NCBI GenBank assembly: GCA_033065855.1
Contig: JAVXUO010000922.1
Location: forward strand, 806,001-870,000
From: Escallonia rubra
Lineage: Eukaryota > Streptophyta > Magnoliopsida > Escalloniales > Escalloniaceae
Length of the DNA stretch: 64,000 bases
Reading direction: 5' to 3'
A program made the position numbers and the translations under genes. Shown here piece after piece: positions 1 through 64,000 of this stretch; positions within the stretch are counted from its first letter, which is position 1; every line of letters begins with the position of its first letter. Under the pieces are notes generated by a model. That model searched no databases, was not told the DNA's origin, and saw only the letters and a list, made by a program, of their open reading frames with translations.

Positions 1-1204
1 TACGTCTGAAATAGGAGCACTCCAAATTGCAGACCCGACGAACCATAACAACGGCAGAACTCTTTCTGACACATACACAGGAAAAACTAAGGCAGAGAGA
101 ATTTCGAGATTCAGTTGATTATTAATTTTTGTAACTGACTCGTTTTTTATACCGTGAGTATTCACTGGGGGAGTGGAACTCTTCACAGCTGGTTGAAAAT
201 GTTGCAACTTATTGGAAAAGAAAATAAATAAATTTATTTATTTATTTAAAATATGTTTATCCCAAAAAGAATAAAGCTTGATGGGCCCAAGACTAAGCCA
301 CGGCCACAGACCGGGACGGGATGGGCTAGCGGTGGACCTTGGGTCAACCTAGGTCCTCCCTCCTTACAAAATATGGGTACCCCCAAGGGGCCCAACCCTT
401 AGCTCAAGGCTAAGCCTTATAATGAGACAACGTTGGTTTTATTTCTTCAATGTGGGATTCCTTTTTCCATTCAAGTTGAACAACCAACTTCAACTTCAAT
501 TTTCTCATTCACCTCTCATTTGTTTTAAAGTTGTGAATATACTATGATCATGTACTCCAAAAGATGAACATAAACCAATAGTGCTAACGGTCTCTTGACG
601 ATAGTCTCCCAGGATACAACGACAATACGTCTGAAATATGAGCACTCCAAATTGCAGACCCGACGAACCAAAACAACGGCAGAACTCTTTCTGACACATA
701 CACATGAAAAACTAAGGCAGAGAGAATTTTGGGATTCAGGTGATTATTAATTTCTGTAACTGACTCATTTTTTATACAGTGAGTATTCACTGGGGGAGTG
801 GAACTCTTCACAGCTGGTTAGAAAAGTTGCAACTTATCGGAAAAGAAAATAAATAAATTTATTTATATATTTAAAATATGTTTATCCCAAAAAGAATAAA
901 GCTTGATGGGCCCAAGACTAAGCCACGGCCATAGACCGGGACGGGATGGCCGAGCGGTGGACCTTGGGTCAACCTAGGTCTTCCCTCCTTACAAAATATG
1001 GGTACCCCCAAGGGGCCCAACCCTTAACTCAAGGCTTAACATTATAAGGAGACAACGTTGGTTTTATTTCTTCAATGTGAGATTCTTTTTTCCCTTCAAG
1101 TTGAACAACCAACTTCAACTTCAATTTTTTCATTCACCTCTCATTTGTTTTAAACTTGTAAATATACTATAATCATGTACTCCAAAAGATGAACATAAAT
1201 CAAT
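1..1204. repeat. Tandem repeat of a 625-bp unit (about two copies, left edge open)
   Basis: Bases 1-579 match 626-1204 at a constant offset of exactly 625 with only scattered substitutions. The 46 bases between them (580-625) are probably the start of the unit, whose first copy lies left of the window, so this looks like the right end of a tandem array with unit 580-1204. Each copy holds an AT-rich tract, a GC-rich tract with GGGCCC and GGTACC, and a pyrimidine-rich tail. No coding region, TIR or LTR signature was recognised. The near-perfect phase and low divergence suggest a fairly recent duplication. Confidence 0.9.
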
Positions 1205-1428
1205 TTGTTCCTAACCAAATTATGGTTTCGAACCCATTTGAAAATTGAGTCAAAGATGGCTTCTCCATCGTGGGTTTAAAACCCAATTCCAACATTTTTA
1301 ACATGCATTAACAGTGAACACACATTAATGCAAGAAAACATACCTCAACAAGCATTCCATGTGTTCACATCAACGTCTTAGATCTTCTTTGTTGTGTCAT
1401 CGCAAGAACATTTCGACCATTTAGGTTT

Positions 1429-1677
1429 GGGTTAATTACAAAACTGTCCCCTGAGGTTTACACGTTTTTGCACTTTGCCCCCCGTGTTTACAATTGTTGC
1501 AATACTGTCTCCCGAGATTGACAAAACCATTACAAACAGCTCCAAAATTGAACGTCCGTTCAATTTTGGACGTTAAATCATCATGTGCGGTGCACATGCC
1601 ATTTTGGCATGGGCAAAATTGTAATTTCCCCTTCCCCATTTTCCCCATTGTGTTCATCTCTCTCTCTCTCTCTGTGT
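1429..1677 (+). repeat. Left TIR of the Pack-MULE
   Basis: About 245 bp that pair with the reverse complement of 2582-2815, with small indels and substitutions. Both arms carry the same ordered words, including CATGTGCGGTGCACATGCC and a GA/CT tract. The inner end is a CT-rich microsatellite (1650-1675). Confidence 0.9.
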
Positions 1678-1705
1678 TCCCCTTCCCCATCTTCTCCTCT
1701 TTGAG

Positions 1706-2095
1706 TGCCAGCCGTAGATACCAGTTGGAACAACGGCCGCTCGACGGAGACATCGGGATCGGCGCCTACAATCACGGCGGCAGCACCATCACCGAAAAGA
1801 GCCTGCCCAACGAGGGAGTCCAGATGGGTGTCAGAGGATCCACGAAAAGTGAAGACAGTGATTTCAGAGCAGACGACGAGGAGGCAAGCACATGCGTTGT
1901 TCTCGGCGAGATCCTTGGCCAGGCGGAGGACGGTGTCACCGGTAAAGCAGCCCTGTTGCTACATCATCAGCCTCTTGACAGAGGGGCGGAGGCCGAGGAG
2001 CTTGGTGAGCTAGTAGTCGGCCCCAAGCATGTCTACGCCGGAGGTGGTGTAGAAGATGAGGTGGGTGATCTTGGACTTGGACTTGGGCTGGCCCC
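1706..2095 (-). pseudogene. Chalcone synthase (type III polyketide synthase) fragment captured by the Pack-MULE
   Basis: On the minus strand this encodes about 130 residues of plant chalcone synthase from the second exon, roughly residues 155-285 of the ~390-aa enzyme. Visible landmarks are [38 protein letters not shown] with the catalytic cysteine (Cys164 equivalent), [20 protein letters not shown] and [17 protein letters not shown]. The active-site His and Asn further downstream are absent. Two in-frame TAG codons interrupt it: one replaces the Gln after GADY, the other the Tyr before QQGCF. In plants the enzyme condenses p-coumaroyl-CoA with malonyl-CoA; this piece cannot. It joins the carboxylesterase piece with no intron and ends almost at the left TIR, so it is a captured fragment. 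Confidence 0.9.
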
Positions 2096-2533
2096 GCGGT
2101 TCAGGTCCTTCCCCATCGAAATGAGCTGCAACCCACTGCAATGAGGCCCAAGAGTCCTCGTAAGGGATTGGCAGCGGGTTCTCCGAAGCGAGCCTGTAGT
2201 CGACGGACACAACTATGACCCGGGCCAGTGAGACGAAAGAGGTTAAAAGTTGAGGGTTACGGCGTTGAAGGGTGATCCGGCATAGAAGGCTCCACCGTGG
2301 TAATGGAGAACTAGAGGGAGCTTCTCTTTTGGGCCGGTGATTCTGGGCATGAAAACTCATGCCTTGATGCTAGGTTTTGACGAGATCACGACGTCCTTTG
2401 CCTCGTCGCCGGTTCCGGGATCGAGGGCTGGTTCAATGTAAGGGCTCTCTGGGTAGCGTTCAACGCGACCATCTTTGTAGACTAGAAAAAATGGTGGGAA
2501 TTCATGGGTTATTTCAGCTGTGATTGAAGCCAT
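2096..2533 (-). pseudogene. CXE carboxylesterase (GID1-like alpha/beta hydrolase) 5' fragment captured by the Pack-MULE
   Basis: Starts at the ATG at 2533 with MASITAEITHEFPPFFLVYK, the N-terminus typical of plant CXE carboxylesterases. It continues through DVVISSKPSIK, the oxyanion-hole motif HYHGGAF and VSVDYRLASENPLPIPYEDS, and ends at QWVAAHFDGEGPEPR, where chalcone synthase sequence begins. The serine nucleophile motif GDSAGG and the C-terminal catalytic residues are absent, so no esterase activity is expected. An in-frame TGA follows codon 58, and a frame change lies between the HGGAF block and the VDYRL block. The ATG lies just inside the right TIR, so the TIR plus captured 5' leader could supply a promoter. 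Only the first ~150 of ~320 residues were captured. Confidence 0.88.
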
Positions 2534-2581
2534 TGCAGAAGTAAATGGAAAGGTGAAGAGGTGAAGGTGCTTCCTGTAGGT

Positions 2582-2815
2582 CTTACAGAGAGAGATGAAC
2601 ACAGTGGGGAAGATGGGGAAGGGGAAATTACAATTTTGGCCATGCCAAAATGGCATGTGCACCGCACATGGCGATTTAACGTCCAAAATTCGTTCAATTT
2701 TGGAGCTGTTTGCAATGGTTTTGTCAACCTCGGGAGACTATTGCAAAAGTTGTAAACACGGGGGGACAAAGTGCAAAAACGTGTAAACCTCAAGGGACAG
2801 TTTTGTAATTAACCC
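2582..2815 (-). repeat. Right TIR of the Pack-MULE
   Basis: Inverted copy of 1429-1677, ending exactly at the 9-bp target duplication (2816-2824). The carboxylesterase ATG lies about 50 bp inside this arm. Confidence 0.9.
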
Positions 2816-2866
2816 TTTAGGTTTTGACTGCTTAAAACTGAAGAATACAAAAGCAAAAGCTACTTG

Positions 2867-3690
2867 GCAAATACCTTAGCTATGAGGAAATGGAAAGAAG
2901 AAATAACTGGACTAGCTATGCCTCATGTGCATACTAAGGATAAAATATGGTGGAATCTGCAAAGGAATGAGAAATTCACCATTAACTCTGCCTGGGAGGA
3001 GCTCAGATACTCTGCTAATATAGCTCCCTGGTGGAAGCTATTATGGTTCCCTGGCCATATACCTAGATGTGCTCTAATTTTATGGATGCTATGTAAAGGG
3101 GGTTTGAGAACTAGGGATAAATTGAAAGCCTGGAACTACACCACAGAAGATGGATGCTCTATGTGCAATGTTGAAAAGGAAACAGGAAGCCACTTATTTG
3201 TGCAATGCAATTTTGCTAAGAACCTGTGGCACATGGTATTTCAGAAGCTGCTAAATAGATTACCATTGATGAATTGGCAACAACTACTAAACCAGGCTTC
3301 ATGTATGTTCAGAGGGAAAAGCTTCTCCACTAGGCTAAGGAAACTGGCGTTGGCAGTCACAGTTTATACCATTTGGAATGAGAGAAACTTGAGAATATTC
3401 AAGCAAGAGCAAAAGCCAGAGGAAGTATGCTTCCGGAAAATCCAGCAGATGATTAAACATAGGGTGCTAAGCTAGAAGAAATCTCCTGCCAACAGCTTAA
3501 ACAAGCAGCTATGTCATGCATGGGGACTCCCTGAATACATCCTAACAGCTTAATAGATAAGTAGATGAATTTTTTCAATATACCTTGTAATCATGCTACA
3601 GTAAATAGCCAAGACTAAGATGTATACTCTTGTACAGTGATTTGAGCTTTCATGGAATAAAATGACATTTTACCCAAAAAAAAAAAAAAA
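2867..3690 (+). mobile_element. 5'-truncated L1-type LINE (3' end with zf-RVT domain)
   Basis: The open frame from 2867 to 3475 (about 200 residues) encodes the C-terminal end of a plant L1 ORF2. It holds the zinc-binding reverse-transcriptase region (zf-RVT type) with KIWWNLQRNEKFTINSAWE, CALILWMLCKGGLRTRDKL and the metal-binding pattern C-x2-C...H-x4-C (CSMCNVEKETGSHLFVQC). It ends at the LINE stop, followed by a ~200-bp 3' UTR and a 15-A tail (3676-3690). Target duplication GCTACTTG flanks it (2859-2866 and 3691-3698). RT and endonuclease are missing through 5' truncation. The frame is open to its natural stop, so the insertion is probably not old. It inserted 51 bp right of the Pack-MULE. 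Confidence 0.92.
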
Positions 3691-3698
3691 GCTACTTG

Positions 3699-4513
3699 CA
3701 TTATATATCGTTTCTGCCTTACTCCACATATTGCAGTGAATTGAGCCATCGGTTACAAGAGGGGTCATGGAGTTTATGTTAACTTACAGTGGCATGATCT
3801 TGAGACCAGCAATCGTTCCGTTAATTCCTTTCCTGTATTAGCTTCAGTATATGATCCAAATTCTTACAGCCCTTGAAGGTCTAGTTTTTACTCTTTTGCT
3901 TGCAGTTGGCTCCTATGCTTGTTTTTCATTCTTCCGCTATCCTTTTCATTGACTGTATACTATTTCGTTTTGCATCAAAATTATAAACGTTGAGAACATC
4001 ACCTAAGAGCTCATTTGTTACTGCCACACTCCGTGGCATTGGTTTGGTGATATGGTGAGCTCTGTTCATCTCTTCTGTAGACTGTAATGAGCAACCAAAA
4101 GCTGAATACTTGTGAGATTGGTGGTATACAAATATAACAGACCCCAATTTTGATAGTAGTGTGATCAAGACTACTCAGCTTTATATGGTTCTCTTTTCCT
4201 GCAGATCATCAGTCAACTTGCATCAATGGGGGGGACATGGAAAGGGACCTGAGCTTGGATAGAATACAAATTTTGGACACTGCAGGGAATAAACAGTTCG
4301 CCCAACAAAACAGCACCAGTTCTTTTATTTGTTTGCTTATGTACAGCCTGGGATCCAAATCCGTACAGCCTAGACCCCAATCTCTGTAAAAGAAATTGTT
4401 TGAATCGCCATCAGTAATGCAAGGAAAAGTGGAGGAAATTTCAACGACAAAAGCCATATTCTCAAGCTATGTACATATATTGAGGAAAAGAAAATTGAGA
4501 AACTGAGTGTATA
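3699..4513. other. Spacer and 3' flank of the NPH3-family gene
   Basis: No gene seen. The part next to 4514 should be the 3' UTR of the minus-strand NPH3-family gene. Short open frames here show no family resemblance. Confidence 0.5.
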
Positions 4514-7500
4514 TCATGAACATAGCCTGGGTAAGGATCTAGCATTACTATGACTTGATAATCTTGATCTCATCATCTTAGTCATCTGAGTTTGCATTTT
4601 TCTACAAACTTTCTCCAATTCAATCACCCTCCCATGCATACTTTGCAAATGCACTTTGAGCTTCTCATTCTCAGCAGAAAGATCAAGTTTTCCCGCATAA
4701 AGCACAATCTGATCATGGCTTTCATCTTTCTTGCCATTACTTTCAGTATCGACAAAACTACATGGAGAGGCTGGTTGATTGGTATCTTGGAGCAAGCTTT
4801 TTAGCCTGCATTGCTGAGAGATGAGGGCTTGGGCAGCAGATTTTGATGGAAATTTGTTGTTCTGAGCAAGGTGGTTCCAAGCTTCTGACGACAGCTTCTC
4901 ATAATTCAGCGCACAGCAGACTTTCATCCTCTCGTCTTCGCTTAATCCCGCATGGACCTGCAACAAAAATGATATTTAGACCTACTATACCTACAACAAT
5001 CAAGGCAAAGAAAATGAAAATCAGTTCAAGTGCATTGTTGCAATCTCTAATCGTCAGGTATAGCCAGGTTTGGCCCTCATAATTGGATGAGCTCAATTGT
5101 TTCTTTTTATAGTGCTTTCTTGAAGCCCACCATCCTCAACGAAGCAAAATAGAGAACTGCTCTTTCAATAAGGTCATCTGATGCATCTCTTCTAATGACA
5201 AAGGGCACCATTTAAGAAAATGAATTCCAAATGTAATGGAAAACGAAAAAACCAATTCAAGATGTGGGACAAAAAAAGACTATTGTGATAAAGAATCGCA
5301 AATATTCCTAGTTTGTGAGATCAAGACCATGTTTCACATTAAAGGCTACAACCAAACTGTGGAGGATGCAATAAAATACCTCTAGATACATGTCTATGGC
5401 ATGATAGATTCCATCATATGAGTCCCTTGCAGAATCTGGTAGAGCCCTAACTAGAGCCAGGAACTTTGAAGGTTTCAGAGAAGGATCCGGGGCTACTTCT
5501 GCAATATACATATTCATCAAACTAGCAACTTTCTTCAACCGCATCAAAGGCATGCTGCTTGTTCCTTCGATAAACGATTTTATAAACCTCAGAACCAGAT
5601 TCACATCATATAGATAATTAGTCCCAATTGGAGATGGAACCAGCAGATTGTCTAAACTTGCTTGATCCAACTGTGAACCAACCATACTCTCTAACTTGTT
5701 CCTGCCGTATTTGCTTATGTTTAGGTTCAGGACAACACGAAGAATCACAAATAAGCTCTTGCAAGAAACAGCACTCTGATCTAGAGAATAAAGCAGCTCA
5801 ACAACCGTCTCAGTTATTTCGCGCTTCTCATTTGAAGTGGCAGTAACAAACTTGGACTTCTGGTAATAAAACAAGAACTTACTAATTATGCCATTGTCAA
5901 ATTTCCTTGATACCAATGATTTTATTGCCATTCCAATCAAATGAGGTCTCAAAGCCACAAGATCATCGAACCACCACGTTGCTCGAGAGAAACTTTTCAA
6001 GCTTTCAGTACTTCGAGTGTCGGTAGACACCCGAAATCCAGAGCTATCCGGGGAGGAAGTAGACGGACATGGACTTGTCTCACAGGCCAATGCAAGCCTT
6101 CCGACGAGGGAATCCAAGCATTTATTAAGAACTCCTGAAGAACTAGCAATAGGGAGTAAATTCTGACAATCCTTTAGAGCAACTAAAAGCTCGGACCAAG
6201 TCCAATACCGGATTTCTTCAAGTGATTTCTCGGCTTGCTCAAATAGATTGTGCGTTTTACACATAGATTTGTCCATTTCCATGTAATATGCTATACAATG
6301 TAAGAGAGAGATGTTAAAGGGATTTATCTCGATTTTCCCGTTATTGTAGCAGAACCTTGTCATGAGCTCGAAACTCCCCACACCTCCGGGGAAGTCATGG
6401 AATATCACCTTTAGGTTCCTCGTTCGACCTTTTGATTTGGCAAATAATTTGCTTATTCTGCCACAATAGGAAGATAAAATTTTCTGCAAACATTCACGAT
6501 AAAACGAGTCAAACTACAAACAGAAGTCGCGATAATATTATAAGAGGGTGGAGAAGGAAACGCAGCTGGTTTGCAACTTCTGTTATACTCCGGTGGTGGT
6601 CAGCCGGTAAAAGCATGCTATGGCATTGAAATAATGTCCAGTACAAAGCATGCCCAAGAAAAGAATAAGTCCACCAGGTATGTCAAGGGAGACCAGTTCC
6701 CTTGAGGGACAGTAATACGATTTCCACAACAATAGAAACCTTGATTAAGTCATTTTCTACAAATATATACATAATAAAATGCTCCTCTAGTGGCAAAATC
6801 ACTAGGAGATCCAAATCTCCTGAGGGCGAGGGGAACCGGCTAGACAACAGTGTGTTCTACAAAACAAGTAACTGAAAGCGAAAAAGTTCAAAATCAATAT
6901 TGCTTCACTCAAAGAGTATGAAAAAGATACGGAAAACCAATTCATGTGGGAAAATAAGTAAAATCGACCTATGGACAGCCACTAGGAACCTGCATTGCAA
7001 AAGAACCAGCAAAGGCATTGAATGTAGTCGACAAAAAAAGGGGATTAATGGAAAATCTGAACGAATTCAGCAAAAGATTGGTGAGAGAGGTCGTTATAGG
7101 TAATAAAGATGTCTACAGAAGTTCCCAGCAAAAAAGGGAAGGAACAGTACTAAACCTTTGAAAAGGAGAGTAGGGAGCAAGTAAAGGTATGGAACATTTA
7201 TAGCCCCATCTTAAACTCCAATAAATGCCATGAGAAGCAACAAAAGAGTGCTCAACCATTGAAGTTAAGCATGTGATATTATGGAACCAATTAGCCAAGT
7301 TACAGGAATTGAATTCATGCCACAGAAAAATAGGTGCATACCAAAATGATGGGTAGAACAAAACATATATTAGAACATAAAATTCTGGAAAAAGAACAAA
7401 AAATACCAAACCGGACTAGGGTCTGGTTGAAAGTTTGAGGAAATGTGGTAGAAGAAAGCCTTGAAGCTTGATGATTTTGTAATTCAGGTTTCCAGAAATG

Positions 7501-7800
7501 GGAGGATTATTCCAACTAAGTTAAAAATAGGCTAATATATCCCACATTTTCTAAGCTACCATAGGTGACATGATAGAAGAGAATATCAGTAAACAACATA
7601 ATTGAAAGTCTAATTAATACTGACAAATGGAAGAGAAGAAAAAAATGTATACACATTTTCGACAGACACACAGAGGAACAATAGTTTCTTTCCACGGACA
7701 AATGAAGTACAAGGAAGGCAAGAACAGAGAGATTTACCTTATCCACCACGAAAACTTCTTCCCCATTGACATCCACTTCAAGATCACAAGAGACGCCCAT
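4514..7800 (-). CDS. NPH3/RPT2-family BTB protein (phototropic-response type), three exons
   Basis: Exons on the minus strand: 7738-7800 (21 codons from ATG), 6483-5380 and 4957-4514; introns have GT-AG ends and the frame is kept (VFVVDK/KILSSYCGR and AIDMYLE/VHAGLSEDER). The predicted protein is about 536 aa, usual for the family. Residues ~5-95 form a BTB/POZ domain (LEVDVNGEEVFVVDK, FHDFPGG, FCYNN). The NPH3 domain starts near residue 191 (WWFDDLVALRPHLIGMAIKS) and runs to about 440. A predicted coiled coil (SAENEKLKVHLQSMHGRVIE) lies near the C-terminus. Family members are adaptors for Cullin-3 ubiquitin ligases and partners of phototropins at the plasma membrane; the role of this clade (resembling Arabidopsis At3g22104-type proteins) is inference. 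Start choice: the only ATG giving the BTB N-terminus, from an exon of just 63 nt. No frameshifts; it appears functional. Confidence 0.92.
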
Positions 7801-8225
7801 GGTCCAAATATAAAAACCCCAAAAATACCCACCTCAAATCAAGATTATTTTCCTGAGCTAGCCTCGAAAAGCGAACAGATTAACAACCCAAATAAGTACA
7901 GAGAAGGGAAGGCACCAAAAGAGAACTCAGTACAGACCATATTCTGAGATGGGCAACAGGACAAACACAAAGGGGTGTCCTTGGTTTGCCAAATGCTTGG
8001 TCAATTGGTCCAGAAACTATGTGGTTCTCAACTTGAATGGAGCGACAGGAGTGTGTGTGAAGCAATGAGGTGTATAAGGACAGATAGCACACATATCCAG
8101 TGCATATAATAAGGAGTAAGACAAAGGAGAGATCAGAAACAGAGTAAGAAAAACAGAGTGGTTGTGTATCCACTAATCTCTCTCTGTCTCTGACAGTCAC
8201 TGCAATAAAATTTCCAACTGGAAGA

Positions 8226-8234
8226 TTTTATATA
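8226..8234 (-). promoter_or_regulatory. Candidate TATA box of the NPH3-family gene
   Basis: Reads TATATAAAA on the minus strand, 426 bp upstream of the ATG at 7800. A GA-rich stretch (8176-8196) lies between. It would imply a ~390-nt 5' UTR. Position and sequence only; no other support. Confidence 0.35.
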
Positions 8235-10927
8235 CTACGAGTCTACCCAAATTTGTGAAGGAAGAAGAAGCTCAGGCTTAGGATTCAAGCTTCTTCGCTG
8301 GCTCTGCTTTCGCTCTCATGACCTCTCTTATTCCATCTTTGTTGTAGGCAAGTTTTCTGTTTGTTACCCACTACCCCATTAATTTATTCTCTTTCGCCCC
8401 CCTCTCTCTCATGAGGTAGCTATCTTTTTGTAATTGACTAGAATTATCCAGTTTGTGGTTACCTTTTTTGGCCAAATTTTCATTAGTTCTAGTGGTACAA
8501 TTTTTTATTTTTCCGTCAAATGCGGAGGATATTTACATTACAAGGAAAATATTTACCTAACAGTTATCTGACGTGACAAAACTCTGCCATACTTATCAAT
8601 AAGTAAAAGGAGAATAATGTGAGCTGGATGATTAATAAGAACTACATACAGAGTCATCGAGCTTGGCAGATTTAGGGTACAAACTATGCATAACGACACA
8701 AGAAAATTGTTCTTGACGTTGTTGTTTCTCTTTCAAATTTCTAATTTTAGTTTTTGCCGGTGTTCACTTTTGCTCGAATTTGTTCGGTTCCTGAGAGTAG
8801 CGTGAGCACAACATGAATATATCAAAACTCTTAATACTTGCAATGTATCGTTAAAAGGAAAATTAATCACAAGGAAAGAGCGATAGCCACAAGTCGATAA
8901 TCAAGAACAATACAATGAATAGGAAGTTTGCCCGTGAAGGCTCCGCAATTTTAAGTTAAAAAATGAGATTATTTGCGGAAGAAGTTCGGAAGAGTGAATT
9001 TCTGAGAACCTCCACCAAAGAATTCCTGGTATGGAGGAGCACTGCACTAATAATTTGCTTTGTCAGGTTTCTTTTGTACATTACTTTTAGTGGACTCACG
9101 GAAAGATACATTTCATTGCTGGTCACTGAACAATCTGATCATGATGGGTGAGTTATCCAATTGTTACCCATCTCATGCAAATGGACCTACAAGATATTGA
9201 TTTGGCGAACAGTAGGCTTCGGATCACTCGTGCAGCTGATAGTATACCTAGGAGTTTAACCCTTTTCCTAAAAAATGGCTCTCATCTGCTGTAGTTGAAA
9301 TTGTAGGAAATTTTTTCGTAATTAATTGGACTTTTGATTCTTGAAATAAGGAATGCAAAGAGTTATAGTGTGAATTCTCTCGTTGCTCGAAAACGAAATG
9401 ATTGTAGGTATATAAGTGGTAATGAGTTATGTTACATTTTTCTAGTAATACAAAGTCTGCACGATCATGCCTTCGCACATGTTTGCGTTTACACGTGCGC
9501 TTTGTCGCTAAGAGCCCTCACCCAGAGCCTTTTTCTTTTTTCAAAAATTTTTTATTGTTCTGAATTGATGAGGCACTCTTGGAATTTTTGCAGAAATTAC
9601 GTTTCTTTCTAAATTCAAATGGCGCCTCTTCATGGTGTCATTAGGTTTTTGTTAGTGTCAAATGACACTTGCAGAGCCATTTAACTGTCATAAATGTTTG
9701 CACTTGTTTTTGGCACATGTTTGTACATTATAAATAGGGGTTTACGACAACAGATTGTCATACTCCGAAATTTGCATACTTTCTCTCAAAAAGATTTATG
9801 CCTAGTGATCCTTCCACAAAATCACTAGTAGTCGCATGTTTTATTTTGGGAAGCAGATTTGCTAATATCGTTTGCAGTTTATAAGGAGACAACATTGTCT
9901 TAAGAAAAGAGTGTCTAGCATTTAACGTAGACATTCTCCATTAATTTCTGCGATTTTACAACGATCTTAAGATAGTCGAGAGTGCTATACAAAGATACAT
10001 TTTATCAACGACATCAGTAAATTGGCGAAGTTCGATAGCTTCTTTCTAAGGTATTTAAAGAGCGAGATGTATTTCTTCCCGATCAACTCGAAGATTGCCT
10101 ATATGGCCCTCCTCTGCTATAGTTGAATTGACTGTTACGACATGTTTTGAGCTCAGAAAAGTATAGACTAAACTCCACTAAAGACTCTAAATTAAATAAG
10201 GAAATGGATATTCTTTAAAATAAGGAAATGAAAAATTAAAAGAGGTATTTTGTCAAAAAAGATCAAGAAATCGTGAAAGAGCTTTAACTATTTTCTTATT
10301 GCACATTTTATCAACGGCACTTACGTAGCCAAAAAACTAGAGCGAGGTAATGCTTACAACCACATACTTCCTTCGTGTTTATTAAATACGAAAAACTAAT
10401 CACCTTTTCTTCTTTCACATTTGATTACAATATTGTTCAAAGATGATACGAACAGAACTTACACGTTAAATTAGTACGAATGCAACCTACTGTTACGGCT
10501 TTAAATGTCCCTAAACCTAATTTTCTCGCCACTGGTAATTCGTACTCAATTGTTAATGATTGTCAGCATGGTACACTGCTTGTGAGTATTTTGTCGTTAA
10601 ATTAGCAACACATAATTTTGCTCAGCGCCGTGCTCTTGCAAGGGAACTAGAATGTATATGATGAATTCTGAAACGAGCTTTTGACCCAAATATTTTAATT
10701 CCATAACTTATTTACTAATATGTTGTATCTTGAAACTTATCTACCAATGTTTTAAAAAATGTAGTTTAAAACGACGATTCATACCATAAAAATGTAGTTG
10801 CAAATCACATTTTAAAATAAAAGTAATTAGTGTTGTTGGCGAACGAGTTAAAAAAGTCAATCACTATCTCTCCATATCTAATTCATGAACCATAGCGGTG
10901 CCTCTCATTGTTGTCCCACCTTGCATT

Positions 10928-10985
10928 AGCACACGTGGGGCAGCTGTCAGTCTCCAGCATCAGTAGATTTGTAGTTATATAAACT
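10928..10985 (+). promoter_or_regulatory. Promoter-like cluster: ACGTG core followed by a TATA-like box
   Basis: CACACGTGGGGC (10930 region) contains an ACGT core like a G-box, and TTATATAAAC lies about 45 bp further on. No convincing gene follows, so this may be chance or the relic of a promoter. Confidence 0.18.
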
Positions 10986-13084
10986 TGGTACGTGTTTATG
11001 GTCTTATGCAAGGAGTTCACAGAGCTTGGTCGGCGGTAGAATTGGCGGGTTAATAGCGACGACTTGAATTCAGGCCTCCCTCTTCAGACCTATGCAATTT
11101 GTGGTGTTGAGCTTTGATCTTGTCAGATCTATTAGATATATGCAATCTATTAGATCTATAACTACCATGGAAGCCTTCATTCGATCATTCCTATGGAGAA
11201 AATGCTTTGGACTAGGTGTCTCATCACCGATGGTGGCTAGAATCCTCACTGCTAACCGGTCAAAGTTGCAGCGGTAGAGGTCCAACCCGGCTGGATTCCT
11301 AGTTTATGAACTACACCCATATCAAAACCTTACTCCCTGCCTTATCTCGCCTCTTTTGGTATTCATTAAGGGTTTGTGGGGAATAAGGGTAGTTTTTCGA
11401 CAGTCGTGGGGCATTCTTGGGAGTCATAATTTTTTACTTGTTTCTCCCCTTTTTTTCTTCTCTAGCTAGGTTTGTTGTGGTCGGCTAGCGCCCCCCCCCC
11501 GGGAGGGGGGAGGAATAGGGCCTCGGGAGTTGGGGGTAGGGATATGGTCAACAAATTTTGAGGGAATGGATGGGGTATTTGGACCTCCTTTACTATGTTT
11601 TTCGCCTCCTATAGTGCTTGTTTTTTTTAATTTCGCCTTCTTAGCGGCAGTGGTTCAACGATGCTTGGATTTGGCGATGGAAGGTAGCAAATGTTGCAGT
11701 GACAGGGACCCTTGTTTTGTGTTGTGATTCTATAGGATGACAGGTTTACTCGTGATTCGTGAGGCCGCTTCCGAATTTGGTTTCGGTTATCTGCTTAATT
11801 TTAATGTGGTTTGAAGTTTGACGCTTCTCCCTTTATAATTGTCACGGATGTCATGACTCTGGTTTTTGTTTATATTGAAAAATTCAAATCCAAAAAGGCT
11901 TACCTGGCAAACTCTTGTATCTCTTTATTTTATCATTTTTATTCTCTGATCTACCAAGAATAGATAAATAAAGTAAATCGTGGTTTAAAACTGCAATTTT
12001 ACGGTCTGAAATCATGATTTGAAAAATATTTTCAAAAACTACTATAAATTAATAAAGAAGCTTGAAAATGCTAGGTAGGAATAAATAAACTACAATATTT
12101 GGATGAGAACTCATTCCTAAACACCTTTGTGCATCCACCAAGACAATTTTTTGAAAGTGAGAAGTGCATGGTTCATGCAAAGTGGATTTGTGGGGATAGG
12201 TGAAGAGATGGAGGGTCACGTGATTTGCTTTTTTGGTGAGGTGCCACTTGCACCAGCACCACCCTCCCTCCAGTTTCACACTTGCATTTTCCTACATTTG
12301 ACCGAGGCTAATCATGTTCGAGCAACTCCGTTTCCATAATTAGATTTGGATGTGTGTGGCGCTGCATTTGTTTTCTAATTTAACATTAAAAGAGGCTAAA
12401 CCTCATCATGTCATGATGTACCAAATTTGTGATCCCCACAAAGAATCATTAGCCAATCATCTCTTGGTATCCTAAAAAGGCAGCGGAGATATACAGAAGG
12501 CCACGTCATTTCTCTGTAGCCTGTTGCACACACCTTTCGTCCCGAACCAATTTTTTTTTTTTGCTGTTCCAAAAAAATTCATCATTTTTCAAATTATAAA
12601 AAATTCTTTATGTATTTTTTCATGTTTATCATTTTTACACTTTTTTTATTTAACTATAATTTTTTATTTTCTTTCTGGTTAAAGACTTAAAGCGTACAAG
12701 TCAAACATAATCAATTGATTTGGAACGGATAGAATATAATTTTTTATTTTCTTTCTGGTTAAAGTTAAAGTCTCATTTTTTTTTTTTTTTGCTAATAAAC
12801 TTTTAATGATACAACGAATGCTTCAATATATTACTTCCTATATTTTTCAACAACGACAAGCTTATGTTGAACCCGATTTAAGCAGGTACGGTCAAATATT
12901 TTTTAAATATAATTATAATGTTTTTCCCGACCTATCAATAATGACTCAAATACAAATCAATTAGGGTGTCTAATTTTAAGCAAGATTATCTTCTCTTCCA
13001 AAGCCCGCTAGCAAAGCTGAGAAAAGTTTCTTTAGCTATCTAACTTACTACATCCGGAGGCAACGTAATCATTCAACATTCGAT

Positions 13085-13240
13085 CAACAATTGTTACATT
13101 TTACCAAGACAAAATTTAATGATTGGATTTAATGATTCAAGCCCATAGAATATAATTAAAATCCGTATACACTCCGTGTTAGTTTGTTTAGAATGTGGGG
13201 ATCACAATTGTTACATTTTACCAAGACAAAATGTAGTTGA
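13085..13240 (+). repeat. Direct repeat of a ~30-bp word, 116 bp apart
   Basis: The word CAATTGTTACATTTTACCAA followed by GACAAAAT occurs at about 13088 and again at about 13205. A related CATATTACCAAGACAAAAC is found near 14453. It looks like a local duplication; no function seen. Confidence 0.6.
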
Positions 13241-14988
13241 GAGATATCAGCAGATACAATATGACAAGAAATTTGAATGAAAGGCTCTTTGTCTTTTGTA
13301 CTCGGACAAAACAAAGTGGGCGGAGTCTAATCTAATGTATGTGGTGGTGACCAGAATTTGTACAAAAGTGCTATTTGTTTATGTAACTGACGCTTCCTTC
13401 ATTCAAACTCTTGCAGTACAATTTACAGATAATGCACATACTAGTCTCCATTTCCTCATAAACTTTATATATCAGTGTCTTGTTCTGCGTCGCTTCTCCG
13501 TTGCAATGTCCCTCACTCTGTCTCTTATTTGAGTAATTTACTGGGTTGGATGGATTTCGTGCTTTAACATCAGTGCACACGATCTTTGATCTATTAAATG
13601 CGTATATGTTTTGCCCAAATAAAGAGGAAAAAAATCAAGGTTGGTGCTTAGCTATTTAACTGCAAATGTTTTGAGGATGAATTTATGGCTGTTAGAGCCG
13701 TGTGTGCTTTGAACTCTAGTTACTGCTTGGACTATGAATTGTACGCGAGCTATAGAATATATGGTTTAAAGAGCGATCATATTATTCTGGTAGTGTTGTA
13801 AAAGCGTTATGAATGCCGGTCATTTGCCTTTTCACTCTCTTTTTGTCGCTAAAATTATATTTAGAGATAATTGTTAATGTTTTGACTATGAATAAGGGGG
13901 TAAAATAGCATATAAGGGAAGGGGGCACAAATAGCATCACCTTTTGTTCAGACCCGTCATTTTTGCTAGTAATACCAATTCAATATTCTCCAATTTCACA
14001 AATGATATTATGAGGTTATTTCCACCCTGGCCTTAATATACTAACCCTTCTAGTAGTTAAACCGTTAATCCTATCACTAAAAGTACATTTTTAGCCACAC
14101 AAAAAAAAAATTAAAAAAAAAAAAAGCATATAAGACGATAAAAAAGGCATTGTTCTTTATTTGAGATTGTACGATTAGAGAAAATTATTTGATTCTAATG
14201 AATACCGAAAACATTAACGCGGAGAAGAATTGAAAGCAAATTATTGCACCTCAATGAATGAGGGGGCCATGACATCTAAATAAGGTTGGGAAATTTTGTT
14301 TCTTGTCCCTTATTTATTGTCACATCACTGGATTTTCTTCTCTTGTGAAGCCACCCCAGAAGATACTCTAGTTTATATGCATATGTTGATCATAAATGAG
14401 GTTGGCAGCACCTTCAGCTTACGTTCATGTGTGGGTTCATCACTGATGGCTACATATTACCAAGACAAAACGATTCAAGAAAGCTAATAAATGTTAGTAA
14501 ATTTCGCTGTTTGGGTTCATCACTGAATGTGGCATCACAAAATATATATAACTGAAAGAAAATAAGTAGCAAAATTTATGTTTGAAAATCAATCCACGAA
14601 TACACTTGCAATTCACCCGGTAGACTGCGTAACACGTTAAGTCACCTTTCCGAGTGGTGAAAGCAGGGCCTAGAAATTGTTTGAAATTTTTTAAAAATGT
14701 GTGACATTGGAACTGATCTTTCTGAAAATTAAAGATTCGAGAGCCATCTTCCCTTCATTTGAAACATCGTCTTGCAATGGTTTTCATAGTTTCGGGCATT
14801 ATGGCGATTGTCTCTTTCATATTTGTTTTTGCATCATTTGCAAAGGATTTCTTTGTTTTTTATCATGTCTATTGATCTATGCCGTGGTTTGACAAAAAAG
14901 AGAAGAAGCAACCCAGGTCTAAAGGAAGAACCAAATTAACGATGCCTTCCCAAGAGAGACTCCGTACAAAAAGAATATGTCAAAACCT

Positions 14989-16020
14989 AATACCCAGTTT
15001 GGAGCCAATTCTTTTAAAAATTAAATTTAGAATTTCATTCCTTTTCTCTGTTTGGAGTGAAAGGGGATTGAAATCACAAATCTTATTTTGTGAAGATCTG
15101 TGATTGGAGAACACAAGAAATAGAAAGATAACGAGGTTAATTTTAGACAATTATATCGTCAACGCACGACAAAAATAACTATAGTAAGTGATTTCACATG
15201 TAGTACCGATAGCACATAGTGGCGGTGGTGTGCGAGTTATAGTCACATTGTAAGTGAAGATGTAGCGGTACTGGTGGTGGAAGTGGTGAGGGTGTTACGG
15301 TATTAAAGCGGGCGAGGTTAATGGTGGTGGTTGTGGTTGTGTTATTAGGGCGTCATTACTGTTATTGTTGGTGATAATATTGATGGTAACGCAAACAGTG
15401 ATGGTGGTTGTGGTGGTGTGGCTTTCATGATGGTGGTGGTGGTGTGGCATCAGCAGAGACAGCGACAACGGTGGGGTGGTCCAATGATAATAATGGTGGT
15501 TGTGCTATTAAGGCGTCACTAATGGTAGTGTTGGCGACAATGTTCTTGGTGATATAATTGGGGTGGCAACAATGACGACTATGGTGCTAGGATTATGTAG
15601 TGATAATAACACAACGGTGGTGGAGGTGATAAAACTGGTGTGAAGGCGGCGGTGGTGGCAGTCTAGGGATTGTGATAGTGATGGTAATGGCGGTGAGGTG
15701 GTAATGTAACACACTAGTGGTAGTGGTGTAAGACACTAGTGGTAGTGGTGGTGATTGTGATGGTAGTGGTGGCAACAGCGTGGTGGGGGTAGTGGTGTGG
15801 TGATGACTGTAATGTAACGGCAGCTGTAAACTAGCGGTCTAATGATGGTGGGTGTGATGGTAACAATGGTAGTGATGTTGAGGCAACGAAAACGTTGCTG
15901 ATGGTGATGGTGGATTCATAGGTCGTAGATATTATAAAAAGAGTAAAGTGTAAAAATAACTATTTTTAGTTCAAGCAAAATTCAAATTCAATGAAATCCC
16001 ACTATTTTGAATCTTCACCA
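14989..16020. mobile_element. Old Harbinger/Tourist-type element with GGT-rich core
   Basis: Left arm 14989-15200 is collinear with the left arm of the element at 49091 (shared GTTTGGA-CCAATTCTTTT, TTTGGAGAACA-A-GAAAT, TTTTAGACAATTATAT and TAGCACATAGTGG-like words). The right side, from about 15900 (GGTGGATTCAT) to CAATGAAATCCCA, matches the right arm there. Both enclose a GGT/GTG-rich core. The right end is eroded and no target duplication could be seen, so limits are approximate. Confidence 0.65.
15210..15925 (+). repeat. Degenerate GGT/GTG-rich repeat tract
   Basis: About 0.7 kb built of GGTGGTGGT, GATGGTGGT and GTAGTGGTG words with interspersed GTAAC and CAACG. Strand asymmetry is strong (G and T on plus). 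Open frames on the minus strand (15508-15775) are repeat artefacts. Confidence 0.85.
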
Positions 16021-18170
16021 ACTGTTCTTACTGTGTTTTCAAAGAAGATGTTTCTCAAAAGTACTCACACAAAGTGCTACAAATTTGCACGTAAAGTGGC
16101 ACGGAAGTAAAGTGGCGCGGAAGTACATTAAAGTTGCCATATACTCTTTTCAGTGACAAGTATTGCCAAAACCAATACTACTTCATCTTTTCAACCCATG
16201 ATTCACGTAACACTGAGAATAACATCTTCCACACATTGACTAGTGATAAATCTGTAAACACGCCATTTGTTTACAGCAAATGTAAAAATTGGAAGTAAAA
16301 AGCTTAAATTTTTCAAAAAATCATAATCCCGTCTTTTCTCTATTTATATAACAAATTAAACCTGCCTTGGGGCTAGCATGCTTGGCCAATCAACGCCGGA
16401 AAATGTGTTACATTTTTATTCACGGTGCACTGCATGTGCTTTTGAACTTACAATTCAAACGTAAAGAGTCATTGGCATGCCAAAGGTGACCAATTCCATT
16501 GACTCTGTCAAAAATGTTCTTATTCTATGTTTTCCAAACATAGGTGTACAACATAAAACCGCGTCACAAGTACGTCGTGTGGGAAATGGAAGGGGAAAAC
16601 ATGCAACTTTCAGTAGTACAATTAAGACGTGTGAGACTGAGTATAGATGTTTTTAAAAGAAGAAAATGCTGGAACCAACTCTAAAGGTTTCTAACCAAGT
16701 TTAGGTTGTTGGTTAAGTCAGAAGTCCAAGAATTTTCACGTTCCCATAACCAGTCTTCCGAGGATCTCGTTTTGTTTGATTAGTAGGAAACACCTCTCTG
16801 CTTGAAAGTTGTTGACTCAGTTGAAGTAGGGTTCTATGTAAATGTACGTCTAATTATATGCCCTTATTTGTCTAACAGATTTATATTTTATCGCTAGTGC
16901 ACTTTTTGGCGATAAAACAACAGCATAGAACAATATATAATAGGGTGTGAAACTAGAAGCTCAGGAGTGTTATTTCCAACAAATCCAGCCTTTGCTATTA
17001 AGAACAAGGGAAATGTCCACATTCCGTCGCGGTAAGCGGTCCTATTTTGTAATGATGGTTTCACTTGCGTTCCCCCGCACTACAATGTTTATATTTCCAG
17101 CATAATGTGATTGCATCACATCCTTTTTGTGCAGATAAGTTAGTTCATCCGTTTTTCAACAGCATTGGTATCACCTATCAGGAACCCAGTGATCTACTAT
17201 TATCATCTGGAAGGACTAAGGAGACAAGATAACCGTCGAGGAAAGCAGTAAGGAAAGCATGAACTTTGTTTGAGCATTTCTATAGACGAAAGCTTTTGTT
17301 AAACCGTGTCTTAGCTAGGGTTCATATATTAGGAGGGAAAAGTGACCAGAAAGCAATAGAAGGGCTCGTCTTGAACAATAGTAACAGATAAAGAGCTCGA
17401 CCATAGTTTATCAGAGTTGAAGAGCTCGACTGAAAGCAAGACCGTGCGGAATACGAGAGAATCGAATGATGGGAAGGCCAATTACTGCATACGTCTGTTT
17501 ATGGTACTTTAAAAGGTTTTCAAAGTTAAGCGGAAGTAAAGCCCAAAGCATGTTTTACTGGTGGAAAAATCCTTCAGGTACGTGTAACACATTCAGTCCC
17601 TTCCTCGTCAATGAGATATTGCTTTAACAAGCGGCCTAGCGTGAAACTTTAATTGAAGGTATAAGATGTGAAACCAAATCACCGAAAACGACGTACTTTT
17701 GAAAAGAGAGTTTGATCGGATGATAAGTCCACTGAGTTTATGATCTGAAGCCAATCTTTGAAATTGATTCCAGAGTATCCTTCCATGAGTGTCAAATCAT
17801 TAATTGCTTTTCCAACTCAAGGTTGATAAATATGAAGCTCTCTTGATAGATAGTACATGGTGTTGAAAAATCAATAACCACTAGACCAACATCTACGGGA
17901 TTAAGAAAGATATCTAGTTAATTAGCAGAAATTTCCAAAAGCGCATCAGTAATGCAAGTACTAAATTCCAATAAAACAAAAAAAGAAAAAAAGAACGAAG
18001 TGACACCTTTGTCTTCACATGGAGACAATATGTACATCTCAGCCTGTCTTTCATGTGACCGTAGCTAGAGCTTCAATCCAAAGGTGGCTTGAATTCCTTC
18101 TCAAATGTCCTGCCTTTGCCTTCCTGTGTCTTGTGCTCGTTGCAGCCTTCTGATGTAAAAAGGATATAGA
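16021..18170. other. Intergenic region without recognised gene
   Basis: Mixed AT-rich sequence. A short duplication GTAAAGTGGC-CGGAAGTA occurs at about 16091 and 16108. Nothing else seen. The right end adjoins the 3' side of SCL32. Confidence 0.5.
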
Positions 18171-18291
18171 GGAACATTGCCTGTCGCTTGCTCTCCATTT
18201 GGTCAATTTAGAATGAACTCTATGCACACTCTTTTTTTGTTCTTTTTTTTTTTTTTTTTCTTCTGGAGAACACCTTTGAGATCACACCCTC

Positions 18292-19608
18292 TCAAGCCTC
18301 AAATCCACATGGAACCCAAGCTGTGGCATAAACTGAGTTATGGCCTTTCCATGTTAGCACCAACATATCATCCTCATTCTTCATTCCCCATCCACTTGCA
18401 TGTTCGTCTAATAAGAACTTAACTTCCCTAACAGTCTCTTCACAAAATGGAACGCTGAGAAACCCCGTGTTTTTCATGCGCTGTGATAAGTTAAGCCCTG
18501 ACTCTAATCTCTCTATCCTCTGATTACCTTCAAATCCGATAATATTTTCGATTTTCTGACCAATATCAGCTTCATATTCCAACCTTTGGCAACTGTCTTT
18601 GGGCAAGAAAGTTTCCAGGGCATCAAATGGAATCCACAGAAAATTGAAGCACGTAGTAATTCTTGATGTGAGACTTGATGCCCCCAAATCTGAATCCTCG
18701 TCAACAACCGTAATAATACGAGGGTTAAGGCCTTGTATTACATCCAGGAAAGCATCACGTGAAGAAGTATTATGAATACTATTGCCCTTTTGCTCATCAG
18801 GCAGATATCGTAGCCAATTTTGGCAATTAACTACCAATATCTCATCTTCCCTAAGTTGTAACGACGAGGGACTCAATTGACTCAAGACAAAATTATCACA
18901 GTGAACGTTTGAATGTTCTTTAGAAGGTGAATCTTCAATGACATTGAATTCAAAAGGAACTTCCCTAAATTTGGCGAAATTTGACAAACGTTGGCCAACT
19001 TCTTGACATGATAAATCAAGAAAAGGGGGGACCAGTGGCCTCCACGAAGGCACAGAGATCCTAAGCGAAGGAGGCCCTTCAGGCCTCTTGGCCAATGCGT
19101 CAATCAGAGTAGGCCATTGCATACAATGAGTTATGCTAAGATCTAATATATGAACTTTAAAGTAGCCTTGGATTGCATTGTTAATGGCGCTATTCGATGC
19201 ACAAAATCCAAACCTGTGCCAAGGGAGGAGATCCACATAGCCAGCAAGCTCAGTCACACTCATCAACCTCCTTCGAATGGTGCCACTAGAGCTTCCACCA
19301 AAAGAGTTCATAGGTGTAGGGAAAACCCTAGACGAGCGAGCAATAAGTGCCCTCAAGAACCATGAGGTGAGCCTTTGGTTAGGGTCCCCGGCAGACGAAG
19401 CCACGTTGTTGAGCACCCACATCACTTGTTGAGCCAAAGTGACGTCGTTGCTCTCTAGAGCACTCGCACAGTGAAGTAGAAGCTTCTCTATGCAAGCTCC
19501 ATCGAGGCTGCCAAGACATCCCTTTAATAGAGAAGTTTGAGGGGTGGTACAGAGACTAGGGTTTTGTGGAGACATAGATGTAGTGTTGCCTCTCAGCTCG
19601 GTTTTCAT
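18292..19608 (-). CDS. SCL32: GRAS-family transcription factor, SCARECROW-like 32
   Basis: Single-exon gene of 438 aa from ATG 19608, the usual length for SCL32 proteins, which belong to the SHORT-ROOT branch of the GRAS family. Visible motifs in order: N-terminal RGNTTSMSPQNPSL; leucine repeat I from about residue 40 (CIEKLLLHCASALESNDVT, VMWVLNNVASSAGDPNQRL); VHILDLSITHCMQWPTLIDA at 152, the VHIID-type block; PPSLRISVP; a second leucine-rich and PFYRE-like part (LNPRIITVVDEDSDL, LWIPFDALETFLP); and the C-terminal SAW block (GWGMKNEDDMLVLTWKGH, ATAWVPC). GRAS proteins act in the nucleus as transcriptional co-regulators; the specific role here is not shown by the sequence. No internal stops, start context matches family N-termini, frame intact. 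Confidence 0.95.
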   Translation of the reverse strand: MKTELRGNTTSMSPQNPSLCTTPQTSLLKGCLGSLDGACIEKLLLHCASALESNDVTLAQQVMWVLNNVASSAGDPNQRLTSWFLRALIARSSRVFPTPMNSFGGSSSGTIRRRLMSVTELAGYVDLLPWHRFGFCASNSAINNAIQGYFKVHILDLSITHCMQWPTLIDALAKRPEGPPSLRISVPSWRPLVPPFLDLSCQEVGQRLSNFAKFREVPFEFNVIEDSPSKEHSNVHCDNFVLSQLSPSSLQLREDEILVVNCQNWLRYLPDEQKGNSIHNTSSRDAFLDVIQGLNPRIITVVDEDSDLGASSLTSRITTCFNFLWIPFDALETFLPKDSCQRLEYEADIGQKIENIIGFEGNQRIERLESGLNLSQRMKNTGFLSVPFCEETVREVKFLLDEHASGWGMKNEDDMLVLTWKGHNSVYATAWVPCGFEA

Positions 19609-19975
19609 AGTTGTGGTAAACAGCAGCGGTAATTAATAGGCCAGCCCAGTGCACAAGATTGCTGCCACTGCGAGGTCTAGAAAAGGATCGGTGAATTGAA
19701 TCAATTGGTACTAATACTAATTAGGGTTTTGTTGCTTGTACCTGCATGGAAGAATTTGATACATCCGCAGGAGAAAGGAGAAGAAGAAGAAGTGCCATTT
19801 GTGCTTCAACTTGGTTTGACACGCGGCTGATGGATATTGGTGAATGGGATTGGAAAGCTAGCTAGGGTTTTATCTGGTTTTAGATGAGAATTCTCAGCAT
19901 GAAGATATATAAATATATGAGGTCTTGGGTGTTCAGATCTGTAGATGGCTCTGCTGTTTTCAATAGGTTCTCGTG

Positions 19976-20050
19976 GAGAGAGAGAGAGAGAGAGAGAGAG
20001 AGCTTTTATTCTACGGGTCTACCAACCAACCAGGAGCATATATATACACT
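19976..20050 (-). promoter_or_regulatory. SCL32 upstream (GA/CT)n tract and TATA-like box
   Basis: A (GA)13-type microsatellite (19976-20002; CT-repeat on the gene strand) lies about 370 bp upstream of the SCL32 ATG, and TATATATA on the minus strand (20039-20048) just beyond it. A pyrimidine-rich tract right after a TATA box is common in plant core promoters and 5' leaders. Confidence 0.4.
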
Positions 20051-20066
20051 AAGAAAAAGTTCTTAG

Positions 20067-23000
20067 TGGAAAATTATAGTTCACACATATTTGTTGTTGC
20101 ACGAGACATGAGTTGATCAAAAATGACTAGACTATACCTGGAATATGTTTTCCATTACTTACCTGTTTTCCTCAGCTTTTGTTAGCAGACAAGCATGCAT
20201 GATTTTGACAATATTGTTCGCTTGTGTTGTTGTTCAAACAAATCAGTTCATAATCTCCAACCAGTGTGTTAGCTTCATGTGGCATTTCCTCACAAACTTG
20301 AAAGATTATTGGTCGATGATCCTTGGATACTTTGCACAAGTACATGTTTGTGAGTGGTTCCGCAACACTGGGGTCAGATTAAACTGATATTAACGTTATT
20401 ACAAAACTGGATCAGAGAATTCTTCGTTAATGAGTCCATGGTAATAATAGAAAATTACGAGATGTTATAACTTTGCCGTTGACACTTTATCTTCCTTCTC
20501 GTGTACTTCATGATTCAATGCAATTAAACCACATTCCTAATGGACCAAATGACGCCGTTAAAACGGCCAAAAACAATTATTGAGCTGAAATTAACCGATA
20601 TATGACTAAAACCGTTAAAACACGTGTTTTGAACCATTTGATTGAAACGAATTAATATATGCATGGACATGTTTAGTGCATCACTTGTATTGGATGCTAA
20701 AAGCTTCTTAAGTTCCCTAAAAGCCATTTTTGGCTTAAAATAGGATTACAAGACCTCTTTATCTTTGATCATTTACACGCAAGTGATGTATGGATTTATG
20801 GAGTACGTGAACTAAGAGTAACGAATAGGTTAAGAAGCTGTCTTAGCCGGCCATTTTCTTGTCTAATTTGAGCTCAAGGAATGCCACTAAAGACAAATAG
20901 AGTGGTTATTAATCTAAACTAACTTGGTTTTCTCTTTGAGTTTAGTGCTTGATAGCTACCCTTCATTCCCATCATTCCACACCCATGATATATAAGATAA
21001 GTAACTTGGCTGCTTGTGCCATGTAAAGACGTACCAAAAGACAAGATAAGCCATCTATACACGAAGGACAAACTAGGTTATTTCACTGAATTGTCACTCC
21101 AATGTACGGGTTAAAGACGTACCCTAAGAATATTTTGCACTAACTTTCCGCAATGAATGTGGGGTTTTTAGATATGACTTGAAACAAGATGGACAAACAG
21201 ATTTAAGTTTGGTAGAACTCAAAAGTTTGGATCTTCTCCAAAAGAGGAAGTCCTAAAGATAAGTTTTACCATAACATTCCCCTAATTTGGAACCAGTATG
21301 GAATTGATTCAGGTTGCATGAGAATTATGAGAATGATTCATATTTAATCATATGTACTTCATATTTGTCAGGAAAAAAAAATTAAAAAGTGCTACTAAAA
21401 GACTTTATCGTTTGAAATAAGGATCACTTATAGACAATGAAAAGTGCTTCTACAAATTTTTAATGATACGAATTAAAGTATGTATTAGGTGTGTGTGTAT
21501 ATATATATATAAAGTATGGTTATTACTTCTTCAATCTATATGTGAACCATACACGGAGTCGTAAGAAAATATAAATCCCTCTGTATTTTCAGTAGACGTA
21601 GAATTTTGCAATCTTCAACCCAAAAATGTAATTGTCACCGATGCATCTTTAGTTGGACTTGGATGTGGAACTAGTAAAAATGGCTGCAGATCTAACTTGC
21701 ACTTTTACTTCTCTTGTTATCAAGTAGTAATTCTTCGAAAAAAGGTCGAATTGTTATTTTAATGGACAGCATGTGCTTGTCATGCATGCTTAAAACCAGA
21801 ATCCAAGGACGTGCACCCTTTGAACTTCAGCTGCAACTGTGGGTGCTTACCTGTATAATTGGCGTCAAGAAGTACAGGCTGCTACTATTATATTGGAGAC
21901 ATAAACGGAATATTATCAGTCATCAAAAAATTCCGATGTCTCACAACAACTCGTTTAGATGAGATCGTTGCATTATAGTAGTGGGGCTTAGCAACAAACT
22001 TTAGCAGTGAGTGGAAATTAGTCACTAATGGTCGACGGTTTTTAAGCCCGTAAACAAAAGGCGTCCCTTAAGGCAAAAAAATACGTATGGTACAACCGAC
22101 GAATAAACTTATAACAATTAGTGAGTATAGAAGTTTGACTTTTATTATAGAAGAATCAAGCCGATTTGCTCAATTTTGTATTTGTATAGCGTTCGGTTAT
22201 AGACTTACAACTATTCTTGCGTTTCTATGTAATACTAGCCAAAAGATTTGCGTCAAGCACGAGACAATCTTGTTAACACTCATCTACTTTAAAAACTTTG
22301 AATTTTGAAGTGAATATATCATATAATCTATAATGTAATAAATATGTCATCAAAGATAGTTACGTCTACCTTTAAATAAGTGAACTTTTTTTTAGCATAA
22401 TTCATAATTCTATGGTTATGCTAATTCTGATTTGGTAATTGTACTAAGGAACAAAATTAGAGGTTTATTTAAGGCGCAAAATAGATAGAAAAAATTGAGT
22501 CCACTAATATAAATGTGCAGAGAAAATATTAATATCGGTTTCTTATTACATGAGAATTTTTATTTTGCTTGTGTACGTATCTTTTGAACATAGTTTGTGA
22601 ATTTCAATGACATACAAGAAGCATTAGCTATATGTTGGTTTAATTTTGATAGAGAAGATTTGGTCTTCTTTTATGTTGTTCTAAAGCGATGAGGTGGCCC
22701 TTTTAGAAGCAAATTGAATCCACCGATAAAAGTATACAAAGAAAATAAAAAGACCAATACGTTATTGCATGAGACAATTATATAAGATTTGAAAAGTTTA
22801 ACGAATATGACTAAATAAGGTAGCTAAAAATCTCGTATTAAGCAAGTTGCTGAGCAAAATTTAACGAAAATTTTATAAAATTTTATATTCCGTATTAAAC
22901 ATGCTTACTAAGAAATATTCTTAGGATTTTCAATCTAAGTTAGGAGATAAGTTAATTACAAACATAACTAATACCTTCTTGAACTTTAATGCAATTCTAT

Positions 23001-23080
23001 TTTTTTAGATATTTATTTTTTTTCTTTGCAGTGTAAGAGAGTGTCTTTAGGAGTATAAAAGATAATACCGTGTAGATCCC
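20067..23080. other. AT-rich spacer without recognised gene
   Basis: About 3 kb of AT-rich DNA with a (TA)n tract near 21496-21512 and scattered short open frames lacking domains. No element ends recognised. Confidence 0.5.
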
Positions 23081-23084
23081 TGAT

Positions 23085-24910
23085 TACACCTAGCGGGTGT
23101 TGAAAATTTGTTTACAAAAACTATTCACAAAATAAAATTTTGCAAAACAAAATAACAACCATTGACGAAATACACAGAGATTTATACTAGTTCGGCCATA
23201 CCTGCCTCTATTCAGTCCCCTAAGCACTCTACACTATAAAGACCTACTCGAGCTTTTCGTTACTCAATGAGCTAGTCTTCAATAGGCTAGATGAGTTGGA
23301 GGTGGACAGCCTCCTTTGTGCATTAAAGAAGAAGGTCGATGTGCTCACTATGGGGTTAAAAGGCTTGATCGAGGAGAAACTCACCCACTTCACCAAGAAA
23401 GAAGTGCAATGGCACAAGGACGTTGAGGACCAAGTTGTGAAACTTCAAGATAAGTGTGATATCCCACATCGGATGTGGGATGATTTGTAATTGGCCTTAT
23501 AAAACCATGCCCATGAACTCATAAGTACCTACTTTGCTAGCCCTTTTGAGGGAGGCATTACCATGTGGTGGGTCGTGGACGGGGTCGTTAAAATGAGTTA
23601 GCTACTTATAATAGGGAGCTTACAAAGGCCACGAGGAGAGGTGGTATCGTGATGCAACCAAAACAGGAAGAAAGTGCCCGACCCCAAGTTTTACGATGGA
23701 GCGAGGGACGCAAGGCAGGTAAACAACTTTTTTTGGCACTCGGAATGATACTTTAAGGTGGTCGACATCAATGATAAGGAGGATAAGGTGTAAAAATCAG
23801 TGATGTACCTTACGGATACGGCTGCATTATAGTGGAGATGTCGCTACACGTATCAGTGTAACATCGATATGTGGGAGAAGTTTCAAATGGAACTAAAAAG
23901 GTTGTTTTGCCGGCGGGTGTGAGAGGACTTGGCGATGATCAACCTGCGATGGTTGAAGCCAAAGGGTAGCATCCGCGAGAATATAAGGAGTTATAGTCTT
24001 GTTGCTCAAGATTCAGGAGAAGTTCGAGAGTAAATAGCTTTGCTTCTTTATAAATGGGTACATCAATAGATTGCCATAGAATTAAGGAGGAGAGAACCTT
24101 ACGACCTAGTTTCCGTTGTGGCTTGCCGAACAGTTGGAAGACTTCAAGCGAGAAGACAAGTCAAAGTCTCAAATGCACGACCGTACCAAAGGTGGGGGAG
24201 ATAAGAAGCATCATGGTGACTAACCAAGGCAACGGATGGTGAGCGGAGCAACGACAAGAGGCGTCACCGTCATCACAAGGGGAAGAAGCATAAAGGTCAC
24301 GAACGAGAGGGATCTCACGACAAAAGTGCAAATGGCATGTATAGAGAAGGTTTCTTCTACATGGAGAGCCGCATTACGCCAGGAATTGCCCACACTATGG
24401 CAAGGTAATTGTATTACTCCAAAAGAAAATCACCAGGGCAGTAAGGGTGATTCTTCTGAGAATGAAGAGAGGTGCACATGGCGGCAATGCAGAAACTCAA
24501 TGGGGCAGATGGAGTCCAAGGACGAAACTGCCAAGCTGAAGAAGAGTAAGAAGGGATGGTGCTTGCTTTGCAATGACTAATGTTGGTGGGAAGACCCTGC
24601 AAGCATTGGTGGACACAGGTGCTATCAATAGTTTCATGAGTCCGAAGGTTATCGAGAAGCTAGGGCTCAAACCAACCAAGGATGGGAGTTGGTTCAAGGC
24701 CATAAATGCTGATAAGTAAGTAAGTTAAGGGGTTGTCAAGAACGTCCATATAAGGATTGGCAAATGGAAAGCCAAGGCCGACTACAACATCAACAACACA
24801 TATGAGCACGGGGCAGTGCTTGGATTGAACTTCATGGAGAAGTCAAGTGCAATGCTCAATCCATATTGCAAAGTGATGATGATGGCGGGTAAAGATGGCT
24901 AAGCATGCTT
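23085..24910 (+). mobile_element. Ty3/Gypsy retrotransposon fossil (leader, gag, protease)
   Basis: Parts in order on the plus strand: a leader (~23085-23290); a coiled-coil gag N-terminus (RLDELEVDSLLCALKKKVDV and on); a retrotransposon gag block (PKFYDGARDARQVNNFF, MYLTDTAAL, IDMWEKFQMELKRLF); a basic stretch with a CCHC-like knuckle; and an aspartic protease block with LVDTGAINSFMSPKVIEKLGL-type sequence. Reverse transcriptase, RNase H and integrase are not visible. It is broken, with roughly half a dozen or more breaks, and has been inactive a long time. Limits are approximate. Confidence 0.8.
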
Positions 24911-25129
24911 CCTTTGGTGCCAAAAGAGGAAGCGACTATAAGGGGAATACTTCGTTGCTGCGAGCCAAGGGGTCGACACGTGAAAGATAGGGCCATAGAC
25001 AAATGTCGAGGTTGTGAAGACTTGTTGCATGCAACGGGCATAAGAAAGGCGTCACGAGAACAGGTGGGAAAGTATGTAAAGCCCTAATTTGTTTTAAGAG
25101 GTTATTTTTAGTATGGATGTTGACTGAAC

Positions 25130-25576
25130 TAGGTGCGATTGCTGGGCAAAATTGGACTGCGTTGAGAGTCTGTGTGTCAAAAGAGTCTAATAATGTATAA
25201 AATTATACAGTGTATTCTAGTACTTTTATAGATGAGTAGAATTGTATAGAAACTTAGAGATAGTTAAAGAACACTCTAAAAAAATAAGTAATAGCCATGG
25301 AATCAAGTCAATCATATTCGTCCATTGAGGATGTGGATGCTTATAAATATAGGCATGAGTCATGTGTGCAACCCATCCATTTAAGTCCTCATTCAAGTCC
25401 TTGTACTATATATTACTAATAAAACTTCGTTCTTAGCCAACTTTGCCTTAGTGTGAGTGAGCGTGAGAGCCGAGGAGGTTTGTAAGCTACACACAGAGAG
25501 GGAGGCAACGGTTGTTGGCGTCGTGCTGAGAGATAGGCAAGACTTTGTGGAGTGAAACGCCGATTTAGGTAACAAA
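25130..25576 (+). mobile_element. Possible LTR remnant beside the Gypsy fossil
   Basis: Has the order expected of an LTR: TATA-type box (TTATAAATATAGGC near 25340), then a polyadenylation-type word (AATAAAAC near 25418) and a short downstream part, cut off at 25577 by the CACTA element. No matching second copy and no clear TG/CA ends were found, so the assignment is tentative. Confidence 0.35.
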
Positions 25577-25900
25577 CACCACAAGAAATAGAGGCTTTAG
25601 CGACCGCATTTAGTGACCGCCAAAAAAAGCAGTCACTAAACCATACTTTAGCAACCAATTTAGCGATTGCTTTAAAAAGCGGTCGCTAAATGTGCACTTA
25701 TCATGGCGGGGACAACAAAAAAATTGGCGGGTATTTTTGCGACCGCGTTTAGCAACCGAACTGGCAGTTACTAAAGTTAACGATCGATTTTAGCGAAAGT
25801 TAAGGCGGTTGCTAAAATTAGCGATCGTGTGTTGCAGTCACTAAATTTTGGCTAGAATTAATGATCGCTTTAGCGACCGCTTTTGCCGTCGCTAAATGAA
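25577..25900. repeat. CACTA left terminal and subterminal repeats
   Basis: After the terminal motif come about a dozen variants of TTTAGCGACCGC / GCGGTCGCTAAA in alternating orientation, the expected binding sites of the TNPA-type protein. Confidence 0.9.
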
Positions 25901-26109
25901 AATACATCTTTACATTTGTCACTTTGCCCTAATCTCTCTCTCTTTTTCACTACCCGAACGCGCCTCCCTGTCGCCTCCCCCTTACCGAAGCCCACCTCCC
26001 GCAAAGACCACACAGCCGCTACTGCCGGCCCTGCGAAGCTGACGCCGACGGCCGTGAAGACCATCAATCCGCGACGCCACTGTTGCGCGCCACCCTACCA
26101 CGCACTACG

Positions 26110-26800
26110 CTGCCAGAGTATGCTCTACATTGCAGCTTTTGGATCTTTCCCAATGGTCTGCTCCCCCTTTACATTACTCAAAAGTTCTAAGATTTTCTGT
26201 AAACTTAAAGTTGTAGCTCTTTTGCTTGCATGAGATGTATATTTTGTTTTGTGAATTGTACATGCCCCCATTATATGGTTGCTGTGAAAAATGCAAGGTG
26301 TTTCAGCATTTGGGTTTTTGGGTATAGATAAATTCCTATGAGCTCTGTAGCACAAAAGATGGGGTAGCAATATTTTGCACCATTTTCTTACGTTTACTCA
26401 GTAGCCAAATGGAGCCACTTGTTTTCCCATTGTGTTTCACTGTTTCTTAGGGCGTTAATTTTACTTGAAACCCACTATGACATTTGACTAATTCTAGAAA
26501 TAAAGAACGTGATTTGGCCAGCCAGAACATATTTGCATCTTTACCAATTAGTAAAGCCTTGCCTCCCTTTTGTGTCACTCCCAATTTTAATACTTTTTAG
26601 GTAATTCTAAAGTTGTAGCTCTTTTGCTTGATGTAACTTCGAATTGTGCATTGCACCCTATGTTTGGTTGTTGAGAAAAATGCAAGCTTCAGCATTTGGG
26701 TTTTTCGAGTACAAATGTATTCTACTCCGTCCGGGTGTATGCTCTAAATTGCTGGTTTTGAATCTACTTCTCCTTTTGCATTCATAATTTTGGTTCTCTG
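26110..26800 (+). repeat. Imperfect ~200-bp direct duplication inside the CACTA 5' region
   Basis: Segment ~26115-26335 recurs at ~26590-26800: TATGCTCTA-ATTGC, TTAAAGTTGTAGCTCTTTTG / CTAAAGTTGTAGCTCTTTTG and TTCAGCATTTGGGTTTTT occur in the same order, about 420 bp apart, with many substitutions. Confidence 0.75.
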
Positions 26801-28882
26801 TTTAATTATTGGTCGATGCATAGAATTGAAGTTTGAACGTGCACGGCTCATTGCCTAATTGTAATAATCCTAGTTGTTAGTATGTTTTTTGCTGCTTTAA
26901 TTAGGCTGTTCTTTTTTATGCTTTTCAGCATGGTCACTTGTATTATTCCTTTTGTGTTGGTCACTTGTGTCCATGTGTTGGTCATAGTCTTCTTTAAGAG
27001 TCGCTTAGATGAGGCCCTGAGGAGCACTTCAGTTGTTTATGGTTTGTTTTAATCATTTTGCCGACAAAAAAAGAGTTTGAACATACTAACGTCGAACTAA
27101 ACTCACATTATAATTAGAACAACTTAAATCAGTATTGTTTAACAACTCAAACTAGGCCTACAAATCAAATGTGCAATGTTTGACAAGATAAACTTGGTTA
27201 AAAGTAATGACTGAAGTCAATGTTTGCATATTTTGTATCAGTACTTTCCTTCTAATGGCAAGGTAGGGACATCATTTGCTACTTTGCATTGTCTCACTAT
27301 GTAATTTATTTTTTCAAGATATATGGATTTATACGCACTTATACGTATGATTTTACATTTATACGAATAATTCTTGAAATCGTGTGTAAATAGGCCGATC
27401 TTACATTTATACGCATGATTTTCTTGTTATTGATTGTTAACTAAGGTATTTGCAGCAGTGAGGAGTTGTCTTTTTGGTATCTCCGAGAATTGATTGACCA
27501 CTAACTCTGTGTTTCTTATTATGTGGTGTCCTTTTAGCTTTAGTGCATGAAAATGGAATAAGTTGGCCATATATGTAATGCCATAGGATTGAGCAAGGAA
27601 GCTGGAATTTGTACTGATCACCAGCTCGAATTTAACACTAATGCTTTGGTATATGCTACCACAAGTGTCGCTGTAGGTATTTACATGCAAGAAAAATTCA
27701 TTGCAGGTAATTTTCTCAAAATATGCAAAACATAAAGTACATCATCAGTTACTAGATTCGTATTTTAATATGTCTCTGCTTCTAGCAAAGTGTAGCCTAC
27801 AAATTTAATCACATAATACTCACATTAAAACTGAATCCAAATGCGTTTAGCAAAACACTTTTAACACATTTCAACAGTAGTTTTTGCAACTATATTAAAA
27901 CTGTTATTGATTCTGCATAATTTAATTAAAACTATTTTTAGAAATTATGTATCATTATTCTAATCTAAAATTTGATTCTAATAAGATGCAACCTCAAGAT
28001 ATCTAATCTTTTAGCGATTACAAATTTAATAACTTAGGGTTGCGAGATAAAAGAATACGTAAAGGCAAAGTAAATATAAGCTTGCAAGTTGTCTAATCAT
28101 CAGTAGATGATGATTCATAATTCTTGGAGGGTGTTGTTATTCAACTATGGATTAGATTAGTTTCATGTGGAATTATGTACTCGATTTGGCCAACAAGAAT
28201 CAGTACATAATGAGATATAGATTTGAGCATGAAAATAACTCAATTACTCACGGCAGCTACGAGAAGCCTTGTTCCAAAACCTACAAATCTCAAAGTTCTA
28301 GGTTGTCCGGTTAATCACCATAAGCTATAGCCAACTATTGACAATGTTAGACAATGTCGCTGGCATTCCAACTCGTTTATCTTTAGAGCTTCAATCAAGC
28401 ATAGGACAAATATGCATCAGGAATTGGTTAATGCTAATTTGGTAGTATTTTATCATACATCTAAAAGTTACTGTACTTGCGACGAGCATACGTTTTATCT
28501 TGAGGTTTATTGTTAGGATAGCTATGAGTACGTTTGATCTCTTAGGATATCTCTGTGTACATTTGATCTTTTGGGATTCCTAACAATACAAGAGTATTGT
28601 CAGGAATCTTAAGTGATGCAGCAATTGCAGTTTTGAATAACAGTAAACAGTGCTTATAGGTGGCCTTGAAGCAGTTGTACTACAACAAGTTACATTCATT
28701 TGAGAAAAAAAATATTACGAACAAGATTGCCATCAGTCATTACATGGTTATGCCTCAACCTTGCATGTTGCATAAGCAATCATAGGATAACTATGTAAAA
28801 CATGAAATTTCTGTTTTTGTCGCTCTATGTGAAAGTTTTTGCAATTCTGTGTAGGTTCACTAGGTAGTAAGAGATATATATT
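26801..28882. other. CACTA leader, no recognised gene
   Basis: AT-rich DNA between the duplicated segment and the transposase start. Probably promoter, 5' UTR and introns of the transposase gene; repeated words such as TTTACATTTATACG (27350-27415) are present. No protein domain recognised. Confidence 0.45.
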
Positions 28883-31454
28883 ATGTCAGTGGATAGAAGT
28901 TGGGTGCAACGAAGGATTGCTCCAAGTGGGATTGGTGTATCGGAAGAGTTTCAACAGGGAGTGAACGGAATTATTCTCTTCGCTTTGAATCAACGAGACT
29001 TTATGGATGACGGCATGATTAAATTTTCGTGCAATGATTGTCAGTTGTTAAGTTGGAAAACCCCTGACAATGTAACTTATGATCCCTTCCGTAGAGGTTT
29101 TATGAGTAACTATACGAATTGGACTCAGCACAGGGAACCAATTCTGAGGGTGCCGGCTGAGGTGCCCACTGAGGTCAAACAATATAGTCATGAAGATCCA
29201 GGATTTTCTCAATATCAACTTATGGTAATGGAAGTTGGGCCTAGTAAGATTAACTCGAATAACTTTTTTAATGATGGTAATCCTTATGTGGAAGAAGAGC
29301 CAAACCCGAGTGCACAGAAGTTTTATAAATTTTTAAAAGACTCTGAAGAGATAATATGGAAACAAAGTACAAAGCACACCAAGTTATCTGCTGTAACAAG
29401 GATGCTACACTTAAAGTCTGAATATGGCCTAAATGATAGAGGTTTTGATGCTTTTCTGAAGCTTAATAAAGAAATATTGCCAGAAGATGAAAAGTTGTCT
29501 GACACGTACTATAGTGCTAAGAACATGATGATGAAACTCGATTTGGGATATGAGAAGATAGATGTCTGTAATAATGATTGTGTCTTTTTTTGGAAGGAGA
29601 ACAATAACTTGAATGATTGTCCGGTTTGTGGCACGCAAGGTATAAACCAACCTGTAAGAAGAAAAGGAAGATAGCATGAAAGATATTACGATACATTCCA
29701 CTGACACCAAGGCTTCAAAGGTTGTATTACTCTTCTAAAATAGCTGAATACATGAGATGGCATAGCAACGTCCGCAGCAAAGCTCCCGGTTTATTGAGAC
29801 ACCCTGCCGATTTCGAGGCATTGAAGGAATTTGATTGCAGACACCCATCTTTTGATGCAGAGGTTCGAAATGTGCGACTTGGCCTCGCTATTGATGATTT
29901 TAATCCTTTTGGGCACTCTAGCAAACCTTACTATACGTGGCATGTGATCGTTGTCCCGTATAACCTTCCTCCAGATATGTGCATGAAGAAACAATTCATG
30001 TTTTTATCATTACTCGTTCCTAGACCTACGAGTCCGGGTAAAAATATAGACGTGTACTTGCAGCCATTGATCGATGAGTTAAGAATTCTGTGGAAAGTTG
30101 GAGCCCCAACATTTAATGCATCTCTAAAACGTAACTTTAGCTTGAGGGAAGCAGTCATGTGGACTATCAATGAATTCCCTGCATACAGTATGTTGTGTGG
30201 ATAGAGTACACATGGTAGTTTGGCATGTCCATATTGTATGGAAGTGAGTAAGGCTTTCACCTTAAAGCACGGGGGAAGGCTTCATTTTGGGGGTGTCACA
30301 GACAATTCTTACCGCCTAATCATCCATTTCGAAAACAAAAAGATAAGTTTGATAAAATTGTGGAGCGTCACGTTGAAACACGTGACAGATTGTCTAGGGA
30401 TGAAGTGTATATGTGCTTAAAGGACCTTGACATGGATGTGGTACCATTTGGAAAATGTACTGATAGTCTAAAACTTCCTAGCTTTGAAAAAACACACAAC
30501 TAGAAGAAAATGTGCATCTTTTGGGAGCTGTCTTATTGGCCGACCCTCCTTCTCCGCAACAATCTTGATGTTCTGCACATTGAGAAAAATGTTTTTGAAA
30601 ATGGTTTAATACAGTCATGAATATCAAGGACAAATCAAAAGATCACTTAAAAGCACGCAGATATATGCAGATGATGGGTATACGGCGTGAATTGCATCCA
30701 TGAATGGTTAATGGTAAGATGGTGTTGGCCAAAGCAATATATACATTGGATAAAAAGTAGATACAACCGGTGTGCGAGTGGGTTAAACTCTTGAAGCTGC
30801 CAGATAGCTATGCATCTAATATATCACGTTGTTGCAACCTTGCTGATTGTAAGTTTTATGGTTTAAAGAGTCACGATTGTCATGTATTCATGGAAAGATT
30901 TATATCAATTGTCTTTCGTGACCTCTTGTCGAAGCCAGTAAATGAAGCATTGACTGAACTTAGCCATTTCTTCCGTGATTTATGCTCAAAGGTACTCCAA
31001 GAGAATGATGTTAAGATTCTTGAAAAAAACCAAATTTTTAGGCAATGTGCAAGCTAGAGAAAATCTTTCCCCCGTCATTCTTTGATTCGATGGAGCATTT
31101 GACCATTCACTTATCATATGAGGCTAGAGTGCGCGGACCTCTGCAGTATCAATGGATGTATCCATTGAGAGGTGATGTCGCTCATCCATCTTTAAACTGT
31201 ATTTCATACTGTTCCCAACATATTCTGGTCGTACCCAAAGGCCCACTGGGGTCCCATTTTTCATGACTCATCCGCACAAGCAACAGTCATTTTAAACGCT
31301 CACAACTGGTCAAAGCATGCACGCTCAAGTCACGTGCACTTCTCACTTTCGTTATGTTACTTCGTCACTAAGAAGCTCATTTTCGTGCAAAGCCTCATGA
31401 CACTTTGACCGTCGCACTTCGCAAGTCGCCCATCGGCGCACCATGGCACTTGCC

Positions 31455-31660
31455 CAAGGAAGTTGGCCTTGGCCTTCCCCTTGGGGTCGGCCTCGGCCTT
31501 GGCCTTCCCCTTAGGGTCGGCCTCGGCCTTGGCCTTCCCTATGGGGTTGGCCTCGGCCTCGGCCTCCCCTTGGGGGTCGGCCTCGGCCTTCCCTTGGGAT
31601 TGGCCTTGGCCTCCCCCTAAGGGTTGGCCTTGGACTTCCCTTATGGGTTGGCCTTTGGTC
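31455..31660 (+). repeat. GGCCTTGG/CTTCCCC tandem repeat inside the solo LTR
   Basis: Around six units of about 30-36 bp built of GGCCTTGGCCTTCCCCTTGG and GGGTCGGCCTC. Open on several frames by composition only. Confidence 0.85.
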
Positions 31661-31694
31661 TCCATACTTAACACCTTCACTTCTCTTCAAGGGA

Positions 31695-31835
31695 CCATAC
31701 ATACCTCCGCGACCACGTCGCCCGGACACACCTCCGCGACCACGTCGCCCGGACATAACTCTGCGACCCCGTCGCCCGGACACAACTACTCGACCCCGTC
31801 ACCCGGACACAACTCCGTAACCCCGTCGCCGGCAT
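31695..31835 (+). repeat. CGACC-CGTCGCCCGGACAC tandem repeat inside the solo LTR
   Basis: About five units of ~25-27 bp with the core CCGTCGCCCGGACACA. Confidence 0.85.
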
Positions 31836-32074
31836 CCGGGAGTCGCACTTCAACACTCCGTCGCGCCCGTGCGCCGCGCCGCTGATACAGTCGTGCCCCC
31901 AGGCTCTCCGTCACACTAATGTGCCCCCGACACCTTACTCACTTCGTCGCGCCCATGCGCCACAATCATGTTACATGCCCCCCGGGCACCACACTCATTC
32001 TCCACACCATGCGCACCTTGCCTTGGTCGTGGAACATGCTTCGACCCACTCTCTGGAGTGTGCAACATCCTGCG

Positions 32075-32610
32075 GGGATAGGCGACTCCTCCGGGACACT
32101 ATCTCCGCCAAGAAGCTCTTCAACTCCCGTTCCGCCAGGTAGACGGCTCCTCCGGGATGCTACCTCGGCCAGTCGGGTAGACGGTTCCTCCGGGATGCTA
32201 CCTTGACTCGCTCCAAGTTCTCCGGCACAAGGACTCACCCGCGGGGATAGGCGACTCCTCCAGGACACTATCTCTGCCAGAAAGCTCTTCAACTCCCCTT
32301 CCGCCAGGTAGACGGCTCCTCCGAGATGTTACCTCGGCCAGTCGGGTAGAAGACTCAACCGGGATGTTACCTTGACGCGTTCCGAGTGCTCCGGCAAAAG
32401 GACTCAACCGCGGGGATAGGCGACTCTTCCGGGACACTATCTCTGCCAGGGAACTCCAAGTGCTCTGGCACAAAGACTCTCCTTCTGTCATGTAGACGGC
32501 TCCTCCGGGATGCTACATTGGCCGGCCAGGTAGACGGCTCCTCCGGGATGCTACCTCAGCCTGTGGAATAGGCGAATCCTCCGGGACACTATCTCCGCCA
32601 GGGTGCCTGC
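32075..32610 (+). repeat. Higher-order GC-rich tandem repeat inside the solo LTR
   Basis: The words GTAGACGGCTCCTCCGGGAT, GCTACCTCGGCCAG, GGGGATAGGCGACTCCTCC and GACACTATCTCYGCCAG recur in order several times, in units of ~35 bp grouped into larger blocks of ~190 bp. Confidence 0.85.
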
Positions 32611-35019
32611 GTAACTGGCCTACGTGCTCCGGTACTGGAGGCTTGCGTTGGCACCCCTAGGGACTATGACCCCTGGGTCACTCCGAGACGGGAGTAGGTC
32701 TTCGGAGGGCATCGCGCCTAGTTCACCTGGCAGTTGGGCGTCGGGTCTTCCCCACCACTGCCAGGCCTGTGGGACTCTACAAGGGCTTGGATTGGAGGCT
32801 AGATCAAGGGGTTCTCTGGCCACACCGACGCTGTGGGAGCCAGTCTTTCCAGACAGACAGAGCGACGTTGTGCGGGGCACGCCGGTTGAATATGTGATCC
32901 AACAGTCCGTAGAGCACCAGCACTCGTGGACCCCCCAGTGACGTGTCACTCCCGAGGAGCATCACGTGTCGGTTAATGACATCATCTTCTCAATCTCTAT
33001 AAATAGAGGTCTTGAGAATTCATTTGGTACGGAACATTGAGGTTGGACATTTTCAGAACATATTTTTACTTTCTCACTCTAGAATCCTAGAGAGAGAAAC
33101 ATACAGGACCCTAACTCTAGACCTAAGCATCGGACTATGACTGTCGTCGTGTATTCATCCTGCACTATCGCCCTCACAGCACTGCCACCCTCAAGCTCTG
33201 TCTGGGAAGCCCTTTGTCTCTGCCCTTGTTCCACCCTTGATGTGTCTCACATCAACATATTTGGCATCTGACTCGAACTGTAGCCTTTGTGGCACCTCCA
33301 CATAGGTACGAACCCACTTTCCTTGGCATCACATACTTGCACACATGCGTTGTTTACTGAAAATGACTTATTTCTTACATAGGTATATGTTTGACCTTAA
33401 GAAAAAAGTGTGTAACAAAGCGCACGTTGAAGGTTCAATTGCAGAGCTTACATCCTTGAAGAGCTTACCAACTTCTGCTCCCTTTACTTTGAGACTGGTG
33501 CTGATACAAGATGAACTGGCTTCGTCGCAATGACAATAGTGTTGACATAAAATTTGAAGAGCGTATTTCCATATTCATGCATCTTGGTTGAGCACTTAAA
33601 GCAAGGAGTGGTCGATATTTATTCGAGGAGTAGTATATTGCCGCAACATTGTACGCTCTCATGAATTGCAATGAAGTTGCACCATTTATAGTGTAAGTAG
33701 TTGTGTATATATCTTCCTTCTCATAGTTCAAGAACCTAATATAACGACGATGCTATATAACACACAGTGAATATGATGAGGAAGTGTTATTAGCAAACCC
33801 TGAGATATCATATGGACAACTTGAAAAAATGTGAAACAATGCGTTCCCTGAGTGGCTCCGAAAGCGCATAAGTTCTAGCGGCACTACGGAATAGCCGGGC
33901 TGGGATATTCTCTATCGCAGGCGAGGCGAAGACCGGATATTCATTAACCGGCTTTGAAAATCACATCTCATTTTAAGTATAGTGAGATGGTATATGCGAG
34001 TTAATAACTTAATACTTTGTGCAAATTGTTTGTTGTTGTAAACCACCCAGGATAGAGCTGATGCTCGTCTCAAATTGCTTGATGCTGGCCCTAGTAGATT
34101 AGTTTTGTGTTATAAACGGTACAGTGTCAACGGGTTTAGGTTTAACACGATAGAAGTTAACCTTAGTAAACAAACCAAAAAAGTGGAGCTTTAGTCAAAG
34201 GTGACTGCTATAATGATAGTGAGCGTGATTTTTATGGGCTGTTGGAGGAGGTTATTGAACTAGGTTATTATGGCAGCGGTAATCGAATAGTAATGTTCAA
34301 GTGTAGATGGTTTAATATTACAGCTGGTATCCGAGTTAGCAGACATGGGATTGTAGACGTTAATATGAGGTCAAGACTCGGATCATACGAACCATTTGTA
34401 TTTACAGCTCAAGCAATGTAGGTCTTCTATGCAAATTGTGTGACAAGGAAGGACCCCAAATTGGCATAATGTTATCAAAACCAAAAGAGGCTTTGTTGAT
34501 GATGATGTGTTTGTTGAGATGTAACAAGAGAATGATGCTCCCACAGTGATGTCGCTTCAAGAGGATAACGATCTTTTTTATGAGCCTCTTTGCGATTTAG
34601 GTCATGCTAGAGAAGAGGTCGATGCTGAAGCCCTTCGTGATGATGATGATGATTCCGAGGAAGAAGTTGAAGAAGAAGAAGAAGATGATGAAGATGAAGG
34701 GGACGAAGATGACGAGGATGAGGAAGACATTTCGTCGTCTATTAGTTATAGTGATTGACTGTGTAAAGCAAAAACATTCTTATCAATCTACTTTTGCACT
34801 TGTGGTGTTTATTATTTAAATTGAATTGTCTATTACTGATGGTGGTTGACTATTTAAATTGAGTTGTCTTTTGCACTCGGTCGTGCCACATTGTTATCAA
34901 TTAACTTTTGTACTTGAGTCTTTTATTATTCAAGCGAACTATTTTTGGAACTGTAAACATATCAATTGCTTTTAGTTATGATATTTGTTGTTGAAGTTTT
35001 CTTATGTTACTCTTTTTTG

Positions 35020-36700
35020 TAGATATGCTCAGATCTATTGTACCCCGAGGTTGTGGAGGCGGCCGCTGTGGACCTGTTTCGGCACAGTCAGCCCCCTCCC
35101 CAGGATTGATGACACGGCTACTGATGAGCAGCCGATGTCGTTAGTAGCTTCAGTACATGGTGAGACTATATTAGTTTCGTGTTGAATTGAAACATATTTG
35201 TTGCAAAATATATAACCTCTTCCTTTTCATCATTTGTAGCTTCTAGTGCATCTGTACCTAGGGGTATCACACGCAGGATACCTCTTCTAGCAACCCCGAA
35301 GCAGAGGATTACTGCTCATGTCCTTTACAATTAGTATGTTTTCAATTTTCAAAGCTCAATTCCTACCATCTTTTAGCGCACCTATCTAGCTTAATACTTT
35401 GTTATTTTGGGATTGACGTATCTCTTGTGATTTCTTATAATTAGCTTTGTTGAAGAATATGTATAGGACCAAAATCGGTCATATTATCAAGGCCCACCTC
35501 CTACGGCCTTATCCGACGTGGAAGGCGTGGACCGAACCAAACAAGGAACTTGTCTGGAGGAAGTTCTTGGTAACGATTGTCTATTTTTCATTGCTTTATT
35601 TGGTTTTAGAAGTACATTATTGCTGAATTTTTCTTCCTAATCGTGTTTGAAATTATGTTGAATTATGTTCAAGACTACTTCAAATTCGAGTCCGACAGAG
35701 ACCAAGAACTTAGGAGGCAGGCCTGGGAGTGGCATTATTCAGAAAATTACAAGAAATGGATGTTCAATGCAAGGAGACAGGCGCTAGCTCAGGCGGGTAC
35801 GACAAATATGGCCAGGGACTTCAACCCCGAGTACTTCTCAAAAGCCATGTGTGGGTAGCTGATGGATCATTGGTGTACAGCTGAATGGGCCAAGCTCAGT
35901 GAGCGAGGCAAGGATATGGCGAGTAGCGAGAAGAAGATGAAGCATAATGTTGGATCATATCCATATGTTGTGCACAATCTGAAGCTGAGATAAGATGACC
36001 CTGAAAAAAGGCCCCCTATGATGCTCCAAGGCTTTGAGGTCACACACAAAAATAAAGGGAACTGGATTTCTGAGAGCGCAGAGTAGATTGCGGTGAGCAA
36101 TCAACTAGTCTTCACTTTTGCTTTCCTATTGTATCCTTATTAGTTGCGGCCAGTTGCATTCCTATAACATTTATTACTTTCTTATACATAATGCATATAA
36201 GGGAAAAGTTTGTGCCAACTCCCAGGCAGATGGTAGCCAAGCGGTGGACGAGTTCTCTTTGTGGTCAAAAGCTATAGGGGGTCCTAAGAAGGACCGTATC
36301 CTCGGCAACCCTCGTCAATTCGCACGTTCGTTGCTAGGCAGACAACAGTCATCAGGCGCGACCAGTTCTAGCAGTTCTCAGGTTGAAATGATGGATAAAA
36401 AGCGCTTAGACAAACTTGTTGAAGAAAAAATTGTGATGATGATCCAACAAGGTTTTATTATGCCCGGAGCCAGACATAAGGTAATACAATTTTCTTAAGT
36501 AGTTATGCATTGTGGTCATTTAATCTGTGATATTGATTTGTATATATTATGTTAAATCATTTGTATGGCTTCATGCAGAGCGGTATTGTGCCTAGTGCCG
36601 GTGATTCTCAAGGCGGTGAAGACATTGTTGGATCCAACGTGCCTTCAACAAGGGATGAAGAAGATGATGATGATGGGGTTAATGGGTCTGCCGGCTAGTA
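35020..36700 (+). pseudogene. CACTA second gene (TNPA / plant Transposase_24 type)
   Basis: Exon-like blocks on the plus strand: RSIVPRGCGGGRCGPVSAQS (~35030), a block with ITAHVLYN, KAHLLRPYPTWKAWTEPNKE (~35490-35570), FKFESDRDQELRRQAWEWHY and MARDFNPEYFSKAM (35643-35858), AEWAKLSERGKDMASSEKK, QGFEVTHKNKGNWISE (36020-36085), then SQAVDEFSLWSKAIGGPKKD and a coiled coil ending near 36480, and a short acidic last exon to ~36700. The order matches the plant En/Spm second-gene family, a DNA-binding protein recognising subterminal repeats. In-frame stops after 35855 and near 35990 show decay. It lies downstream of the TNP2 gene in the same orientation. Confidence 0.82.
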
Positions 36701-36904
36701 TGTTTTTTGGGTCTTTTGCATTGATTGTAGTTGTGTAACTCATGAACATATCCTTGACTCATTTTTCTAATTTCGGTTGAAAACTGTGTATGTACGTGAG
36801 AGTTGACGTTTTTCTTTGTCACTTTTACGTGATTTTAATGGCCTATGTTTATAGTTTGATGATGTAAAGCTTGATGTGCTTGGTTTGGAATTGACGTATT
36901 GAAA

Positions 36905-37140
36905 TGAATGCGGGACTTATTTTTTGATGCGTAGAGCGGATAGGTTTTGGACAGGTTGTTTGAATGAATGCGAGACAAGGGGTTGAATTGGTTTTTGAAT
37001 GAATGCGTTGAAAGGTTGAATTGGTTTTTGACAGGTTGAATCGATTTTTGGACAGGTTGTTGAATTGGTTTTGGACATGTTGAATTGGTTTTTGGATAGG
37101 TTGTTGGATTGGTTTTCGACAGGTTTTGGACAAGAGGTCA
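36905..37140 (+). repeat. Imperfect tandem repeat GTTGAATTGGTTTT(TGG)ACAG
   Basis: Seven or more degenerate units of ~16-24 bp with the core TTGAATTGGTTTTTGGACAG, between the TNPA-type gene and the right subterminal repeats. No known role. Confidence 0.85.
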
Positions 37141-37164
37141 AAACATACCTAATTTTACAAAGAA

Positions 37165-37556
37165 TAACCTAGGTTTAGCGACCGCACATCGCGGTCGCTA
37201 AACTGGATATGGCGGTTACTAAACAAAAAATCCTAAATTAAAAAAAAATTAGCGAATGCGATGTGCGGTCGCTAAATTATACAAAGCGATCACTAAGTAA
37301 AACAAATTTAAAATAATAAAAAATTAGTGACCCCAATATCGGTTGCTAAATTAGAAAAGCGGTCGCTAAATAAAAAAAATTAAATTTTAAAAACATTTAG
37401 CGACCGCATGTGCAGTCACTAAATGTGATCAACGGGGTCGCTAATTTTAACGACCGATTATTAAACGTTGTCACTAATGTTTAGCGACCGCTTTTTGCGG
37501 TCGCTAAAACGGTTCAGCGATGGAGTTTTCTCCTTTAGGGACTGTTTCTCGTAGTG
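37165..37556. repeat. CACTA right subterminal and terminal repeats
   Basis: A run of GCGGTCGCTAAA / TTTAGCGACCGC variants in both orientations, closing with the inverted terminus CTGTTTCTCGTAGTG. Confidence 0.92.
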
Positions 37557-37799
37557 AGACGGACTGGCTTGCCTAGGTGCCATACATATTATGCTAGAGT
37601 TCAGGGTCCCTGACATTGAGCAGTGATGAACCTTAGGATAACCAAAAGACAAAATCATTGTCTACCACAAGTTTTAGTTCATTGGTTCAACACTAATGGA
37701 AGAGATGAAGCCTAGGAGGACTGACATACATCTAAAGTCAGATTTCCTATATTTTGACCCTTGGGGACATGCATGTGTCATTCGAAGGATAAGGGAACA

Positions 37800-38375
37800 T
37801 CCCACCTCAAGCACAAAGTTCGTTGAGATTCAGAATCAAGACTAATAAGCGAGATCAAACAGCAGCCCTAGCTAAAGGAATTCTAACTGTGATAAAATGA
37901 GCGAAGAATAGGAATTTATTTCATATTAAACTTCTTACTAATTCCAAGCTTCTCCTATCTCAGATGACGGATACTGAAGATATCTCAGCTCAAGTGACAC
38001 CAATTTTATATGACACCTGTTATATTATAAATGATCTTCACTACTGCAGCATTGACAGGACTACAGATTTGCATCTTAAAGAGGTCAGATCTTTAGTAGC
38101 TTTTGCGTGTCATGCCCGTATCCCTGTATATCAAGACTGGGTGCATGAAACAATGCTGCAATGAGATCTCTCTCTCTACATCATATTTGTGTTCCCTCAC
38201 TTTTGCAAAACTTCTTGTTTGGTGTCACTTGTATCTTTTGTTGCTTTCCCTTTGTATCTGTTTTGTATGCCTCGTGACATCTTGTGTCATGACTACTTTA
38301 GCGCCGATGTAATGGCAACCTCTGTAACCGCTTTTATTATCTATGCAATTCTCTCGTTTATTAAAAAAAAAAAAA
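37800..38375 (+). mobile_element. LINE 3' tail (RNase H-like end, UTR, poly-A)
   Basis: From about 37820 the plus strand reads like the RNase H-type C-terminus of a plant L1 LINE (ALAKGILTVIK, NLFHIKLLTNSKLLLSQM, then HARIPVYQDWVHETMLQ, ending at 38164). A ~200-bp 3' UTR and an A13 tail (38363-38375) follow. There are a few in-frame stops. The 5' limit is unclear and may be the CACTA junction. Family call is by resemblance only. Confidence 0.5.
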
Positions 38376-38383
38376 CAAGTGAC

Positions 38384-39376
38384 TCAAGCAACGCAGTTTC
38401 TCCCACTCTTAAATTTCTATTTGACTTACTTTACAATTTTCGTTATGTTTCATATTTTTAGTTACCAATTTCGACGTCATAAGTTCCCCCTATTTCCATT
38501 TTTTATTCTAATTTCATGTATAAGGCAAGATAAAAACAAAAGGAGAGGGGGAGAGGGATGTGAAATGTGAGATTGAATCTCTATCTCTAAGCTTATGTCT
38601 TCGTCATCTACTTTCTCTCTCGAGTTTGTCTTTCTCTTTGTAGATTTTCTTAATCTCCTATGATTTTTTTTTTTAATTTATAGTATCTCAATGTGATATG
38701 CTACACTAACCCACCACCGTTATGACCAAATTGCCACCGTCAAATGCCACCAATTTTAGCTACTTTTAATCTCTACTATATAATCTCTCATCGGTCATCG
38801 CCACCTTCAAACCTATCCCTGCCACCTTTCCATCGCAAGGTCTGGATACGATTTTGATGGCCAACCACCTCAGATTAAGATGACAAGCCACTGTCTTTCT
38901 CCCAAAGACTTGGTAAATATAGTTAATCATGAAAATTTCACACCCTCCCACGTGGGTCAAGGCGGGCAGACGGACCACTAGTCATACGACTAGGTATTCA
39001 CCTGTTTGACTAGGCGAACGAAGCAGTCAACTAGGCGCTCAACTAAGAGAGCAAGTAGGAGTCAAGGCATGCAACATTTTGATTGTTCTTTTATATTTTG
39101 ATATATGATGAATTAAAAGCTTGATTACAAGGGATTCCGAGGGCAATCCATCATGTAGGGGTTTTGGTATAAATGTCAGAGTATAAATTGCTGGATGCTC
39201 TGCTATGGCGTTGAATTGTCAATGATGATGGATAGAACCATGTTGTGCATCTCTTTTCCGAATAGCATCCACCTCTATCTTCGCCACATTGCAACACCAA
39301 AACAAGATCACATCAGAAAATATTGACGTTGGTGTGTAGCCTTGTCAGGGTAAATTTATATAGGCAGACTTAGTAA
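38384..39376. other. Intergenic region without recognised gene
   Basis: AT-rich with CCACC-rich stretches (38705-38830) and repeated short words AGTCAACTAGGCGCTCAACT near 39020. No gene or complete element identified. Confidence 0.45.
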
Positions 39377-39850
39377 GGGCCAGTTTGACAAAAAAAATTT
39401 GCTCTTTTTTTTTTTCAATTTTAAAAACTGAAAAAAAAAAGAGCGTTTGGTAACCATTTTTTTTTCAATTTAAAAAATCAGTTTTAAACTGAAGAGTAAA
39501 AAAAAAAACTCCAAAAACTGGTTTTTTTCTCACTTTTGGTTTTTTTTTTTTAGACCACCACCACCACCACCCTCCCACCGCCTGCAACTACCTCAGGCGA
39601 TCACCGCCGGAGACTGCCGGCAACCACCTCCGGCCGCCGGCCACCACCACCGTCGACCACCGCTACGCCCCACCACGGCCACCGCAAACGACCCAAAAAA
39701 AAAGTCAAAATAAAAAGGGTCACCAAACACACAAAAAAAAGGGTTATCAAACACCCACTTGTTTTTATAAAAAAAAAAAATTAAACTGCTCTTTAAAAAA
39801 CTGCTATTTAAAAACTGAAAACAAAAAAAAAAAATTTATCAAACGAACCC
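39377..39850. mobile_element. MITE-like element with GTTTG-type TIRs and CCACC-rich core
   Basis: Ends GGGCCAGTTTGACAAAAA and, in reverse complement, GGGTTCGTTTGATAAATT form imperfect TIRs. Between them are A/T-homopolymer arms and a GC-rich core (39560-39690) rich in CCACCACC and CCGCCGG. The build resembles the Tourist-type element at 44493. No target duplication could be recognised, so superfamily is uncertain. Confidence 0.6.
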
Positions 39851-40093
39851 ATTGTAGTATATAGTAAAATCCTTGCCAAGCTTTTAGTTCACATGGACGG
39901 AAAAGTGACTATTGATTAATGTCAACTAATTAAGTTACTGTATCAAGCTTCAAAATAAATAATTAGTCAGCTACAAAAGGCTTTATGTCTGATAGTGGAC
40001 TATTAATAGAGCAATTCTTATGTGTGCGTCATATAAGAATTAATTATAGGTTTGCCCCAAACGTCTATTAACATCTTCCACTACTTGTTTCAG

Positions 40094-40302
40094 CATTAGA
40101 TGATATATATTATTAATATAAAAATTACCTTATCGCTATTGTCCTATGTCTAGAACATTTTATAGCTCTCATAACTTATATAGGATTCTCTTTCATGTTT
40201 TCAGTAGGATAGTTTTCTCTTACTTATATATAAATGCCTCATTATACTCAGTTTTATTAATGTTCTCTAATATAATTATATTTCCCTTCACATTTTCTAT
40301 CA
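40094..40302 (+). repeat. Left LTR of the TRIM-like element
   Basis: Matches 41090-41294 in order through ATTCTCTTTC-TGTTTTC and AATATAATTAT; ends TCTATCA directly before the primer-binding site. Confidence 0.88.
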
Positions 40303-40727
40303 TGGTATCAGAGCCATACGATTCACCGGTTTGAGAGTCTTTCAACTATTGTCGCAAACTCCAGTGGCTCGCCTTCTGCTGTGCACCCGGCCAATTCATG
40401 TGCTTTTGTTTCTTTTTGTGCTCTTCTTTTCTTCTACAGTTCAAAATTTTGTTCTTTCTTTACTGCCTTTCTATACAGTGATCTTCGTTTATGCTGAAAC
40501 CCTAACCACCACCCACTCCTTCTGTTCATCAAGTCTAGCTTATCTCTTTCGCTCAAATAAAAAAAATTCCTCTTCAGTAACCTCTGTCGATTTCCTTTAG
40601 GCCAAACCCTAATCCAACACCCCCGTACGATACCGTGCCTTCCACCGATCACAACGCTGCCAACCATGCCACCATGCCTCTCGTTCGATTCCTGCAATGG
40701 ATCATGCTCTTGTCTTGTTCTGACTCC

Positions 40728-40990
40728 TGCCTTGTTCTTAGTCACCGGACCTCACCTCGAGACCTTTATGGTCGTCCGACCTCGCCCCGAGACTCCTGCT
40801 CTGTACTTAGTCTACGGACCTCGTTTTGGGACTCATACCTTGTTCTTAGTCGCCGGACCTCACCCCGAGACTTTATGATCGTCGGACTTTGTTCTGCGAC
40901 TCCTGATATGTTCTTAGTCGCCGAACCTTGTCCTAAGACCTTGATGATTGTTGGACTTTGCCCCGGGACTCATGCTTTGTTCTTGCATCG
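40728..40990 (+). repeat. Tandem repeat in the TRIM-like interior
   Basis: About three and a half units of ~70 bp (half-units ~35 bp) with the core TTGTTCTTAGTCGCCGGACC then CGAGAC; it makes the 146-codon open frame 40635-41075 repetitive. Confidence 0.85.
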
Positions 40991-41089
40991 CCGGAATCTA
41001 CATATAGAATTCATCGCAACTTGGATCTCAGACTTAGCCTCCAAACTCAAGCTTGTTCTTTCTCTCCCAACTTGAGTTTGAGGGGGGAA

Positions 41090-41294
41090 TGTTAGATGAT
41101 ATATATTAATATGAAAATTGTCTTATCCCTATTGTTCTATGTTTAGAACATTCTATAGTTCTCATAACTTATATATGATTCTCTTTCCTGTTTTCGGTAG
41201 GATAATTTTATCTTACCTAGATAAAGGCCTCATTGTACTCAATTTTTATTAATGATCTCTAATATAATTATCTTTCCTTTCAACTTTTCTATCA
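41090..41294 (+). repeat. Right LTR of the TRIM-like element
   Basis: Begins TGTTAGATGATATATAT directly after the polypurine tract and ends TTTTCTATCA. Confidence 0.88.
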
Positions 41295-42556
41295 CAGTCA
41301 TAGTAAACGGTTGTATTGGGATTTTGTGACGGTACTTGGTCTTTTTTCTTTTTTTACTCAATATTTTAAGGATGGGTCTAATCCACACTCTAATGCAGTT
41401 AAAGCTTTAATTGGTGAGACTTTTAACCCTTCAACAATAGCAAGATGTGGATTTAACTTCACCCTAATATTCCAAAAGTCACTTTATTATGTCATCTCTA
41501 TTACATTAACTTAACTCTCATCGACATAAACATTTTGAATAACATTATGTTAGTAAGCATTGACCTTGCTAATCCGTTTTGCCCTAGTACTATATACTTA
41601 TTTTGAAGTGTAATTAATTTTTAGTGCCTGATGCGATCGAATACTCGATCTTACGATAGCATCTTGATTAATAGTACAAAAGCGTGTAAAGTTTTAAACG
41701 GCATAATCGAACTTTCGCTTGTAATTTGCCCTTGAAAAAAGTTTATTCATCTCCTTTCAACCTTTAATCTCTTGACGTGAGGAAAACCGGTAAAACTGAT
41801 ACTATTTTACTTTTGCATAACAAATAAAGGGTAAATATGAAAACACTTTGGACATTACATTTAGAATATGGTCATTTTATGATGTCTTTAAGGATAAAAG
41901 TATGAGGTTATTATCCTGCGTTATGAACCAAAGGTTAGGCGAAAACTACAAAGCTCAGCTTTATATATAATTAATGTACCAAAAGATGGTTAGCTATATG
42001 TTGTTGGACATGCCCTGTGTTGTCAGTGTCTATTTATATCGTCTTTGATGGCAAATATGCATATGTAAAGTAAAAATTAGGCTGGTTTCTCCCTGCCTAT
42101 GCCCTCGAATCAGTACCACACACTACAACAATGAGAGTTCAAAGGGTTTTGGCTCTTGTTTGTTTTGTGCTTCCCATCTGTTTGGAATGAAGTAACTCGT
42201 CTTTCAATTATTTATTATTTATATGGCCACAACAACTCAAGTTATTGCAAACCTTCCAAGCAAGCTTCATAGGCATTTTTGTTAGGTGTTACGATTATAT
42301 CAAGAGAATCGTTTTGTCAACTCCATACTTGTGTTTCTAGTGGACGTTGTGACTAATTTAAGAATTTACTAGAAGTGAGAGTTTATCTATTTTTCACTTG
42401 CAGAAATGAGGCTCGAGTCAAATTGAGGTCGGATTTGGAAAGCACTCATCTCTGAGGTGGGTTCCTCATTCTGCGTGGTCTTCTTCTATCTCTTTAGCTA
42501 TTATATGTGCAGCTTCGAAGGCACCGCATTTTTCGTATAACAGTAAATGCATTTTT
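41295..42556. other. AT-rich spacer; one signal-peptide-like short ORF
   Basis: No gene recognised. At 42132-42191 an ATG opens a 19-codon frame, MRVQRVLALVCFVLPICLE then stop, which looks like a secretory signal peptide with nothing attached. It may be chance or the truncated start of a lost gene. Confidence 0.4.
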
Positions 42557-43274
42557 TGTTAGTGTTAGCTTCACATTATGGACACAATCATAAAGTTTGT
42601 AATCAAATGCCATCACACGTGAATGAGAAATGGAGAAGAAAGTTTCAACAGGTGGAATCCACATAGCAACTTGGAGTAAATGAAAACTTCAATTTTCCAT
42701 ATCAAGCCAAATATTGAACATTGTAAGCACAGTGTTTCAATCTCACTAAATGGATTGCCACTGTTAAAAAAGTGGCTATCCAAAACTCACTTACCTCTCT
42801 CCTATATAAAGAGAAGAATGCAGAAGCATTCGATACATAAAAAAAAATCAATATTGAGAAGCATTTAGCCATAAAGAGATAAAATGCAGTGATAAACCGT
42901 GAGTTAGTCACTGAGAACTAAAAAGAGTGTGGGGCATCCAGGGTTTATTATTATAGCTTATATACTAGAGTGTTAAGTACCTTTGTAGTAGCGCTAGTGA
43001 ATGAGAAAAATCACTCAGAGTTTTTATTTACTGAGAGAAAAACAGTGAGCTGAGTTTGGGTGTATTTGAGAATTGGGTTTGAGTGACTGAGTGAAAGTTC
43101 TTTTGTAACTTTTTCACTTTATAATGCAACATTCTCGATGTCTTCCCTGTGGACGTACGCAAGAACCGAATCACGTTAATATCATTATCCATATTTTTGT
43201 ACGTGACAATTTTTATATTTTCTCTTTTTCTTGTTATGCTAATTGTACTTATTTTAGGGGCTTAAATCCCAACA
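42557..43274 (+). mobile_element. Copia-type solo LTR
   Basis: 718 bp beginning TGTTAGTG and ending CCCAACA, flanked on both sides by TTTTT as 5-bp duplication. It contains a TATA-type box (CTATATAAAGAG, ~42802) and, near the 3' end, CCTGTGGACGTACGCAAG-ACCGAATCACG, a signature of the R-U5 part of plant Copia LTRs. No interior and no second LTR. A T5 duplication is weak evidence on its own; the LTR anatomy is stronger. Confidence 0.78.
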
Positions 43275-43685
43275 TTTTTCACTACTACAGCGAACTCATT
43301 TTCCTCCCTCATAACTTAAAAATTTTACCAGTATCTAAAGTCGGGGTTCTTTCTTTGCACCTCCCAAGAAAGCATGTTTACATTACGGCAGATGTCAAAA
43401 ATCCCACTTCAAGGCTCGAGATTAAGACATGTGGAGTAGGTTTGCTTGTACACTCTTGGATTTGATTCGCTTACTTGAATTTGGCCTCGTCACTATGTTG
43501 CTATTGCACTCCAAGGCGATGTACGGTAATGTATTTTCGTTCATTCTGGGAGCATGTAATCGGGAGTTAGCACGTGAATATTAAGCATAGACATTGTTTG
43601 TTTCATTTCCTAATATGTTAGTTAAGCTTTTAGACATTACTCTGAAAAAGTTTGGTAGAAATTAGCGCTACAACAATTTAAAATA

Positions 43686-44055
43686 TTCTTTCCGTCTCAC
43701 ATAATTTGATCAATTTTTTTTTAATCGTCCCAAAAAAATTGTTCATTTTCAAACTAAGAAAGATTTTGTAGGTACTGTTACATATTTACAATTTTTACAC
43801 TTTTTTTCATTATATTTCTCTCTTCACATTAGATCTCCACCAACTCATTTTCTCTCTCCTGGCCACTTTCTTATACAGTACTTTTTTATTCATTTCTGTC
43901 TCCATATTTAACACTTCACTAACTCATTTTCTCTCTCATGACCCGCTTTCTTTTTCTCCTCTCACTAAAGGGTATAATGGAAAACACACAATCTATCACT
44001 TAAATTCTTAATCTGCATGTAAAAAAATTGATCAAACTATGTGAAATGGAGAGAA
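43686..44055. mobile_element. Stowaway-type MITE (Tc1/mariner)
   Basis: 370 bp with ~30-bp imperfect TIRs TTCTTTCCGTCTCACATA / TTCTCTCCATTTCACATA followed by the shared TTTGATCAA, flanked by TA (43684-43685 and 44056-44057). No coding capacity; interior pyrimidine-rich, with a duplicated CAACTCATTTTCTCTCTC-like word. Confidence 0.88.
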
Positions 44056-44492
44056 TAGAAGTTAAATGGCGCACGGATGTGAAATAAGAAATCAGTGTGT
44101 CAGGATTTCATATTTGGAGAGTAAAGTTGAGATTCCTATCATTACTATGCCGCTTCATGCTCATGCTTATCGTTAGATGTATGGAATTCTATATTAAGGC
44201 TTTTCCAAATTGAGTGGGAACGCAAGTGCAAACCATTTTAACAAATCGACAAAATTCTCCCCTGCTGAAGCAAACCTACAAATCCCCGAGCTCTGAAAGG
44301 AAGGGAACTTTAATATAAATCATAAGCAAATTATTAGCATCATATTTTGTGAGCAAGAGATAGATGCATATTCGATGCATGATCTCGGATTCCTTGGCAT
44401 TATTTGGTAAATAGGGAGGTTAAAGGTACAAATATGGAATATTTATTAAGGTTGAGTTTAGCTGAGTAGCAAATTTGTCAAGTCTCAACTTA

Positions 44493-44880
44493 GGTAGCGT
44501 TTGGTAACACTTTCAGTTTTGATTTTCTGTTTCCAAAAAAATTAAAATCAAAACCAGTTTAAATTATTTTTTTTTTTACAAAAACAAATGGGTGGTTGAT
44601 TACCCAGTTTTTATTTTGAGTTTTTTCTTTGGTGGTGATTTGCGGTGCCGGGGAGTGGCAGTGGTCGTCGGTGGTGGCTGCCGGCGGTGGGAGGGTGGTG
44701 GTGGTGATGGTCTCAAAATAAAAATCAAAACCGAAAACTCTTTTTTGGAGTTTTAAAAAACAGTCATGTTGTAAAAACTGGTTTTCAAAACTTAAGGAAA
44801 AAAAATGAAAATTGTGTGTCAAATGCGTTTGTTTTCTCCAGTTTAAAAAACTGGAAAAAGAAGCGTTACCAAATGGAGCC
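44493..44880. mobile_element. Tourist-type MITE (PIF/Harbinger) with GGT-rich core
   Basis: 388 bp; ends GGTAGCGTTTGGTAAC and, reversed, GGCTCCATTTGGTAAC; 3-bp target duplication TTA on both sides (44490-44492 and 44881-44883). The centre (44630-44715) is rich in GGTGGTGGT. Confidence 0.85.
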
Positions 44881-44971
44881 TTAAAAAACAAGGCAATTTA
44901 GGATAAAGGTTCAAATTGTGTAAGGTTATCCGATGAGTTTCAAAAGAAAATCTTTGACCAACTTAGGGGAT

Positions 44972-45096
44972 GTCAACCCCAAGGGGTGGTGGAGTGGCAA
45001 GAGCCTTGAGGAATGACCTCAAGGTCCTGAGTTCGAATTCTCATACCGACGGGCCATATGAATTACAGTTCTGATTTTTCCAAAACAAAACAAAAA
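44972..45096 (+). mobile_element. tRNA-derived SINE
   Basis: 125 bp beginning TCAACCCCAAGGGG. It has a box-A-like GTGGTGGAGTGGCAAGAGCC and box-B GAGTTCGAATTC about 30 bp later, the polymerase III promoter of tRNA-derived SINEs, then a short body and an A-rich tail (CAAAACAAAACAAAAA). A 9-bp target duplication TTAGGGGAT flanks it (44963-44971 and 45097-45105). Confidence 0.85.
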
Positions 45097-45639
45097 TTAG
45101 GGGATATTTGATAAAACTGAATAAAAGTGTTGAGATTTAGACATTGAACTTGAGACACAGAAAATTTGGGGCTGTACGTTTACGAAATTTTTTTCCTTGT
45201 TTTGTATTCTGTTTTTGTTTTTCAGAATTTAGTATTCAGTTCTAAAATCATATTGTGTACTTTTACTTTATTCCGTATCTATTTTTTCAGTTTTTTCTGT
45301 ACGTTTACAATTTTCATTTTCGTTTTCACCAACTTTTTCTGAACCAATCATGTATGTTTAAATTTTTCTACACTATTTGTACACAAATCTTCCCATTTTA
45401 ACCCTACACTATTTGTACACAAAAAGAATGTAAATATGGGAAACAAATAGAAAAGAATTTTTAATAAGTTTATCATCGTGTTGATAAGAATTTACAACAT
45501 GCATATAATAAATTAATTTACCGCAGAAGCTGGACACACAAGGCCATGAATAAAAACCTTATACATAAATTGTTAAAGAGCGAGAAAAAAATCCAAGTTT
45601 AAACAGCATTGTCATAGTACATTGATGAACAATTCAAGA

Positions 45640-46450
45640 AATGTAAACCAACAATCACCCACGGTTGCGACTATTATTAGTTGCAACATGATCCCTCCAT
45701 ATATGAGCCGCCAACCCATCCTTGAAGTTGGCCATGCGGTTACACGATGCCTGAGACAAGTCGGTAGTTTCGAAAACAGATGCCTCATCTCCATGTACTC
45801 GAATTCATTCTGCCATGTACTCATTGAAGAGAGGGTCGTCTGGCGTATTTAGACGAATGAAGTTGTGCAAAACAAAACAAGCGTTGATGATACTATTTTG
45901 TCTAGTCAGGTTGTAGTTCGACATTAACCTTAAAATTGAGAACATGGCCTTCAGAACTCCAAAGCATCATTCAATAACATTACGCAAAGATGTGTGTTTG
46001 TAGTTAAACATTTCCCTATGTCCTCTAGATGCATTCCTTGGTCCATCAAAGTCGTGAAGGTGGTAGCGCTCGCCACGATATGGGGCTAAATAACCATCCA
46101 CATTACTGTATCTACTATCCACCACATAGTACTTATTTGCAAACCAACATCGGTGTATCAAACTCAAAATAAAATTTTGAGTTTCAAATTACTAATGAAA
46201 ATACAATCATGACGCTGTAACTCATTTACTTACTCGGAGGGGGCCGAGGGAAATCAACATCTGGTGATGTGATGACTTCGGCATGAACCCTTGAATCATT
46301 TGCACTTCCCTCCCATCCCACATGGACAAATATGAACATCATGTTGAAGTTACAGGTGGCCATAACGTTCTGGGATATATTCTCTTTCCTTGAACGAGAT
46401 GCATTCATCTTCGACTTGGGTACAACGGTAGCCACAAAGTGATACACTTA
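45640..46450 (-). pseudogene. PIF/Harbinger transposase (DDE_4), decayed
   Basis: Minus-strand blocks in order: VATVVPKSKMNASRSRKENI, SQNVMATCNFNMMFIFVH, GWEGSANDSRVHAEVI, PPPSK, then after a short intron-like gap YYVVDSRYSNVDGYLAPYRG, GERYHLHDFDGPRNASRG, FNYKHTSLRNVIE, CFGVLKAMFSIL and CFVLHNFIRLNTPDDPLF. These match the catalytic core of Harbinger (HARBI1-like) nucleases, including the second acidic region (GWEGSANDSRV) and the final E in RNVIE. The first catalytic block (usually IDGTH) appears as VYHFVAT, so its Asp seems lost. An in-frame stop follows RNVIE and another comes near EYMAE. Confidence 0.85.
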
Positions 46451-47345
46451 CAACTAACATTACCCAGTCTTTTTCCCCACCATTGTATATGATATGAACA
46501 ATATAAAAGGCATAGTCGTGACATTATATTGCAGAGAATCCCTTGTTGGGTGGAAAAGTAGTGTTTCTGTAAATGAAAAAACAAATCCTGTAATAGACTC
46601 AAGCATACTAAAAGCTCTCCCGAGTGTAGATTTACTTGTTGCAATTTGATTGCTAATATCATTTCTCCTATAGGATGACTCTTATGTGAAGTTGATTCAT
46701 ACCCAAGCCCATTACTCATAATCCTTTCCGTTTGAGTCTCTAATTCGCTACTGTAATCTTATGAGCGAAGTTTCTGGATGGTTCAAGAAAGCAAAAACAT
46801 AGAGAAATGGGTTCAAACTTTAGAATAATGAGAATGACCCATCCTTACTACCGCTACGAATAATCTCTTCAACACAAACATCCATTTAAAATTTCCCAAC
46901 ACAACACAAAGAATCGATGCACCACAACACAAAGAATCGACGCACAAAGAATCTACCGCTTGGTTAAGTATAGACCTAGGAATGAAGATTACAAAAACAT
47001 CCTAGGCATAGTAAAACACAAGAAAAACATAACCAACATTGACCAACTACTACTACCATATAAACAAAAAGAATGATTCGATAATGCAATTCGACCTTCG
47101 ATTTCCCCAATTAGCTGCGCCTTGAAGTCGAGCCAATTTTCAAGTTCTTTTAATTTGGCGTTTTCAGTTTTCTAGATCCTTTAAATGAACTGCATCAGAA
47201 AGCCAAAAAAGGATGGAGTCTGACAGTCTCTGTTTCTCCATTTTCTAGTTCTTTAGTTCCTCTCTATGTAACTGTAATCCTAGGACACGCTTTCTTTCCT
47301 CTCCTCCTGTCAAAAAGTTAATTAGAAGAAAAACCTAATCAATAT

Positions 47346-48227
47346 TAGGGATGACAATTAGACCCGCAACCGGCGGATCTCCGCCCCGCCCCGCCCCGTT
47401 AGGAGCGGGTTATTTTGACTTTGACCGGAGTATGGAGCGGGTATGGTAATTTTTTTTCAAACCCGCAGCGGGTTAGGGGCGGGTATGGTATTCTGTCCAA
47501 TCCGCCCCGCACCCGCCCCGGTATACTAAACCTATGTAGCAATAAATCTCAGCCGTTCATCATAACATATATATATATATTCTTCATCCAAAACCCTAAA
47601 ATCCCAAATTTTCTCTTTGTCTCTGCCGACTTGCCCATGGCTGGCTCCCTTCTAATCTTCTCTCCGTCTCCACCTTCAGCCCCCCACGTCCAAAGACGTC
47701 ATGACAACCTAACCGGCGGCCACAACCATGTTTCAAAGCCTCTTCTCAAGTTCCGCGGCAACAAGAACAACAACGAATCGCCGGAGATCTCGTCGAAATG
47801 GTCGCAGATCTACCGTCGCGACGAGATTACAGGCACTGCCGGCGACGACGGTAGCAGCTATGGGTCCGTGTTCATGGCCCTATAAATTCCTCAACAACGG
47901 TTGGACAATCACGCTAAAGCACTGAAGCCTCTCCTCTCGCAAGGGCGCCGCCTAGTTTGCTTCGACATCGAGCTCCTCTCTCGCCTCGAGCACCGCAACA
48001 GCGTCTTTTTCACCGGTGTTGAGATGATCCTCATGTGCGAGTACAGGGACGTGCGAGGCGAATCGGGGCGGGACGGGTTTTCTAAACAAATGTTAGGATC
48101 GGGTATGGTATTTTAGATTTATGACCCGGCAGCGGAGCGGGGCGGGGCGGGGGCGAGATTTCATGAGCACCGGGGCGGGTTCGGATTTTGTAAAACCCGC
48201 ATCCGACCCGCCCCATTGCCATCCCTA
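47346..48227. mobile_element. Non-autonomous hAT element nested in the PIF element
   Basis: 882 bp; termini TAGGGATGACAATTAG and, reversed, TAGGGATGGCAATGGG; perfect 8-bp duplication ATCAATAT (47338-47345 and 48228-48235), the hAT length. Subterminal regions are rich in GGGCGGG/CCCGCCC words (GGAGCGGGTATGGTA-type), inverted between the two ends. There is no transposase. The interior (47560-48060) looks like host-derived coding DNA. Confidence 0.92.
47637..48060 (+). pseudogene. Gene fragment inside the hAT element, weakly kinase-like
   Basis: Starts at ATG 47637 (MAGSLLIFSPSPPSAPHVQR) behind a CT-rich leader with AAAACCCTAAAATCCCAAA, a typical plant 5' UTR look. The frame runs to 47885 with DDGSSYGSVFMAL at its end. 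A second frame then gives FLNNGWTITLKH, and a third CFDIELLSRLEHRNSVFFTG and LMCEYRDVR. The series Gly-loop (SSYGSVF), VAIK-like strand (WTITLKH) and helix-C-like ELLSRLEHRN recalls the N-lobe of a receptor-like kinase, but identity is low. Two frame changes and no downstream kinase motifs, so at most a captured fragment. The GC-rich flanks belong to the hAT subterminal repeats. Confidence 0.4.
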
Positions 48228-49090
48228 ATCAATATGTTGGTAGTCTTATATACTGTATGATTTTTTTCCTGGTTGCACATCATACTGCTTTGCAACACAT
48301 GTGGTGGCAACGTCACCGATTGCAAAGAAGCAAAGGACATGGGCTATGACCTTGAGGAGCCTGTCGGGCTGAAGTGAAGAACGGTCGCAGCACCTCACCC
48401 AGCCACAGCCGCATCAGCGCGTCATGACCAACTACCTCAATACCCGGGAAGTCGCTCAGATGTCCAAGATCTTTCATATGGAGATCCAACAAAAGAGAAA
48501 TTAAAAGAAAGAGAGAGAGATGGTCGTACCTTGAGGAGCTGGGCAGAAGAGGGGCGTCGTTCTCTCCGACTACGGAATGGTGAGTGCTTGTTTCGGATAC
48601 GGCGGGTACCGGCGGTGACTTTGTCGTGTTTAGAATGGATCTTTGGCAGCCATAGGTGGGTTTTTTTCGGGTGCAGGTTCTCCTTCGACGCCTTCAAATT
48701 TGGGATTCTCCTCCGATGCCTTCAGATTTGGGATTGGCTTCTTAAGAGTGAACAGAAGAGGTGTTGTTCATGGAAATCTGGAGGAGATAATGAGTGAGAG
48801 AGAGAGAGCAAAGAAAGAAGAAAAAGATGGGAGAGGCTATGAGAATAGACGAAAAAGCTGGGGGTCAGAATGGCATGCCCAAGAAATTGTGAACAGTGGA
48901 TTGGATTCTGTATTCTCTAATAAGGAGAATACAGTTCAAGGAAAAAAGTGGGTGTTTTCAGCTCTTTTGATACTATTTGGAAATTTTATTCAAAACGGAA
49001 CCAAAAAAACGTAAACATTCACGAAAAAGGCATCTTATTCATTATCATTACAAAAATAAAAACTGAAAAACGTAAATGTACAGCCCCTTA

Positions 49091-50505
49091 GGGTCCGTTT
49101 GGAACCAATTCTTTTGGGATTTGAATTTCAGATTTGGAATTCAATTCACTTCTTTTTGTTTGGAACGAAAGGGAATTCAAATAACAAAATTTCAATTTTG
49201 TGTTTGGAGAACAGAGGAAATGGAAAGGTAATAATTTTTTAGACAATTATATCCTTGATTTACAATGAAAAACAAATTACGGTAAATGGTTTCAAGTGTG
49301 CTAGTGCCAGCACATGGTGGTGGCGGCAGCGGCGGCACTGCACGGTGTAGTAACCTCGACGGTGGTTGGGTGGTCAAGTGATGGTAATGATGGTAGTCGT
49401 GGTATTGAGGTGTAACAAAGTGTAACTAGAGGTCATCAACTGACGCCAATAGTGATGTCGATGGCAGTAGTGGCGACGGTGGTGGCAGTAGTGGTGGCGG
49501 CGGAGGCGACAGTAGTGATGGCGACGGTTGTGGTGGCAGTAGTAGTGGTGGCGGTGGTGATGGTGGTGGTGGCGACAGTAGTGATGGTGGTGGGGGTGAA
49601 GGCAGTAATGGCGGCATCAATGGTGGCAGTAATGGTGGTGGCAATAGTGGTGGTGGTGGTGGCAGTAGTTGTTGCTGCGGTGATGGTGGTGGTGGCGGTA
49701 GTAGTGATGGTGGTGGGGGTGAAGGCAGTAGTGGCGGCAGCGGTGGTGGCAATAGTGGTGGTGGTGACGGTGGTGGTAGTGGCATTATTGGTGGCAGCGA
49801 CAGCGATAGTGGTTGTGGTGGCAGTAGTGGCAGTGGTAGTGGTGGCGACGGTGGTAGTACTGGCGGTGGTGGCTGTGGCGATAGTGGTAGGGGATGCAGT
49901 GGCAGTGGTGGTGGTAGTAGCGGTGGCAGTGGGGTTGGCAATAGTGGTGGTGGTGGCAGTAGTGGCAGTACTGTTGGTGGCGGTGGCGATGGCGGTGGGG
50001 TAGAGGTGAGGGATGCAGTGGCGATGGTGGTTGTAGTGGTGGTGGTGGTGGTAGTGTTCGCATTGGTTGTGGCGGCAACAACAGTGGTAGTGATGGCGGC
50101 GGTGGTAGTGGTGGTGGTGGTGGTGGTGGTGTTGGTGTTGGCAGTGGTGGTAGTAGTGGCGGCGACTACGGTGGTGGTGGCGACAATAGTGGTGGCGGTG
50201 GCAGTAGTGGTGCTGGTGGTGGTAGTAAAAGTGGTGTTGCGGTAGCGACAATGAAGATGGTGATGGTGGGTTCATTGTTGGAGAGATCTAGAAAAAAAGG
50301 GTAAGATAGGTAAATAATTAATTTTAATTCAAGTAAATCGAAATCCCATGAAATCCGACCATTTTTCATCGGATTTCACACTATAGAAACAAATCCAGTC
50401 AAATCCCATGAAATCCAATTCCAATTCCTTTTTTTATTGTTCCAAACAACAAAATTTAAGGATTTGAAATGAAATCCCATCAATTCCATGGTTCCAAACA
50501 CACTC
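49091..50505. mobile_element. Harbinger/Tourist-type element expanded by GGT-rich repeats
   Basis: TIRs GGGTCCGTTTGGAACCAA and, reversed, GAGTGTGTTTGGAACCAT, extended by GGGATTT-AATTTC; target duplication TTA on both sides (49088-49090 and 50506-50508). The arms (~220 bp each) enclose ~970 bp of GGT/GCA-rich repeat. It abuts the end of the PIF element, whose flanking TTA it may have used as target. Same family as 14989-16020. No transposase. Confidence 0.88.
49310..50275 (+). repeat. GGT/GGC/AGT trinucleotide-derived tract
   Basis: Nearly 1 kb of GGTGGTGGC, AGTAGTGGC and GGTGGCGACGG words in triplet register, with longer repeats (GTGGGGGTGAAGGCAGTA at ~49587 and ~49711). Every frame is largely open by composition, giving Val/Ala/Met-rich or Pro/Leu/His-rich pseudo-proteins. 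Confidence 0.93.
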
Positions 50506-50629
50506 TTAAGGACTTGAATTCCTAGCAACTAGCATTAGGAAAAAAAGTAATTTACGTGTTTGATAAACTAAAGACATGTGTCTAAGTCATATCAATTCAC
50601 AAATCTATAGCTTTGTTATTGCCAAAACC

Positions 50630-50955
50630 ATGATAGTTATGTTAGTGACAGCAGTGGCAAGGTGGCTGTAATGGTCATTATGGTTGCGGCAGTGGTGAGC
50701 ATAAAGGTGATTTAATGTCATAGCAGTGGTGGCGAAGATGACAAGATGGTAGTGGCGGCATCGATATGGTTATGGTTGTCTCTATAATGCAGTGATGGTG
50801 ATGGTGGTGGTGTCAATAGCATAATGAAGATAGTGGCGGCAACGACGACACGGTGTTGGTGGTAATGGCGATAATTGTGACATGGCAGTGGTGGTTGTAG
50901 ATTGTTGTTGATGTTGATGGTGACGATACGATATGATACGATGGTGATGGTGGTC
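50630..50955 (+). repeat. Second, more degenerate GTGG-rich tract
   Basis: GGTGGTG, GATGGTG and GGCAGTGGTG words at lower density than 49310-50275, between the Harbinger-type element and the next MULE. It may be a degenerate relative of the core repeats. Confidence 0.7.
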
Positions 50956-50993
50956 CGAAGGTAAATTACTCATTTTACTTGACATTTATTAAT

Positions 50994-51754
50994 GAGTAAA
51001 ATACACCATTGGCCATTGAACTATAACTCATTTTGCTTAAAACTCACTAAACTTTAAATTTTCTTATTATGGTTACTGAAATCACAAATTTGTCCAATTA
51101 AGTCACTCTAATAGCCGGCGTTCGGGAGAGCTTTGTTAAGTGACCTTGTGCCTCTTAACTTAGGGGCAAAACCGTCAAACCTACTTAATTTTTTGTTTTT
51201 TAAGACAGGAAATCCATTAACTTATGTTGTGACATTCTTAAAGTGAGGCTAAATTTATGCTCTTTTTTTTTCTAAATATGTATACTTTTTTTGTTGCTAA
51301 AATAAGAATTAAAGTTGCTTTTAATTACCTTTTAGTGACCGAAATAATGTGAATTTAGTCCTGTCCTTTTTTTAGGTTATTAACTTCATTCTTTTCTTTC
51401 CCTCTCGCCACCACCCCGGTAACTCAATCAGCACCCTACACCACCACCGGCCACTCAATCACTACATTTACACCACCACCCGCCACCACCATCACCCATC
51501 AAATCCACAATACACATTCATCCATCACTCAATCACTACACTACATCACCACCCGCCACCACCATCACCCATCACAACCACCCTAACCACGACATTGCTT
51601 CCACCCAAACCTTGCCGTCGCTAACACCATGCCTGACTAATCTCCATTTATTCTGTCAATACAAACCTAATATCAACCCAATTTGTGCCACCGAAAACCC
51701 CACCCACAACCACTCGTCTCCCCCTAGGTTGACGTGGTGGCAGATCAGTATGTA

Positions 51755-51795
<41 letters not shown>

Positions 51796-52284
51796 AACTC
51801 CCCCTCCTTCTTCTTGCCCACTCCTCCCCCCAAGAATGCCACCATCGAGCACAGCCATCACCGTAGGCCAACACAGACCATCCCCACTTCCCGCAGTTGC
51901 GCTTCCTTCTTCTTCCTCCCACATGATCAACGAAACACCCCCCAACCCTGAATCGAACACCACCACCACCACCATAAGAAATTGATTGAATAACTATGTC
52001 ACTAGAGTGTGGAGGTCTTAGCAGCCTACCCGAGAATTGAAGAAAGAAGGAAAGGAAAGAGAAAAAAGAAAAAGAGATTGAGTGGAGAGAGACGGTTTTG
52101 TCTATGTTTTGATGCTTCATATGCTCATCACGTGACCATTTAACTGAAAAAGGCTGACTCCAGTTAACGTAATGGCCTTATTGGACAAAACTGTGAGCCG
52201 GTGACCATAATTACACAGGTTGAAGTCCAATGAGCTTTAAGCAAAAGGTGGATCATAGTTCGTAGTCATTGGTGTATTCTAATC
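50994..52284. mobile_element. Second long-TIR MULE-like element, non-autonomous
   Basis: 1,291 bp with TIRs of about 130 bp starting GAGTAAAATACACCATTGG and, reversed, GATTAGAATACACCAATG; shared GAACTAT, TTTGCTTAAA-CTCA and TTTGTCCAAT words follow. Flanking 9-mers TTTATTAAT (50985-50993) and TTTTATAAT (52285-52293) agree at 7 of 9 positions. No transposase. The interior (51400-52110) is CCACC-rich, with a ~75-bp tandem duplication and a compound microsatellite; open frames there are compositional and no captured gene was recognised. Confidence 0.78.
51440..51800 (+). repeat. CCACC tandem duplication and (GT)n(GA)n microsatellite
   Basis: The block CTCAATCACTACA...CCACCACCCGCCACCACC with ATCACCCATC occurs twice (~51444-51500 and ~51532-51573). 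At 51754-51795 a (GT)9 run passes directly into a (GA)11 run. Confidence 0.88.
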
Positions 52285-52293
52285 TTTTATAAT

Positions 52294-53130
52294 ACCCGAA
52301 ATGTGGGATGTGAAGAATCATTATGGTATGTCAAAGTACATGCAACATTTGCGGTGGAGAAGAATTACCAATTCCCTCTGGTGTGTGGCATCCACTTGAA
52401 GCACTTCCTTTTTCTCAATAAATTCTCCATAATGTTTCTTAATATGCGTGTGTTATAGGGTATTGGGGGTTGGGGGGTGGGGTGTTTGGAAGGATAAATG
52501 ACAACTTTGCCAATGGCTTGGGCCAACAATTTTTGTCTTTCTTTTATAATAAAATAAAATGATAGTACACATTATCTTCTGGTTAAAGTACTTTATTAAG
52601 TTGTAATTTACTGCACTTTATTTATCTCTCAAAAATGTATTAAATACAAAATATTAATATTTTTCGACTCTCTTTTAGTAAAGATTTTTTACGGGTTCAG
52701 TAGAAAGATGGAGTGCATAGAGCAAAATTTTCTTATAACATAAATACGTAATTCGTGACACGTAAATAAGTATGTAGTAATTATATCAATTCGTGGCTAT
52801 AGTAATTTCAATATACTAAAGCACCTTTTTTTATCATACGACATACTATTGTAATTTTTCTTGCCAAAAGAAAACCTATATATAAGCACTTCTTTTGAGC
52901 ACCTTCAAGAGCGATGTAATGATCTTTTGCTTATGCCACGTGATAATTTATTTTGTATGTATATTTATTCTAAAAAACAATAGGAGCTCAAATTCTCATC
53001 CTAGGTTCTCTTGATATAAATTGATTAATTAGGAGGGAGTCAAGTCGTGAGAACTAGCACGTTTATACAAGTCCATCATTGGTTTTCTCAGATACCTATC
53101 TCATTATTTTAGTTTTTATAATGCCACACG
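52294..53130. other. AT-rich spacer without recognised gene
   Basis: Nothing beyond a G-rich patch (GGGGGTTGGGGGGTGGGGTG, 52464-52485) and general AT-rich sequence. Confidence 0.5.
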
Positions 53131-53139
53131 TTGTGGTTA

Positions 53140-53955
53140 CTAAATGCATCGTGCAAGAATACTTGCGACGCTCTGTAAACTTTTGTGCCGCCATGAAATG
53201 ATTTATAACACCCGAGACCTACTTCCGAATGGTGTCATGAACCGTCATTCTCCAAAGAAGGCAACACTATTTTCTCTTAAAATCACTATCATCAGCCTTG
53301 CATAAAACCATGCCCAAGCATGTTAATATTCTTAGATGAGTAACATGTCTCAATATGGTCTCATGAGACTATGCGTATTGATCTTGCCAATATTCCCGTA
53401 TGCACGCACACACAGTACCTAACACAATGCTTTGCACGCAATGGAGTGATGTGCGCTTCGTTTTTTTACCATGTCTCATTATACTAGACATACTTCGACG
53501 TCATGCCCATCATGTCCGGCAATGTACGTGCCAACTTGTCCACTTTGGCTCTAAGCCTCGCTTTATTTACTTAATGTGGTCACAGTCAAGAATTGCTTAG
53601 TCAACCTTAACATGCAACTTTGGTAATTGCCAACCTATACCCGAAGCATGACGTGCTGCCACCAAACCAGTTTGATCCGTTCGCTGAGCGTGTCAAACCG
53701 GAGAAGATGCTCACCTTGGGTACTTTACTCCTCTTACCATCGACCACCAAGACCTTGGCTCAAGTCACTGGCGATTGACCTAAGCTTAAAACACTCGTGA
53801 CAATATTCCATGCTTATCAATGTCTCTGCCCTCGTTTAACTTGTAAACAAATGCATCCTATTCTTCATAAATTCTACCTGTCACAACGGATACGGTTACC
53901 GTATTCATCGTGACACCTCCACGTAATTACGAACCCACTTTTCTTGACATTATTT
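53140..53955 (+). mobile_element. Probable LTR-retrotransposon remnant
   Basis: Non-coding, moderately GC stretch unlike the AT-rich DNA on both sides. Its last ~45 bp (GTGACACCTCCACGTAATTA then CGAACCCACTTTTCTTGACA) match the 3' end of the solo LTR at 31210-33331. This suggests an LTR 3' part of a related family. The left limit and target duplication could not be found. Confidence 0.45.
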
Positions 53956-53960
53956 TTTTA

Positions 53961-54870
53961 AAAGAGGTGACCAAATCATTATATCAGTAGCCAAAGTTAG
54001 GGGCAGATGGCACCCCTCAATATTTTTGAAATGTTTTGTTAGTTTCTTTGATTATGGATAAACATGTTTAAGATACTCATAAAAATGCCACTATATTGTA
54101 ACACTTATTTATTATGACTTTGTTTTATTGTGTTTTTTATTCTTTGTGCCCTGTGATAATCTGTCTTTTTCATTTTCTTGCTTTATCTTCATTTTTTAAA
54201 TCTCAAATTCTAAATCTCCAGATTACAAAAAAAAACAAGAATAGATTAAGGTTACTTTCTTTGTTTTTTTAGTTTAAACTCTTATAGACTTATACATGAC
54301 TAATGTACTTATACAATTAATAATCACATTAGTGATATATCTATTCAGTAAGAGTTAAGTTTTTTTTATACAAAATTAGTAATTTATCGTTAACTGACCT
54401 TAACAAATTAGATAAATTGCTATGCATAGTGAAAATATATTGTTAGTAGTAAAATTGGGCAATTTATTTTGTATTTAACGTATTCAATAGTGACGCTAAT
54501 TATAATATATTTTTTCATATTCATGTGTTATGTGAACTTGAACCTTCTGAATTCTTTTATGTTAGTCATAAAAAAAAATTATAATTTTTTGGCACCCCCA
54601 AATTAGACTTTATGGATCCGCTCCTGGCCAAAGTGCAGTTCCTGAAACGAATATTGTCTTTGAAAATATTATTATTATTATTATTATTATTGCTTTTTGT
54701 GCTATTTTTCCAGGATAATGTGATGTAAAAAGAAAATTCGTAACATAGACAAGTGGGCCACTAATATAAAAACTGCGGGCTACTACGACGGCGCCACTTT
54801 AGGGGAGAAACCGATTAAAACCTCACTATAAAAAGTCAAAATACCACGTCAGAAACTTTATCTAATCGGC
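53961..54870. other. AT-rich intergenic region upstream of the small two-exon gene
   Basis: No gene. Contains a (TTA)8-type microsatellite (54670-54691). The last ~250 bp should hold the promoter of the gene at 54952. Confidence 0.5.
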
Positions 54871-54877
54871 CTTTGCA

Positions 54878-54886
54878 TATAAATAG
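54878..54886 (+). promoter_or_regulatory. TATA box of the small two-exon gene
   Basis: TATAAATAG, 74 bp upstream of the ATG at 54952, an ideal plant TATA box and spacing for a short 5' UTR of about 40 nt. Confidence 0.7.
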
Positions 54887-54951
54887 GAGTAACTCCTATC
54901 CTTGGATGTCTACCAAACAAACTTGTACAACTTCAAGAGAGACAATCTGGC

Positions 54952-55592
54952 ATGAAGTTCTTTCCGGAATTTGGATCATGTTGCTGTGGAGCCACCGTCG
55001 GAGAGACGGCGGAGACCACCTCCATGCTGCCGCAACAACAAGCCCGTGGCCGCGTGCGCTTAAGGAATGTGCATCCCATGTCCACGGCGCATTGGAAACC
55101 GGCGCTTTCCGTTATATCAGAGGATGGGGAGGTCACAGACATGTACATAGGCAGCGGAGGGAGGGCTAGATCTAAGAAGACTCGGTCTGGGAAAGCTAAA
55201 TCAGTGGCTAAGAACCGATCTTCCACCTATGGCGACGAGTGCAGGTGAAATCCTAGTCTTTTTTCTCGTTCCAGATCGAACTTAGGTTGATCCTTTTGTT
55301 GAATGATCGCTAGCGGCATGTTACGTCATTTGGGACTCAAAATCTCCGATAAACGTTTTAAAATAGATAGTTACTTTATTTAGTAATATGGTATTTAAAT
55401 TGGTTTGTTGTGCTATATGATGAATTCTCCATGTTTTGAGATTGTACAAGATCATCAACGATTTCTTAGGTTTTGCCTTTTACCTTTCATTCAATTATGT
55501 GACTGACGGGCTCAAATCTTTTGGTGACTTTCAGGAAATCTCCCCATCCAATGGCCATTCCAGCATTCTTGCCGACGCCATTTTTATTTTGA
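54952..55592 (+). CDS. Small conserved plant protein (UCP031279-like, function unknown), two exons
   Basis: Exon 1 54952-55244, intron 55245-55534 (GT...AG), exon 2 55535-55592; 116 aa. The N-terminus MKFFPEFGSCCCG, the central HWKPALSVISEDGEV, a basic stretch (ARSKKTRSGKAKSVAKNR) and the C-terminus RKSPHPMAIPAFLPTPFLF match, from memory, a plant-only family of ~110-170 aa (At1g10140/At1g58420-like, UCP031279). Without splicing the frame would stop three bases after the exon 1 donor (CAG/GTGAAA); the spliced form restores the family's conserved MxIPAFxPTPFxF tail, so the intron is well supported. The Cys-rich N-terminus may be lipidated or bind metal, but that is speculation. It has its own TATA box and is convergent with the decayed gene to the right. 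It looks intact. Confidence 0.85.
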
Positions 55593-57179
55593 GTTGGGCA
55601 TATCCATTTTCATGCTTTAGCAAGTCAACATTACTTGTAATATGTGAGAAATGGATTTAGATGAATACATTGTTCAACTGCATATGGAACGAACTATATC
55701 TCTGTGTGACAACAACAAAGCCACAAACACCAATAACTTTATCAATAAAGAAGGGGGGGAGGAGGGAAGGTTGATTCTACCACATAATACTCCATAGTCC
55801 ATCTCACTTAGTTGTCATTCACAATGACATTAACTCTAATACCCTCTAATTTACAGTTGACGAACCATTACCCTGGAGTCCTGTACCAAGTTTTAAGATC
55901 AATTTAGGGAATGGCACCTGCTTTAATTTCCTGCAGGCAGACCCGACCTCTCTGTCCAGAAACCGAACCAGAGAATGCTTGGGCGACCTCTGACTCAAAA
56001 GCTACTTTCGCGCAACTGACTGTTGACGCGTCTGGCAAAGTAGAGTTTGGGTGCACAATAGGCTTCCTCCAAGTGCACGGTGCAGGTTGCCGATTATTTT
56101 GAATCTTCGGGTTATCCCTACTGCCCTTCCAGCTCTCGCTCCGCCAATTTTTCTTCTTCATATCCTCATTTGGAAAATCCTTATATTGATTTATCCTCTC
56201 AAAATCCAAGCCAGTCCTCTTTCTAGAGCCAGATTCTCAAGTCTGGTATTGTGTGTAGCAGTTGGACCCGAAGGCTTAGGCATATAGCTTCGGCAGTTGT
56301 AGAGTTGGTAGCCCTTACATATCAATTTTTCATCAAGTAGTTAGCCAATAAATATCATTTAAGGCAAAAATTAGGCCCCGTGACTTAGGCTGCGCATAAA
56401 ATGGTAGCCATCGGAGCAAATGATGCAATTCAATAGACAGCAACCTGTTTTCACTAATATCTTATACTTCTCCTCCTTTTCAAAATAAGATATGTTTCTA
56501 TTGTCTTGATGGCCGTAAAATTACAAAACTAAAAATGCTACCTGAGATAAAATGAGACATCTCATTTACTTTTTTTTTGGTAACTGACATCTCATTTACA
56601 AGGCAATCCAAATGTGCCCCAAATCATCCACTCGCTAAATAAGTAATGGGGAGAAGCCACTACACTACCTGTTGGGTGTCTGGCACAGGTCAAGCTTGTT
56701 CAAGTCGATGCTACCAATGCCACGCTCCTTGAGAACCTGATCAAGTATGCAAGATATCAAGTTCTAAACTAAATACAGAGTCCAAAGATTGAAACCTAGG
56801 TAGCTCTAGAATGGACCTGACTCTAAAAGGAACAAGCCGCCAGAATGAAACATAGAGAAACCAGATCCTATGGCCAAAGAGGATGATATCTTCACATCTA
56901 GATGGTAAAGGACTGGTTTCATTAAACTCTTTGTCTAAGAAAATAACGGGAATAAACAAACAAATGGTTTTTCGTTTCCAGTAAAATATGTGCCACAAGG
57001 AAGCAAGAATTTAACTCTTTTAAAAAAGGAAGAAAATAGCATGTTTTTGGACAAGTGTGCCCAAATGAACAGATTATACTTTTGTAACCCAGATTAACAT
57101 CTAGGTTCCGTGGTAATTAGTAAGGACCTGGCGCATAACAGTTCCCTTGGACGAGCACTGCCAAGTAATGTGTGCCTGC

Positions 57180-60085
57180 ACCAATGGAAGGTTGCATTAG
57201 AATATAAGAGACAACTCATTTTAGCATGAACTTGTAATGTATCAGAAAAAAAGAATTCCCTAGTATGTTGTCCAAGAGGATCCAGAACACATACCACGTG
57301 TCATGGGATCAATTTATATACTGTGTTTAAAATATTTTAAAAAACTACTTGTCACTCCATGGCTCCTAGACAAGGTTTGACAATTTGATTTCACTTAAAC
57401 CAAAGATAATATAGCATTGAACAGAAGCAAGTATATTTTTACCATATTGACTGTTGATAATCTAAAATTATATTTCTGTTCTTCTTTCTCTCTTGTAACA
57501 TTGGAGTTGCTTCTTCAAGGATAATGTTCGATTGCCTTTGGATTGGGAAACAAACTTTTAGGCAGCTTTGACAGGGTGTCCCTAATTATCACCAGCATAC
57601 AAACAAATTTCGATGTTGCCAGTCAAAAAGGCTTCACTGTTTGTAATATACCTTACGTATACAATATACACCAAATATGCCAAAGATGGTCACAGCCATG
57701 TAGCCCCTTGCATGGATATTTAAGCAGCAAATTGGTTCATGTCCCCCGATTGCAACAAGCACAAAGGGATGCAATGGCAATCACGTCACTTCACGCATAT
57801 AATTCAATTGTTATGGAGAACAAGCTATACCTATCTAACAAGATTAATAGCTCCACACTTTAAGAGTGCCAACCCTAGTCCAATAACAAAAATATGCTGT
57901 TCAACCATGCTTAAGCATGGCCATCAGTTTCTGTATACCAAAGCTAGATAAAATATTCGTAAGAAATACTTTGGTTCGCAGCAATGGACAGAACTCTGTT
58001 ATGTGGATATAGACAATTGTCAGGGACAAACAGAAACTTGACAACATAATGAACCAGGTGAAGCTGGAAACTTTCTTTGTGGATTAACATACGTGTAAAT
58101 GGTAGTACAACACTTGCAAGTTGCAACTAAGTCAAAGAACCTATTAGTTGAGCTTTGATTTGTCTAAAATTCTCTACCTCCATATCCTTGCAGAAATCCG
58201 TATCACTTCAATCTGTATTCTTCAACAAACTTAGTCAACTTTAAATCTGGGAACTTTGGAATATCAGATAAAAGTTTGAAGTAGTTTCCTTTAACTCTTG
58301 CTAGCAACGTTGCTGAATCAAAAACGTTGTCAGGACAAGTCACTATATCCTTCTTATAATTAATGCACGGTTAGTTTCAGAATCAATGTTTTCTTCATTT
58401 CCTTTTGTAGCTTCAGATTATTATTGATCTGCTTCAACAATCTTACCAGAAGGTTTGAAACGAACTTAAATCTGGTGAGATCAATCGATTTCTGAAGGGC
58501 CGTGTGTGCTTATGCCTTACTTGTATATAGATAACAAAGAGCAACTCACACAAAAACCTAATTAAGTGCAGAGTAGGTTCATGGGCCATTTATCTGACAT
58601 GGCTAGCACATATATATGAGGGGGAGCTTCATGTGACAGGTCATGAGTCAAATAACGGGAACACCCTTTCTGCATAACAGGTGTAAGGTGTAAGTCAGCG
58701 AAACCCTCCGAACCCCCACAGAGGCAGGACTAATGCAACCTGCCAGTTCGATAGAGTAGTGTAGACATACGATTAGGATCCATATACAGGTCATGTCACT
58801 AGCCTGGAATAAGAAAGCTTAAAAAAGGCATCATTGCTAAACTCACTAATCACGTAATTATTAACTCAAGGTCAAAGCTTGGATGCCGGTGGAATTGTTT
58901 GCTGATGACTAATTTTCTTCAAGAGGTGGTCCAGTCCGGCATTGTGTCTATGCTCGTGCTCCAGAATGGAAGGATGACACAATGCCGGCATATGCTACTG
59001 TACCCTGAATCCCTGATAAAAGGATCTCGACTCATTATGTCACCCTGAGCCCGGAGAAGGCCCAAGGGACATATAGCGCCCTGATTAGTATTATTAACGT
59101 CCCAATGCGTCTTAAATGGGATTAACTGGCACAAGATTAGTTTCTGACAATGGCCCGCGAGTGTAGGGCGTCCTGTCTGCCCTTCAACGGAAAGGCAAGG
59201 ACGTGCTAAAATAGGAACGTCAGTTAGAGAAAAGGCAGGCGAGACAGGGCTTCTATAGTCAAGTCTTCATATCCACCCTATATAGACATTTGGGTAGGAT
59301 CATCCTTTGCTTTCCTCTCTACTTATTTCGTGGGATTGCCAACTGTGCTGGAGAGGTGAGCAGTCCCCGGGAGTTATGACGTGGTCATAGTAACTCGCAT
59401 CATGGTCGTTAGTGGTGACAGAGTGGTCAGAAGTTTGGCTTAACAAGTGCAGCAATTCATGCAAAATCTTAGAGCACGATTCAGAAAACAACCCCAGACT
59501 GCACAGTGGCATGCACCGGTTCAGGCAACTATGGTGCCAAAGGCCACCTAGGCGGAGTTTGCTTATTCTTACTGATAAGCTGGACATCAATCTGAGAACT
59601 GAAAATGCCTTTTTTCTTTATGGTCCCTCTTATAAATTGAAACGCTCTTCCTGCTGAACTACATGCCTATAACAGCTTTGGGTGGCACTCAAAGCTTCAA
59701 CACAATGCATTTAGTATTTCTCGGTAGATGGTATCAGAACTGTTAATGAGCCTAAGAAAATGGGACAGAAAAGATTATATCAAATATTTGGTTAAAGCAA
59801 GCTTACGGACCTCTTTCTTTCAATGGTTCCTACCAAGTGTTCGAGAGGCTGTGAGCGAGGCTTTAAGTTCACTTTGGGATGCTCAGCAGGCCTATCAGCA
59901 CTCTCACCAGTGTGGTCAATCCTTCTTTCAAAGAGTTACATCAACATGTGGATCAGTTACACTTTCAAACTTCCTAGAGTTGGAGAGCTGGTAGCATTCC
60001 AAAATGCAAGTGCAGATAAATCAATTGCACCAAAAACATGCACAGCTTTGAGAATTGACTAATCAAGATAATATAAACAGATCGG
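57180..60085. other. Long intron-like interval of the decayed eIF-related gene
   Basis: About 2.9 kb between exon remnants. Missing family segments (a second ERPKLNLKPR-type repeat) were not found, so one exon may be lost or too eroded. It contains a 13-bp inverted repeat (58936-58948 / 58976-58988) and a TGGTATCAGAACTG word (59728) resembling a tRNA-Met primer site, without visible LTRs. Open frames at 59300-60060 show no domain. Confidence 0.45.
58936..58988. repeat. Perfect 13-bp inverted repeat (hairpin)
   Basis: CCGGCATTGTGTC and GACACAATGCCGG separated by 27 bases. Confidence 0.8.
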
Positions 60086-61796
60086 GTAAATGTTTTGCCT
60101 GTTTGTCATTCTTTTCCAGCGTGTCCGAGGATTTAGTTCTTGGAAGCAGCATCAGCTTTGGCCTCTCTGATAATTCTGGATGCTCCATATGTTGTAATGG
60201 AGACCGCCCGACATCAGGTCCACTTTGACTATGCTCTGGGTAACGACCCATTACTTCCTCATTTCTAGGCAACTCTTTATCACCATCCTGACCTTCATCC
60301 TCTGAATTCGAGTTCCTCTCAGCAAGATCTTTCGGGGTTGTATCCACATTTCCACTCTTAGTAGTCACACCCATACCAGCGGATTTACCATCAACATTGG
60401 AGTAGATAAATGTGGAAGAAGCTGGAAAGGACTCTTACACTGCCATTTTCCCGAAGACACTTTTTCAATTGCACACACTTGAGAAGACTTAGAAGACGCA
60501 ACAAACCTGGATGAAGAAGAATCATTCAACTCACTGCCACCCATCATCTCCTTTCTAAGTCCCGAAGCACTTTGATTAGTACTCACCACCTTCCCCACTA
60601 TTACTAATTGGGGATTGTGAATTACCACCAATAGGACTCTTCTGTTAATCTCACTGTAGCGGAACGCCAATCCTGTTTATCTGGGTGCCTAACAGATGAC
60701 ACATTATCTGGTTCAGTTGCTGATGAGTTGGAAGGACAGCACCAACACTATCAGTGTTAACACTTCGAGAGCCGCAGCCACACCATCCAAAGGCGTCCGC
60801 TCGTCCTCTATTCACAGGACGAGGGAGAAACGAAGGGTTGTCATCAAAGTAACGAACCGTCGCCGACGAGGCGCGAAGGTGAATCTGGCCGCCCGATCGT
60901 ATTTCCCCGAGTGTTCATAATCTGATGATCAGAGTCGGACTTCACCATGCTGATTGCTGAAGCAATTGAAAATCAAACAGAACAAGCCCTCTTGATAATC
61001 CACAAAATGAAGCCCAATCCAGTAACACAAACCCTAATAAAAAAAACTCTAAGATCCGGTACGGCATAGACTTTTGGAGGGGAAAAAAGTTGAAAAAGAA
61101 TACTACGAACTCATTTGGAAATCAATAAGCAGACGTATCAATTTGAAGCGAGTAACAGAGAAGCTCAACAGAATTAAGATGAAGTACTACAAGTAACTTA
61201 TGATCAGCTACTCTTATGTAATCAAATGCAAATTCAACTTTATGAAAAGTGTGACATGCATGCTAGTAATGGAAGTTACAGTCCACGGGCGGAAGGCAAG
61301 TGAATGTGAGAAGGGATGGAGCCGCCATGGAAGTCCTTGAGCGACATGGTGGATCCGCAGGAGAGCTGCTTCTTCGACATTTTTTTCACTACGTTCTGTT
61401 TGCGTCAAAAAAAAAAATTCTGGAAAAATTCTGCCTGGCTTCTGTTCTATGGCCTCAACATGCCATGTCCACAAGGAATCAAAGATCGCAAACGTAGGTA
61501 AAGGCCTAAGACAAGTTCAAAAGGAGATTTGCAATGAGACACTTTTGAAGGCATGCGATTTATTAGGAAAAATGTGGGGAAGGCGTGAGCAACAAGAGCA
61601 AGACCCGTTTTAAAAATGTCACAATTACTACGTTCAATTGCCCCAGTTGTTCATGAATATGAGGACATGAACGAGGATGAATGATACCAATTTCAAAAAC
61701 GTGTTGAATTTGCATAATTTACCACCTTAATCGGTCTGAATTGATTTTATATTACGATCAAACTGGCATTCGATCATTTTTTTGAAGAATAAATTT

Positions 61797-62023
61797 TGGT
61801 TACTACTCGGATTATATGAATCTTTTTCCAGCCCTATATATAGTGACAATTAATGGTCGAAAAATATTTTTAATGGCTTTTTTGCTAACAGTTTTAGCGA
61901 CAAATTTTAGCAGCATTTTATAGCGTCACTAAATAAAAGTCGCTGGAAACAACCAGCGACTATTAATTGTCGCCATATGAGAGGCTGGAAAAAGATTCTT
62001 TCAACCCGAATAAAAGTGATTTT
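61797..62023. mobile_element. MITE with ~65-bp inverted repeats
   Basis: The left arm (GAATCTTTTTCCAGCCCTAT and then GTGACAATTAATGGTCG) pairs with the right arm (CGACTATTAATTGTCGCC and then AGGCTGGAAAAAGATTC). The core holds TAGCGACAAATTTTAGC and GCGTCACTAAAT words. Superfamily unresolved because the target duplication is not clear; the ends are given to within about 10 bp. Confidence 0.75.
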
Positions 62024-62074
62024 TTTTGTATTTTTGGCCTCCTCCAGTCTCTTCTTTAGTGGCCTTCGTTATTT

Positions 62075-63295
62075 TATTTTATCTCTTGATGAAAGATGTA
62101 CATGACATCAGACTTTTTAGCAATAAGTTAATACCACAATATTTGGAGTAATCATCAAGATATAAAACAAAATAACGAAAGCCATTAAACAAAGAGATTG
62201 GAGCAGGCCTCATACTGGACAAGATCAAGAAAGTTGGAAGTACAGGAATTCGTGACATACAATGGACTGCGGGAAGCTTTACCCAACTGACAGGACGAGC
62301 AAATGGAGGGCAACTTTGACAAACTACTTGATGAGAGAATTTGATGCTGAAGACGAGCATAAGGATGACCCAAGCAACAATGCCAGCCATCTTTTTGTAG
62401 TGCAAGTGACGGAAATGGCTGTTGGACTCAGAGGCGAATTCTTGGAGTAGGAAGGAGCAGTGGAGAGGCAATAGAGACCATTGTTACTTGGCCCGCGAAG
62501 TAGAGAGTTCCTTGTGCGCTGATCCTTGATTAAGTAAAAATTGGGATAAAAAAGACACGTTGCAAACTGCTGAACAGATAAGATGGGTTTTGATTGGGAC
62601 GGAACATGTAATACATTGGACATAGAGAAGCAACTAGTAGGGGAATAAAAAGAAGAAGTGCCAACATGTGAAATTTGGAGCCTCTTATCATTTCCAACGT
62701 GAAGTTGATCCGGACCACGGTACACTGCAGCATTTGTAAACAGTTGAAAGGAAAGAGAAGCATGATCGGTGGCACCGGTGTCGGGAAATCACTAAAAATC
62801 GGTTGGCTTGGTGGGGGAGAAGGGGAATGGTTAGTGTAATGAACCATGGGTGGAAATGACGAGGAAGGGGTTATAGGAGGGGAAGCCATGGGTGATGAGG
62901 GAAATTCAGAGTAGCTATTGAGGGTGGTTGAAGAAGTGGAGGGTTAAGAGAAGGAAATGGCATAGGGTTTTGCAGGGTTACGGCAGGAGGTAGTATCACG
63001 ACGGGTAATATTACAGAAAGTACAATAACGAGGGCGACGACCACCATGGTGACCACCGCAGTTGCCACCATGGTAGTTGTAGAATGGTGCACCATTAGAA
63101 TAAGGGGTGTGGGGACAGGCAGGATTACTATCGGTCAGGTTGGCATAGGGAGAGAAGTGTGAGGAGGAGGTAGGGGTGGCGGTGCTTGGTGGAAAGTAAG
63201 TTTGGCGAAGGCATCCGAATGAAAATTCATGGTTGAGAAGTAGTGAGTGGAGTTCAGAGAAGGAAACAGGTTGAAGGCGGGTGGCAAGATCAGAT
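62075..63295 (-). mobile_element. Ty1/Copia retrotransposon fossil (gag end to integrase start)
   Basis: Minus-strand parts in order: gag C-terminal region (ATRLQPVSFSELHSLLLNHE, ~63295-63190); a Gly/Tyr-rich stretch and CCHC-like knuckle; protease-linked region (GPDQLHVGNDKRLQISHVGT, SNVLHVPSQSK, LSVQQF); GAG-pre-integrase (LGHPYARLQHQIL, CSSCQLGKASRSPL); integrase start (GFRYFVLYLDDYSKY). Reverse transcriptase, RNase H and LTRs are absent within these limits. It is broken, with several breaks, and both ends truncated. It lies about 50 bp from the MITE. Confidence 0.88.
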
Positions 63296-64000
63296 TAAAT
63301 CAAGAAAGAATAACATAAATTAGAAGGCAAAACTGACACGCCTGGACACGTGACAACCGAGAGCTACAGATTAGATCTACCTAAAGCTAACGATTGAGAA
63401 CCTACATATAGAGGTCAGAAATGTTGTTTCATTAATTCTCTTCAACACCACAAACAAACTAGCTACTAATTTTATTTGTGTCACACGTGTTTACCCGAAA
63501 CTAAACAAACTTACCATAGATACATCAAACTACTATAGAACTCACCATAGTATATTTCACCCTTGAATTGAAGCTTTCTTACTCTCAAAATGTTGACAGT
63601 TTGAAAGATCTATCTTTATAAATATAATGAAGGTAAGCTGCCTATGTTCAACATTTTCATTTACTTTGTTTGATTAGGAGTAGGAGTAATTTACTTCGAA
63701 GTAGCAGCAATTAAAATATTACTGAAAAAGTCTTAAATCTATAGGTCAAAAGAACTCAAAGGGTATTTCTCAATTCCTCTCATATGAAAAGAAGTCATAA
63801 AGGCACTATCCCAAACGCGGGATCGTTTATTTATTGGAGATTGTGTTGCACCTAGTTCGTTCAAAACGTGGCATACCCGCGCACCATAAACAATATAAAA
63901 ACCTTGAGGGGGTAATGCCAGATCATTTTAACGGCGATCATTTTCTAACTCCAAGCGGGTGTATAATGAGAGTTCAAAGTGAAAGGCGATCATTTGGAGC
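63296..64000. other. AT-rich right edge without recognised gene
   Basis: No element end, gene or repeat recognised in the last 700 bp. Confidence 0.5.

Follow-up and report, generated by a model that had tools for sequence, protein, structure and literature searches.

A Pack-MULE with carboxylesterase and chalcone synthase fragments in Escallonia rubra and the order of gene captures suggested by its family

In a stretch of the Escallonia rubra genome, the 5' part of a carboxylesterase (CXE) gene runs directly into a fragment of a chalcone synthase (CHS) gene. This raises the question of whether such a fusion is a chimeric gene, a source of small RNAs directed against its parents or the cargo of a transposable element, and of how the two pieces were brought together. 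The fusion lies at positions 1429-2815 of the 64,000 nucleotides of contig JAVXUO010000922.1 that were analysed here, referred to below as the window. A first reading, made from the letters without database searches (the sequence-only reading), had taken it for a Pack-MULE that fused a CXE 5' end to a CHS fragment.

The element in the window

The element (1429-2815, minus strand) is 1387 bp long and is bounded by long terminal inverted repeats (TIRs), one of 237 bp on the CHS side (1429-1665, plus strand) and one of 229 bp on the CXE side (2587-2815, minus strand), which are 91.6% identical to each other. Perfect copies of a 9-bp target-site duplication, TTTAGGTTT, flank it on the left at 1420-1428 and on the right at 2816-2824 (no strand assigned); in a control within the window, an exact 9-mer was found at 2 of 20,000 random boundary pairs. 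The long TIRs and the perfect duplication described in the sequence-only reading were thus borne out. All 1387 bp could be assigned to the TIRs, CXE and CHS, and no transposase family was matched when the minus-strand pieces and a 216-aa plus-strand frame of the element were searched. No empty allele of the insertion was seen with either flank as query: the right flank (3695-4500) matched only itself, the single candidate, and about the first 100 bases of the left flank alone recur, as a dispersed repeat (best 40 of 636 candidates).

Between the TIRs, the minus strand carries the captured CXE piece (2094-2585), with the leader, an ATG at 2533 and about the first 440 bp of coding sequence, followed by a piece of CHS exon 2 that includes the catalytic-Cys region (1711-2095). 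The two meet at about 2094/2095 (2093-2097, minus strand), where the donor sequences overlap by 4 bp (GTGG). A remnant at 1691-1707 (minus strand) corresponds to the far end of the original 806-bp CHS capture and was left by an internal deletion of about 220 bp. Translation runs from the ATG through MASITAEITHEF...HYHGGAF to a TGA (2359-2357, minus strand, donor codon 61), passes a frame change, with a 1-bp deletion relative to the donor placed approximately at 2246-2250 (minus strand), and enters CHS, where the QQGCF stretch and two TAG codons are found. When the frames were re-read in this way, the course proposed earlier, from the CXE start through the HGG motif into the catalytic-Cys region of CHS, was recovered, and so were the lesions, one TGA, one frame change and two TAG.

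The piece that follows the frame change matches the Pfam family Abhydrolase_3 (E 6.4e-11) and also, below the Pfam cut-off, Chal_sti_synt_N (E 1.6e-5). For the CHS piece, Chal_sti_synt_N was matched with E 6.4e-33 and chalcone synthases of the PDB with a best E of 3.4e-39. The two N-terminal CXE pieces had no Pfam match when searched alone; they were identified as CXE because the donor gene on C1870 is 90.4% identical to them in DNA over the captured stretch. Protein similarity to both CXE and CHS, the lack of which had been named beforehand as a sign against the fusion, was therefore present.

A family of insertions and its donor genes

The sequence-only reading had proposed a genome search for the two parent genes and for other copies of the element. 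We searched 566 Mb in 3222 contigs and scored the best 40 of 1437 candidates for the whole element, the best 40 of 67 for the CHS piece and all 29 for the CXE piece, which gave both donors and at least 16 distinct CXE-CHS insertions. Among the loci examined, CXE and CHS were found together at full or near-full length in at least 17 (L033-L048 and L052); L047 and L048 were counted once because they have the same target duplication, in reverse complement. The CXE/CHS join is spanned by 19 of the examined loci, namely these 17 and two broken ones, L049, which is split into two pieces 3.8 kb apart, and L063, which is truncated. Sixteen of the 19 are full-length elements, and only one TIR end is present in L044 and L063. 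Two further loci, L050 and L051, lack CHS and one end.

No CXE/CHS join was found outside a TIR-bounded element, either in the 19 spanning loci or with all 29 CXE-piece candidates scored; a join at a non-transposon locus, the find that was to speak against a Pack-MULE, was thus not made among the 19 loci. It is hardly credible that the join itself arose by mis-assembly or that the resemblance is due to chance. Haplotype duplicates do seem to be present in the assembly (L047/L048 and L064/L066, judged by target duplications in reverse complement), which is all that could be brought forward for such a view, as nothing favours it for the join; against it, the same join recurs in 19 loci and the full-length ones that were tested have different target duplications.

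Of these full-length chimeras, 16 loci entered the duplication test, which leaves out L044, whose far end is missing. The target duplications were perfect over 9-11 bp in 12 (11 of the 15 distinct insertions), that of L038 being a run of T, and the remaining four had 1-2 mismatches. In the control, with shifts of up to 3 bases allowed, a perfect repeat of at least 9 bp was obtained at 1 of 5000 random pairs. Sixteen other elements, which comprise CHS-only elements, elements with an F-box fragment and L069, behaved similarly: perfect duplications of 8-10 bp were present in 13, and 7 of 9 bases matched in three. The chimeras (16 copies, compared in pairs) diverge by 3.1% at the closest, with a median of 6.7%. 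The 36-bp TIR end, with up to 3 mismatches, was found genome-wide at 537 forward and 528 reverse sites, compared with zero for the reversed control, and the TIR family therefore has hundreds of members.

We also performed a transposase search for an autonomous partner, in which the best 150 of 3309 candidate places were scored. Two loci with long open transposase frames, L084 and L085, have ends without these TIRs; in L084 only a 31-bp resemblance to the TIR, at 81%, was seen at both ends of a 1.2-kb stretch. The copies would have been moved by a MULE transposase supplied from elsewhere.

Five features expected of a Pack-MULE are found in the window element and its family: long TIRs, a target duplication in the range of 9-11 bp, fragments derived from donor genes, no transposase of its own, and mobility, seen from the 16 distinct insertions, for 15 of which target duplications were read. 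It is clear that 1429-2815 is one copy of a non-autonomous Pack-MULE family with gene fragments as passengers. As an element it is of an ordinary kind; the family is an unusually full record of stepwise gene capture.

The CHS donor was located at C2913:727307-728519 (locus L054), where exon 1 is present and exon 2 is open over 343 aa from stop to stop. CHS-only elements match this gene at 89-94% and the chimeras at 78-92%; the CHS genes of the C1477/C1127/C1128 array match the CHS piece of the window at only 74-77%. Judging from the splice-site letters, the captured piece begins just before exon 2 and includes the last bases of the intron, so the capture would have been made from DNA. As the CXE donor we identified a gene of a tandem cluster on C1870 (locus L073); the two closest members of the cluster are open over 321 and 320 aa from stop to stop and match the window copy at 90.4% and 87.5%. 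Donor identities by themselves do not order the captures, because CXE matches overall lie at 85-91% and the true CXE donor may be another paralogue. For the F-box fragment the donor lies on C1918 (open frame of 445 aa from stop to stop, 94-95% identity), and a second place on C1918 reaches 96% over a shorter stretch. With donors found for both of its parts, the proposal of a Pack-MULE in which a CXE 5' end is joined to a CHS fragment is supported.

Other sequences of this kind were noticed in the course of the searches. L069 (501-1713) has the same TIRs and, in its interior, an open frame of 158 aa from its Met without a Pfam match, which is perhaps a further captured gene. A genome-wide search with PF00195 returned short CHS fragments at C1004:286543-286790 and C1389:1380903-1381070, which are probably further Pack-MULEs because a TIR end lies about 1 kb away in each case. 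About a dozen similar short CHS fragments were returned on other contigs.

Probable order and possible mechanism of the captures

The forms of the element differ in how much of the CHS donor they hold. The CHS-only elements L053, L056 (to 1742), L060 and L061 cover donor positions 940-1745, L070 holds the same span in two pieces and L055 holds 985-1745. The chimeras L047/L048 cover 1121-1745, and the other chimeras about 1121-1501, with the extreme CHS end kept as a remnant; L046 shows further losses. In L064-L066 (on C464, C2328 and C2048), 719-734 bp of an F-box gene replace the CXE-CHS middle, while the TIRs, CXE 575-651, the CHS deletion junction and CHS 1364-1501 (to 1473 in L064) are kept. 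These three loci represent two distinct insertions, L064 and L066 sharing a target duplication in reverse complement, and their F-box piece scores under the Pfam cut-offs (F-box-like, E 7.7e-4).

In the CHS tree the chimeras form one clade (support 89), L047/L048 fall outside the rest (77) and the main radiation is supported at 100; the CHS-only elements L053/L055 are sister to the chimeras with a support of 62 only. In the TIR tree the F-box elements group with the early chimera L042 (68), and the chimeras were not recovered as one clade. In the same tree the divergent B-type CHS elements sit next to the chimera L038 (71), on a long branch. The B-type elements, at eight loci (L057, L058, L059, L062, L071, L072, L075 and L076), hold a fragment of the same CHS gene that lies within the span of the A-type piece, and the seven of them in the TIR tree (all but L058) belong to a clearly divergent TIR subfamily. 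Their position contradicts a simple order of captures, unless it reflects a long-branch effect; the B-type CHS piece may be a separate capture or the result of an exchange between elements. Since tree support is limited, the order of captures rests mainly on the nested breakpoints.

These forms suggest that the gene pieces were picked up one after another. The fusion described in the sequence-only reading is real as a CXE-CHS chimera, but not one made in a single step, as the forms point to CHS first and CXE second. From structure and trees we infer the order CHS, CXE, deletion, F-box. An ancestral MULE would have taken up 806 bp of the CHS gene on C2913 (the end of intron 1 and part of exon 2). 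The first 181 bp of this CHS piece would then have given way to 498 bp from the 5' portion of one of the CXE genes clustered on C1870. Next, about 220 bp would have been lost from within CHS, and the deleted form would have spread; in one branch, the fragment of the F-box gene on C1918 would later have replaced the middle. Taken as a whole, a Pack-MULE family with these stepwise captures, made by copying and carried as neutral passengers, is the best explanation of the data, and we put its probability at about 0.8.

Such layered captures are relevant to the question, still open, of how DNA is taken up by Pack-MULEs. Besides the 4 bp shared by the donors at the CXE/CHS join, the donors overlap by 5 bp at the CXE/F-box join; in a random-join control, overlaps of at least 3 bp arose in 5.7% and of at least 5 bp in 0.46%. 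At the F-box/CHS join the picture is less clear (perhaps a 2-bp overlap and a small change), and the joins to the TIRs gave no clean reading. No resemblance to the TIRs (E up to 0.01) was detected around the donors, in 2.5 kb for CHS, 17.5 kb for the CXE cluster and 1.9 kb for F-box, which covered flanks of 0.9 and 0.8 kb, at least 3 kb, and 0.5 and 0.7 kb, respectively.

Each capture may have consisted of copying inside an existing element, a break or gap being repaired with switches of template at short microhomology. We infer copying, with less certainty than the order, because the outer ends of the older element stay in place, its size remains at about 1.2-1.7 kb, and the donors are open and without element ends in the sequence examined. 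The lineage would then swap its cargo at near-constant size, a fragment of an unlinked gene replacing the interior through microhomology-guided template switching and the donor being left intact. This general picture is tentative, and we would give it slightly less than an even chance.

New DNA inside an element with its ends kept would also be expected if neighbouring insertions in a donor gene lost their facing ends and moved as one element, together with the gene DNA between them. In the available text of PMC8903248 and of the review PMC13317346, this model is published for Pack-TYPE elements, and it explains the F-box step no less well than copying. However, the three donors keep open frames, no TIR lies in the sequence examined around them, and the inserted allele would have to have been lost each time; on balance, we regard such fusions as rather unlikely here. 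In the part available to us, a 2021 study of animal elements (PMC8277862) names the applicability of gap filling or FoSTeST to plant Pack-MULEs as a question worth exploring, and a 2026 review (PMC13317346, likewise in part) allows that an undiscovered capture mechanism may exist. If the exchange of cargo by copying is the true course, the surviving donors and intermediates in one genome can decide between copying and the fusion of neighbouring insertions. The competing models of capture are testable in this lineage, which offers three forms (CHS-only, CXE-CHS and F-box), donors that are still open and joins that can be read in part.

Our comparison with known Pack-MULEs also draws on what Jiang et al. 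reportedly described in 2004 and 2011, and Hanada in 2009. As far as the available text of PMC3310237 and PMC4858842 goes, the Pack-MULEs of rice, maize, tomato and Arabidopsis resemble the present family in their long TIRs, 9-bp duplication and lack of a transposase, and in carrying gene fragments with donors elsewhere in the genome, several per element and in many copies. Unlike the Pack-MULEs compared, this family has three separate donors that can be traced through intermediates in one lineage. The maize cluster Zm-Pack-PIF #18, a step-wise Pack-TYPE case in the accessible part of PMC8903248, likewise consists of related elements with one fragment and a second in a subgroup. There, however, fragments were added (on average 402 to 535 bp, then 58 more), whereas here fragments replace old ones, the total size stays at about 1.2-1.7 kb, and long TIRs of the MULE kind are present. 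Animal Pack-TIRs, for which gap-filling or FoSTeST models are given in the part of PMC8277862 available, share multiple copies, captured DNA and breakpoint microhomology, although those are animal elements and this family is from a plant. In the titles and abstract beginnings of the open-licence literature, no published CXE-CHS Pack-MULE was found.

Coding potential, small RNAs and surroundings of the element

The 1-bp deletion in the CXE frame is present in all 16 distinct chimeras, at donor base 291 in 15 and aligned at 288 in one, and the TGA at CXE codon 61 is present in 12 of the 16, including the early form L047. The CXE reading is thus dead at or near the origin of the family. Private changes in the 16 copies comprised 35 non-synonymous and 20 synonymous ones in CXE before the deletion (39.7 non-synonymous expected; omega about 0.67, P 0.09), 26 and 10 in CXE after the deletion (24.1 expected) and 68 and 34 in the CHS part (63.3 expected; omega about 1.2), where 6 private stops were found compared with 2.2 expected. 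In 14 CHS-only elements the counts were 145 and 67 (142.4 expected; omega 1.06). Judged by private substitutions, purifying selection was not seen on the CHS part or in the 14 CHS-only elements. Weak selection on the CXE start is possible, its omega of about 0.67 being not significant but not 1.

The window element is very probably no gene for a chimeric protein, because its CXE frame was already broken when the family arose or soon after, and the CHS part gave no sign of purifying selection; in the sequence-only reading a protein had already been thought less likely than an RNA role, and for the protein the family agrees with this. Some copies could be supposed to make a functional CXE-CHS protein all the same, as the later CXE part and CHS stand in one frame and the longest open frames reach, from stop to stop, 322 aa in C855 and 268-269 aa in C510 and C1977. 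Nevertheless, the common deletion and the TGA cut off the CXE start, and the captured CHS has no exon 1 and presumably also lacks the catalytic His and Asn. Moreover, the private changes appear neutral, and neither TAG of the window copy occurs in any of the 15 other chimeras. Such a protein is therefore extremely improbable, and this candidate was rejected on the lesions common to the copies and the neutral pattern of private changes.

Private transitions amounted to 0.015-0.022 per site at C/G compared with 0.003-0.004 at A/T, in all C contexts; private transversions were also commoner at C/G (0.007-0.012 per site, compared with 0.002-0.003 at A/T). It seems that the chimera has not been kept as a protein, its private changes being neutral-looking and mostly C-to-T and G-to-A, as in silenced transposons. 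The decay of methylated DNA is a likely cause of the excess of C/G transitions, although methylation is only one reading of the bias, because transversions too are commoner at C/G.

Exact 21-mers shared with the donors were counted as well. For the window copy, 47 were found in the CHS donor region on C2913, 40 in one CXE gene and 29 in another; a third CXE gene and exon 2 of each of two other CHS genes contained none. Taken together, the 17 chimeras have 192 in common with the C2913 region, 146 and 80 with the two CXE genes, and 3 with one and 0 with the other of the two further CHS genes; for the CHS-only and F-box elements, the numbers are 539 for the CHS donor region and 6 and 3 for the two other CHS genes. 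Small RNAs against the donors would therefore be possible in principle. A general effect of the element on chalcone synthase appears unlikely from these counts, and an effect on flavonoid synthesis as a whole is unlikely too, since no 21-mer of the window copy lies in exon 2 of the other two CHS genes. The element probably does not matter for the flavonoid pathway itself.

The narrower proposal, that the element is a putative source of small RNAs which would lower the expression of the donor genes CHS C2913 and CXE C1870, could appeal to the 21-mers common to element and donors and to the excess of C/G transitions, which fits methylated, silenced DNA. We nevertheless consider it improbable, given that the two other CHS exons 2 and the third CXE gene have no 21-mer of the window copy, that the donors remain open and that nothing shows selection for lowered donor expression.

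Several features lie near the Pack-MULE or elsewhere in the window. The 3' end of a LINE, with a zf-RVT domain and a poly-A tail, occupies 2867-3686 and is flanked by the duplication AAAAGCTACTTG at 2855-2866 and 3687-3698; its start lies 42 bp past the right target duplication of the Pack-MULE. At 1-925 there is a direct duplication, positions 1-300 and 626-925 being 95% identical with a spacing of 625. Pfam matches were also obtained for open frames of the NPH3 family at 5308-6489 (minus strand) and the GRAS family at 18292-19608 (minus strand), and for one with a Transpos_assoc domain at 28883-29674 (plus strand).
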